A stretch of DNA of 37,689 nucleotides, from positions 1 through 37,689 of the IMG/VR virus record IMGVR_UViG_3300045970_001070. One strand, 5' to 3'. This stretch comes from a virus. This document shows, in pieces, positions 1 through 37,689 of the stretch (position 1 is its first letter; the number at the start of each line of letters is the position of its first letter). The notes beneath the pieces were generated by a model, which was given only the letters and a program-made list of their open reading frames with translations, was not told where the DNA came from and did no database searches. Position numbers and translations under genes: made by a program.

Positions 1-60
1 GGCGGAGGGGGGCGGAGGAATTACCTCGACCCGGGGGGGGGGTCGGCTAAGGCACGAGCC
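1..60. other. G-rich left end of the window
   Basis: The first 60 bases contain several G-runs, including ten consecutive G after CGACCC, and no convincing gene. The right end is also G-rich. These could be a natural genome end or cos region, or low-quality contig ends; the sequence alone does not decide. Confidence 0.4.
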
Positions 61-167
61 TTACGTGCGCGAACCACTTTTCCGTTTTGGGGGGTCGCCG
101 ATTTCGCCGGGCGGCCAGCTTACGAAAGCGCGCCGAGGGCGGTGGCTACCAGGTGGTCCAGGGAGCC

Positions 168-185
168 TGTCCGCAATTGCGGACA
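168..185. promoter_or_regulatory. 18-bp perfect palindrome, copy 1
   Basis: TGTCCGCAATTGCGGACA is a perfect 18-bp palindrome lying 28 bp past the stop codon of the last leftward early gene. The inner 16 bp (GTCCGCAATTGCGGAC) recur exactly at 15109-15124, just past the last leftward late gene. There is no T-run after it in the leftward direction, so a simple intrinsic terminator is unlikely. A protein-binding site such as an operator or partition-like site is an inference. Confidence 0.6.
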
Positions 186-212
186 CCGCTCAGGCATACA
201 TAGGCATATGTT

Positions 213-458
213 TCAGATTTGGTCCTGGCTCGACTGACGGGCGAAACCCAGTGCATCGGCCCGGTCGTCTCCTCTGTCTACCGCGGCCATGGCCCGGTAA
301 AGTATGCCCTGCGCCCGGATGAGTTGCTGCGCCAGAAAACCCAGCCTTGGTTGCTGGCCGGCCATAACAATGTCCAGGCCCAACTGGCCGCACGCGTCGG
401 ACGCCTTGCGCATCTGGGCCTGGGCTTTTTTCCAGTATTTTTGCTGTTCTTTGTTCAT
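213..458 (-). CDS. small hypothetical protein, last gene of early operon
   Basis: Eighty-one residues starting MNKEQQKYWKKAQAQ. The ATG overlaps the stop of the preceding gene as ATGA, which decides the start; an upstream in-frame ATG at 488 would add a CPRCGS segment but lies well inside the neighbouring gene. The protein is predicted mostly helical, with charged N-terminal and Ala/Gln-rich central parts. No family recognised. It is the last gene before the left end of the window, upstream (in transcription sense) of the terminase genes if the genome is circular. Confidence 0.6.
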   Translation of the reverse strand: MNKEQQKYWKKAQAQMRKASDACGQLGLDIVMAGQQPRLGFLAQQLIRAQGILYRAMAAVDRGDDRADALGFARQSSQDQI

Positions 459-1018
459 GCTTCCAGACCCGCATCTAGGGCAGCGCACGACGCGAACTCG
501 TCTCCCAGCTCCTCCGCAGGCGACCCCGCGAGCTCAATAGCCAGCTCCAAAACCTGGATTTCCTGGATGCGAGCGCTCGCCGCTGACCGTTTCTGTTCTG
601 CAACCCGGTCAGTGTAAAGGTTGGCGCAACCGTGACGTGTGCGCTCATCTTTTTTGAGCCGATCAAGGGCCTGCAGGAGCAGCTCGCGCTGGAACGGGTC
701 TAGCTGGAGGTGAATCTTGTCTCCGGACACCTCGGCGGAGTTGCACCACTCGCCGGTGTAGACGTAGTGAGTCAGCACCGGCCATAGGTGCTTGAGCACG
801 TCGCGCGAGACAGCCAGTTCCTGTTCCTGATTGGCTTCGCTGGGGACGAAGTCAATCAGGATGCCTTCGGGCTTGCCGAACAGGCTCAGGAAGGGGAAAT
901 CCATCTTGCCATCCTCGCCCAGGCGCTCGACCGGTTGGGTCTCACGTGCGTCGAGTAGAATGAGAAAGCGCTCGGGGTGCTCCTCGGTATCGTGATCCTC
1001 TATGCTCGTCTCGTCCAT
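455..1018 (-). CDS. hypothetical protein, acidic N-terminus
   Basis: 187 residues with an acidic N-terminus (MDETSIEDHDTEEHPE) and a helical, charged C-terminal half. A GAGGAG motif lies about 6 nt upstream of the ATG. The 3' end overlaps the next gene by 4 nt (ATGA). No family recognised. It lies between the P27-like small terminase and the genome end, so a packaging-region accessory role is possible but only by position. Confidence 0.65.
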   Translation of the reverse strand: MDETSIEDHDTEEHPERFLILLDARETQPVERLGEDGKMDFPFLSLFGKPEGILIDFVPSEANQEQELAVSRDVLKHLWPVLTHYVYTGEWCNSAEVSGDKIHLQLDPFQRELLLQALDRLKKDERTRHGCANLYTDRVAEQKRSAASARIQEIQVLELAIELAGSPAEELGDEFASCAALDAGLEA

Positions 1019-1064
1019 GCCTGCTCCTCACTCGGGTTCGCCCGCTATCGTAAATCGTCTACCT

Positions 1065-1355
1065 TCAGAGCCGGCCAAGGCGCAGTAGTTTGGCAATTCG
1101 AGCCATCTCTTTGGCTGCGGCTTCCGAGACTTTGACTTCGGGGGCCACGCCATGGCTCTTCACCCCGCCCTTGTCGTCCTCGATGGTGACGACCGGGCCG
1201 TTGGCGGGGTTGGTGAGATAGCGTTCGGCAGCCTCCCAACGCGAGTAGGCGGCGCAGTAGGCGGCCAGCTGGTCCAACTCGTGTAGGGGCCAGTGTGTCT
1301 TAAGCGCGTGCAGCTCGTCCCACTTAGCCTGAGCGACCTGGTTGAACTGGCGCAT
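1065..1355 (-). CDS. P27-family-like terminase small subunit
   Basis: 96 residues. The pattern (LDQLAAYCAAYSRWEAAERY, then a Gly/His-containing loop, then EAAAKEMARIAKLLRLGRL at the C-terminus) matches the usual layout of P27-type small terminases: L-x-x-L-D-x-x-A-L-x-x-Y-C-x-A-x-x-x-W, later a helix ending near a GL..R. These proteins recognise phage DNA for packaging. The start is the ATG overlapping the upstream stop as TAATG; an upstream in-frame start at 1376 is less likely. A second, unrelated small-terminase candidate sits at 37019-37627, so one of the two may have another role. Family assignment is from pattern memory, not a search. Confidence 0.55.
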   Translation of the reverse strand: MRQFNQVAQAKWDELHALKTHWPLHELDQLAAYCAAYSRWEAAERYLTNPANGPVVTIEDDKGGVKSHGVAPEVKVSEAAAKEMARIAKLLRLGRL

Positions 1356-1732
1356 TATCCCTTGGTCACATACCACTTGCTGACGCCGTCGCTGACGGCG
1401 CGCACTTCACCGCCTGCGGTGGTCACCGCGGTCGGGCCGACAATCGTGTCGCTGCCCGAGGCCAACAGGTTGATGTTGTTGGTGTCGGCGCTGTTACTCC
1501 AGTCACGGATGCTCAGCTCGGTTCCCTGCGGCACACTGGCCGCCAGGGCAAAGGTCACGGTGCGCGCGGCCGCCAGAGCGGTATACGCGATGATATCCTT
1601 GGACCCATCGGCCGAGGTGTTCGTGGTGGTTTTGGTGACGTATTTGCGCTTGCGGTAGGTGGAGGTGATGGTGCGGCACGTCATGTTGCCGGCGTCATCC
1701 ACTGCGAATCCGTTTACGGTAAACTGCTCCAT
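1355..1732 (-). CDS. beta-rich hypothetical protein, possible virion or decoration protein
   Basis: 125 residues rich in Thr, Ser, Ala and Val. Its C-terminal half (GTELSIRDWSNSADTNNINL, a GSDTIVG turn, then GVSKWYVTKG) resembles short beta-stranded domains of phage structural proteins that end in a Trp-containing strand. No signal peptide or TM segment. It is coupled by TAATG to the P27-like terminase gene, which fits a late or packaging-related function although it sits at the end of the early leftward block. Function is inferred only. Confidence 0.6.
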   Translation of the reverse strand: MEQFTVNGFAVDDAGNMTCRTITSTYRKRKYVTKTTTNTSADGSKDIIAYTALAAARTVTFALAASVPQGTELSIRDWSNSADTNNINLLASGSDTIVGPTAVTTAGGEVRAVSDGVSKWYVTKG

Positions 1733-1744
1733 GGCTTTAGCTCC

Positions 1745-2107
1745 TCAGTATGCGGGCTGGGTGACGCGTTTGAGTCGGGGTAGTGTGGCGCACCAGCTTG
1801 CGTCGGTTCGGCTGGCGCGCTCGATGTGGTCGCCGAGTTGTAGCTCATGCTCCTGCCGGCTGCGCATCTGGCGCTCAGTGAGCCAATTGCTGGTAGACCT
1901 GGGTTTTTCACCCCGCAGGAGAAAAGCCTCAGTCAGGTGATCCAGCTCGCCCGGTTCAGCCTTGTGAGGATTTGCTGATAGGTAGCCGAGGCGACCCATG
2001 ATCTTTTTGTAATTCTGCTTGTTCAATACCCGTCCAATAAGTGCCACCCATGGGCACATGATGCCGATGGGAAAGCACTCCAGGAGGGGGGGGGTATCAT
2101 CCCACAT
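1745..2107 (-). CDS. hypothetical protein with C9 tract near start
   Basis: 120 residues, not recognised. The N-terminus is hydrophobic (PPLLECFPIGIMCPWVALIG), followed by a charged, helical remainder. Codons 5-8 contain nine consecutive C (G on the + strand, 2086-2094), a tract liable to slippage or sequencing error. The start overlaps the end of the upstream gene by 11 nt. If the tract length is wrong, the true start could lie downstream, for example at MCPWVALIG or MGRLGYLSA. Confidence 0.55.
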   Translation of the reverse strand: MWDDTPPLLECFPIGIMCPWVALIGRVLNKQNYKKIMGRLGYLSANPHKAEPGELDHLTEAFLLRGEKPRSTSNWLTERQMRSRQEHELQLGDHIERASRTDASWCATLPRLKRVTQPAY

Positions 2108-2804
2108 GTCTGACCGGCTGGTTGGCCGCGAACCGCTCGTGACGCACTAAGCCACGAGGCTTCCCTTGTCTCTCTTCCTTTTGCTCGGCCTGGAGGTCAT
2201 GCTGGTAACGGTCGATGAGCTTGCGGGCAGCGGCTATCTCTTTCTTCTTGGCACTCCATCGGAGATAGCTGCTGTGCTGGGGGACCTCCACCCACTTCCC
2301 CGGCCGCACATAGACAAGCGCCACGCACTGCCCCCGCCAGGTCGAGAGTTGCTTTGTCCAGCTGCTGACCAGGGCGCGCAGCCGCCCGAGACGCTCGACC
2401 ATGCGCAAAGCCTCCGGGTCCGTACCGTCCAGGAACGACCAGGTGCACCCGTGGCAGCCCTCGGCGGGGTCGTCCGCCCGGGGTGGGTTTGGGCGCCTTA
2501 AAGCACCGCCGGCGTCCCAGTCGTAGCACGGCTTGCAGGCGCGCCGCTGGCTCCAGCCAGGGTCGCCCGTGGCGGCCACCAGGTCCTCGGTCACCCCGAT
2601 AGGGTCCCAGTGGTTACTGATGGCGTCGTGGTCAAATTGGTAGCGCGCCAGGGACTCCTCACGTCTCTCCGGAGTTATCAGCCGCGGCTTGCTCCTCGCA
2701 AGCTGCGCGGCCGTCAGGAAGATAAGTCGCGGCTTCGGCGCGGCGAATAGCACTCCGTGCGAGTCGTGGGCCCGGTCGCGGGAGATGATATCGAAAATGG
2801 TCAT
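2097..2804 (-). CDS. hypothetical Cys-containing protein
   Basis: 235 residues, ATG start overlapping the preceding stop as ATGA. A central CKPC and a CHGC about 35 residues later form a plausible four-Cys metal site (residues about 91-128). The C-terminal third is a long charged helix (AKKKEIAAARKLIDRYQHDL onward). A nucleic-acid-binding role is possible from the Cys pairs and basic tail, but no family is recognised. Confidence 0.65.
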   Translation of the reverse strand: MTIFDIISRDRAHDSHGVLFAAPKPRLIFLTAAQLARSKPRLITPERREESLARYQFDHDAISNHWDPIGVTEDLVAATGDPGWSQRRACKPCYDWDAGGALRRPNPPRADDPAEGCHGCTWSFLDGTDPEALRMVERLGRLRALVSSWTKQLSTWRGQCVALVYVRPGKWVEVPQHSSYLRWSAKKKEIAAARKLIDRYQHDLQAEQKEERQGKPRGLVRHERFAANQPVRHVG

Positions 2805-3436
2805 TGGCGCGGCCCCGCAATGCGCAGGCTAGGAGTCTTCCGCTTGTATTTCTCGGCCTCTTCCTCCAGTTTCTGGTCCTCGATCAGGCTGGTGTAGTCC
2901 GTCCAGGTGCTGTCGGTCCATTGGGCGCTGTAGCCGCCGCTGGCGTAGCTCTCCACCCCGAGCTGCTCCAGGCCCTCGTCTACCTGCTCCTTGATTTCCT
3001 CCTGCCGACTCTTGGCAACAGACGTCTCGCGAGATAGCTTGACGTATTCAACCAGCAGATCCATGAGCTCTCCGGGCTTACGGGCCGGGCTACCCGGACG
3101 GCCGCCTTTCTCCAGAGGCCGGGACTCCCACCACCTGGTTAGCCTGGCCGGGACACCCTTGATGCCCCAGAATGCCGTGCCTTCGGCGGTCGGTATGGCG
3201 GGGATTAACTCCGCAATCTTGTTGGTGGTGCGCCCGTTGGTCGTGTCGTGGCTACCGTCCGGCCGGATGACCGCCGTTTCCCCGGTCTTTTCCTTGGCGC
3301 ATTTGGCGCAGTATAGTTCTGTCTGCTTGGGGTTGGCGTTGTATTCGCGCCAGAGTTTGCTATCTCCGGCACCGCACTGCATGCACCGGTAGACAATTCG
3401 ACCCGCGCGCACGCACGATTTTCTGAAGTTTCCCAT
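2801..3436 (-). CDS. hypothetical protein with N-terminal zinc ribbon
   Basis: 211 residues from ATG at 3436, preceded by GGAGGAT 7 nt upstream; this decides the start over an upstream in-frame start at 3601, which would run through the preceding intergenic region. The N-terminus has CMQCGAG and, about 25 residues later, CAKCAKEK, a C-x2-C...C-x2-C zinc ribbon. The middle and C-terminal parts are charged and helical with a W/Y-rich segment (QWTDSTWTDY). Probably a DNA- or RNA-binding accessory protein of the early operon; no family recognised. Confidence 0.65.
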   Translation of the reverse strand: MGNFRKSCVRAGRIVYRCMQCGAGDSKLWREYNANPKQTELYCAKCAKEKTGETAVIRPDGSHDTTNGRTTNKIAELIPAIPTAEGTAFWGIKGVPARLTRWWESRPLEKGGRPGSPARKPGELMDLLVEYVKLSRETSVAKSRQEEIKEQVDEGLEQLGVESYASGGYSAQWTDSTWTDYTSLIEDQKLEEEAEKYKRKTPSLRIAGPRQ

Positions 3437-3540
3437 GGTGTCGATCCTCCACTCTCCGGCCACCGAACACCCTTGCGGGGGTTTGGTATACTCGGGGTGC
3501 CGGTGAAGGACTTTCAAGCGGGTCCGGGGCCCTCGGCGCC
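3437..3540 (-). other. intergenic leader with GC-rich inverted repeats
   Basis: About 100 bp between two early genes. It holds a hairpin-forming pair (AACCCCC / GGGTGTT, with loop GCAA on the transcribed strand, near 3467-3487) and GC-rich repeats near 3520-3540 (GGCGCCGAGGGCCCCGG). Could act as a partial terminator or mRNA stability element. A TATACC box at 3489-3494 on the minus strand has no clear partner -35. Confidence 0.3.
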
Positions 3541-3822
3541 TTACTGGGGCGTCGGGGGCCTTTTGCTTTGCTCGACAGATTTTATCGCGTTGTAGACGCA
3601 CTCTGTTTGAGCGCTCACCGTGACTAAATACACCAGGCCATTTCCGTCTTTAACCAAAACCTCTCCGCCATTGGCCTTGATATACTCGTAGCGGTTTTCT
3701 CGGTCGCTACAATCGCAAAAGGCCTCGGCCGCATCCTCGAAAGTGTCGGCATCAATATGGGTCCAATCTTCTGGTTCTGGATCGCCACAAACCTCAGCCG
3801 GGTCCACTACTTGAAATTTCAT
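3541..3822 (-). CDS. small acidic hypothetical protein
   Basis: 93 residues beginning MKFQVVDPAEV. The ATG overlaps the preceding stop as ATGA, which decides the start over an in-frame ATG at 3855. Strongly acidic N-terminal half (EPEDWTHIDADTFEDAAEAF) with a CDC motif, followed by a predicted beta hairpin (GGEVLVKDGNGLVYLVTVS). Size and charge are reminiscent of small phage DNA-mimic or regulatory proteins, but there is no specific match. Confidence 0.6.
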   Translation of the reverse strand: MKFQVVDPAEVCGDPEPEDWTHIDADTFEDAAEAFCDCSDRENRYEYIKANGGEVLVKDGNGLVYLVTVSAQTECVYNAIKSVEQSKRPPTPQ

Positions 3823-4178
3823 ATCAGCGTAATCTCGCCGTCGTTTCCCATCCATGCGTCCTGAAAGTCATCCGCCGTCGGGTGGTTGGGCTTGGTGGCC
3901 ACCTCGTAGGCCCAGGGCGCCACGTCCTCCCAGTTCATGTTGTTGGCGGCCCATTCCGTGATGTCGGCCTCGCTCTGGCCGGCCCAGGTATCCTCCTCGT
4001 CCTCCCGATAGTGGGCATCCCGATTGTCAACGACTACCTGGGCCGGAACTTGAAAAACGCGGTGGCATACGTCCATCTCGAAAATTAGCGGGCAGGGCGT
4101 CCTTTGATAGCCGAGGTCCAGCATTTCATAAGGGGTCTGGCGACCTCGTGGAGGCGGTATTTTAGTCAATTTAGGCAT
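3819..4178 (-). CDS. acidic hypothetical protein
   Basis: 119 residues from ATG at 4178, with an AAAGGAG motif 8 nt upstream. An upstream in-frame start at 4277 would add a Pro/Trp-rich, non-coding-looking stretch. The protein is acidic in its second half (REDEEDTWAGQSEADITEWA) and ends by coupling to the next gene. No family recognised. Small and acidic, as in its neighbour downstream. Confidence 0.6.
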   Translation of the reverse strand: MPKLTKIPPPRGRQTPYEMLDLGYQRTPCPLIFEMDVCHRVFQVPAQVVVDNRDAHYREDEEDTWAGQSEADITEWAANNMNWEDVAPWAYEVATKPNHPTADDFQDAWMGNDGEITLI

Positions 4179-4282
4179 AGGTATGACTCCTTTCAATTTC
4201 CCGAATGTCCCTCTTTGAGGTCCCGTTGTCCACCAAGGAGGCTGAGTAAGTTTCTTTGGACCACCGCCCGGGGGCACGTCCT
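4179..4282 (-). other. intergenic with small hairpin
   Basis: Just after the replication initiator stop, ACGTCC-TGAA-GGACGT (around 4262-4279) forms a stable 6-bp stem with a UGAA tetraloop. No T-tract follows. It may define the mRNA 3' end of the initiator or weakly attenuate downstream transcription. The next gene has its own strong Shine-Dalgarno at 4187-4193. Confidence 0.35.
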
Positions 4283-5362
4283 TCAGGACGTATTACACTG
4301 CCTCTGGCAAGGCAAGGAGCGGAGATAGTCGAGCATCATGGCGCGGATATGCGGGGAGTCAGCTGAGGCCGAGGCCATACGGCCGATGAATTGGCCCCGG
4401 GCGTAGGCCTCCGCGGCAGCGAGTTCGGGCGGACCGACCTGGCCGACCAGATGGTCCCACTCCAGACGGGCCTGCATTTGCTCGTGATCGCGTCGGGCCT
4501 CTTCGGCCTGGCGCTCATCACGCCGGCGCTGATGGACTATCTCGCGCTCATTTTGCACCAGGGCGTCAGGTTGGACGGCCTGGTGCTCATGCACCAGGCC
4601 AACAGGTCGACCGTAACCGCCACTCAACACCGCGGTTACCAAAAATCCGGCCGGATTTGCAACCTGGGGGCGAAGGGGCAGGTCATCGAGTTCGCGCCGA
4701 GCCAGGCCTGGATCAACCTGGGCCAACCTCGCAGCCATTCGGGCATTCATGCCAGCGGCTTGCAAATCTCGGATCAGGTCGGCCTGGTCGTTCGGGATAG
4801 ATTCATTTCGAAAATCATCATCATTCCGAACCAGCTCTGAAGGCGCTGCTGTTGATGTTTCTTTAGAGTTTTCTTTAATGCTTTCTTTTAATATAGAGGG
4901 GGTCCCGTGGAGTGGACCCCCTCCCGTCCGGTGGAGTGGACGGGTCCCGTCCCGTGGAGTGGACCGTCCCGTGGAGCGGACGGGTCCCGTGGAGCGGACG
5001 GGTCCCGTGGAGCGGACGGGTCCCGTGGAGCGGACGGGTCCGCTGGGAGGTATCGGTTCTGGATCACTCTCAGGCTCCCGGATTTCGAGCAGGGCGGGTC
5101 CAAGCCTATACGCGCATACAGGGCCCGTGTTATCGACTTCGATCAGGTCCCTATCAGTTAGGCTTCTCTTGCTGTTGTAGAGGGTGGTCCGACCGAGGTT
5201 GGTCTGCTCCAGTAGCTCAGTTTCGCCTATGCATGCCCACTCGACGTGATATCCCTCGGTCTGGCGTATTATCCTCAGCAGCAGCTTCGCCTCTGCCGGA
5301 AGTAGCGTGTCCTCGATCTCCCAGTAGGTGTTTGGCACCTTCGTCCAGCTCGTCCGGCTCAT
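4283..5362 (-). CDS. replication initiator protein (lambda O / DnaD-like organisation)
   Basis: 359 residues. Residues about 15-85 form a winged-helix-like domain (LLPAEAKLLLRIIRQTEGYH ... LEQTNLGRTTLYNSKRSLTD), as in phage O-type or DnaD-like initiators that bind the origin and recruit the host helicase machinery. Residues 107-153 are a low-complexity stretch, including four GPVRST units, encoded by 18-bp DNA repeats. Residues 155-175 (ILKESIKENSKETSTA) are encoded by an AT-rich patch, and the C-terminal half is helical and charged. The start is the ATG overlapping the upstream stop as ATGA. Repeats inside the initiator gene next to AT-rich DNA strongly recall the lambda ori. Initiator role is inferred from fold pattern and context. 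Confidence 0.75.
   Translation of the reverse strand: MSRTSWTKVPNTYWEIEDTLLPAEAKLLLRIIRQTEGYHVEWACIGETELLEQTNLGRTTLYNSKRSLTDRDLIEVDNTGPVCAYRLGPALLEIREPESDPEPIPPSGPVRSTGPVRSTGPVRSTGPVRSTGRSTPRDGTRPLHRTGGGPLHGTPSILKESIKENSKETSTAAPSELVRNDDDFRNESIPNDQADLIRDLQAAGMNARMAARLAQVDPGLARRELDDLPLRPQVANPAGFLVTAVLSGGYGRPVGLVHEHQAVQPDALVQNEREIVHQRRRDERQAEEARRDHEQMQARLEWDHLVGQVGPPELAAAEAYARGQFIGRMASASADSPHIRAMMLDYLRSLPCQRQCNTS
4846..4897. other. AT-rich stretch, candidate DNA unwinding element
   Basis: A roughly 50-bp T/A-rich patch (with TTTAGAGTTTTCTTTAATG and TTTCTTTTAATATAG) immediately beside the 18-bp iterons and inside the initiator gene. It stands out from its GC-rich surroundings. In lambda and many iteron origins the AT-rich DNA unwinding element lies directly beside the initiator-binding repeats. 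Confidence 0.55.
4902..5037. repeat. seven 18-bp iterons, putative replication origin
   Basis: Tandem copies of GTCCCGTGGAGCGGACGG (+ strand). Four exact units run head to tail at 4966-4983, 4984-5001, 5002-5019 and 5020-5037. Three diverged units precede them at 4902-4919, 4926-4943 and 4949-4965 (17 nt); these share GTGGAGTGGAC in place of GTGGAGCGGAC. All lie inside the initiator gene and abut the AT-rich patch. The arrangement matches an iteron-type origin. The alternative is a simple coding minisatellite (GPVRST repeats). Confidence 0.7.
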
Positions 5363-6639
5363 GGGGCCTCCTCGCAGCCCCGGCGGAAGCACCCGCACTC
5401 GAGATCAAGCTGGTACCAGCAGGTATCCTCCTGGTCCGTGTGAGGGTAGCCGAATCCCACAGGACGCTCGCAATATGTGCAGTGGGCGTCCACGCATTCA
5501 AACAGGTGCTCGATTACTGCAAAAACCTCGTTTAGAGTAAGGGTCTTCGTCCGAATCAACCGGTCGGTCTCGGGCTGAGTTAGGCGCCCGTGCTGTCGTT
5601 CCGGGGCCAGATCAGGCTGACATATAGGCGACGCTTCTGGCGGGTCCACAAGCAGCATCTGCCCGGGGCAGTCCAGCGACGGGGCGGCAGGAGTTCCAGA
5701 TGGAGGTTTGGACCGGAGGTTTGCCCTGTAGGTTCCGTCTCCGACGGGAGTGAACACCACCCGGCGCCCACGTCCCTCTGTATTGTAGGCCTGCGCGCAA
5801 ATATAGAGGTCTTCTCTAGAATGCAGCTCGATTGTCCGGCGCTCAGACCCGTCCAAAAGGGTAGCCGTGTGGCCGTGGCTACTGGTCCCGTTCGTCATTG
5901 TGCCGACTACAGGCAGTAGCAGCTCAGTTGGGACCGTCGTGGGCCGAAAATCAGGAGGAAGTGCGGCCGTATAGGTGCCGTCTCCGACAGGAGTGAACCA
6001 CACTAACCTGCCTTTTCCGTCGGTCTGGATAGCCTTTATGCAGACCATCAGGTCATCATAGGACTGCAACTGGATCGTCCGGTCTCCTCGGGCGTAGGCC
6101 AGATGACCTTGTCCAGCCTTGGATGCACCAACGACGGGTAAGCGAAACGATCCACCCAGCAGCATTTTCTCCTCGGTCAGGGCCGCAGGCTTCTCCGGCC
6201 GATACTTCTCCGCCACGGCCGCCACGTGGGCACCGGTGACCTTGCCTCCAGGGGCGGTTTCCACGGCCTCGCGCCACGCCGGTGCCTGGTCGGCCTGGTC
6301 GAGCCTTGCCAAGGGGCGTACCTGGGCCTCATTGGTGGGCATGATGTCGGCAGTCGGGTCGCCGGCGATGGCGTTGGTCACCGTGGCCGCATCCATCAGC
6401 TCGTAGGAGCGGGTGCGGCTGATGCCCCAGCGTTCGCGGCAGTAAGCCTCAAACGTGCCGTAAGCCCGATACAGGCCCTGCTCGCGAATCTCTAGCAGGG
6501 CGTTGCCTACCTCCAGGAAGGAGCGTAGACCTCGCGCCACGGCTGACTCGAGGCAATCGAGGACCACCACCTCGGAGTCGCTGAGCGAATTGCATAAATC
6601 AATGAGGAGGGGGGGACCCTCCTTCAGTCCAGAACTCAT
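5359..6639 (-). CDS. phage protein with internal domain duplication and C-terminal zinc site
   Basis: 426 residues; ATG preceded by GGGAG and coupled (ATGA) to the zinc-finger gene upstream. Residues about 35-145 (FLEVGNALLEIREQGLYRAY ... FEAYCRERWGISRTRSYELM) match a domain common in phage and plasmid proteins near replication genes, of uncertain function. Residues 166-226 and 241-307 are two copies of one module, each ending FTPVGDGTY followed by a short AxL or AN strand. The C-terminus has CTYCERP and later CW...CGC...C, a probable zinc site. It lies directly upstream of the replication initiator, suggesting a role in DNA replication or its control. The duplicated module is not recognised. 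Confidence 0.7.
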   Translation of the reverse strand: MSSGLKEGPPLLIDLCNSLSDSEVVVLDCLESAVARGLRSFLEVGNALLEIREQGLYRAYGTFEAYCRERWGISRTRSYELMDAATVTNAIAGDPTADIMPTNEAQVRPLARLDQADQAPAWREAVETAPGGKVTGAHVAAVAEKYRPEKPAALTEEKMLLGGSFRLPVVGASKAGQGHLAYARGDRTIQLQSYDDLMVCIKAIQTDGKGRLVWFTPVGDGTYTAALPPDFRPTTVPTELLLPVVGTMTNGTSSHGHTATLLDGSERRTIELHSREDLYICAQAYNTEGRGRRVVFTPVGDGTYRANLRSKPPSGTPAAPSLDCPGQMLLVDPPEASPICQPDLAPERQHGRLTQPETDRLIRTKTLTLNEVFAVIEHLFECVDAHCTYCERPVGFGYPHTDQEDTCWYQLDLECGCFRRGCEEAP

Positions 6640-6902
6640 CGTTTTTTTCTCCCTACAATTGAAGTTTTGGCGCGCTTGGAGCGCGGATGGGCCCGCACCA
6701 GGTGCGGCGATAGGTGGTCGTTGCCGGAATGTCCGTCATCCCAGGCCGACCAGGTGCAGCCCCGTTGTGGACACTTCACCTGGCGTGGGGCATTGCCGGG
6801 CACCAACGGCGTCAGGCCAATGGTGCCGCAGTTCGTGCAGACGAGTATGCCGCGAGTGCGCTGGTAGATGCGGCCGCACTTGGCGCAGTAATAGCCGGAC
6901 AT
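6636..6902 (-). CDS. small zinc-finger protein
   Basis: 88 residues from ATG at 6902 (TGATG overlap with the preceding stop). An in-frame start at 7037 would overlap the upstream gene by 135 bp and is unlikely. The N-terminus has CAKC and CTNC (C-x2-C...C-x2-C zinc ribbon, residues about 6-27). Later CPQRGC, with HLSPHLVRAH after a spacer, gives a C2H2-like finger. The tail is basic (RSKRAKTSIVGRKKR). Two metal sites plus a basic tail suggest DNA binding within the early operon. Confidence 0.7.
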   Translation of the reverse strand: MSGYYCAKCGRIYQRTRGILVCTNCGTIGLTPLVPGNAPRQVKCPQRGCTWSAWDDGHSGNDHLSPHLVRAHPRSKRAKTSIVGRKKR

Positions 6903-7639
6903 CAGTAGCGCCCCTCGGTCTTCACGCAGTTGGCCTCGTCCAATCGCCGCGCGTGGGTCACGAGCGTGTCCAGTCGGTCCCGGAAGGCGCCCGAGGCCAG
7001 ACCGACTAGCTTGCTGGAGCCAAGAGTGCTGGAGCAACTGCGCAGGGCGCGGATGATGGCCCGGTAGGAGACTTTACGCACTACCTCGGTCCCTGGCCCG
7101 TCCCGCCGGCGACGCAGCGTACCCTCCCGGCCGGCATAGTCAAGGTCTAGCAGACGGGCGGCCGCGCGGATAGCCCGGACTCCGGCCTGGCTATAAGTCC
7201 CGAAGGCCCCCCGTACCACCCTTCTCCAGGCGGACTCGCCGCCGGCGTGGGCCTCCAGGTATAGGACGCAGGCCTGGCCCGCCTTGGTGAGGACGTGCTT
7301 GCCAGCGGCCTTCTCGACGAATCCCTCGTCGATCAGGCGCTTGATATGCCATCCGACGGCGGACCTGTGCTCGAATCCGAGCTCCTTTTGCAGTTGGCCG
7401 TGGCTGGACAGGGGGTGCTCCCCGAAGCGGATCAGGATGTGGGCCCTGGCCCGTTCAGAGCCCCGACTGTCCAAAACGTGTCGAGGTGCAACGTCGGTTT
7501 CATCGTAGTCCTGAGGCCGTGCTGTCCAATTCGAAACGGTCCGCCTCGGCGAAGCCCGGGTCGGGGCCATCGGAAGGTCGATTGCCACAAGCTCAGCAAG
7601 GGGGCTCTGAGGGGCTGAGACGAGGCGGACCTCAGGCAC
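6902..7639 (-). CDS. winged-helix DNA-binding protein
   Basis: 245 residues. Residues about 64-130 (RAHILIRFGEHPLSSHGQLQ ... HRSAVGWHIKRLIDEGFVEK) form a MarR/ArsR-type winged helix with a recognition helix and a wing ending KHVLTKAGQA. The C-terminal half is basic (GREGTLRRRRDGPG) and helical, with no recognised domain. Probably an early regulator or DNA-processing accessory protein. It overlaps the upstream XRE gene by 8 nt. Confidence 0.65.
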   Translation of the reverse strand: MPEVRLVSAPQSPLAELVAIDLPMAPTRASPRRTVSNWTARPQDYDETDVAPRHVLDSRGSERARAHILIRFGEHPLSSHGQLQKELGFEHRSAVGWHIKRLIDEGFVEKAAGKHVLTKAGQACVLYLEAHAGGESAWRRVVRGAFGTYSQAGVRAIRAAARLLDLDYAGREGTLRRRRDGPGTEVVRKVSYRAIIRALRSCSSTLGSSKLVGLASGAFRDRLDTLVTHARRLDEANCVKTEGRY

Positions 7640-8060
7640 TTATTGCCCCTTTGCAACACCCGCTGAGTTGGGCGATGCGCTGGCGCACAACCTCCAGCAC
7701 TCGAGTGCTGATCAGAGCGTCCTGCTCCTCATAACCCAAAAACGTGAGGATGCACAATAACTCCCGCACGTTGTCGCTAAGCGGGCTGTCCTGGCCGGCT
7801 TCTGGAATGTAGCCAGCAGCGATCATTGCACCAGACTCATTGCCAACCGCCAGCCCAAACTGCCGCGCTTTGGCCCGGCACGGCACGTAGCCTCCAGCAT
7901 ACCGATTGACATAGCTCGGGCTGCATTGCGCAGCGGTTCCGAGTTCCGTCTGGCTGACCCCGGTGGCGGACAAGCCCGCCTGTACGAAGGCCGCCCATTG
8001 CCTCTGGATGGCCTTGGGGTGTTGCTTCTCGGACTGGTTGTAGTAGACCGTCTTACGCAC
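7632..8060 (-). CDS. XRE-like helix-turn-helix protein
   Basis: 142 residues. A helix-turn-helix is visible at about residues 26-60 (LSATGVSQTELGTAAQCSPS, then YVNRYAGGYVPCRAKA), of the lambda repressor/Cro type. The C-terminal part is helical and has no protease-like (S24) domain. As the third regulator-type gene of the phage and the one inside the early operon, it may modulate early or late transcription. It overlaps both neighbours by 8 nt. Confidence 0.65.
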   Translation of the reverse strand: MRKTVYYNQSEKQHPKAIQRQWAAFVQAGLSATGVSQTELGTAAQCSPSYVNRYAGGYVPCRAKARQFGLAVGNESGAMIAAGYIPEAGQDSPLSDNVRELLCILTFLGYEEQDALISTRVLEVVRQRIAQLSGCCKGAISA

Positions 8061-8574
8061 GGGCGGCCTCCTTGAAGTCCTTGTTGGGGTCCTCCACGGT
8101 CACGCCTCGAATCGCCAGCTCGTCGAGCCAGTGCTGGCGGATATCTGGTGGGCAATGTTCCAGGGCATCCCACCAGGTGGGCCAGCGGTCATAGAGCCGG
8201 TAGAAAGAATACTGGTAGAGCAGGCTCTGCTGATTGTGAGGTTGGTCTGGTGGGTGCGGAGTGCCGCACTCCGGGCAGGTGCCTTTTCTGGCGGGCATGA
8301 GCATGCCGGACTTGGCCATGTCGGTAACGTCGCCAACGGTTCGGATGTCGGCCAGGATTTTGGCACCGTGCTGGGTGCATTCATGGATCTGGACCAGGTA
8401 CCACTGCCCGATGCGTGATCGGACGTGGCATAGCTGGTCGAGGATAGGCAGGCCGGCCGCCCTGATATGGATGTAAGCGGCCTGGACCAGACCCTCGGCC
8501 AGAACGCGGTGATACTCGGCAAAGGGCTTATACAGGTCTTTCCCAATGGTGCAGGCGTAGAGTGTCTTGGGCAT
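8053..8574 (-). CDS. hypothetical protein with central CPEC motif
   Basis: 173 residues, ATG overlapping the preceding stop as TAATG. Mostly helical. A central CPECGTPHPPDQPH segment could bind a metal with its two Cys and His residues. The C-terminus is Trp-rich (YDRWPTWWDALEHCPPDIRQ). No family recognised. Context is the early operon between a membrane peptide and an XRE protein. Confidence 0.6.
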   Translation of the reverse strand: MPKTLYACTIGKDLYKPFAEYHRVLAEGLVQAAYIHIRAAGLPILDQLCHVRSRIGQWYLVQIHECTQHGAKILADIRTVGDVTDMAKSGMLMPARKGTCPECGTPHPPDQPHNQQSLLYQYSFYRLYDRWPTWWDALEHCPPDIRQHWLDELAIRGVTVEDPNKDFKEAARA

Positions 8575-8702
8575 TATTGGCCACCTGCCAGGTAGAAGAG
8601 TGCCCAGACGCTTCCCATCCAGGTCACGAAGATGAGTCCGAAGGCCAGCCCTTCCCCTAAATCGAGTCCTATGTTACTATGACGACGGTCACTACTATCC
8701 AT
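8574..8702 (-). CDS. 42-residue single-pass membrane peptide
   Basis: Begins MDSSDRRHSNIG. A hydrophobic segment (GLAFGLIFVTWMGSVWALFY) spans residues about 18-38. An AAAGGGG motif lies 5-6 nt upstream of the ATG at 8702, which is preferred over the in-frame ATG at 8759 in the leader. It is coupled by TAATG to the next gene. The basic N-terminus suggests N-in topology. Possible roles are a small holin-like or superinfection-related peptide; there is no specific match. Confidence 0.6.
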   Translation of the reverse strand: MDSSDRRHSNIGLDLGEGLAFGLIFVTWMGSVWALFYLAGGQ

Positions 8703-8778
8703 AGTTGACCCCTTTCGACGCCTCCGGTTGCCTCCGGGGGCGTTTATTTTTTTGACCATTGCGCAGCGCGCGGCCGCG

Positions 8779-8813
8779 CAAAAAATTCAAGCCTTGAGGG
8801 ACTTTTCTCAAGG
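8779..8813 (-). terminator. possible intrinsic terminator or attenuator
   Basis: On the minus strand CCTTGAG-AAAAGTCC-CTCAAGG is a perfect 7-bp stem, followed after 7 nt by TTTTTT. The gap between stem and T-run is longer than usual, so efficiency is uncertain. It would attenuate early transcription between the two small membrane-peptide genes. Confidence 0.4.
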
Positions 8814-8902
8814 AATATGGACAAAAAAAGGACTGGACCAGGCGCACAGCACCGCCCTCTTGGTCGTTGCAGCGCTGCCTCGACGTCGACGGGCCTCGGG
8901 CG

Positions 8903-9001
8903 TTAATGCACACCGAGCACCCCCAGATAGTCCACAAGCAGGATTATTCCGTAGCCGAATACCAAGGTTAAAAAAAGTAGATCTAGGAAGTCTATTCCCA
9001 T
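8903..9001 (-). CDS. 32-residue hydrophobic peptide
   Basis: A short reading frame, ATG at 9001 to TAA at 8903, giving MGIDFLDLLFLTLVFGYGII then LLVDYLGVLGVH. Nearly the whole peptide is hydrophobic, as in a single TM helix. It follows the preceding gene's stop by 11 nt and precedes the attenuator-like hairpin. No strong Shine-Dalgarno. With the 42-residue peptide downstream it forms a pair of tiny membrane proteins. It may be a chance frame, but the length and hydrophobicity fit a real small gene. Confidence 0.45.
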   Translation of the reverse strand: MGIDFLDLLFLTLVFGYGIILLVDYLGVLGVH

Positions 9002-9012
9002 GATTGGCCGGC

Positions 9013-9474
9013 TCACGTTGGGTCCGCCTCCCGCATCTGTAGACGGCGCAGGACCTGAAGCGCGCCTCCGGTGTGCCGGTGGTAGTCCATGGCCTCGTGA
9101 TAGGCGGGGATATTCGCTTGCACGTCCTCGGCCAGGCGCGCTCGCAGGTCATTGCAGCGCTGCCATGCCCGGGCCTCCTCGGCCTCTACCAGGCTGAGCG
9201 TATGGTTAACGGATTGAGCCTCAAGAATGAGCACTTGGTGGGTGCGGCACGGCGTGAGTAAGCCGCTGCCGGCGGCGCGAAGGATGTCTTGGTAGGCATC
9301 TATTTTGCCCTGCCAGTAATGCGCAGGAAGAGGGCTGGTCCTAAAGTCAATGATGCTCTTACACTCCTCGACCGCACCCGTGACATAAGATTCAAGGTAT
9401 TCCGCGCTCATTGCTTCGCCCTGGGCGCTTGAAAAAAAGACCATGTTTTTTTGTTGTGCTAGACTCTCACGCAT
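9013..9474 (-). CDS. hypothetical helical protein
   Basis: About 153 residues from ATG at 9474, which overlaps the end of the upstream HTH gene. Other in-frame starts lie at 9510 and 9411 (MSAEYLES). Mainly helical with conserved-looking charged segments (AVEECKSIIDFRTSPLPAHY, AEEARAWQRCNDLRARLAED). No family recognised. It is the second gene of the leftward early operon, right after the excisionase-like gene. Confidence 0.55.
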   Translation of the reverse strand: MRESLAQQKNMVFFSSAQGEAMSAEYLESYVTGAVEECKSIIDFRTSPLPAHYWQGKIDAYQDILRAAGSGLLTPCRTHQVLILEAQSVNHTLSLVEAEEARAWQRCNDLRARLAEDVQANIPAYHEAMDYHRHTGGALQVLRRLQMREADPT

Positions 9475-9781
9475 GTCTGCGCCGTTCCTCTCTCCTCTGC
9501 CAGGCTTCAATCAGACTCAGTGGTTCACAGTCCGCGGCCACCAGCGGCCTGCCCTTGGGGCCGGGCTTTTCCACGGGCCTGGCCGGCCTATCCGCGTTGA
9601 GGTAGGCGGTGATGGCCGACAGGGGCACGCGAATCAAGCTGCCCACGCGCGTGCTGGCGAGGTCTCCGCTGGCCACCAGGGCGCGCACCTTGGAGTGATG
9701 GCATTTGAGGTAGATGGCCACCTCGTAGACGTCATAGACGGGGTCGGCGGAGACCGTGCGGCGCACGATTGGGCGAGCCAT
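9467..9781 (-). CDS. excisionase-like MerR/HTH_17-type DNA-binding protein
   Basis: 104 residues. Residues about 15-62 (VYDVYEVAIYLKCHHSKVRA, LVASGDLAS, TRVGSLIRVP) match the winged-helix layout of excisionase-type proteins (V-x-E-V-A-x-x-L...S-x-x-T-V-x-x-L...G-x-L...G...R-V). Recombination directionality factors of this fold help integrase excise the prophage. It is the first gene of the leftward early operon, well placed to be expressed on induction. It could instead be a regulator; the integrase and attP lie about 4 kb away. Confidence 0.65.
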   Translation of the reverse strand: MARPIVRRTVSADPVYDVYEVAIYLKCHHSKVRALVASGDLASTRVGSLIRVPLSAITAYLNADRPARPVEKPGPKGRPLVAADCEPLSLIEAWQRREERRRHA

Positions 9782-9857
9782 TACGCCCCAACACTTTCGC
9801 GTATCGCCTGTCGATTTTCACTCGACAGCAGAGACCAGTTAAAGGAGCACAGCCCAG
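9782..9857. promoter_or_regulatory. divergent promoter region with inverted repeat
   Basis: A 76-bp gap between divergent genes. CTGTCGA-TTTTCAC-TCGACAG (9808-9828) is a perfect 7-bp inverted repeat and a candidate operator. On the minus strand TTAACT, 17 nt, GAAAAT is a weak promoter candidate for the leftward early operon. A strong AAAGGAG for the rightward gene lies at 9841-9847. The repeat does not match the standard LexA spacing. Confidence 0.4.
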
Positions 9858-10118
9858 ATGTCACATCCTCAGGAAAATAACGAGCCAGCGTCGCAAGGCT
9901 ACTCAGAGCCGAGTCGCACCGAAACGCCTTTTGCCAAGGTTGGTGGGGATTCGTATTTGTGGTCCGCGGAGATTGCCAATCTGGCCGAGAACGGGAACTT
10001 TCAGGCAAAGCTAGTTCACTGTCTACTCGCGCAATTAGAGCTACTTCGTCAAGAAACGCGAGTCCAGACCGAATTGCTTCGGCGGCTTGTGCGAGAGACA
10101 GAGGCGCAAGGGGCTTGA
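9858..10118 (+). CDS. small hypothetical protein between switch and early operon
   Basis: 85 residues, ATG with AAAGGAG about 10 nt upstream. The N-terminal third is polar and Pro/Ser-rich (ENNEPASQGYSEPS). The rest is an amphipathic helix (AKLVHCLLAQLELLRQETRV, QTELLRRLVRETEAQG) suited to dimerisation or coiled coil. It runs rightward towards the leftward repressor-type gene, leaving 6 bp. Convergent placement could give antisense interference with that gene. No family recognised. Confidence 0.55.
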   Translation: MSHPQENNEPASQGYSEPSRTETPFAKVGGDSYLWSAEIANLAENGNFQAKLVHCLLAQLELLRQETRVQTELLRRLVRETEAQGA

Positions 10119-10124
10119 GCTCCA

Positions 10125-10355
10125 TCACGCCACCTGCCCGCTCTGCCGGGCCTCGGCCTCGTCGGCGAAGTGCTGATGCACCTCGGCGCCCAGCACCTTG
10201 GCTAGCAGGCACATCTTGTCATAGCTGGGACGCCGCGCGCCTGCTTCCCACTGGCAGATTAAAGCAGCGGACACTCCAATGGCCTCGGCGAGGTGTTTTT
10301 GCAGCTCAAATTTCTTCAGGCGCAGCTGCGTCAGCCAGGATCTACTTAGCATCAT
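10125..10355 (-). CDS. XRE-family regulator, leftward arm of the genetic switch
   Basis: 76 residues from ATG at 10355 (an ATG also at 10352). The HTH spans residues about 8-60 (LTQLRLKKFELQKHLAEAIG, VSAALICQWEAGARRPS), typical of Cro/CI proteins, with no oligomerisation or cleavage domain. In-frame TTG (10391) and ATG (10367) lie upstream but overlap the predicted promoter. The -10 TATGCT at 10363-10368 would put the transcript start right at the ATG, hence a leaderless mRNA, as for lambda cI from PRM. Which of the two switch proteins is the prophage repressor cannot be decided from sequence. Confidence 0.75.
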   Translation of the reverse strand: MMLSRSWLTQLRLKKFELQKHLAEAIGVSAALICQWEAGARRPSYDKMCLLAKVLGAEVHQHFADEAEARQSGQVA

Positions 10356-10374
10356 GTTAAGTAGCATACTTAAC
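10356..10374. promoter_or_regulatory. 19-bp palindromic operator in the switch
   Basis: GTTAAGTA-GCA-TACTTAAC is a perfect 8-bp inverted repeat overlapping the leftward -10. Related half-sites (TACTTA at 10342-10347, GTTAG at 10380-10384, GTTAA at 10406-10410) are scattered across 10340-10412. This is the layout expected for a set of XRE-repressor operators covering both promoters. Confidence 0.65.
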
Positions 10375-10413
10375 AACAAGTTAGGTGTCAAGTGCTTAGC
10401 TGGAAGTTAATCT
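10363..10413. promoter_or_regulatory. divergent promoters sharing their -35 region
   Basis: Leftward: TTGACA (10391-10386), 17-nt spacer, TATGCT (10368-10363). Rightward: GTGTCA (10385-10390), 17-nt spacer, TAATCT (10408-10413). The two -35 boxes lie on the same bases on opposite strands, so polymerase can occupy only one at a time. Both predicted starts fall at the first codon of the gene they serve (ATG 10355, GTG 10420). The leftward elements are near-consensus; the rightward -35 is weaker. Confidence 0.6.
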
Positions 10414-10419
10414 AGAGTC

Positions 10420-11118
10420 GTGAGCTTATCTGCACGCATCAAGTCTGCGCGCGTGACTTCCGGGCTCAGCCAGGAAGCACTGGCTGAAGCCGTGGGAGTA
10501 AGTCACGTAGCGGTCTTTCACTGGGAGTCTGCGCAAAGAGGTCCGTCCAGAGGTAATCTTCAGAAGATTGCAGAGGTTCTAGGTAAGCCGGTTGGCTGGT
10601 TTTTTGGCGAAGGAGAGGACAATGGATCAGATTCAAACGTTACGGGCGGAGGTCAGGCGACTCACGGAGCAGTCGGCCACCGACTTTCAGTTCACGATGG
10701 TGGCAATGAAGGACATGGGGGAGCGATTCCAGGCTCAAGCCGAAGCGTTGGGCCGCGAAATGAAAGAGGGCTTCAACCAGTTGGCCGGCCGGATGAAGCT
10801 GCAGGAGCAGCGAGTCACGGCGGTGCTAGAGGCCGTCGACCACAGCCTGCAGATTTACGAGAATCACGAGCGTCGGCTACAGACCCTGGAGAGCCGGAGC
10901 GAGCCGGCGGCTTAGAGAGCGTCCTGCTCGACCTGGTGGCCCAGCTCCGGGAGGACCGGGGCCTGGCTCAACGGCGACACGAGGAAATGATTGAGGAGAT
11001 GCGGGGGCTCCGCCATCGACTGGAGGTCGCCGAGACGAAGCTCAAGGCGCGACCCCCCAGGAGGACGCAGCAGTTCCTTGACTCCCCCGCGATACCCGGA
11101 CGCGCGGGGGATGGATGA
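10420..11118 (+). CDS. XRE-family regulator, rightward arm of the genetic switch
   Basis: GTG start. Residues 1-66 are a clear XRE HTH (MSLSARIKSARVTSGLSQEA, LAEAVGVSHVAVFHWESAQR) ending GKPVGWFFGEGED. The frame stays open to 11118 (232 residues), but residues about 70-160 look like a shadow frame over the nested gene at 10622-10915. From about 10912 onward the frame again looks coding (LESVLLDLVAQLREDRGLAQ, then a charged coiled coil). So it is either one long protein with an overprinted gene, or a short HTH protein plus a third small cistron with GTG at 10936. The opposing XRE gene and shared operators make it half of the lysogeny switch. Confidence 0.6.
   Translation: MSLSARIKSARVTSGLSQEALAEAVGVSHVAVFHWESAQRGPSRGNLQKIAEVLGKPVGWFFGEGEDNGSDSNVTGGGQATHGAVGHRLSVHDGGNEGHGGAIPGSSRSVGPRNERGLQPVGRPDEAAGAASHGGARGRRPQPADLRESRASATDPGEPERAGGLESVLLDLVAQLREDRGLAQRRHEEMIEEMRGLRHRLEVAETKLKARPPRRTQQFLDSPAIPGRAGDG
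10622..10915 (+). CDS. coiled-coil protein overlapping the XRE frame
   Basis: 97 residues in the +1 frame relative to the XRE gene. The ATG has an excellent Shine-Dalgarno (AAGGAG, 7 nt before). The sequence is one long heptad-like helix (MDQIQTLRAEVRRLTEQ; FQAQAEALGREMKEGFNQLA; HERRLQTLESRSEPAA). A SlyX-like or regulator-partner role is conceivable. Its strong ribosome site and convincing helix support it over the XRE frame for this interval. Confidence 0.65.
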   Translation: MDQIQTLRAEVRRLTEQSATDFQFTMVAMKDMGERFQAQAEALGREMKEGFNQLAGRMKLQEQRVTAVLEAVDHSLQIYENHERRLQTLESRSEPAA

Positions 11119-11119
11119 C

Positions 11120-11185
11120 CTCCGCTCAACGCGGAAAATCCGGGTGCAGTGGCATTTTGCCCTGGACATTTAGCGGACGTTGAGC
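11120..11185. promoter_or_regulatory. 10-bp inverted repeat upstream of the accessory nuclease gene
   Basis: CCGCTCAACG (11120-11129) and CGTTGAGCGG (11176-11185) are exact inverted copies separated by 46 bp, in the gap between the switch operon and the accessory nuclease gene. They could be paired operators or a long-looped hairpin. The gap otherwise holds no gene, only a GGGAGG ribosome site before 11254. Confidence 0.4.
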
Positions 11186-11253
11186 GGACCCTGATAGGAT
11201 GCCGGCACCAAAATTGTGAGTAAGCACTTGAATTTGAAATAGGGAGGCAAAGG

Positions 11254-12420
11254 ATGGATTTCATAGATCAGTTGCGAGCGATTGGCACACAGGTCGCCCG
11301 TATGAAGGAGACGGTTCAGACCGAGGAGGCGACGAAGCAAGCGTTTGTTCTGCCGTTCCTGAACGCTCTCGGATACAACGTATTCGACCCTACGGAGGTG
11401 GTTCCCGAGATGTGTGCGGACGTCGGCGTGAAGAAGGGAGAAAAGGTAGACTACGCCATAATGAAGGACGGCAAGCCAATCATTTTGATTGAGGCCAAGC
11501 ATTGGGGAGTCAACCTGAACAACATCACGCCAACGCAGCTTTACAGGTATTTTTCCGTCACGCAGGCCCGCATCGGCATCCTGACCAACGGAGTCATCTA
11601 CCGCTTCTTCAGTGACCTGGAAGAGTCAAACAAGATGGACCATAAACCGTTCCTAGAGTTCAATATTCTCGACATTTCAGAACCGATGGTCGCAGAGGTC
11701 AAGCGCATCACGAAAAGCAGCTTCCAGATTGAGGATGTCCTTAACTCCGCCATCGAACTGAAATATACCAAAGAAATTAAGCGCATCCTATCCGAGGAAC
11801 TGGCATCCCCCACCGAGGAGTTTGTCAAATTTTTTACCAGTCGGGTGCACACGGGCCGGATGACGCCGAGTGTTAAGCAGCATTTTACCGATTTAGTGAA
11901 GCGCGCTCTAAACCTGTTTATCAGTGAACGCTTGAGCGAGCGCCTAAAGACGGCACTGGCCCAAGAGAGCGGTGAATCCGCGATCATCTACGTCGATACA
12001 CTTCAGGAGTCAGGCGCCGCGCATACTGGGGATCCGGCAACAGAATCCAAGGGCAGGGAGGAGCGTATCACGACCACTCCCGAGGAGATGGAAGCGTTTT
12101 ACCTCGTCAAGTCTATACTTAGGTCAACGATTGACCCCAGTCGAATCCATCACCGGGACGCCATATCCTATTTTTCGATTTTACTGGACAACAACAACCG
12201 GAAAACCATCTGTCGTTTGTATCTGGACGGAGCGAAGAGATACATCGGCTTCATGGGTGATGGAAAAAAAGAAGAGAAAATCCAAATTCAAGACCTGAAC
12301 GACCTCTATCAGCACTCCGACAGGATACAGGGAGTCGTTGCTAGACTTGGTCAGCGGCCAATTTCTGAGCCTGGTGACAACCCTGCTGGTGATTTGGTTG
12401 AATCAGCCAACGCAAGTTAG
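11254..12420 (+). CDS. stand-alone type I restriction HsdR N-terminal-like nuclease-fold protein
   Basis: 388 residues; GGGAGG ribosome site 7 nt before the ATG. The N-terminal 120 residues match the HsdR-N-type PD-(D/E)xK domain: E24/E25 in the first helix, D66 in GEKVDYAI, then ILIEAKHW with E80 and K82, and QLYRYF downstream. No helicase or methylase follows, so it is not a complete type I enzyme. The central part is helical, and residues about 285-365 look like a second small alpha/beta domain. Such stand-alone proteins are common in prophages and may act in phage exclusion. It lies in an accessory block between switch and integrase and ends in a strong terminator, which fits a lysogenically expressed moron. 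Confidence 0.75.
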   Translation: MDFIDQLRAIGTQVARMKETVQTEEATKQAFVLPFLNALGYNVFDPTEVVPEMCADVGVKKGEKVDYAIMKDGKPIILIEAKHWGVNLNNITPTQLYRYFSVTQARIGILTNGVIYRFFSDLEESNKMDHKPFLEFNILDISEPMVAEVKRITKSSFQIEDVLNSAIELKYTKEIKRILSEELASPTEEFVKFFTSRVHTGRMTPSVKQHFTDLVKRALNLFISERLSERLKTALAQESGESAIIYVDTLQESGAAHTGDPATESKGREERITTTPEEMEAFYLVKSILRSTIDPSRIHHRDAISYFSILLDNNNRKTICRLYLDGAKRYIGFMGDGKKEEKIQIQDLNDLYQHSDRIQGVVARLGQRPISEPGDNPAGDLVESANAS

Positions 12421-12447
12421 AGGCTACCTAAAACTTGAGATAAACTC

Positions 12448-12483
12448 AACAAAAGAGCCCGGTTGCTGCCGGGCTCTTTTGTT
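12448..12483. terminator. strong bidirectional intrinsic terminator
   Basis: A 15-bp perfect stem, AACAAAAGAGCCCGG and CCGGGCTCTTTTGTT, with loop TTGCTG. A-run before and T-run after the GC core let it work in both directions. It separates the rightward nuclease-like gene from the leftward Ser-rich gene, whose stop codon lies at its edge. Confidence 0.85.
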
Positions 12484-12709
12484 ATGGATTCTGCGCAGGT
12501 GGAGTCGGGAGTGGGGGGACGATACTCTCAGGGCTTGAGGTTGCTTGAGGCATCGTGGACGACTGCATGCCGCCCCAGGCGATCGCGGGGTCCAGTCCGC
12601 CCCGGCCTGATGATCCACTGGAATACTGGGAGCCCGAAGACCTTTGCTCCCAAGACGAGCCGGTGCTCTCCTGAACGACGAAGGTCTGATTTTTGTTTTG
12701 GTCTGACAC
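12482..12709 (-). CDS. small Ser/Pro-rich hypothetical protein
   Basis: 75 residues from GTG at 12709, with AAGGAG about 6 nt upstream. Low complexity: Ser/Gln/Gly-rich N-terminal half (VQESTGSSWEQRSSGSQYSS), Pro-rich tail (PLPTPPAQNP), probably disordered. It runs opposite to its flanking genes and ends in the shared terminator. No family recognised. The ribosome site and terminator support it as a real, independently expressed gene. Confidence 0.6.
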   Translation of the reverse strand: MSDQNKNQTFVVQESTGSSWEQRSSGSQYSSGSSGRGGLDPAIAWGGMQSSTMPQATSSPESIVPPLPTPPAQNP

Positions 12710-12838
12710 GGTATCTCCTTAGAAAGGGAAATTGGACCCGCGTCAGAACCTAAAAGCCGTTAGAAACTTTGAAGGGGCTGGACGCGTGTCTTGCCTCTCT
12801 TTTTTTGGTAAGAGTTTTGAATTTCCTTCGGAGGTGAC

Positions 12839-13495
12839 ATGCCGACCACGCTAGCTGTCCTTGCGATGTTCTTGCCCGGATTCATTGCTATGGAAGTCAT
12901 ATACCACCTGGGCCCACGCAACTTCCGTTCAAACTCCGAGAGCTACAAATACGTTTTGGCCGTCCTTCTCGGTGCTATTGTTTTTGCCGTCACCACTGCC
13001 TTTTATGGCGAGAGTTTCAATGCGAGTTGGGACCAACTTACAGACGCCAAGCTCCTGACTAACAGACGCGTGCTGTGGACGGTCCTTGCAGCAATAGTCG
13101 TTGGCTGGGCCTGGCATACGTTTTTTACTCACGTCATGCCTGGATTTTACCGACTCTCGCGCGCAATCAAGCTTCAAATCTTCGGCACCAGCAGGCATTT
13201 CCACGGACCCATCAAGGTTTTTGACACGGCCATGGACCTCATGGACGACTGTATGGTGATGGTCTTTCTCAAAGATGGGCGAGTCTTGAAGGGCGGCCTG
13301 GTCGCCTATCCAGACCTCGACGGAGATAGCGGCTTGGTCGTGAGGGTCATTGCCTATGGCCATTTGCCTGACCCCAAGAAGAGTTGGACACCCGTGTTTG
13401 AGGCGGATCTGCCGACAACCCTGGAGTCGCTCATCTGGATTCCTGGTGGACAGATTGAGTATGTCAGTGCAGTCAAGGCTGTTGCCAGTCGGTAG
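12839..13495 (+). CDS. DUF6338-like membrane protein
   Basis: 218 residues; GGAGGTGAC immediately before the ATG is a near-perfect ribosome site. Three hydrophobic segments are visible at about residues 2-22 (TLAVLAMFLPGFIAMEVIY), 40-58 (VLAVLLGAIVFAVTTAFY) and 80-97 (WTVLAAIVVGWAWHTFF). The rest is a soluble C-terminal domain with beta strands (VMVFLKDGRVLKGGLVAYPD, PGGQIEYVSAVKA). The N-terminal FLPGF pattern and overall plan match the DUF6338 family as remembered. It sits in the accessory block upstream of the integrase. A membrane role in superinfection exclusion or defence is inference. Confidence 0.65.
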   Translation: MPTTLAVLAMFLPGFIAMEVIYHLGPRNFRSNSESYKYVLAVLLGAIVFAVTTAFYGESFNASWDQLTDAKLLTNRRVLWTVLAAIVVGWAWHTFFTHVMPGFYRLSRAIKLQIFGTSRHFHGPIKVFDTAMDLMDDCMVMVFLKDGRVLKGGLVAYPDLDGDSGLVVRVIAYGHLPDPKKSWTPVFEADLPTTLESLIWIPGGQIEYVSAVKAVASR

Positions 13496-13519
13496 GTTAC
13501 TGGCCCCTGAAACAAGAAA

Positions 13520-13545
13520 AGAGCCCGACCGGTTGGCCGAGCTCT
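13520..13545 (+). terminator. weak terminator-like hairpin
   Basis: GAGCCCGACC-GGTT-GGCCGAGCTC forms an imperfect 10-bp stem just after the DUF6338-like gene. No T-run follows (TCTCACATCTTT), so read-through into the integrase gene is likely. Confidence 0.35.
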
Positions 13546-13610
13546 CACATCTTTAGCAGGGTTGTAAATTCCGCCGCCGGTGATGAATTCCTTTCCAGGA
13601 GGAGGCACCG

Positions 13611-14834
13611 ATGCCGGCACCCCGACACAACAAATACCAGGGCTTGTTTGAGTATCCAGATGGTCAATGGGGGATCGACTGTATCCTCTTCGGCAAGCGA
13701 GTGCGCCGCAAGATAGGGTCGGAGGCCCGGGCGCGCAAAGAATACCAGGACCTCAAGGCGGCCGAACGCCGGGGCGAGACAACGCTGCAGCCTCTGAAGC
13801 AGACCCGGCGCACGATCGGCGATTGGATTGACGTCTACCTGTCCATCCCGCGGGGCAAATCCGACGTCGCCTTTATGGAGATGTGGCGCGACCTGGTCGG
13901 GAACCGCTATCCGGAGCAGCTCAGCCAGGCTGAACTCAAGGCGTGGGCTCACGGGTTGCTGCAGGAGGGCAAGGCGGTAGCCTCCGTCCTACGCATCATG
14001 GGGCCGTTTCGTGCGTGCTACACCAAGATCGCCAAGAGCGGCGAGATCGCCTACCACCAGAACCCCTTCTGCGACATGGACGAATTGGAGCTGCCCAAGC
14101 TCAATAACAAGCGCGACGAATATGTGCACCTTGAATCGGTCTCGGATTTGGCCACGGCATTTGGTCCGACCTGGTGGCCCTACGCGGTTTTCGCGATCCT
14201 GGCACACATGCGGTTTGGGAACCAGCGCCGGCTGCGCTGGGATAACATCGATTGGACCAGCCAGATCGCCATTCTTGAAAAAACAAAAAAGGGAGTGAAG
14301 CATCACACCCCGTTATCTACCCTTGCGATAGATCTGCTGCGCGCGCAGCACGCGCGCCAGCTGGCCGAAGGGAAGCTATCCGAATGGTGCTGGCCAAACA
14401 GCAAAGGAGGACAGTTGGATAGCGCTCATTTCAGGCAGAACGTCTGGGCCCCGGCTTTTCGCAGGGCCGGGCTCAAACCCGCGGCGCCGGAGAAGGGTGA
14501 AGGCACGCGCAAGCGGCAAGGCCTGAGCTGGCATGACCTTTCGCGGCATACGGGGGCGACCTGGCTGGCCCAGGTCGGCACAGACCCGCTCGTGTTGCAG
14601 TCCCTGATGGACCATGGCGACCTGCGGACCACCGAGCGGTATCTCACCCACTGCCAAACCAGGAAGAAGGAGGGTGCCGAGCGCCTGGCCGAGCTGGCCC
14701 GGAAGGCCCTGCGGGGCGACGTCCCGGACAGCATGGGTGTCAGTAAAACGTCAGTAGCCGTTCCCAAATCTCAGGAAACGGATGCAATCGGACGTAGTCA
14801 ACATGGCGTAACGGTGAGGTTTTCCCAGAACTAA
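13611..14834 (+). CDS. int: tyrosine-family phage integrase
   Basis: 407 residues; GGAGGAGG ribosome site about 5 nt before the ATG. Residues about 8-52 (GLFEYPDGQWGIDCILFGKR) form an AP2-like arm-DNA-binding domain. A SAM-like core-binding domain follows at about 65-165. The catalytic domain shows R201 (MRFGNQ), H308 and R312 (HDLSRH), H335 (MDHGD) and Y344 (RYLTH), so the R-H-R-H-Y set is intact. It catalyses site-specific recombination between attP and a host tRNA-Ala gene. attP begins about 24 bp past the stop, and two arm-type repeats lie inside the last 100 bp of the gene. Confidence 0.95.
   Translation: MPAPRHNKYQGLFEYPDGQWGIDCILFGKRVRRKIGSEARARKEYQDLKAAERRGETTLQPLKQTRRTIGDWIDVYLSIPRGKSDVAFMEMWRDLVGNRYPEQLSQAELKAWAHGLLQEGKAVASVLRIMGPFRACYTKIAKSGEIAYHQNPFCDMDELELPKLNNKRDEYVHLESVSDLATAFGPTWWPYAVFAILAHMRFGNQRRLRWDNIDWTSQIAILEKTKKGVKHHTPLSTLAIDLLRAQHARQLAEGKLSEWCWPNSKGGQLDSAHFRQNVWAPAFRRAGLKPAAPEKGEGTRKRQGLSWHDLSRHTGATWLAQVGTDPLVLQSLMDHGDLRTTERYLTHCQTRKKEGAERLAELARKALRGDVPDSMGVSKTSVAVPKSQETDAIGRSQHGVTVRFSQN
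14739..14757 (+). promoter_or_regulatory. arm-type integrase sites, left pair
   Basis: Two copies of GTCAGTA at 14739 and 14750, 11 bp apart, inside the 3' end of the integrase gene. GTCAGTAAAACGTCAGTAG matches 14982-15000 at 18 of 19 positions, and 22 of 24 if extended. The placement on one side of the attP core is as expected for integrase arm sites. Confidence 0.65.
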
Positions 14835-14849
14835 GGCCGTTTCAAAAAT

Positions 14850-14879
14850 GGCCTCTTCTTCATTCGCAATGAAGAGGCC
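14850..14879. repeat. 9-bp inverted repeat over the attP core
   Basis: GGCCTCTTC and GAAGAGGCC, exact inverted copies with a 12-bp loop, centred on the anticodon arm of the tRNA fragment. The 9-bp arms extend the normal 5-bp anticodon stem by phage bases on its left side. This could form the pair of integrase core-binding sites flanking the crossover. Confidence 0.55.
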
Positions 14880-14907
14880 GTGGGTTCGAGTCCCATCTTC
14901 TCCACCA
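14858..14907 (+). other. attP core: 3' half of a tRNA-Ala(CGC) gene
   Basis: Anticodon stem CTTCA/TGAAG with loop TTCGCAA (anticodon CGC at 14865-14867). Variable loop AGGCC, T-arm GTGGG-TTCGAGT-CCCAT, acceptor strand CTTCTCC, discriminator A and CCA (14905-14907). U at position 70 fits the G3-U70 identity pair of tRNA-Ala. No D-arm or 5' acceptor strand precedes it, so this is not a complete tRNA gene but the host-identical segment that restores the tRNA on integration. With phage genes on both sides, it is an attP rather than an attL or attR. Confidence 0.85.
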
Positions 14908-14908
14908 T

Positions 14909-14946
14909 AAGGAGACCCTGACAGAATCAGGGTCTCCTTCTTTTTT
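14909..14946 (+). terminator. strong intrinsic terminator after attP core
   Basis: AAGGAGACCCTGA-CAGAA-TCAGGGTCTCCTT, a perfect 13-bp stem, followed by C and TTTTTT. It begins one base after the CCA end of the tRNA fragment. It could be the integrase terminator or the tRNA terminator captured from a host. After integration it would end transcription of the tRNA gene. Confidence 0.9.
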
Positions 14947-14962
14947 GATTTCTTGTCGGGGC

Positions 14963-15000
14963 GTCAGTAAAATCCTAATCCGTCAGTAAACCGTCAGTAG
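14963..15000 (+). promoter_or_regulatory. arm-type integrase sites, right group
   Basis: Three copies of GTCAGTA at 14963, 14982 and 14993 in the same orientation as the left pair. The last two, GTCAGTAAACCGTCAGTAG, repeat the left pair with one mismatch and the same 11-bp spacing. They lie just past the terminator on the other side of the core, as expected for P' arm sites. Confidence 0.65.
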
Positions 15001-15065
15001 GCGTTATTTTCCAGGCGGGCTGCGGGTTTCAAAAGTATTTGCCCTGGCTGGTGCCAGAAATGAAG

Positions 15066-15098
15066 AGCGCCCCTCTCGAACTTGGTCGGAGGGGCGCT
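15066..15098. terminator. terminator hairpin between integrase and late operon
   Basis: AGCGCCCCTC (15066-15075) and GAGGGGCGCT (15089-15098), a perfect 10-bp stem with a 13-nt loop. It lies in the convergent gap. T-rich flanks are weak in both directions (TTCATTT leftward, TTTGG rightward). Likely ends the leftward late operon. Confidence 0.6.
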
Positions 15099-15108
15099 TT
15101 GGCGACGC

Positions 15109-15124
15109 GTCCGCAATTGCGGAC
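15109..15124. promoter_or_regulatory. 16-bp perfect palindrome, copy 2
   Basis: GTCCGCAATTGCGGAC, identical to the core of the palindrome at 168-185. It starts 11 bp past the stop codon of the last late gene. Both copies thus lie right after the final gene of a leftward operon. No T-run. Confidence 0.6.
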
Positions 15125-15135
15125 AAGATTATTGG

Positions 15136-15771
15136 CTATTTTGCAGGGACGAAACACCACTTCCCTTGGCGATGGGGCGGGCAGGTCTCCACCAGGTGTC
15201 GGCTCACGGTGCGGAAATAGCCGCCATTGGGGTCAACGAGCCGCACGTTTGCCTGGTCATATCCCACAATCCCAAGGATGTGGCCGTAGCCGCTTGGCGA
15301 GAATTCCGGCCCATTGAGAGCGATGATGACCATGGCTCCACCGTCGATCGCGGCCTCAATTGCGCCCCAGAGCTGAGGCGAGAAATCGTGGTCCGTGTAG
15401 CCCCAGCCTGTCGACTTAACTTCTGCGTTAAGACCGGACAGCAATTCGTACCCATATCGGGCGGCAATGTCCAGGTCGGTCCAATTGCTACCGGTTAACA
15501 AAGTGATGGCCATGGCCACGCTACACTGCCCACAACTTTTCGACGTGGACTGGCTTTGGGGTCTGACCCGCTTTTCCAGGGCATCTCCGGCAGCCTTGGG
15601 CTTGCTCTTCACGCGACCCAGGAACAGTTTGGCGTGTTCCTCGTCGAGGTTAATAGCCAGCCCGAGCCTGCTCGCGATGTCCTTGCACAGTTGCACCTCG
15701 CGTTCAGATTGGAGCTTGGTGCTCCAATCTGTAGCTTCGGCCGGGCAAAATAGGCGGATGGGTAGTTTCAT
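15136..15771 (-). CDS. C39-like cysteine peptidase-fold protein, candidate endolysin
   Basis: 211 residues. Residues about 74-185 show a papain-like C39 pattern: QSTSKSCGQCSVAMA (C80 or C83 as nucleophile), GYGHILGIVGYD with H164, and VDPNGGY (D180/N182) as the third catalytic position. The first 70 residues are charged and helical with no signal peptide. It is the last gene of the late operon, after the spanin-like genes, where phages usually carry the lysin. A peptidoglycan-bond peptidase is the simplest reading. A virion-processing protease is the alternative. Confidence 0.65.
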   Translation of the reverse strand: MKLPIRLFCPAEATDWSTKLQSEREVQLCKDIASRLGLAINLDEEHAKLFLGRVKSKPKAAGDALEKRVRPQSQSTSKSCGQCSVAMAITLLTGSNWTDLDIAARYGYELLSGLNAEVKSTGWGYTDHDFSPQLWGAIEAAIDGGAMVIIALNGPEFSPSGYGHILGIVGYDQANVRLVDPNGGYFRTVSRHLVETCPPHRQGKWCFVPAK

Positions 15772-15793
15772 AATTTGACTCTCGCTCTCTAGT

Positions 15794-16111
15794 CTACTGA
15801 CTGGTAAGGGCGCGGACCGCGCAGTCTTTGGCTTCCAGTAGTTTGCGCAGTGCGACGGTCCGCTCGGGGTTTCTGGGCAGTTGAGATACGACGGCCTGAG
15901 CCAGGTCGCAAAAGGGCTTGCTTACGGCCTGGAGATTGGATGGCAAATGGCCGTATGCGAAATACTGCATAATCATCTCGGGCTGCTGGCCCGCACCGGC
16001 CTCTTGTGGGGGAGTCGGCGGCGAGGACCGGTTGTCGGCGGGGTGTGCTGAAATGCCCTGGCCGGCCAGCTGGTTTACGAGGTTCAGAGCATCGCCCAGG
16101 CCGCCGAACAT
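15794..16111 (-). CDS. small protein with Acb2/Tad1-hairpin-like helical domain
   Basis: 105 residues. The N-terminal 45 are Pro/Gly-rich and probably disordered. Residues about 48-103 (MQYFAYGHLPSNLQAVSKPF, DLAQAVVSQLP, ERTVALRKLLEAKDCAVRAL) follow the pattern F-x-Y-x-x-P...AxxLAxxI...P...ER/S-x-A-L-x-K-L-x-E-A. That pattern is typical of the short helical hairpin domain shared by Acb2- and Tad1-type cyclic-nucleotide sponges and many unnamed phage proteins. Sequestering CBASS or Thoeris signals is a hypothesis. TAATG overlap with the upstream gene. The late position is unusual for an early-acting inhibitor. Confidence 0.6.
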   Translation of the reverse strand: MFGGLGDALNLVNQLAGQGISAHPADNRSSPPTPPQEAGAGQQPEMIMQYFAYGHLPSNLQAVSKPFCDLAQAVVSQLPRNPERTVALRKLLEAKDCAVRALTSQ

Positions 16112-16467
16112 TAAAACACCCCCTTCAGGGCGCGCATCCCGATGTCCATCAGCTCTGCCGTGTCGACGACCCCGTCATTTTCGAGCGCGGCGGTATAACC
16201 GTCCGCCAGGCCGAGCACCACGTCCAGGGCCTTGGTGGGCAGGTGGGGATACAGAGCGGCCAGGCCGGCCTTGCGATCACCGGTGGGAGACAGGGCACCA
16301 ATGACAGCCGCCACGCGATCAGCGGCGTCGCCGGCAGCGGCTTGCACCACCAGGTGGTCGGGAGTCAGCGTGATTTCGGCCGGCTGCCCGGTCGGGCGTA
16401 AAATGGAGAGGGCGCCGTTTACGACGCCCTCGACCTGACCGATGAGTTGGATAGGATTGATGTTCAT
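16111..16467 (-). CDS. hypothetical protein of the lysis region
   Basis: 118 residues with no TM segment or signal peptide. It begins MNINPIQLIGQVEGVVNGAL. A short beta-rich segment (PAEITLTPDHLVVQAAAGDA) is followed by helices. It lies between the spanin-like gene and the hairpin-domain gene, closely packed (2-nt gap upstream, TAATG downstream). The EF-hand-like DGVVDTAELMD near the C-terminus might bind a divalent ion, with no further support. No family recognised. Confidence 0.6.
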   Translation of the reverse strand: MNINPIQLIGQVEGVVNGALSILRPTGQPAEITLTPDHLVVQAAAGDAADRVAAVIGALSPTGDRKAGLAALYPHLPTKALDVVLGLADGYTAALENDGVVDTAELMDIGMRALKGVF

Positions 16468-16469
16468 TA

Positions 16470-16994
16470 TTATTTGGGTCCTTTCTTAGCTATGGATTTC
16501 AAAGTGTTCCGAGGACGTGGGTGAGGCACAGGCACGGGTTCCTGGCCCAGTTGTTTAATTTGCTCTTTGAGTGCCGCGACATGCTCGTCCGTGTTGGCCA
16601 GGTCGGCTTGTAGCTCCGCAATCAGGGCCTGGCTATCGGCAAGTTGGGCCCGCACTGACTCAAGCTCGTTGGCCATTCTCTGCTCTGCAAGTTCTCGCAG
16701 GCTCAGCTGGCGCTGCATGTCCCAGAGTTGTTTGGTAAAATGTTCCTGGCGGCGTTGCCAGGTGCGCTTTTGTCGCTCGTGCTCACGGGCGTCTGCGTCC
16801 AGTCGATTGGCGAGTTCATCCTGGCGGCGCCAAAGAGCGTCACGCTCCTCGGCCTCAGCGGCTGCGGCCAGGTCGGCGGACTTTGCTTTGCGGGCGCGCT
16901 CAGTTTCGGTCGCTTTGCGCCAGGATAGCGCCATGCCTCCGCTGGCGGTGATGACGGTGCCTATGGCGGCCGCCAGAATGGAAACTTCTACCAT
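16470..16994 (-). CDS. TM plus coiled-coil protein, candidate inner-membrane spanin
   Basis: 174 residues. An N-terminal hydrophobic helix at about 5-25 (SILAAAIGTVITASGGMALSW) is followed by about 120 residues of charged coiled coil (ETERARKAKSADLAAAAEAE, then RELAEQRMANELESVRAQLA). The tail is Pro-rich and basic (PVPVPHPRPRNTLKS). This is the plan of Rz-type i-spanins, which cross the periplasm and pair with an outer-membrane lipoprotein to fuse membranes at lysis. A lipoprotein-like peptide is encoded just upstream. The protein could alternatively be a virion-associated coiled coil. Confidence 0.6.
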   Translation of the reverse strand: MVEVSILAAAIGTVITASGGMALSWRKATETERARKAKSADLAAAAEAEERDALWRRQDELANRLDADAREHERQKRTWQRRQEHFTKQLWDMQRQLSLRELAEQRMANELESVRAQLADSQALIAELQADLANTDEHVAALKEQIKQLGQEPVPVPHPRPRNTLKSIAKKGPK

Positions 16995-17006
16995 CGTTGT
17001 GTCCTT

Positions 17007-17258
17007 CTATTGCCCGCCACGGCGGGCAGGATCGAAATTGAATCCACCAGGGGCAGGCTGTCCCTGTCTGACCACGAGTCCTAAGTAGTCGTAAGGAGGA
17101 GGTGCTTGAGGTTGGCGATAGGACGGGAAGGTAAAATCTGCCATGTTTTGCCCCAAAGTTGGATCGAAACCTGGCTTGATCCTTGCATCCCCCCGCAGCC
17201 AACTAAAAAGAGCGCCATCAGCGCCCATAAGATTCGTAGCATTAGTGTGCTCCTTCAT
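17007..17258 (-). CDS. small Pro/Gly-rich hypothetical protein
   Basis: 83 residues in the longest frame. The C-terminal 45, from an internal ATG (MADFTFPSYRQPQAPPPYDY), look the most protein-like, with Pro/Gln and Gly/Arg content. The upstream half overlaps the lipoprotein-like frame at 17081-17242 and may be non-coding in this frame. No strong ribosome site for either start. No family recognised; it lies between tail and spanin-like genes. Confidence 0.45.
   Translation of the reverse strand: MKEHTNATNLMGADGALFSWLRGDARIKPGFDPTLGQNMADFTFPSYRQPQAPPPYDYLGLVVRQGQPAPGGFNFDPARRGGQ
17081..17242 (-). CDS. lipoprotein-like peptide, candidate outer-membrane spanin
   Basis: 53 residues, ATG at 17242 with AAGGAG exactly 7 nt upstream. 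MLRILWALMALFLVGCGGMQ is a textbook lipoprotein signal: positive N-terminus, hydrophobic core, lipobox LVGC, cleavage before C16. The mature part is about 38 residues. It overlaps another frame on the same strand, as Rz1-type genes often do, and is followed by the TM/coiled-coil gene. Together they look like an o-spanin/i-spanin pair. Its good ribosome site argues that this frame is the real one here. Confidence 0.6.
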   Translation of the reverse strand: MLRILWALMALFLVGCGGMQGSSQVSIQLWGKTWQILPSRPIANLKHLLLTTT

Positions 17259-17282
17259 TCTGGCTCAAAATCATAGAGGGTC

Positions 17283-17414
17283 TCATTGGTAGTTGCCGTC
17301 GATGTCCCCCACGCTCAAGGCGGGGTAGTTGCCGTCGATGTCCTCTGCGCTCACGAAGTCGATGTCTCCAGCGCTCACGAAGGGGTAGTTGCCATCGATG
17401 TCTCCAGCGCTCAT
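17283..17414 (-). CDS. 43-residue repeat protein (DIDGNY repeats)
   Basis: ATG overlaps the upstream stop as ATGA. The protein is almost wholly four repeats of S-A/V-G/E-D-I-D-G-N-Y-P (MSAGDIDGNYPFVSAGDID, then FVSAEDIDGNY, then ALSVGDIDGNYQ); one unit lacks GNYP. Acidic, without TM segment. The Trp/Arg-rich frame overlapping it (17242-17430) is a shadow. Function unknown. The translational coupling to a beta-rich protein gene suggests a small virion-associated or tail-appended peptide. Confidence 0.6.
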   Translation of the reverse strand: MSAGDIDGNYPFVSAGDIDFVSAEDIDGNYPALSVGDIDGNYQ

Positions 17415-17737
17415 GGCTGGCCCATTCCATAGACCCGCACGTCGGGCGTTACGTTCGCTGCCCCGGCAATAATCTCGATCTTAGCTCCAACACCGCCGCG
17501 ATGGTAGATCGTCCTGGGAGTCGCAGCAGTTAACAGATAATCTTTGGCGTTGAAGCCAACGTTGTCCAGCGTATCCACAACCGTAATCCTCAGCGTGAAG
17601 TCATTGTCGCCTTTGGCCTGGATGCATAGGGCGCTGTTCGGGTGCATTGCATAGGTCCCGACTTCAACCGGCGCGTTTGCAGGCACTGTGGTTACGTATC
17701 TCGTTAAAGGGGCGGGCGGTTTCGTGTGCTCGATCAT
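17411..17737 (-). CDS. beta-rich hypothetical structural protein
   Basis: 108 residues, predicted beta-sandwich-like (EVGTYAMHPNSALCIQAKGD, DFTLRITVVDTL, GAKIEIIAGAANVTPDVRVY). No signal or TM segment. It follows the large tail-tip gene after an 88-bp gap and is coupled to the DIDGNY-repeat gene. Similar small beta proteins decorate phage capsids or tail fibres, so a virion role is likely but unproven. Confidence 0.6.
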   Translation of the reverse strand: MIEHTKPPAPLTRYVTTVPANAPVEVGTYAMHPNSALCIQAKGDNDFTLRITVVDTLDNVGFNAKDYLLTAATPRTIYHRGGVGAKIEIIAGAANVTPDVRVYGMGQP

Positions 17738-17825
17738 GTGATTTTTCCCTACTGCTCGATAGCGTTGACTTGATTGGTTGCTTGCCGTCGGCTGCGACCG
17801 AAACGGAGATTACGAAAATCGGGCT

Positions 17826-20489
17826 CTAACTACTTGACTTGCTCATTACCGTAGTGCCGCCATCAATCCAATACAATTTCCCTCCATGATGCACGGCGTT
17901 AGCGGCCTCAATGGCTATGGGTTGTCCTGCAGGCTTTGATTCGTACCAGATATTGTTGCTCCACTTTTCACTCTGGGTAAATGAACCGCCAGAGAACAGG
18001 AGCTCTGCAATATGATGCCCGGCGCGATCGGAATAATTCCATGTGCTCCAGACGGTAGCGTATGGTTTATTCTCCGCGTTTACTCCGACCATCATTCGTG
18101 CCGACGTTCCGTCTTCGACGTAATTATTTTCAGTGTCTTCAAATGGGTGAATCCTGGTTCTGCAGAGTAGAGTGGCGTCGCTTGAGCCTACCAGGTAAAG
18201 CTCGATGTGCAGATCCGTCGTAAGTCCCTGGATGTCGTCCCCAGGCTCTTTGTCGGGATAGTCGTCGCGCAGTATCCAGAGGTGGTCTCCATTGGCCAAC
18301 CATTGCCGTATACCAAGCATCAGGGGGGACTGCAGCCGCGACGGGAAATCCCCGGCCGGTCCGTCGATGTAGTAGCGCGAGATGTCTTTTCGGAATCGGA
18401 GCGTTTTGTCTGGGCCGAAGCATGATAGCCAGGTGCGCCAGCGGGATTCGTAGGTGTATTCCCCGTGCTGATTGGTCGCATAAAAGCTTTGAGCCATGTC
18501 TGGTTGAGGGCCCAGGTCCACGTTCCCGAGGAGATCATCAGCGGCAACCCAATAGCCTCCCCAGACATCGTAGTTCGTAATTGTGAACTCTCTTCTTGCC
18601 AAGTAAGGTGTAGGTAGCCTAACCGGTGGCATCCCATGCCCATCTCCATACCCGAGCCCGTCTCCGCTATCGTAAGGCCATACAGGTCTTTCTCTGTATT
18701 TATTCAGCACCAAATTTGAATAGTGCGTTACCGTGGGGCCGTATTGCGTGTATGCCCCGTTTTCAAAAGTGGCGATAGCGGGGTTAACGTCGTTCGTCGG
18801 CGTGACACCATTTACATAGTGTTGAGGCTCAAAACAAATCTGGAAATATGCCCCAGCCTCACTGAATACACCAGAGGGGCCATCTACAGCTGGATAAAAT
18901 CGCTCCAGGCTTGGATCCGCGTAACCCGTGTCTATACCCGGGGACTGGGGGATGGTCCCAGAGTAAACACTACCTGTTATCGCCCCATATCTAATGTAGT
19001 CAACGTAGAAATCTTGAGCAGGAATGGGGGGATCTGCCCCCGGGTCTCCTGGGTCCGAGGTAACGAAAAGCTGAACTCTCTCGACTCCCGGATTAGAGTG
19101 TATCCCGCCTGGAAAGGTGCTATTTGGGTAATCGACATACCCCCCAATTTCTGCAACCACAATGTCTCGGCTGGCGGTGGCCGCGGCAGTATGCTCTGAG
19201 TCACGCTGGGATACCAGTGCGGAGAATAGCATTTGCCAGCTAAAATCGGCCACGAATGTATCTATTTTGCTCAGTCCCCCATCTAGAGCATTGATCACTG
19301 CCGTAATCCATTGGGGGTCAGGATCAGTTAAGCAACTGACGTGCAGCCACCACTCTCGGCGCGACCCCCGAACCAGCATCGGCCAGCGAGTATTCAAGGA
19401 TCCCTGCACGGGAGAAATGTCTTTCCATCGACTTGTATAGCCAATGAGAGAGACGGGGACTATGGCTGAGAGTTCGACCGGGGGGAGTGGGGTATAGAGC
19501 ATTGCCGAGTTGCGCGTGTATAGCTGGATTCGTGCTCCGCCAGGGGTGAAGTCATTGTTCGCATCCAGCAGGTACCCGATGTAGCTACACTCGATCAGGT
19601 GGGGACCGTAGGACCCTATGTTTACATCTCTTTGATCTGGGCGGTTGGTGTCAGTTACCCATGGACTGTATCCGATAGTTTCTGGGGCCGATCTTAGGTA
19701 GGCTGCGATCCCACCATAGCTGACGGCTGTGTAGACTACATTCCCATCTGGTAGCTGATCCAGGAAGAAATAACCCTGCTGCCGTGACGGATAATTCCCG
19801 TAACTACGCATAATTTGCTGCGTGAGGGTCACCGGGACTTTCGCGGTTCCAGCTAAAGCTATTTCAGTTATGACTATAGACGATCCTACATCTGCCCCAT
19901 TGTAGTCCCACAACCCCCCACAAAAAACCAAGATCAGATCGGTAGGGGTCCCAGAAATTGGGTTCGCAAAAAGGAGCAACCCGATAACGTCAGATGCGTC
20001 GATCTGAGTCCAATCAAACCCAGACGGGCTGGCGTCTGCTGTGCGACTCAAAGCGGCCAGGGTCTCAGGTATACTCTCAGTGGAGAGCTTGAGTTGCGGC
20101 TGAGGTGTGCTAGCGCAGGCGATGCGGGGTTGCCCCTCCGGCTGCAACCAGAGACCGAATGTAATGGCAGAAGGAAGCGCTGGCGCGCGATGTCGACCTA
20201 CGAACTTCACGGCCACAATTACCGCCAGGTCGGGATTGTCGAACAGGAACCCGATGGTGCACCCGTCGCCGACGTTGAGATGGACTCCGGGCAGGATGCA
20301 AAACACGTTTGTGTAGGGGGCTGCCCGGCCGGGCACACGCACGTCGTAGCTGCCGTTCGGATTGGCGACCTCTACAATGCCGTCTTCGGTGCGCCGGCGC
20401 GCAGCAGAGCGGAATCGGGCTCCAAAAGCTGCGTCTGCCTGTTTTCGTGCCGCCGCCGCTGCCCGGGCGTGGATTTCCAGTTTGTTCAG
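17826..20489 (-). CDS. large tail-tip / receptor-binding protein, inferred CTG start
   Basis: 887 residues if started at CTG 20489-20487, which overlaps the upstream stop as CTGA; the first ATG/GTG/TTG is GTG at 20342 (838 residues). The 49 extra codons read as clear protein (NKLEIHARAAAAARKQADAA, FGARFRSAARRRTEDG, EVANPNGSYD) and run on smoothly. The remainder is beta-rich, aromatic and Gly/Pro-rich with many Tyr/Trp, typical of tail-tip or fibre proteins contacting the host surface. No catalytic motif seen. It is the last large tail gene before the lysis region. Specific function is inferred from position and composition. Confidence 0.7.
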   Translation of the reverse strand: MNKLEIHARAAAAARKQADAAFGARFRSAARRRTEDGIVEVANPNGSYDVRVPGRAAPYTNVFCILPGVHLNVGDGCTIGFLFDNPDLAVIVAVKFVGRHRAPALPSAITFGLWLQPEGQPRIACASTPQPQLKLSTESIPETLAALSRTADASPSGFDWTQIDASDVIGLLLFANPISGTPTDLILVFCGGLWDYNGADVGSSIVITEIALAGTAKVPVTLTQQIMRSYGNYPSRQQGYFFLDQLPDGNVVYTAVSYGGIAAYLRSAPETIGYSPWVTDTNRPDQRDVNIGSYGPHLIECSYIGYLLDANNDFTPGGARIQLYTRNSAMLYTPLPPVELSAIVPVSLIGYTSRWKDISPVQGSLNTRWPMLVRGSRREWWLHVSCLTDPDPQWITAVINALDGGLSKIDTFVADFSWQMLFSALVSQRDSEHTAAATASRDIVVAEIGGYVDYPNSTFPGGIHSNPGVERVQLFVTSDPGDPGADPPIPAQDFYVDYIRYGAITGSVYSGTIPQSPGIDTGYADPSLERFYPAVDGPSGVFSEAGAYFQICFEPQHYVNGVTPTNDVNPAIATFENGAYTQYGPTVTHYSNLVLNKYRERPVWPYDSGDGLGYGDGHGMPPVRLPTPYLARREFTITNYDVWGGYWVAADDLLGNVDLGPQPDMAQSFYATNQHGEYTYESRWRTWLSCFGPDKTLRFRKDISRYYIDGPAGDFPSRLQSPLMLGIRQWLANGDHLWILRDDYPDKEPGDDIQGLTTDLHIELYLVGSSDATLLCRTRIHPFEDTENNYVEDGTSARMMVGVNAENKPYATVWSTWNYSDRAGHHIAELLFSGGSFTQSEKWSNNIWYESKPAGQPIAIEAANAVHHGGKLYWIDGGTTVMSKSSS

Positions 20490-20719
20490 ACCAGCCAGGG
20501 GCTGATTCCGATCGTGGTGGGGTAGTCTTGGTCTCCCCCCGTCAAAATTACGGTTTGCATGCCAGGGATGATGTCTTCGGCCAGGCTGTTGTTGGCCAGG
20601 GTGCGGGGGTATCCGCGATTCCCAGTCTGCAGGTCCGACTGACCATACCCATTGACCTGGTTGGCCTCAGCGGTCTCGAAGCGCACTCCCCGTCGCATTT
20701 CGTGTTGGTATCGGTTCAC
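20486..20719 (-). CDS. small tail-region protein
   Basis: 77 residues starting MNRYQHEMRRGVRFETAEAN, overlapping the preceding tail gene by 4 nt (ATGA). Gly/Asn-rich middle (NGYGQSDLQTGNRGYPRTLA) and a short beta-like C-terminus. No family recognised. It lies between the tail-hub-like protein and the large tail-tip protein, so it may be a small tail-tip component or chaperone. Confidence 0.6.
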   Translation of the reverse strand: MNRYQHEMRRGVRFETAEANQVNGYGQSDLQTGNRGYPRTLANNSLAEDIIPGMQTVILTGGDQDYPTTIGISPWLV

Positions 20720-22314
20720 AGAGGGTCTCCAATCATGATGGTTGGACTGAAATACGTGGTGGCTATTCTGCTCGAGCAGAGATCCAGGCTCGTCCCGATG
20801 GTCAGCGTATGCTGGCGCACGTAGCGCACCTCGTCGGTACCTAACCGGTCATCGTGGATCTGTACGCGCTGGCCGGGCATCATCAGCAGGTTGAGCGGCA
20901 CTCCGAAATTTTGCGGGTCTACATTGGCTGCCTGCTTGATCAGGTATCCATCGGCATGTCGCTCCACGATGCGAGCGTCGGCGAGCAGGGCATTGGGCTG
21001 CAGCTCCTGGTGATTGAGCGGGTCGCCAGCGTCGAGGCTGGTCTGGTTGACCCGAGTCAGAGAGCGTATCGGGTCGTTGGCCCAGCCCTGGCTCTCGAGG
21101 TCCTGCTCGGCCCCGCGAAACTGGATTTTGCCATACCCACCAAGCGTGAATCCGCCTACCGTGCCCCAGGTATACACGACCTCATCAATCGGGCCTGCTA
21201 CCGCGCTGGTCAGGCCGCTGTCGATGGCACCCCTGGTTTCGCGGATGGACACCACGCCGCCGCCCCGCTTCAGGTAAAAATCCGAGAATCTGCCGCCCTG
21301 CTCTGAAAGCTTGCGATAGTAGAGCCCTTCGATAGGCGGGTTGAATTTCTCGGTGAACCTGCCGTAGGCGTCATGCTCCTTGGCCGGCAGGCTCGAGTTG
21401 GATTCCTGGGCGCGGCGACTGGTCACCGAATTCACGAAGGCAGGCTCATCGACGGCAGTGTCATCTTCCAGGATTGCAGCCTGGCCGGCCCCGTAGTGCC
21501 ATTGCGCCGGACCGTAGTAGTTCGGCTTGTAGACGTAGATCATGCTGCCTCGATAGATCCATTCGTGCCAAAGCACGTCGGCCAAAGCCTGGAAGGCATC
21601 GCCCGGGCGCATGTCCTGCCGATTTTGCAGGCGGATGTTACTGGGCTCCATCAGGTCCAGGTTGTAGCGAATTCCAAGGCCACTGAGCAAGTCTGCCATG
21701 GCCGACCTGGTCGTCACTACCAGGTCGCGGGTGCTGCGCAAGGTGGGCATCGTGACCCCCTTGCGGAAGAGCGCTCCGGAGAGGTCGATGCCGTGCCACA
21801 CGAAATCGAACTTCCCGGCGTCCTTCCAGTTGCGGCTGTGTCCATGCCCGGTGCCAACGCCGACCAGATTGAACTCTGCTCCTTCCCAGGTGACCCGTAC
21901 GATGATCGATGTGCCTCGCGTCAGTTTGCCGAACCAGGGGGACGAGGCGTTCTTCGGGTGATAGTAGCCGTGCTGGTCCTGGATTCTTACTTCCCACTTG
22001 GCGGCTCCGGATTCGGTCAAAGTGACCTGCAGAGCGTAGGGTGCCGGGCAGAGCTGCATGCCGCCGGCCAGGATACTGATCTGGGGCAGGCTGTTCGGAT
22101 CGCCGGTCGTGCCCTGGGTCCAGGCCCTCCCGTAAGCTCCCGTCATGCTGAGATAGCGCACCAAGTTGTGACTCTGCACGAGCTTGCCGGCGGCGAAGCG
22201 CAGCCGGTTATGACACGTCTGCACCCGGTGCGTGCTGTAGCGCAGCCGGTTTTGGCTTTTTACGGTTAAGCCGGCCCCGAAGCGCAGCCGGTTGTTGCTC
22301 TGGATCAGGGCCAA
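20716..22314 (-). CDS. tail hub / baseplate-like protein with N-terminal NRLRF repeats
   Basis: 532 residues, TTG start immediately after the upstream TGA. Residues 1-56 contain four units of about 14 residues (NNRLRFGAGLTVKS, QNRLRYSTHRVQT, HNRLRFAAGKLVQ, HNLVRYLS). The body resembles phage tail-hub proteins of the gp27/gpD-like class: a beta domain (EVRIQDQHGYYHPKN), then SGLGIRYNLDLMEPS and a region with MIYVYKPNY. Such hubs cap the tail tube and carry the tip proteins. Family level is inferred from order and pattern. Confidence 0.65.
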   Translation of the reverse strand: MALIQSNNRLRFGAGLTVKSQNRLRYSTHRVQTCHNRLRFAAGKLVQSHNLVRYLSMTGAYGRAWTQGTTGDPNSLPQISILAGGMQLCPAPYALQVTLTESGAAKWEVRIQDQHGYYHPKNASSPWFGKLTRGTSIIVRVTWEGAEFNLVGVGTGHGHSRNWKDAGKFDFVWHGIDLSGALFRKGVTMPTLRSTRDLVVTTRSAMADLLSGLGIRYNLDLMEPSNIRLQNRQDMRPGDAFQALADVLWHEWIYRGSMIYVYKPNYYGPAQWHYGAGQAAILEDDTAVDEPAFVNSVTSRRAQESNSSLPAKEHDAYGRFTEKFNPPIEGLYYRKLSEQGGRFSDFYLKRGGGVVSIRETRGAIDSGLTSAVAGPIDEVVYTWGTVGGFTLGGYGKIQFRGAEQDLESQGWANDPIRSLTRVNQTSLDAGDPLNHQELQPNALLADARIVERHADGYLIKQAANVDPQNFGVPLNLLMMPGQRVQIHDDRLGTDEVRYVRQHTLTIGTSLDLCSSRIATTYFSPTIMIGDPL

Positions 22315-23094
22315 TCAGGCGTTCCCAATGACCAGGGGGTAAATCTCTACGTCTGCGCTTGCCTTACGAGCCTCTGCGCACGTCCAGCGCAGCCAAAACC
22401 CTTGCTTGCTGCCAGCGGTCAGGGTGCCGCTGTTGGCCACAGCGAGGCCGTCCGCGATGGTGCGAGGTCGGCTGAAAGTAATGCCCGCGGGGTCGGTGCC
22501 AGCGTCCGCAGCTGTGTTGGTATCGTCCAGGGTGCTCTCTAAACCGATCTCAATCTCGGCCGTCACCGAATACGCTCCTGGAGGCATCACCGCGATTGCG
22601 ACGCCGTTCTCGAAGAGGCTGATCCAGCCGGCCGCCGGCGTGAGGGCATCGGTCACCAGGTCGTGTAGCGTGGCGCACCAACGGTCTGCAAAGGTCACGC
22701 CGCCGGTGGCCACGCTTGTGCCGGCCAGGGGGAATTCGTCCTGGGCGTCCGCGCTGGCGTCGTTGCCGATGATGCGGAGATACTTGCCGGCACCGTCTAG
22801 ACTCGAAGTGCTTTGAGCTGTGGTGATGAATCCGCCAGCGGATACATCCATCAGGTTGTCTATCCACATCACGGCTGCAGCCAGGTCGGCGGTGGCGTCA
22901 TTGGCCTGGAAGGCCTTCTGGCGTTGGACCTTGTTGCCGCCCCCCGAAAGGTTGGACGACATCGCAAACAAGAGCTCCCCGACGGCTCCCCCGGTGATCT
23001 TGGTAGCCGATGCCGCTCCCCCGATATCGGCCGGGGCCGCCAGCGTCGTGCCCACTACCGTGGGCAGATAGAGACCCAGGTCAGCGTCCGTCAT
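22315..23094 (-). CDS. tail protein
   Basis: 259 residues, ATGA overlap with the upstream gene. Rich in Ala, Gly, Thr and Asp with alternating beta strands (AYSVTAEIEIGLES, GFWLRWTCAEARKASADVEI). It resembles unnamed phage tail proteins found after the tape measure gene. Position between tape measure and hub suggests a distal tail or tip component. No signal or catalytic motif. Confidence 0.6.
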   Translation of the reverse strand: MTDADLGLYLPTVVGTTLAAPADIGGAASATKITGGAVGELLFAMSSNLSGGGNKVQRQKAFQANDATADLAAAVMWIDNLMDVSAGGFITTAQSTSSLDGAGKYLRIIGNDASADAQDEFPLAGTSVATGGVTFADRWCATLHDLVTDALTPAAGWISLFENGVAIAVMPPGAYSVTAEIEIGLESTLDDTNTAADAGTDPAGITFSRPRTIADGLAVANSGTLTAGSKQGFWLRWTCAEARKASADVEIYPLVIGNA

Positions 23095-23351
23095 CTGCGG
23101 TGCTCCAGTCTTAGCTCACGGTGCTCCAGTCTTAGCTCACACATATAGTCCACTCCAAACTCTTGAAACCAGCCCTGCCTGATCAGCGGCCAATGGGTGC
23201 GCTGCGCGAGCCTCATGGCCACTGGGCAGAGCCGGAGAACAATCAACTCCACGCGTGGCCACTCGAACGAGGCGGGCAGGCGCAGGAGCTCTGTGAGGAA
23301 TTGTAGGTCGGAGTAGTCATCCGACTTGGGGCACAGCGAGAATAGCTTCAA
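23091..23351 (-). CDS. small tail-region protein with repeated C-terminus
   Basis: 86 residues, TTG start overlapping the tape measure stop as TTGA. It is Leu/Arg-rich (ELLRLPASFEWPRVELIVLR) and ends in a duplicated ELRLEHR, encoded by a 21-bp perfect tandem repeat. No family recognised. It directly follows the tape measure gene, where small distal-tail proteins are common. Confidence 0.55.
   Translation of the reverse strand: MKLFSLCPKSDDYSDLQFLTELLRLPASFEWPRVELIVLRLCPVAMRLAQRTHWPLIRQGWFQEFGVDYMCELRLEHRELRLEHRR
23098..23139. repeat. 21-bp perfect tandem duplication
   Basis: CGGTGCTCCAGTCTTAGCTCA occurs twice head to tail (23098-23118, 23119-23139) in the 3' end of a tail-region gene. It adds seven residues in frame. 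The identity of the two copies suggests a recent duplication or an assembly artefact. Confidence 0.85.
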
Positions 23352-26300
23352 GAGTTTTCTGTCTTGTTAGTGCTGGTGCGCCAGTCAGGCTGCGCGGTGG
23401 AGGGCCCGCCGCCGGCGTTGCTCACCTGGACCTTGACCGGCTCTTTCTGGGCAGCCACAATCTGCTGCAGCAGCTGGGTCTGTAGCGCCGACTGGGCGGC
23501 GATGTCCTGGAGGGCCTTGGCGTTGAGTTCCGCGTCCGGCGGCGCACCGCCCGGCTTATCGGCATCCTTACCAGCGGGCTTTTTATCGGCGCCTGCGTCC
23601 GCCTGTTCCTGGCCCGGATAAGACCCGGAATCCTTCTTGTCTTTCTTGGGTTTGCCATCCTTACCCAGAGCGTTGGTCGCGTCGCGTTTGGCCTTGGCCT
23701 GGTCGTCCTTCACATCCTTGAGCGTGTTCTTGGCGGTAAGGTCGAAAGCGCTAAAGTCACCGGCACCTTCCACCCCGCTCATGCCGCCCAGGGAGAAGTC
23801 GCTCTTCTTGGCGTCCGCGAGTTCTTTCTGCTTTTTCAGTTCCTCGGTCAGCGCGCGCTGCTCTTCGACCTGCTTTTGCGTGAGCTCCGACATGTCGAGT
23901 TCGAGGTCTCGGCGGATACGGGCTTTCTCGTTGCCACTTGCTCCGATTTCATTCGCGCTGGCTTTGGCAACCAGGGCGTCGCGCTCGGACTGCTGGCGCT
24001 GGTCCATCAGTTGCTTCAGGCGAGACTCCACCTTCTCGCCGGCCTCGGCCCGCTTGCGCAGGGAGTTCTCCTCCAGCTGCTGGCCCCGCACGGTCTCGTC
24101 TTTCTTGAGCGCGTCCTCGTCCGCCCGGCGCTTGGCGGCCTGCTCTTCAAGTTTTTTGGACTCCATCGCGCTCTTGGAGCGGGCAGCTGCGTTTTCCGCG
24201 TCGGCTGCCTTGTTGAGAGCCGCGCGAGCCTGGGCGCCTTTTCCTATCCCCTCTTGGGCGGCCTTCTCTGTGGTGACCGCTGCGGCCAGGTCGTCGCGGG
24301 CCTTGATTTCCTGCTTAAGCTGTTCGAGCACGTCCTCGCCGCTGGCGAATTTGTCTTTGGTAACTTCCAGCGCACTCTGAGCAGCGGTCAATTCTGAGGC
24401 CGCGAGTTTTTCTCGCACCTTGGCCGTTTCTTTGAGGGCGTCTTGCTTGAGCTGCTCCACGTCCCGGGCAGACTTCTTGGCCTCGGTGGCGTTCTGGCTC
24501 TCGGCTGCCTTGATAATCTGGGCCCTAGTTGCGGCGGATTTTCCCAGGCTTTCCTGTTCGGCTTTCTCCAGCCGGATTTTGGCTACCAGTTGGTCGCGTA
24601 ACTGAATCTGCTCCTGGACCTGGGCGACTGTCGCTTTGCCCTGCTTGAATTGCTCCCGGACCGCACTGATAGCCTCGTCCGCTCCCTTGGCCTCTTCGTC
24701 GCGCGCCTTGAGTCGGGCGTCCTCGGTTTCCTTGGCGGCATCACGCCGAATCTGCTCCACGTCGCGGGCAGACTTTTTGGCCTCGGTCGCATTCTCGGTC
24801 TCGGCGGCCTTGAGGATCTGGGCCCTGGCTGCGGCGGATTTGCCCAGGCTATCCTGCTCAGCTTTCTCCATGCGGATTTTGGCCACCAGCTGATCGCGCA
24901 GATGGATCTGCTCTTCGACCTGAGCGACCGTGGCCTTGCCCTGCTTAAATTGCTCCCGGACCGCATTGACGGCGTCATCTGCCCCTTTGGCCTGTTGGTC
25001 GCGCACCTTGAGCTGCGCGTCGCCCTCTTCTTTGGAGACATCTCGCGCCAGCTTGATTCGCTTGTCGATGAGTTCGGCGTATTCTTTATGCTGTTTCCCA
25101 ATGCGCGCTGTGACCTGGTCGAGCGCAGCCAGTTCCTCGCTGTTATTGGCAAAGACCCCGCGGGAGCTTTTCTCTTTGTAGCGCTTGAGAAGTGCCTCTG
25201 CTTCACCCTGCTCTTTCTTGGTGGCGGCAGACTTATCGGCCGCCGCCTTCATTTCCGCATCGTGCATGCCGCGGAACTCGACGCGGGCCTTGGCCAGCAC
25301 TTCATTCCGTTTCTCATACTCGGCGATCTGTGCCGCGACGATGGCCTTTTGTTCGTCGTTCCCGCTGGTCAGGTTGAGCCGGCGCTGCTGCTCTCGCAGG
25401 TTTTTGAGGATCTCCCCATTTCCGGCCATGGCGTGCGTGATGTCAAGATCGTCTTTGCCCAGTTTATGGAGGGCGGCTGCCACCTGATCAGCGGCTTTTT
25501 CGGTGTCGTCGCCCCACTTCTTGACGGCCTCGGCTGCCTCAAGCGTGATGGACTTTTCTTTGTGCAGCTGGAGGACTTGGCGCTGGGAGACTTCCAGGGC
25601 CTTCTCTTGCTCTGCGGTGCAGCTCTCCAGATAGGCAGTGTAGCCGGCCAGGGCCAGGGCGACTGCCCCCAGCAGGATAATGAGCGGACCAAGCCCGGTG
25701 GTGGCCATCGCTCCGATTTTTCCCAGCAGTCCGGTGCTTGCAGCGGTCTGCTGGCCCTGAGCGACGATAACGGCCTCGGAGCTGCCAGCATATTGCAGGT
25801 TGGCAGCCGTGGCTGCTTCGGTAGCTGCAGCCAGTTCCGTTTCGGCGATAGCCAGGCCTTCTGAGGCGATGATGCCTTCGGCCTTGGTGCCTGCATTTAG
25901 TACGGCCGCCTGCGCCTCGGCCACCAGCGCTTCGGCCGCGACTACTTCGGCGGCAGTTTGCTCCACCAGGCTCATCGTGGCCGCGTGATTGGCGACCGCG
26001 TTTGTGAGCGAGGTCGCCGCGGCCGCCGCGGCACTGGCCGTGTAGGCCGCCCACATCATCGAAGCCGGCAGATAAACCGCGGTCATCGCAGCGCCCGCTG
26101 CAGCCATCCCGGTGATGACCGTGCCGGCCAAAATACCCGTGGTAATCAGACCGCGCATGCCCGGGTCCATGTCTTTTACGCAATTGAGCAGGCCGGTCAG
26201 AGCTTCAGACCCGCTCTTGACCGTCGGAGTGAGGTTCTGGCCCAGTGCGGCCTGGGCCTGGCCAAACGCATCTCCCAGGGACGACAGGGACGCTTCGAGC

Positions 26301-26944
26301 GTCTTGCTCTGCTCTGCCATCACGCCGCCGAACTTAGTGTCGGCCATTTTCGTGAGGGCGTCGCGGAGTTTTTCCACGGCCGCTTCGCCTTCAACTGCGA
26401 TGGCGCCGTTCGACTCAAGCTCTGCGCCGAACTTATGCAGCTCGTCCTTTGTGGTGACGCCGGCGTCGAAGAGACTCTGTAGTCCGTCGCGGGAACCCTT
26501 TAACGATTTGCCCCAGATGAGGGCCGCTTCGGACAGGTCGCGCCTCATGACCGAGGCCAGGTTGCCCACCCGCGGCAGTTGGGCCGAGACGTCTTGCCCC
26601 AGACCCGTGAGAACCGTGCCCGCCTGGACCACGCCTGGGAGGTCGAACGGCGTCTTGGCCGCAAAGTCGGCCATCTCCTGAAGTTTTTGGCGAGCCAACC
26701 CGGCGTTGCCCGTGAGCCCGGTTAGCTGGGCCTCAAAGCTCTGCATCTCCGAGGCTTTAGACACAAACCCGGCCAGCAGGGCACCGCCGGCGGCCGAGAT
26801 GGCTCCGAGCGCGAGGGCGGCTTGTTGGCTTTTGGAGACAAGTTGCCCGACCGTGTCGTCGACCGACTTTTCGACTTCTTTAAGGGTTTGGTTCAGTTGC
26901 CGAGCGTCGCCGGAAACCAGAATTTCGAGTCGGTTAGAGGCCAA
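23348..26944 (-). CDS. tail tape measure protein
   Basis: 1198 residues, TTG start. The N-terminal 240 residues match TP901-type tape measure proteins (QSFEAQLTGLTGNAGLARQK, FAAKTPFDLPGVVQAGTVLT, SVMRRDLSEAALIWGKSLKG). Hydrophobic segments lie at about 270-310 and 415-435 (GPLIILLGAVALALAGY). A long charged helical region contains three units of about 100 residues. Tape measure length sets tail length; at about 0.15 nm per residue this predicts a tail near 180 nm, so siphovirus morphology. It follows the tail tube and a chaperone-position gene. Confidence 0.95.
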   Translation of the reverse strand: MASNRLEILVSGDARQLNQTLKEVEKSVDDTVGQLVSKSQQAALALGAISAAGGALLAGFVSKASEMQSFEAQLTGLTGNAGLARQKLQEMADFAAKTPFDLPGVVQAGTVLTGLGQDVSAQLPRVGNLASVMRRDLSEAALIWGKSLKGSRDGLQSLFDAGVTTKDELHKFGAELESNGAIAVEGEAAVEKLRDALTKMADTKFGGVMAEQSKTLEASLSSLGDAFGQAQAALGQNLTPTVKSGSEALTGLLNCVKDMDPGMRGLITTGILAGTVITGMAAAGAAMTAVYLPASMMWAAYTASAAAAAATSLTNAVANHAATMSLVEQTAAEVVAAEALVAEAQAAVLNAGTKAEGIIASEGLAIAETELAAATEAATAANLQYAGSSEAVIVAQGQQTAASTGLLGKIGAMATTGLGPLIILLGAVALALAGYTAYLESCTAEQEKALEVSQRQVLQLHKEKSITLEAAEAVKKWGDDTEKAADQVAAALHKLGKDDLDITHAMAGNGEILKNLREQQRRLNLTSGNDEQKAIVAAQIAEYEKRNEVLAKARVEFRGMHDAEMKAAADKSAATKKEQGEAEALLKRYKEKSSRGVFANNSEELAALDQVTARIGKQHKEYAELIDKRIKLARDVSKEEGDAQLKVRDQQAKGADDAVNAVREQFKQGKATVAQVEEQIHLRDQLVAKIRMEKAEQDSLGKSAAARAQILKAAETENATEAKKSARDVEQIRRDAAKETEDARLKARDEEAKGADEAISAVREQFKQGKATVAQVQEQIQLRDQLVAKIRLEKAEQESLGKSAATRAQIIKAAESQNATEAKKSARDVEQLKQDALKETAKVREKLAASELTAAQSALEVTKDKFASGEDVLEQLKQEIKARDDLAAAVTTEKAAQEGIGKGAQARAALNKAADAENAAARSKSAMESKKLEEQAAKRRADEDALKKDETVRGQQLEENSLRKRAEAGEKVESRLKQLMDQRQQSERDALVAKASANEIGASGNEKARIRRDLELDMSELTQKQVEEQRALTEELKKQKELADAKKSDFSLGGMSGVEGAGDFSAFDLTAKNTLKDVKDDQAKAKRDATNALGKDGKPKKDKKDSGSYPGQEQADAGADKKPAGKDADKPGGAPPDAELNAKALQDIAAQSALQTQLLQQIVAAQKEPVKVQVSNAGGGPSTAQPDWRTSTNKTENS
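24141..25040. repeat. 300-bp tandem repeats in the tape measure gene
   Basis: Three 100-codon units: 24741-25040 and 24441-24740 are closely similar (both encode AVREQFKQGKATVAQV, LRDQLVAKIR and ATEAKKSARDVEQ) at an exact 300-bp period. 24141-24440 is a diverged third copy (KETAKVREKLAASE). Each unit would change tail length by about 15 nm. Confidence 0.8.
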
Positions 26945-27629
26945 TCTTCAGGTAAGCGCGCTCCGCGTAGGTTCCGAGGATGGGGGCCAGGTCGGCCATC
27001 TCGTTGAGGTCGTCCTGGGCCCGTATGATAGTTCTGCGCTGCGCCTCGGTCATAGCCGGACCGTCGCCCGCAGCCCTGGCGGCCAGGCTGATTTCGGCGC
27101 GCGCCAGTAGTAGGAGCGATTCCTTCAGTTGCCGCTTGCGTCCACGTTTCGCTAGCTGGTCCGCCTTCACATGCTCCTGGGCACAGAGGACCTGGGTCCC
27201 TGCCCAGTCAATCAGGGCGTCTCCGGACATAGCACCGAGCAGGACTCCTCCGCCGTTAACCCAGACCGGGGCCGTGGCCGGCTGGATCGGGTCGGATGGC
27301 ACGGCCTGGTCGTCCTGCAGTAGCTGCTGGCGAGCTACCACCAGGCGCTGCTCGAGAGGACTCAGGCTAGCTGCAAAGTCCTGATCCACGAGGGCCAGGC
27401 CGACAAGTGCTCTCTGGCTGTGGTAGATCATCTTCAGGGCGCCGCGAAGTGCAAGGTCCTTGCCGGTCTTGGCCAGCCGGATGCCTTGCACTACCTGTGC
27501 CGCCGCCTCCAGGTGCAGCTTGCCCCAGGCAAGCAATTCCTGACCCTGCAGCTTTTGCAAGGTCACCGAACGCCCGCGCACCGGAAAGGTGGCGGACGCC
27601 GGGGGAGGCGGAGCGGCGGCGAAGATCAT
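26934..27629 (-). CDS. tail-assembly-chaperone-position protein
   Basis: 231 residues; ATG directly after the tail tube stop (TAAATG). Helical, with an early PVRGRSVTLQKLQGQELLAW segment. It lies between tail tube and tape measure genes, where lambda G/GT-type chaperones are encoded. Only one frame is seen: no second frame or slippery heptamer was identified, although a frameshift product cannot be excluded by eye. Function is by position. Confidence 0.6.
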   Translation of the reverse strand: MIFAAAPPPPASATFPVRGRSVTLQKLQGQELLAWGKLHLEAAAQVVQGIRLAKTGKDLALRGALKMIYHSQRALVGLALVDQDFAASLSPLEQRLVVARQQLLQDDQAVPSDPIQPATAPVWVNGGGVLLGAMSGDALIDWAGTQVLCAQEHVKADQLAKRGRKRQLKESLLLLARAEISLAARAAGDGPAMTEAQRRTIIRAQDDLNEMADLAPILGTYAERAYLKIGL

Positions 27630-29015
27630 TTAGGTGTAGCTCGCGTTCAGATTGTAGAACGTGATGCGCACGTCGGTTGCCTCTACCGGGTCGGTCAGGG
27701 CCATCCAGTTCAGGTTCTCCACCATCTGGGCCGGCCCGCTGGCATTCGCTCCAGCTTCCATCAGTGCGGCTCGAGGCACCTCAATGTGAATCATATACGG
27801 GATGGGCCGGGCAGTTACTCCAGCGCTGAGGGTAATCTCGCTATCGGTCTGCACGATGCCCTGGCCCACGGCCCAGGCGTCGATCGAGAAGCGCTGCGCC
27901 GCTTTAAGCTTCTTGAGGAAGTTTTGGTTTTGGTAGTCGCGAGGCAAGGTTCCGGTGCACTTCCGGCGGCCGTAAATCACGTCACTCATCCGCGGCTGGC
28001 CGGACAGTCCTGGTTTCAGCGCAGCGCCATTGTCGATCTTCAAGGTCATGCCTCGGACGGTCTCGGTGAATACTCCGTCGAGGCTCACGGTCACGCCCCA
28101 GGCCATCATCTTGCGCAGGGTGGTGAGACTGGGGACGAAGTTGGGGGCCGTGTCCCAGTCGCGCGCCAAAATGCTGGCCTTGCTGGTAATCACCGTGCCA
28201 TTCTCTCCGATGTTGATTTCCCACCCGCCACAGCGGCAGAGCATGAAAATAACGGCCTCATCGTTGTCCTTGTTGACGGTCAGCGAGAAGGCGGGCAGCG
28301 GGTTGCTGCCGATGGTGAACGCCTTCTTAAAGATGTGCTCTTTCATGGGCGCGGCCGGGACAACAGGGAGCTTGGTGCCGAGCGCTACACTGCCGTCGTC
28401 ATTCCAGCTGCTGCCCGGTGCGGCGACGAAGTGGATGAACTTTTCGCTATCTGCCGCACCAGCGGCGGCAGTGCGATAGATCGCAGTACCTGCCAGAGTC
28501 CAGCCGGTCGGCTGCCCCGTAGGGTTAGTCCAACTTACTGCGGCCGTGAGATCTGCGCTGGCTGTGGTGACGGACGCTTCAGCCCCCACAGGGAGCACCC
28601 ACTTCTCTGCAGTGGCCGTGCGTTCCCAGACAGAAGCGAGCTTGTATTTGTAGGCCGCCGGGGCCAGTGTGCCGCCCGCTGCGGCGACAAGGGTTGGCGC
28701 TGCCGAGATGCGGCCCGAGATTACCTGCGAAGTCAAAGCTCCGCTGGCATTGCCGTTGGCATAATGGAGCAATAGGGCCTGGCTGCCTCCGTCAACTTCC
28801 ATGTCGACGTCGCCTGCGCCACTCTTGACGCCGTCGAGGAGTTCGTCCACGGAACGGTCTCCGGTGATGCTACCTTGCTCCACGCCTGGGCGTTGGGCCT
28901 TCATGGATTCTTGAGTGAAGGTGACCGAGAGGGTCGGCTCAGCGTAGGTCCCTTCAGGGGTCTCAGGTGCAATTCCGACGGCTGCACCAATGCCCATTCC
29001 AACGGTTGCGGACAT
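27630..29015 (-). CDS. major tail tube protein with inserted Ig/Fn3-like domain
   Basis: 461 residues, TAATG start. The N-terminal 100 and C-terminal 240 residues have the beta pattern of phage tail tube proteins (TQESMKAQRPGVEQGSITGD; EINIGENGTVITSKASILAR; PYMIHIEVPRAALMEAG). Residues about 105-215 (LAPAAYKYKLASVWERTATA ... GWTLAGTAIYRTAAAGAADS) look like an inserted Ig/Fn3-type beta domain, a common surface decoration of tail tubes. It precedes the tape measure by one gene, as expected. Confidence 0.8.
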   Translation of the reverse strand: MSATVGMGIGAAVGIAPETPEGTYAEPTLSVTFTQESMKAQRPGVEQGSITGDRSVDELLDGVKSGAGDVDMEVDGGSQALLLHYANGNASGALTSQVISGRISAAPTLVAAAGGTLAPAAYKYKLASVWERTATAEKWVLPVGAEASVTTASADLTAAVSWTNPTGQPTGWTLAGTAIYRTAAAGAADSEKFIHFVAAPGSSWNDDGSVALGTKLPVVPAAPMKEHIFKKAFTIGSNPLPAFSLTVNKDNDEAVIFMLCRCGGWEINIGENGTVITSKASILARDWDTAPNFVPSLTTLRKMMAWGVTVSLDGVFTETVRGMTLKIDNGAALKPGLSGQPRMSDVIYGRRKCTGTLPRDYQNQNFLKKLKAAQRFSIDAWAVGQGIVQTDSEITLSAGVTARPIPYMIHIEVPRAALMEAGANASGPAQMVENLNWMALTDPVEATDVRITFYNLNASYT

Positions 29016-29347
29016 TATTTGGCCTCCTTGGCTTGTTTGGCCCGGGCGAGTTCGGGACTCTTTGTTTGGATTTTCTCCCCCGGGGTCACGACGAGGTTCA
29101 ATCCGCCCTGTCTGGCCTCTCTGGCCTCAAGCTTGGCCTGCGTATCTGCGTCTGCGACGAGCGCGACTCTCGTGGCGTTATCCAGCGGGCGTATTTGTGG
29201 GAAGGCGATCACCAGGGCCCGGGCGAGCTCCAGACTCTTTGTTTCAATTGTCTGCCCCGGGGTCACGACCAGGTCGAATCCCCCCTGCAGAGTTTTGGGT
29301 TCGGGACCCTCACCGGTCCCGCAATGATAGACGAGGTTGTAGAGCAT
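29015..29347 (-). CDS. small tail-region protein with internal duplication
   Basis: 110 residues. GGFDLVVTPGQTIETKSLEL near residue 22 and GGLNLVVTPGEKIQTKSPEL near residue 80 are two copies of one motif of about 24 residues. The intervening segment is helical. The DNA shows the same imperfect direct repeat (about 66 bp, 29041-29105 and 29218-29284). No family recognised. It lies between a minor tail gene and the tail tube gene. Confidence 0.6.
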   Translation of the reverse strand: MLYNLVYHCGTGEGPEPKTLQGGFDLVVTPGQTIETKSLELARALVIAFPQIRPLDNATRVALVADADTQAKLEAREARQGGLNLVVTPGEKIQTKSPELARAKQAKEAK

Positions 29348-29352
29348 GGGGT

Positions 29353-29838
29353 TTATCCTTTTCTGTAGGTGACTTGGACCAAAATCTCGGCGAAGCTGAC
29401 CCGTAGCCGCGGCTCATCGGCCAGCGGGTGCGGCATCTCGTCGGGGTAGGCTACGCGGGCGGGCGTCTGCCCCTGCGCACCGCAAATCTCGATGCTGTAG
29501 GGGTTGGCGCTGCTCAGCAGCTCGGTCTCAATGACCTGAGCCGGAGTCATCACGTCGGTCTGGGCGTTGTTGCCCGCCGTCTGGCGCCAGCGCACCCAGA
29601 TCGACATCATGTAGACCGACGAGACTCCTCCGCCCGTAGTGCGTTGGTTGTCGGCCGTGTGGTTTTGCAGCAGGGCGTCAGGCAGGTCTGCGACCGGGTT
29701 GACCGGGTATCGCGGCTGAGCCCTCAAGCTAAAGTCCCGCTGGCACTTGTGCAGGCTCAGGGCCATCACGGCCGGACGGCCGCTCAGCCAGGCCATGAGG
29801 GCCGTGCTGATCTCGAGCTGCGCTCCGGTCAGGATCAC
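29353..29838 (-). CDS. minor tail protein
   Basis: 161 residues from GTG at 29838, which overlaps the upstream stop as GTGA; a longer frame to 29883 would start inside the preceding gene. It starts MILTGAQLEISTALMAWLSG. Beta strands with an EILVQVTYRKG C-terminus. Position (after the terminator-like protein, before the tail tube) suits a tail completion or minor tail protein. No confident family. Confidence 0.6.
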   Translation of the reverse strand: MILTGAQLEISTALMAWLSGRPAVMALSLHKCQRDFSLRAQPRYPVNPVADLPDALLQNHTADNQRTTGGGVSSVYMMSIWVRWRQTAGNNAQTDVMTPAQVIETELLSSANPYSIEICGAQGQTPARVAYPDEMPHPLADEPRLRVSFAEILVQVTYRKG

Positions 29839-30317
29839 GAGACGACCTCTTCCACCACCAGGCGGAGGTCGGCCGTATGGCAACTAACGCCGACGAGCAT
29901 TCCGTCGGTGATGTTTTCGCCGGCCAGGTTGCTATGCGTGATGGCTACTCCCCCAAGGGTGCGGTCGCCCTCGCGAAAATTCGTGCGCATCAAGTCCAGC
30001 AGGTCCTGATGCAACAGTTCACTGGCAGCGTCTTCGTCGATTGCCAGGCTGAATTCCAAGAGCACCTGGTGCTGCACACGAGTGCGGGTGTCATCGCCCT
30101 GGATTTCGAGCCACCCCGAGCGCGTCATCCGGAGGACGCACAGACGCCCGTTGATGGCAAATTTGGCCTGAAAATCGTCTCCGTTGGGGCCGTCGCTGAC
30201 CCAGCGCATAAACTCGTGCACCCGGAAGGCCGGGAGCGGAGTGGGTAGGGCCAGGGCTGCCGTGCTGATCGCCTCGAATCGCGTTTTCAGCGCTGCTCTG
30301 ACGGTCGCCCAACTCAC
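29835..30317 (-). CDS. tail terminator-like protein
   Basis: 160 residues, GTG start overlapping the upstream stop as GTGA. Alpha/beta sequence with an N-terminal helix (SWATVRAALKTRFEAISTAA) and strands (HQVLLEFSLAIDED, DLRLVVEEVVS), the usual plan of gpU-like tail terminators. Those cap the tail tube at its head-proximal end. It lies between the gp10-like protein and a minor tail protein, the expected place. Confidence 0.6.
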   Translation of the reverse strand: MSWATVRAALKTRFEAISTAALALPTPLPAFRVHEFMRWVSDGPNGDDFQAKFAINGRLCVLRMTRSGWLEIQGDDTRTRVQHQVLLEFSLAIDEDAASELLHQDLLDLMRTNFREGDRTLGGVAITHSNLAGENITDGMLVGVSCHTADLRLVVEEVVS

Positions 30318-30757
30318 GAGAGACTCTTCACGATCGCCGCACCGACCGGGGCCAGGTATTGCGCTGCGAGCGTGGCCTTTAGCGCTTTAAAAGTGGCGTA
30401 GAAGAACCGCTTTCCGGGCACCTTGCCGGCCATCAGGGCGCGAGCGCGCTTACGGCTCCCTCGGCCGCCGATCGCGCGAATGCTGCGCACTTTGGCCCGG
30501 ATGCTGGCCGGCAGCCAACCGAATTCGATCGGCACGGCTCGGCGCAGGTCGGCCTTGACGGTGCGCCGCATCTGCTCGCCGCCGGGCTTGATGCAGGCGC
30601 GCAACTGTCCGGTCTTGACGGTAGCTTTTCCCTGGATGGCAGCCAGTAGGTGGGCCTGCGCTTTTTGCAGGCCGGTGTCGACCAGGCCGTTGACGCCGCT
30701 GCGGGCCGTCGACGAAAAGACGGGCCCGGCCCTGCGCACAATCATCTGAAAATTCAC
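30314..30757 (-). CDS. HK97 gp10-like tail completion protein
   Basis: 147 residues, GTG start overlapping the upstream stop as GTGA. Basic, with VKTGQLRACIKPG and a Gly/Arg-rich loop (GGRGSRKRARALMAGKVPGK) before FFYATFKALKATLAA. This matches the pattern of HK97 gp10-type proteins at the head-tail interface. Position between connector and tail terminator supports it. Confidence 0.7.
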   Translation of the reverse strand: MNFQMIVRRAGPVFSSTARSGVNGLVDTGLQKAQAHLLAAIQGKATVKTGQLRACIKPGGEQMRRTVKADLRRAVPIEFGWLPASIRAKVRSIRAIGGRGSRKRARALMAGKVPGKRFFYATFKALKATLAAQYLAPVGAAIVKSLS

Positions 30758-31437
30758 AGGCCGATCCTCCCCCGTCGGTTCCAGAAGCGTCCCATCCCGT
30801 TGTGCTCGGTCCGGCTCAGGTCCCAGTTGACCCTGGTGCTTCGGTTGGTTTTGCTGCCATTCAGGAATCGCTCCCAGGTGGCAAAAGCGTCTTTGGACTG
30901 GAACGAGTAGGCCTTGCTCTGCTCGTTCTGGCTGACCGAATCTGCACCGATCGTGCTGTTCGCGTTCTCGGCCATTTTATTGGCAGCTGCAAGCAGGATG
31001 TAGTAGGCGGCCAGGTGGGCCAACGGCTCTTTGTGGGCGTCAGGCACGGTGGTGTTTATCGCGTCGCTGACCACGTGCACGCCGTAGTATTCCAGTTGGA
31101 TTTCGCCCTGCAGAACGTCGGCAAGGAATAGATACCAGGCCCCCTCGCTTTGTCTGACTCTCCAGTCGCGGTCATCAACGACCCAGAACTTACCGTTGAC
31201 GTAGAGCCTGACCAGACGGGCCGTATTGACGTCGCTCCAGCCCTCCAGGAGGTATCTACTGGCCCCGTTGGTCACAATGTCCAGCGTAGACAGAAGTGGT
31301 TTCTTCCGCGAGTATTCCTCGATTGCGCTCTGCAGACAGCTGCTCTCCTTGTCGTGCTCCGTAGGCGGCTGGGTGACCGTCTTGGCATTGACTCCGGCGA
31401 AATTTCGCGCTTCAGTTCGTAGCGTTTCGAGCGTCAT
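30754..31437 (-). CDS. head-tail connector (adaptor) protein
   Basis: 227 residues from ATG at 31437, with TGGAG 7 nt upstream; an in-frame GTG at 31458 lies in the hairpin after the capsid gene. Helical N-terminus (TLETLRTEARNFAGVNAKTV), then mixed strands, then helices (LAAYYILLAAANKMAENANS), as in gp6-like adaptors. It lies directly after the capsid gene, as expected for the protein joining portal and tail. Confidence 0.6.
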   Translation of the reverse strand: MTLETLRTEARNFAGVNAKTVTQPPTEHDKESSCLQSAIEEYSRKKPLLSTLDIVTNGASRYLLEGWSDVNTARLVRLYVNGKFWVVDDRDWRVRQSEGAWYLFLADVLQGEIQLEYYGVHVVSDAINTTVPDAHKEPLAHLAAYYILLAAANKMAENANSTIGADSVSQNEQSKAYSFQSKDAFATWERFLNGSKTNRSTRVNWDLSRTEHNGMGRFWNRRGRIGL

Positions 31438-31457
31438 TGTGCGGCTCCAGGTAGACA

Positions 31458-31491
31458 CGCGAAGGGCGCCCTATGACTGGCGCCCTTCGCG
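31458..31491. terminator. strong hairpin after the capsid gene
   Basis: CGCGAAGGGCGCC and GGCGCCCTTCGCG form a perfect 13-bp stem with an 8-nt loop, 22 bp past the capsid stop. No T-tract follows leftward. It probably reduces transcription beyond the capsid gene or stabilises the upstream mRNA, giving high capsid expression relative to the connector. Confidence 0.65.
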
Positions 31492-31512
31492 TTGGTGACT
31501 TACACGAGGACT

Positions 31513-34032
31513 TTAGGGGATATTGGCCTGCATCATCTGCGGGTCAATCGCCGAACCAGTGAACTCAAACCGGCACTTGTAGTCAGTCTGGTCTGCGCGC
31601 AACATGGTGCCGGCGTTCGGCATGTCTGCCAAGAAGACGTCGGGGTTTTCATTGCCGTTGAGGAACGCGACCTCAAGGCCGGTCCCAGCGTCTTTGTCGG
31701 CGTGGCCGTAGAAGTTGTTGGTATTGCCTCCGAGATACATCTCGTGCACCTCGTGTAGTTGCACCTTCTTTGCCTCGGCCAGAGCCCGCAGCGCATTGCC
31801 ATTATTATTGGCAGTGTCGGGCTTATCGTTGGAGTAGAAGAGCTCCCAGGCGGTTTGCCATTTGCTCTCGGGGACCGTGAAGTGATACATGCTGGTATCG
31901 ATCTGTTCCAGCAGTTCGTAGATTTTCTCTCCGCTGGAGTGATTGATGATGCCCGCTGCCGGGCGCGAAACTGTGATGCCGGTGCCATTACTGTTCACGG
32001 CGGTGACCGTCACGATCTCGCCCTTAATGAGCAGGTCCATGCCCACGCGAATTCCCCTGTTGGCCACCACCGTCCAGGTTGTTCCGGTGGTAATGTTGGA
32101 ATTCAGTTCCCACTTTCCGCCAAACTCACGCTGCGCCTTGAACCGGGTGATCATATCGACAAAAGCCTGGTAGCCGAAGGCGGCGGAGCCCAAGTTGTTG
32201 TGAGCCGCGTTGTAAATCGGGAAGCCGGTGTAGGCATTGACGTTGTTGATCGTCCCGCCACTCTGGCCGATCTGCAGCGCATACAAGAATTTATTGAAAG
32301 TGTAGCGAGCTGCCTTGCCGAGCTTCTTGGCGGTGTTACGCAAGCTCTGCATGTCGTCGTCCAACAGCAGTTCGCGCGTCAGGCCGATCAGGAGACCACT
32401 CTTGGTCATCTTGTAGGTAACGCTATCTTCACGTCCGAGGATTCCGTAGATATAGGTATCGGTCCCAACGCCGTCGCCTTCCGCCACGGAGGGGAGCAGT
32501 CCAATACCTCCCTGCATGATCCGTTTGTGGTTTTTGTAGTCCTTGACGTCAGGGTTAACGGTCACGTAGTCGCGCCAGGTCTGAGGTTTGTTGGTGTATT
32601 CCTTGACGACTTGCTTATTCATTGCGTCGCCTACAGTCTCGGGGAAATCTGCACGGGTGCTTTCGTTGACCAGCGCGTCCTTGCCGAGGCGTCCGGTCAT
32701 GCCGGGGTCGTCGTGCACGAGAATGTAGAGCTGCTTGATGCTCGCTGGCGGGCGGCCGTTTGCCCCGCGCATTGCGTCCTTGTATGGGCCCTGATCGGAC
32801 TCGGCAACTCCCTGTGGAATCTTCCCGTCAAACATCAGGTGGATGGCGGCACGGGCGCGGTCGATGGGCTCGCTACCAACGCTGGTTCGGGTGTTGCCGC
32901 GCTGGCTCTCCTGCACTACGCCGCTGGCAGGGACGGTCCCCGCGAGCAGTTTGCGCATGTCCTCGATATCTTCGGCAAGGTGCTCAGATTCGAATACCTG
33001 ACCAGCGCGTCGCTTGCGAATCTGGTCCTGAGCCTGGCTGGGCAACTTGCTGGCCTCCAGGGCCGAATTGAGCAGGTTGGAGCAACGGTCTTTGGCACTT
33101 TGAAGCTGGATATCCGATACCGTCTGGGAAAGAGATTTGACCGACTCGGCCACGGCGGCGACAGCATCGGTAGTTACGGCAGATGCCGGGGCAGCAGTGG
33201 CAGCGTCACGCGCACCGGCCGTCAACTGTTCGAGGCCGGCGATCAGGGTCTCCAGGACCTTTTCGGCCTCTTCTTCCTTTCCGGCAGCGGCAAAGTCACC
33301 GGCAACCTTAGCTACGGCGGCCTGGTCGGGCACGCTCTCCTGGATGTGTTTGGCGACCGCTTCGGCCACCTGCAGTTTGGTGTAGCCAGCCACAGGGCCG
33401 GCGTCGCGCCCTAGCTTGCGCAGGGCGGCTTCGAGGAATTTCCTCAGGTTCATATTATGCATCTCCTCTTTGGTATCCGCGCCTGCGACGATCCGGATAG
33501 TCCGGCCCCCCGCTGCGGCTCTTGTGACTGGTGTCAACTCGTTTAGACTGTGGATGGCGTGCCCGATAATTCCGCGGCGGCCTTCGGCTACGCCCTGCTC
33601 GAGATCGGCCTCGCCGTCAATACTGAACCCGATAGGACAGGGCACTCCTGCGCGGACCGATGCCGCAGCGGTTGCCTGTAGCTTGGGATCGGTGCAGTGG
33701 TAATCCGCCAGAATCAGCCCGCGACCGGAGCGCTCCTCGTATCTGGGCTTGGCGGTCAGGCCGGCGTTGTTCCCGGCCTCCGCCTCACCGCCACGGGCGG
33801 AGCGCGCCTCCCCATTCAGGTGCACCATCTCGCCGTTTTGGTCGCTCTGGTAGACATTGACCGGTGCGCCCTCAAAGAGGCTTACGGCACCCTGGAGCGC
33901 CTCTTTGGTCCAATAGATCCCGTTTTTACTCCAACCCTGTTGGATGCAGACGATCTGCCAGAGCTTTCCCTCGATGTCGGGCTGTACGTCCTCTAAAACG
34001 CGACCCATCCAGATGGTGAGACTTCGCTTCAT
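31513..34032 (-). CDS. fused prohead protease - scaffold - major capsid protein
   Basis: 839 residues; GGAGG ribosome site and ATGA overlap with the portal. Residues 1-185: prohead-protease-like domain with GFSIDGEADL (S137), ELTPVTRAAAGGRTIRIV and H71 in MVHLNGE. Residues about 194-440: helical, Ala/Glu-rich delta or scaffold-like segment. Residues about 455-839: Mu gpT-like capsid fold (TVGDAMNKQVVKEYTNKP, GFPIYNAAHNNLGSAAFGYQ), with a small beta insertion at 652-700 (GIRVGMDLLIKGEIVTV) of a type common in head proteins. An in-frame ATG at residue 194 (33453) has its own GGAG 9 nt upstream. A scaffold-capsid product without protease could start there. There is no separate protease or scaffold gene in the window. 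Confidence 0.85.
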   Translation of the reverse strand: MKRSLTIWMGRVLEDVQPDIEGKLWQIVCIQQGWSKNGIYWTKEALQGAVSLFEGAPVNVYQSDQNGEMVHLNGEARSARGGEAEAGNNAGLTAKPRYEERSGRGLILADYHCTDPKLQATAAASVRAGVPCPIGFSIDGEADLEQGVAEGRRGIIGHAIHSLNELTPVTRAAAGGRTIRIVAGADTKEEMHNMNLRKFLEAALRKLGRDAGPVAGYTKLQVAEAVAKHIQESVPDQAAVAKVAGDFAAAGKEEEAEKVLETLIAGLEQLTAGARDAATAAPASAVTTDAVAAVAESVKSLSQTVSDIQLQSAKDRCSNLLNSALEASKLPSQAQDQIRKRRAGQVFESEHLAEDIEDMRKLLAGTVPASGVVQESQRGNTRTSVGSEPIDRARAAIHLMFDGKIPQGVAESDQGPYKDAMRGANGRPPASIKQLYILVHDDPGMTGRLGKDALVNESTRADFPETVGDAMNKQVVKEYTNKPQTWRDYVTVNPDVKDYKNHKRIMQGGIGLLPSVAEGDGVGTDTYIYGILGREDSVTYKMTKSGLLIGLTRELLLDDDMQSLRNTAKKLGKAARYTFNKFLYALQIGQSGGTINNVNAYTGFPIYNAAHNNLGSAAFGYQAFVDMITRFKAQREFGGKWELNSNITTGTTWTVVANRGIRVGMDLLIKGEIVTVTAVNSNGTGITVSRPAAGIINHSSGEKIYELLEQIDTSMYHFTVPESKWQTAWELFYSNDKPDTANNNGNALRALAEAKKVQLHEVHEMYLGGNTNNFYGHADKDAGTGLEVAFLNGNENPDVFLADMPNAGTMLRADQTDYKCRFEFTGSAIDPQMMQANIP
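33451..33470 (-). promoter_or_regulatory. internal ribosome site and start in the capsid polyprotein
   Basis: AAGAGGAG followed by ATG at 33453-33451 (codon 194), spacer 9 nt from GGAG; another ATG at 33462 lies 3 codons earlier. It precedes NLRKFLEAALRKLG, the start of the scaffold-like segment. The layout parallels lambda C/Nu3, where an internal start yields scaffold, and would let capsid protein be made in excess of protease. Confidence 0.55.
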
Positions 34033-35510
34033 GATGCCTCCGGCAGGCCCGGGTCTTTGACCACGAGCGGGAATTGTTGTTCCAACTGGGGTCGCAGTTG
34101 GGTGAGCTTGGAGTCTATTTGAGCCCGCGCTTGGGCCAGACTCTCGGGGCTCGGCTCGCTGAAGTCACCCAGGCCCAGATTCGTAGCCGCCGTGCGGAGC
34201 GAGCGACCTGCGTCCTTCTGGTCGAGGAAGCCGCGGTCGACACCCTTGCCGAATCCCTCGCACAGCTCGTCGAGCATCTTACCGATCAGGTTGTAGCTGT
34301 TGCGCTCGGGGTCGCGGCTGATCACCTCAAAGGTGAGGTCAGCTTTTGTGATAGCACCCCCCAGGAAGCCGCGATCCAGCAGGGTCTGCAGCGCGAACTC
34401 GACCGTCAGGCGCAAAAAGGACATGATGGCTTTCTTGCGGTCGCGCACGATGGCCCAGACCGGGCCGCTCATTTCTCCAGCCGTGGCCTTGTTTACGTCT
34501 CCCCCTTGCGAAAAGAAGTGCTGCGGCATGTTGAGCCCACCAAAGATGATGGACATCAGAAATTCCAGGAAAGCGATGGACTCGTTCAGGTTGAGGACTG
34601 GAGCAATACAATTCCACTCTTCACTGCCGTCGCGAACAATCATGGCACCGGGGTCAGGCGGGCCTTCATCGAGTAGTTGAGCTTTGCGCTTCTCTCGGGC
34701 GGCGGGGTCGGAATCTTTCAGCAAGATGTCCCAGACAAACGCTCGCTGGATCTTGGCTCGGTCAACCTCGCCGAGCAGCAGACTCTCGAGGGCATCCAGG
34801 TAGTCGGCTACAACCAGCAGGTCGGACCATCCGCGCGTCTGGCCGCTCAGGCAATTGATGCCCAGGTGCAGCGCCTCGCCGGCGACTCGGCCAGTTAAGG
34901 GGTCCCGGCGCACGATGTCAAGGCCGTCTCGGTATACCGACTGGCCACGCTCCACGAACTCAAGCTTTTCGGCAAATCGCACCGCGCTGAGCGTCTCGGC
35001 GTCGGTCTTCATTCGCTCGATCTCGCTGATGGTTTCGGGCAGAATTTTATTGATGCGGATATGTCCGGTATAGGGGTTGGGCGGGGAGATCCAATAGTTC
35101 CACTCGCCTTCGACCGCCAGCGTTTCTACTCGAATGGACGTCTTTTCGTCCCATTCATTGATGCGCCAGTGCTCGTCAATCGCGCCCTGGATAATCTTTC
35201 GTTTGACGTCATCATTGACGTTTGCCTTGACGCGAAAACCCTCGCTAGCCGTGAACGACTTAATGTTTTGAACGCCTTTTTTGGCGACCGGGTTCTCCTT
35301 CCACAGGTTCTGGCAGATGGTCAGGTGCTTTTCGTATTGCACAGGAGGCAGGTCGCGCCGCCAATCGCCACCGAGGAGGCGGCGATAGCCGTAGTCCTCG
35401 GCTCGTCCCGAACTCTCTCGGACAGGACGTTTCTGAGTCGGTTCCTTCTGGGCGATGATTTGTACAGCCGTTTTAATGGCTCGTTGGATGCGTCTGGCGA
35501 ACTGTCTCAG
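34029..35510 (-). CDS. portal protein, inferred CTG start
   Basis: 493 residues from CTG 35510-35508; the first ATG/GTG/TTG is GTG at 35342 (437 residues). The 56 upstream codons are clearly coding (RRLLGGDWRRDLPPVQYEKH) and join the usual portal N-terminal pattern of an RDLPP followed by a helix and LWKENPVAKK. No standard start exists before the stop at about 35529. The CTG has GGAG 8 nt upstream and begins 1 nt after the large terminase stop. The body has portal features (GWSDLLVVADYLDALESLLL, SIIFGGLNMPQHFFS). Portals form the DNA channel dodecamer. An alternative is a frameshift from the terminase frame, which I find less likely. Confidence 0.85.
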   Translation of the reverse strand: MRQFARRIQRAIKTAVQIIAQKEPTQKRPVRESSGRAEDYGYRRLLGGDWRRDLPPVQYEKHLTICQNLWKENPVAKKGVQNIKSFTASEGFRVKANVNDDVKRKIIQGAIDEHWRINEWDEKTSIRVETLAVEGEWNYWISPPNPYTGHIRINKILPETISEIERMKTDAETLSAVRFAEKLEFVERGQSVYRDGLDIVRRDPLTGRVAGEALHLGINCLSGQTRGWSDLLVVADYLDALESLLLGEVDRAKIQRAFVWDILLKDSDPAAREKRKAQLLDEGPPDPGAMIVRDGSEEWNCIAPVLNLNESIAFLEFLMSIIFGGLNMPQHFFSQGGDVNKATAGEMSGPVWAIVRDRKKAIMSFLRLTVEFALQTLLDRGFLGGAITKADLTFEVISRDPERNSYNLIGKMLDELCEGFGKGVDRGFLDQKDAGRSLRTAATNLGLGDFSEPSPESLAQARAQIDSKLTQLRPQLEQQFPLVVKDPGLPEAS

Positions 35511-35511
35511 G

Positions 35512-37155
35512 TCATCTTCTCCACTTGCTGCTCAGGCCGCCTCCCTTGCGGGCCTGGCGGGCTTTATCGGCAAACTTCGTATTTGGAGCGGCTTTGGACG
35601 CCGCCGGGGGGACTGTGACGCTAAAGCTGCTGTCCCAGTCGGACATGTTGGGCTTGAGTTCTGCGCACGCAAAAACCAGAGCGTCGATGCGGTTTGGGCT
35701 TGGCTGCTTCTTGCGGATAGCGAGGTCTTCGGAAGCCTCTTCCGCGGCCTCGTCGGCGTCGGGAAAGGGCTTCCAGTTACACATTTCATCCTCTAGCCAG
35801 CCGAGTGTGCCGACGTGATGGACGCGCCCTTGCTCATAAAGTGTTGAGATGGGCTCTGCTCGGCCGACTTTTCCCTCCTGGGAGTTGAGGTCGAGGATAT
35901 CGGGCATGACCAGGCGGCTTGCTTCGGTAAGCTGGTCTTTTGCCGCCAGCTCTAAATTTTGAATGGTCGCGTAGTTCCGCAGGTTGCTCTCGACCAGCTG
36001 GCCGCCACGGTTGGTCTCCACAACGATTCGGTGGACTCGCCAGCGCTTCACTGCGTCAAAGACTGCCTTTGCCCATTCATTGGGCTTACCGCGCAGGCTC
36101 ACATCGTCGAGCACGTAGAGGTGGCCATCATCGGCCAGCCCGACCACGACGATGCCCGTGATGTCGCTCCACGGATTGGTTGTGATCGCAGGGTCGATGC
36201 CGATCACGATCCGGACCATCCGAGCCAGCAGCGCGTTGCGCTCGTTTGCATCTGCCGGAGAGACTCTCAGGTCTTCGATGCCTGGCGTGTCGCTCAGGTC
36301 AGGAATGTTGCCGGCGAGCTTGGCTCGGCACATCTTCCAGAGTGCGCCTTCAAGCTCGTCGAGAATCTCGGCGTAGAGCTCCTGGCGCCCACGCCGGGTG
36401 CCGCCGAACTCTCGCACGAGCTCTTTCAGTTGCGACCGCGGCAGGTTGTCGGCGTTGTCGAAGGTGGTGCCCTGGATCTTCGCAACCATCGGGTCATCGA
36501 AGAGCTCACGGATCAGGCGTTGCGGTTTGGGGGTCGTGGTTGCCAGTACCTGGGGATTATCGCCGAGTCGCAGGCACATGATGACCTGCGACCAGGTCTC
36601 CTTCATGTGGACCCAGGCGCATAGCTCATCGCACCAGGCGAAGTGGAACTCGTTGCCACGAAGCGACTCGGGCTCCTCGGAGGAGAACAGCAGGGCCTTA
36701 CTGCCGTTGGGCCAGTGGAGCTCGTGCTTCGTGCTAAACCATGTGGCGGGAAACCAGGGCGGGCTGCGGACCAGCAGGCCGCTCTTAGGACTGTTGATCA
36801 TGATGCGCTCGCCGTCTTTCAACGTGCGCGCCACCAAGGCGATCTGGATGGGCTCCACTTGGGCCCGCTCGATGGTGTTCTCGCTGCCGAGCCTGGTTTT
36901 GCCAAATCCTCGTCCACACAAGGCGAGGATCTTCATCACCTTGCGGATGGGCAACAGTTGCTTGTCATGCGCCCAGAGCCACCAGGTGAAGTCGTAGAGA
37001 GCTAAGCGCTCCTGGTCGTTAGCCTCCTGCGCTTCCCTCAGCAGAGCCTTCAGGATCTTCTTGCGCTTCTCGCTCGATAAGCGCCTGAAGTGAGGCCGTA
37101 GCTCGTCGAGCTGCTGTCTGTATTCTGAGATCGATAGTGAGTTCTGTTTTCTCAC
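35512..37155 (-). CDS. terL: terminase large subunit
   Basis: 547 residues, GTG start, overlapping the small terminase gene by 137 bp. Walker A CGRGFGKT at about 80-87, Walker B with D176 and E177 in HFAWCDELCAW, and a nuclease domain with VIGIDPA (D321) and HRIVVETNRGGQLVESNLRN. This is the ATPase and nuclease motor that packages DNA through the portal. The overlap with terS is long. No good alternative start exists before codon 73, so the GTG stands unless terS ends earlier. Confidence 0.95.
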   Translation of the reverse strand: MRKQNSLSISEYRQQLDELRPHFRRLSSEKRKKILKALLREAQEANDQERLALYDFTWWLWAHDKQLLPIRKVMKILALCGRGFGKTRLGSENTIERAQVEPIQIALVARTLKDGERIMINSPKSGLLVRSPPWFPATWFSTKHELHWPNGSKALLFSSEEPESLRGNEFHFAWCDELCAWVHMKETWSQVIMCLRLGDNPQVLATTTPKPQRLIRELFDDPMVAKIQGTTFDNADNLPRSQLKELVREFGGTRRGRQELYAEILDELEGALWKMCRAKLAGNIPDLSDTPGIEDLRVSPADANERNALLARMVRIVIGIDPAITTNPWSDITGIVVVGLADDGHLYVLDDVSLRGKPNEWAKAVFDAVKRWRVHRIVVETNRGGQLVESNLRNYATIQNLELAAKDQLTEASRLVMPDILDLNSQEGKVGRAEPISTLYEQGRVHHVGTLGWLEDEMCNWKPFPDADEAAEEASEDLAIRKKQPSPNRIDALVFACAELKPNMSDWDSSFSVTVPPAASKAAPNTKFADKARQARKGGGLSSKWRR

Positions 37156-37627
37156 GCAGCATACCGCGTATCTTGGCCAGAGCCACGAGGGCCTCCAGCT
37201 TGGAATAGAAACTTATGTTGACATGGGTGCCAAACTCAGTCTCGACCTGGGTGAGCCCCTTGATTTGGGCGACCTCTTCAGGCCACATCTCATCGGAGTG
37301 CTTGGCGATGGTGATGCCGTTGGGTCCGAAGGTGGCTACGTCGCGCTTGTCAGCAAAGGCGAGGGCTGCGAGCTCTCGGATGAGGGCCTCCTCTGTGACC
37401 TGGTAGCGCGCCATGCGCGCGTCGACCAGGCGGTGGTAGGCCTCTTGCACGTGCTTGTAGTCGGGGTGATGTAGGAGCTTCCAGCCGTGCGTTGCTGCGT
37501 TCCGCTCCTCGTATCCAGCCTTACGAGCCGCTGCTGCCACGTTGCTACGCTTGCACGTCGAGAGCTCGTGGATGAAGAGCAGCTGCTGGTTGGTAAGGTC
37601 CTTGGAGTTGGGTGCATCGTTGTCCAC
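37019..37627 (-). CDS. terS: terminase small subunit (Terminase_2-like)
   Basis: 202 residues, GTG start with AAGGAG 7 nt upstream. The N-terminus (LTNQQLLFIHELSTCKRSNV then AAAARKAGYE and HHPDYKHVQEAYHRL) has the helix-turn-helix pattern of Terminase_2-type small subunits. Residues about 120-165 (AQIKGLTQVETEFGTHVNIS then FYSKLEALVALAKIRGM) also match. It recognises the packaging site and hands DNA to the large subunit. It lies 62 bp from the right end of the window, in keeping with a genome end near terS. Confidence 0.85.
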   Translation of the reverse strand: MDNDAPNSKDLTNQQLLFIHELSTCKRSNVAAAARKAGYEERNAATHGWKLLHHPDYKHVQEAYHRLVDARMARYQVTEEALIRELAALAFADKRDVATFGPNGITIAKHSDEMWPEEVAQIKGLTQVETEFGTHVNISFYSKLEALVALAKIRGMLREKTELTIDLRIQTAARRATASLQALIEREAQEDPEGSAEGSAGG

Positions 37628-37689
37628 GTGGTGACTCCTTGGGTGATACGGGGCGGCGGGCCCCAGTTCAGGGGGGGGTGGAGGGGGAG
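37628..37689. other. G-rich right end of the window
   Basis: Contains the terS ribosome site and then G-runs (eight, then five consecutive G), with no gene. As at the left end, this may be a cos-like end or poor terminal sequence. I see no terminal direct repeat shared with positions 1-60 beyond generic G-richness. Confidence 0.4.

Follow-up and report, generated by a model that had tools for sequence, protein, structure and literature searches.

A putative lambda-type replication origin within the O-like initiator gene of a GC-rich temperate phage

Introduction

The replication origin of bacteriophage lambda lies in the middle of gene O, where unwinding needs no more than two iterons plus the AT-rich region, and replication in vitro no more than the two iterons nearest to that region (PMC7466680). 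Dimers of O bind each iteron, giving rise to a nucleoprotein complex (PMC7466680; PMC3985674). In the six-iteron origins of some lambdoid phages (Stx-type), O binds well in vitro only to the AT-proximal four (PMC7466680).

Here, we analyze IMG/VR record IMGVR_UViG_3300045970_001070, a virus sequence of 37,689 bases (the whole of which is referred to hereafter as the window), for which an earlier note had proposed a lambda-like origin inside the initiator gene. That proposal holds on every point open to a sequence test (an O-like protein, dyad iterons and an AT-rich tract), and we infer, with a probability of about 0.88, that the iteron array and the adjoining tract constitute the replication origin of this phage, of the lambda (O) type. 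This is clearly a new example of a known arrangement, that of an origin inside an initiator gene, to which we add a frame-free test and a spacing common to the 3′ ends of such arrays.

Results

An O-like initiator in a temperate phage

Around 10.4 kb the window has a divergent repressor region, an integrase is encoded at 13611–14834, and the structural genes lie on the minus strand, so that the virus is, by its gene content, a temperate phage or prophage. The initiator gene (Table 1) is read here from an ATG at 5362 that overlaps the stop of the gene upstream (ATGA), in place of the GTG at 5398 chosen in the open reading frame list, which we rejected. The upstream gene (5359–6639, minus strand) itself contains two diverged copies of one stretch, including 33-bp repeats at 5723 and 5966 that are 88% identical.

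Table 1. Features of the initiator gene and the putative origin (window coordinates; DUE, DNA unwinding element; spacings in bp to the next copy).
Feature	Position	Strand	Remarks
O-like replication initiator gene, 359 aa, containing the putative origin	4283..5362	-	PF04492, phrog_678 and TIGR01610 matches
N-terminal winged-helix DNA-binding domain (about residues 5–92)	5087..5350	-	model pLDDT mostly >90
Predicted disordered linker (about residues 96–187), carrying iterons and AT-rich tract	4802..5077	-	from pLDDT
Iteron 1 (DUE-distal)	5020..5037	-	codon phase 1, encodes PVRST
Iteron 2	5002..5019	-	codon phase 1
Iteron 3	4984..5001	-	codon phase 1
Iteron 4	4966..4983	-	codon phase 1
Iteron 5 (core triad)	4949..4966	-	codon phase 0, encodes RSTPRD; 23 to next
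Iteron 6 (core triad)	4926..4943	-	codon phase 2, encodes PLHRT; dyad CCCGTCC-N8-GGACGGG; 24 to next
Iteron 7 (DUE-proximal)	4902..4919	-	codon phase 2, encodes PLHGT; dyad GGGGGTCC-N8-GGACCCCC
AT-rich tract, three imperfect AAAGAAA-type subrepeats	4853..4897	-	encodes SILKESIKENSKETS; 78% A+T

The N-terminal part of the initiator is matched by PF04492 (Phage_rep_O) at E = 4e-4 (21.3 bits, curated cut-off 28.7; E = 1.6e-6 for the initiator at genome scale), while TIGR01610 gives E = 3e-3 (18.1 bits, curated cut-off 45.5) and phrog_678 (“replication initiation O-like”) E = 1e-4. We regard the protein as a distant member of the O family, on profile scores that lie under the curated cut-offs where such exist; its similarity to lambda O itself is weak and at the profile level only. 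When compared with predicted viral structures (BFVD), the winged-helix model has as its top match “Bacteriophage lambda, GpO, N-terminal” (E = 5.7e-8). Matches in the PDB are weak (E about 0.01–0.03, none at E ≤ 0.001) and of the kind that any winged helix would give; they include the RepA-type initiators 5kbj, 4pql and 4pt7 and DnaD (2v79). The predicted fold of this domain is hence in agreement with the gpO N-terminal domain and with initiator winged helices. In the same model, the linker has pLDDT <50 at residues 96–101 and 110–187, and the C-terminal part is helical.

In lambda, gene O is followed immediately by gene P. Here, profile scans of neighboring early operon genes recognized nothing resembling P, DnaC or a helicase; several of the neighbors encode proteins of no recognized function, and a diverged helicase loader could be among them. 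Close relatives of the initiator were found neither by tblastn (the initiator in phages, its N-terminal 141 residues in plasmids) nor in an IMG/VR peptide scan or a full-length, uncontrolled search of 395 genomes from one phylum. Among 39 records of TerL relatives none held an O-like gene, and the modules are therefore mosaic.

A dyad iteron array abuts an AT-rich tract

Seven 18-bp repeats, recovered by unsupervised repeat search and by pattern search, occupy 4902–5037 on the minus strand of the initiator gene (residues 109–154 of 359, between the winged helix and the C-terminal part). Each matches GTCCRCTCCACGGGAC with zero or one mismatch, and the rest of the window contains no such match; relaxing the search to three mismatches gave seven matches in 37.7 kb (shuffles, mean 1.1, maximum 4). 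The unit has dyad symmetry (CGTCC, 8 bp, GGACG), which is clearest in copies 6 and 7, the two nearest the AT tract. These have longer dyad arms that differ in sequence from one copy to the other, so that the dyad is kept even though the bases flanking it vary. Read from gene 5′ to 3′, the iteron spacings are 18, 18, 18, 17, 23 and 24 bp.

The earlier note had described four exact and three diverged copies. Its count was right, but it underrated the last three, two of which match the core perfectly (with A, not G, at the R position). As spacings of 21–24 bp at the 3′ end are common to O-like genes and lambda (see below), the copies called diverged would in fact be the core iterons, with lambda spacing, and a later in-frame expansion of the array best accounts for the four identical distal copies. 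Phage, plasmid and IMG/VR searches yielded no relative sharing the 18-bp unit of this phage; the exact 16-bp unit had only 14 matches in IMG/VR, all single and in unrelated genes, which we read as chance and rejected as relatives. Single-strand folding of the array is not exceptional (z −1.3).

The AT-rich patch that had been noted beside the iterons was borne out as a 45-bp tract that begins 4 bp beyond the last iteron (on the coding strand), with an A+T content twice that of the gene (39%). None of 200 synonymous shuffles, in which protein and codon usage were kept, attained this content; the tract is thus AT-rich beyond the needs of its amino acids. TRF reports a period of 12 (2.6 copies) within it. 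Judged by composition and position, the tract is likely to be the DNA unwinding element. GC skew is flat, with no switch, and uninformative on the origin.

Comparison with lambda and Stx-type origins

Both lambda (iterons at 39034–39118 of NC_001416) and this phage place dyad 18-bp iterons between the winged helix and the C-terminal part of the initiator, in three codon phases, with an AT-rich tract directly 3′ (76% A+T in 45 bp for lambda, 78% in 45 bp here). The last spacings are 24 and 23 bp in lambda and 23 and 24 bp in this phage. The two differ in copy number (four iterons in lambda, seven here) and in the unit itself: that of lambda, ATCCCTCAAAACGAGGGA, has an A-rich core, whereas ours is GC-rich and lacks the A-rich core common to most relatives. 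Six-iteron Stx-type origins resemble the present one in having extra AT-distal iterons, there beyond a four-iteron core, and a lengthened O linker; they have, however, a lambda-type unit and a lambda-type O protein, whereas the extra copies here form an exact array of 18-bp pitch.

The repeats ignore reading frame

The copies in the array occupy three codon phases, read as PVRST, RSTPRD and PLHRT–PLHGT. To score this property, we counted pairs of 12-mers (≤1 mismatch) lying in different frames and compared the totals with those from synonymous-codon shuffles. The initiator gene contains 113 such pairs (500 shuffles, mean 1.6, maximum 14) and lambda gene O contains 14 (mean 0.65, maximum 6), while 18 control genes (17 from the window, plus lambda P) have 0–6. 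The gene for a winged-helix-like protein at 6902–7639 (minus strand) is slightly raised, at 6 pairs (shuffle mean 0.55, maximum 3). By this measure, the repeats appear to be selected as DNA and not as peptide. The suggestion that the GPVRST peptide is a by-product of selection on DNA is supported, because copies in the three frames encode three different peptides.

A coding tandem repeat could also scatter its frames neutrally, through polymerase slippage in a disordered linker followed by indels, with no selection on DNA; the four distal copies, which share one sequence and one frame, and the predicted disorder of the linker both fit this reading. Because such indels could shift frames in this phage alone, evidence from distant relatives was needed.

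Distant O-like genes share the arrangement

A first, two-part winged-helix pattern had no matches; a second, degenerate winged-helix DNA pattern, followed by profile search, identified distant O-like genes, both in IMG/VR and among genomes from several phyla. In a set of 31 genes that includes the one studied here, 22 exceed all 30 of their synonymous shuffles in out-of-frame repeats. The nine not clearly above this null comprise two truncated at contig ends (L111, L119), the six weakest profile matches of the set (L136–L139, L142, L143) and one genuine O-like gene that has no multi-frame array (L124). Four replication proteins of Gram-positive phages, which are related in the C-terminal part but have another N-terminal domain, and for which we do not claim a multi-frame rule, gave no out-of-frame excess in KC5a and BpsM61, a non-significant 9 pairs in PVJ1 (shuffle maximum 13) and a slight excess, from a low-complexity repeat, in BtpYZU03 (8 pairs, maximum 6).

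Unsupervised motif search in 18 genes of the set returned mostly dyad units, in two or three frames, positioned after the winged helix. The units are unrelated in sequence between groups, yet occupy the same place in O-like genes. The L108 gene, for instance, has eight copies of approximately GGGTCAAAAATTGACCC in phases 0, 2, 1, 0, 2, 1, 0, 2, read as GSSLDP, GQSLTP and GVKNYP, and in one distant-relative gene GGGTCAAAAATTGACCC is read as GSKIDP, GQKLTP and GVKNCP. A peptide conserved over a changing DNA unit, which the earlier note had named as an outcome that would count against it, is the opposite of what these distant relatives display, in that the DNA is kept across frames. In the close pair L118/L121, iteron DNA is 98% identical, inter-iteron DNA 70% and the rest of the gene 80–82%. 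Iterons are again the most conserved part in L118/L108, L121/L108 (both by a smaller margin) and L110/L125; in L104/L103 they are not.

Adding the annotated iterons of lambda to these 18 genes (19 genes in total) reveals a common geometry. The two spacings at the 3′ end are 21–24 bp in 36 of 38 cases, as against 10 of 47 for other spacings (Fisher p-value 1.5e-12, a figure that overstates independence because trailing matches outside the array were trimmed by hand in L110 and L141 and several of the genes are mutually related). With a pitch of ~23 bp, successive copies consequently fall in different frames. Eight genes (L108, L118, L121, L133, L134, L135, L140 and L141) are like that of this phage in having a winged helix, a linker of multi-frame dyad repeats, 3′-end spacings of 22–24 bp, and an AT-rich stretch that overlaps the 3′ part of the array or lies within ~50 bp of it; they are unlike it in their unrelated units and different C-terminal parts. 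Over the wider set, the position of the AT-rich stretch is less regular than iteron spacing: in this phage, lambda, L107, L126 and L140 the stretch richest in A+T immediately follows the array on its 3′ side, in L108, L118 and L121 it overlaps the 3′ end of the array, and in several AT-rich genes it is found elsewhere.

Neutral slippage leaves unexplained the recurrence of multi-frame repeats, built from unrelated units, at the same place in O-like genes; the 23/24-bp spacing that recurs in lambda and the distant relatives; the presence of a dyad in every core copy; and an AT-rich tract beyond the synonymous null. We consider it very unlikely.

Short subrepeats, of the ACAAAAGA or TAAAGAAA kind, are shared by the post-iteron AT-rich tracts of this phage (4853–4897) and of L144, L105, L106, L133, L134 and L140, and the peptides they encode are of the KDT/KEN type in relatives as well as in lambda O; these subrepeats may represent a second conserved element at the DNA level.

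Discussion

The features above can be assembled into a scheme for initiation by lambda-type logic. The N-terminal winged helix, probably as a dimer, would bind each 18-bp dyad iteron, and the complex formed on the three AT-proximal copies (23 and 24 bp apart) would strain and melt the 45-bp tract. The C-terminal helical part would then recruit the host replicative helicase, either directly or via a loader. The four upstream copies, at 18-bp pitch, would be an in-frame expansion providing extra binding sites, and the encoded peptide a disordered linker able to accommodate any residues that the DNA happens to specify.

Repeats located within the gene for a DNA-binding protein would equally give autoregulation, with the initiator or a repressor binding the array as an operator or silencer of the early operon rather than starting replication. 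One study of lambda provides a precedent, in that O overproduction lowered readthrough transcription from pR (PMC3985674). We found no promoter-like site beside the array, however, and the AT-rich tract and O-family protein point to an origin; we rate a purely regulatory array lower still than neutral slippage, although a regulatory side effect of the initiator may exist alongside the origin role. Least credible is a centromere (parS-like) array for plasmid-type partition of the prophage, given that, while direct repeat arrays do form partition sites and the winged-helix protein TubR is among the structure matches, the phage has an integrase gene, no ParA/ParM/TubZ-type gene was seen among the proteins scanned, and the array sits in an O-like gene beside an AT-rich tract.

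Taking the array and tract as an origin, the comparison with distant genes suggests a rule for O-type initiators that we favor with some reservation: the linker carries the origin DNA, the iteron sequence drifts with the initiator while the geometry stays fixed, and reading frame is ignored, making the peptides by-products. The fixed geometry, so read, would be the three 3′-most iterons at 21–24 bp pitch and then an AT-rich tract. We found no description of a multi-frame or spacing rule in the literature covered, which omits most subscription journals. If the rule is true, origins of this type could be read from sequence alone, with out-of-frame repeats as their signature.

On the present evidence, the lambda-type origin would extend to a GC-rich phage for which the collections searched yielded no close relative, and in which the lambda-like geometry is carried by the copies nearest the AT tract, not by the most perfect ones. 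Counting out-of-frame repeats against synonymous shuffles offers a simple sequence test for origins inside initiator genes, and one that recovers lambda's own. Odd peptide repeats of the GPVRST kind in phage replication proteins may accordingly be viewed as the shadow of origin DNA.

Elsewhere in the window, the region between repressor and integrase encodes a protein of only 388 residues with a type I restriction HsdR N-terminal domain (11254–12420, plus strand; PF04313, E = 4e-15), possibly a nuclease-only prophage cargo or defense gene, and this is followed by a DUF6338 protein (12839–13495). Further repeats comprise a 60-bp repeat of 1.9 copies (17298–17413), a perfect 21-bp tandem duplication (23098–23140) and an imperfect 300-bp tandem duplication (83%; 24452–25012) within a tape-measure-like gene (23348–26944).
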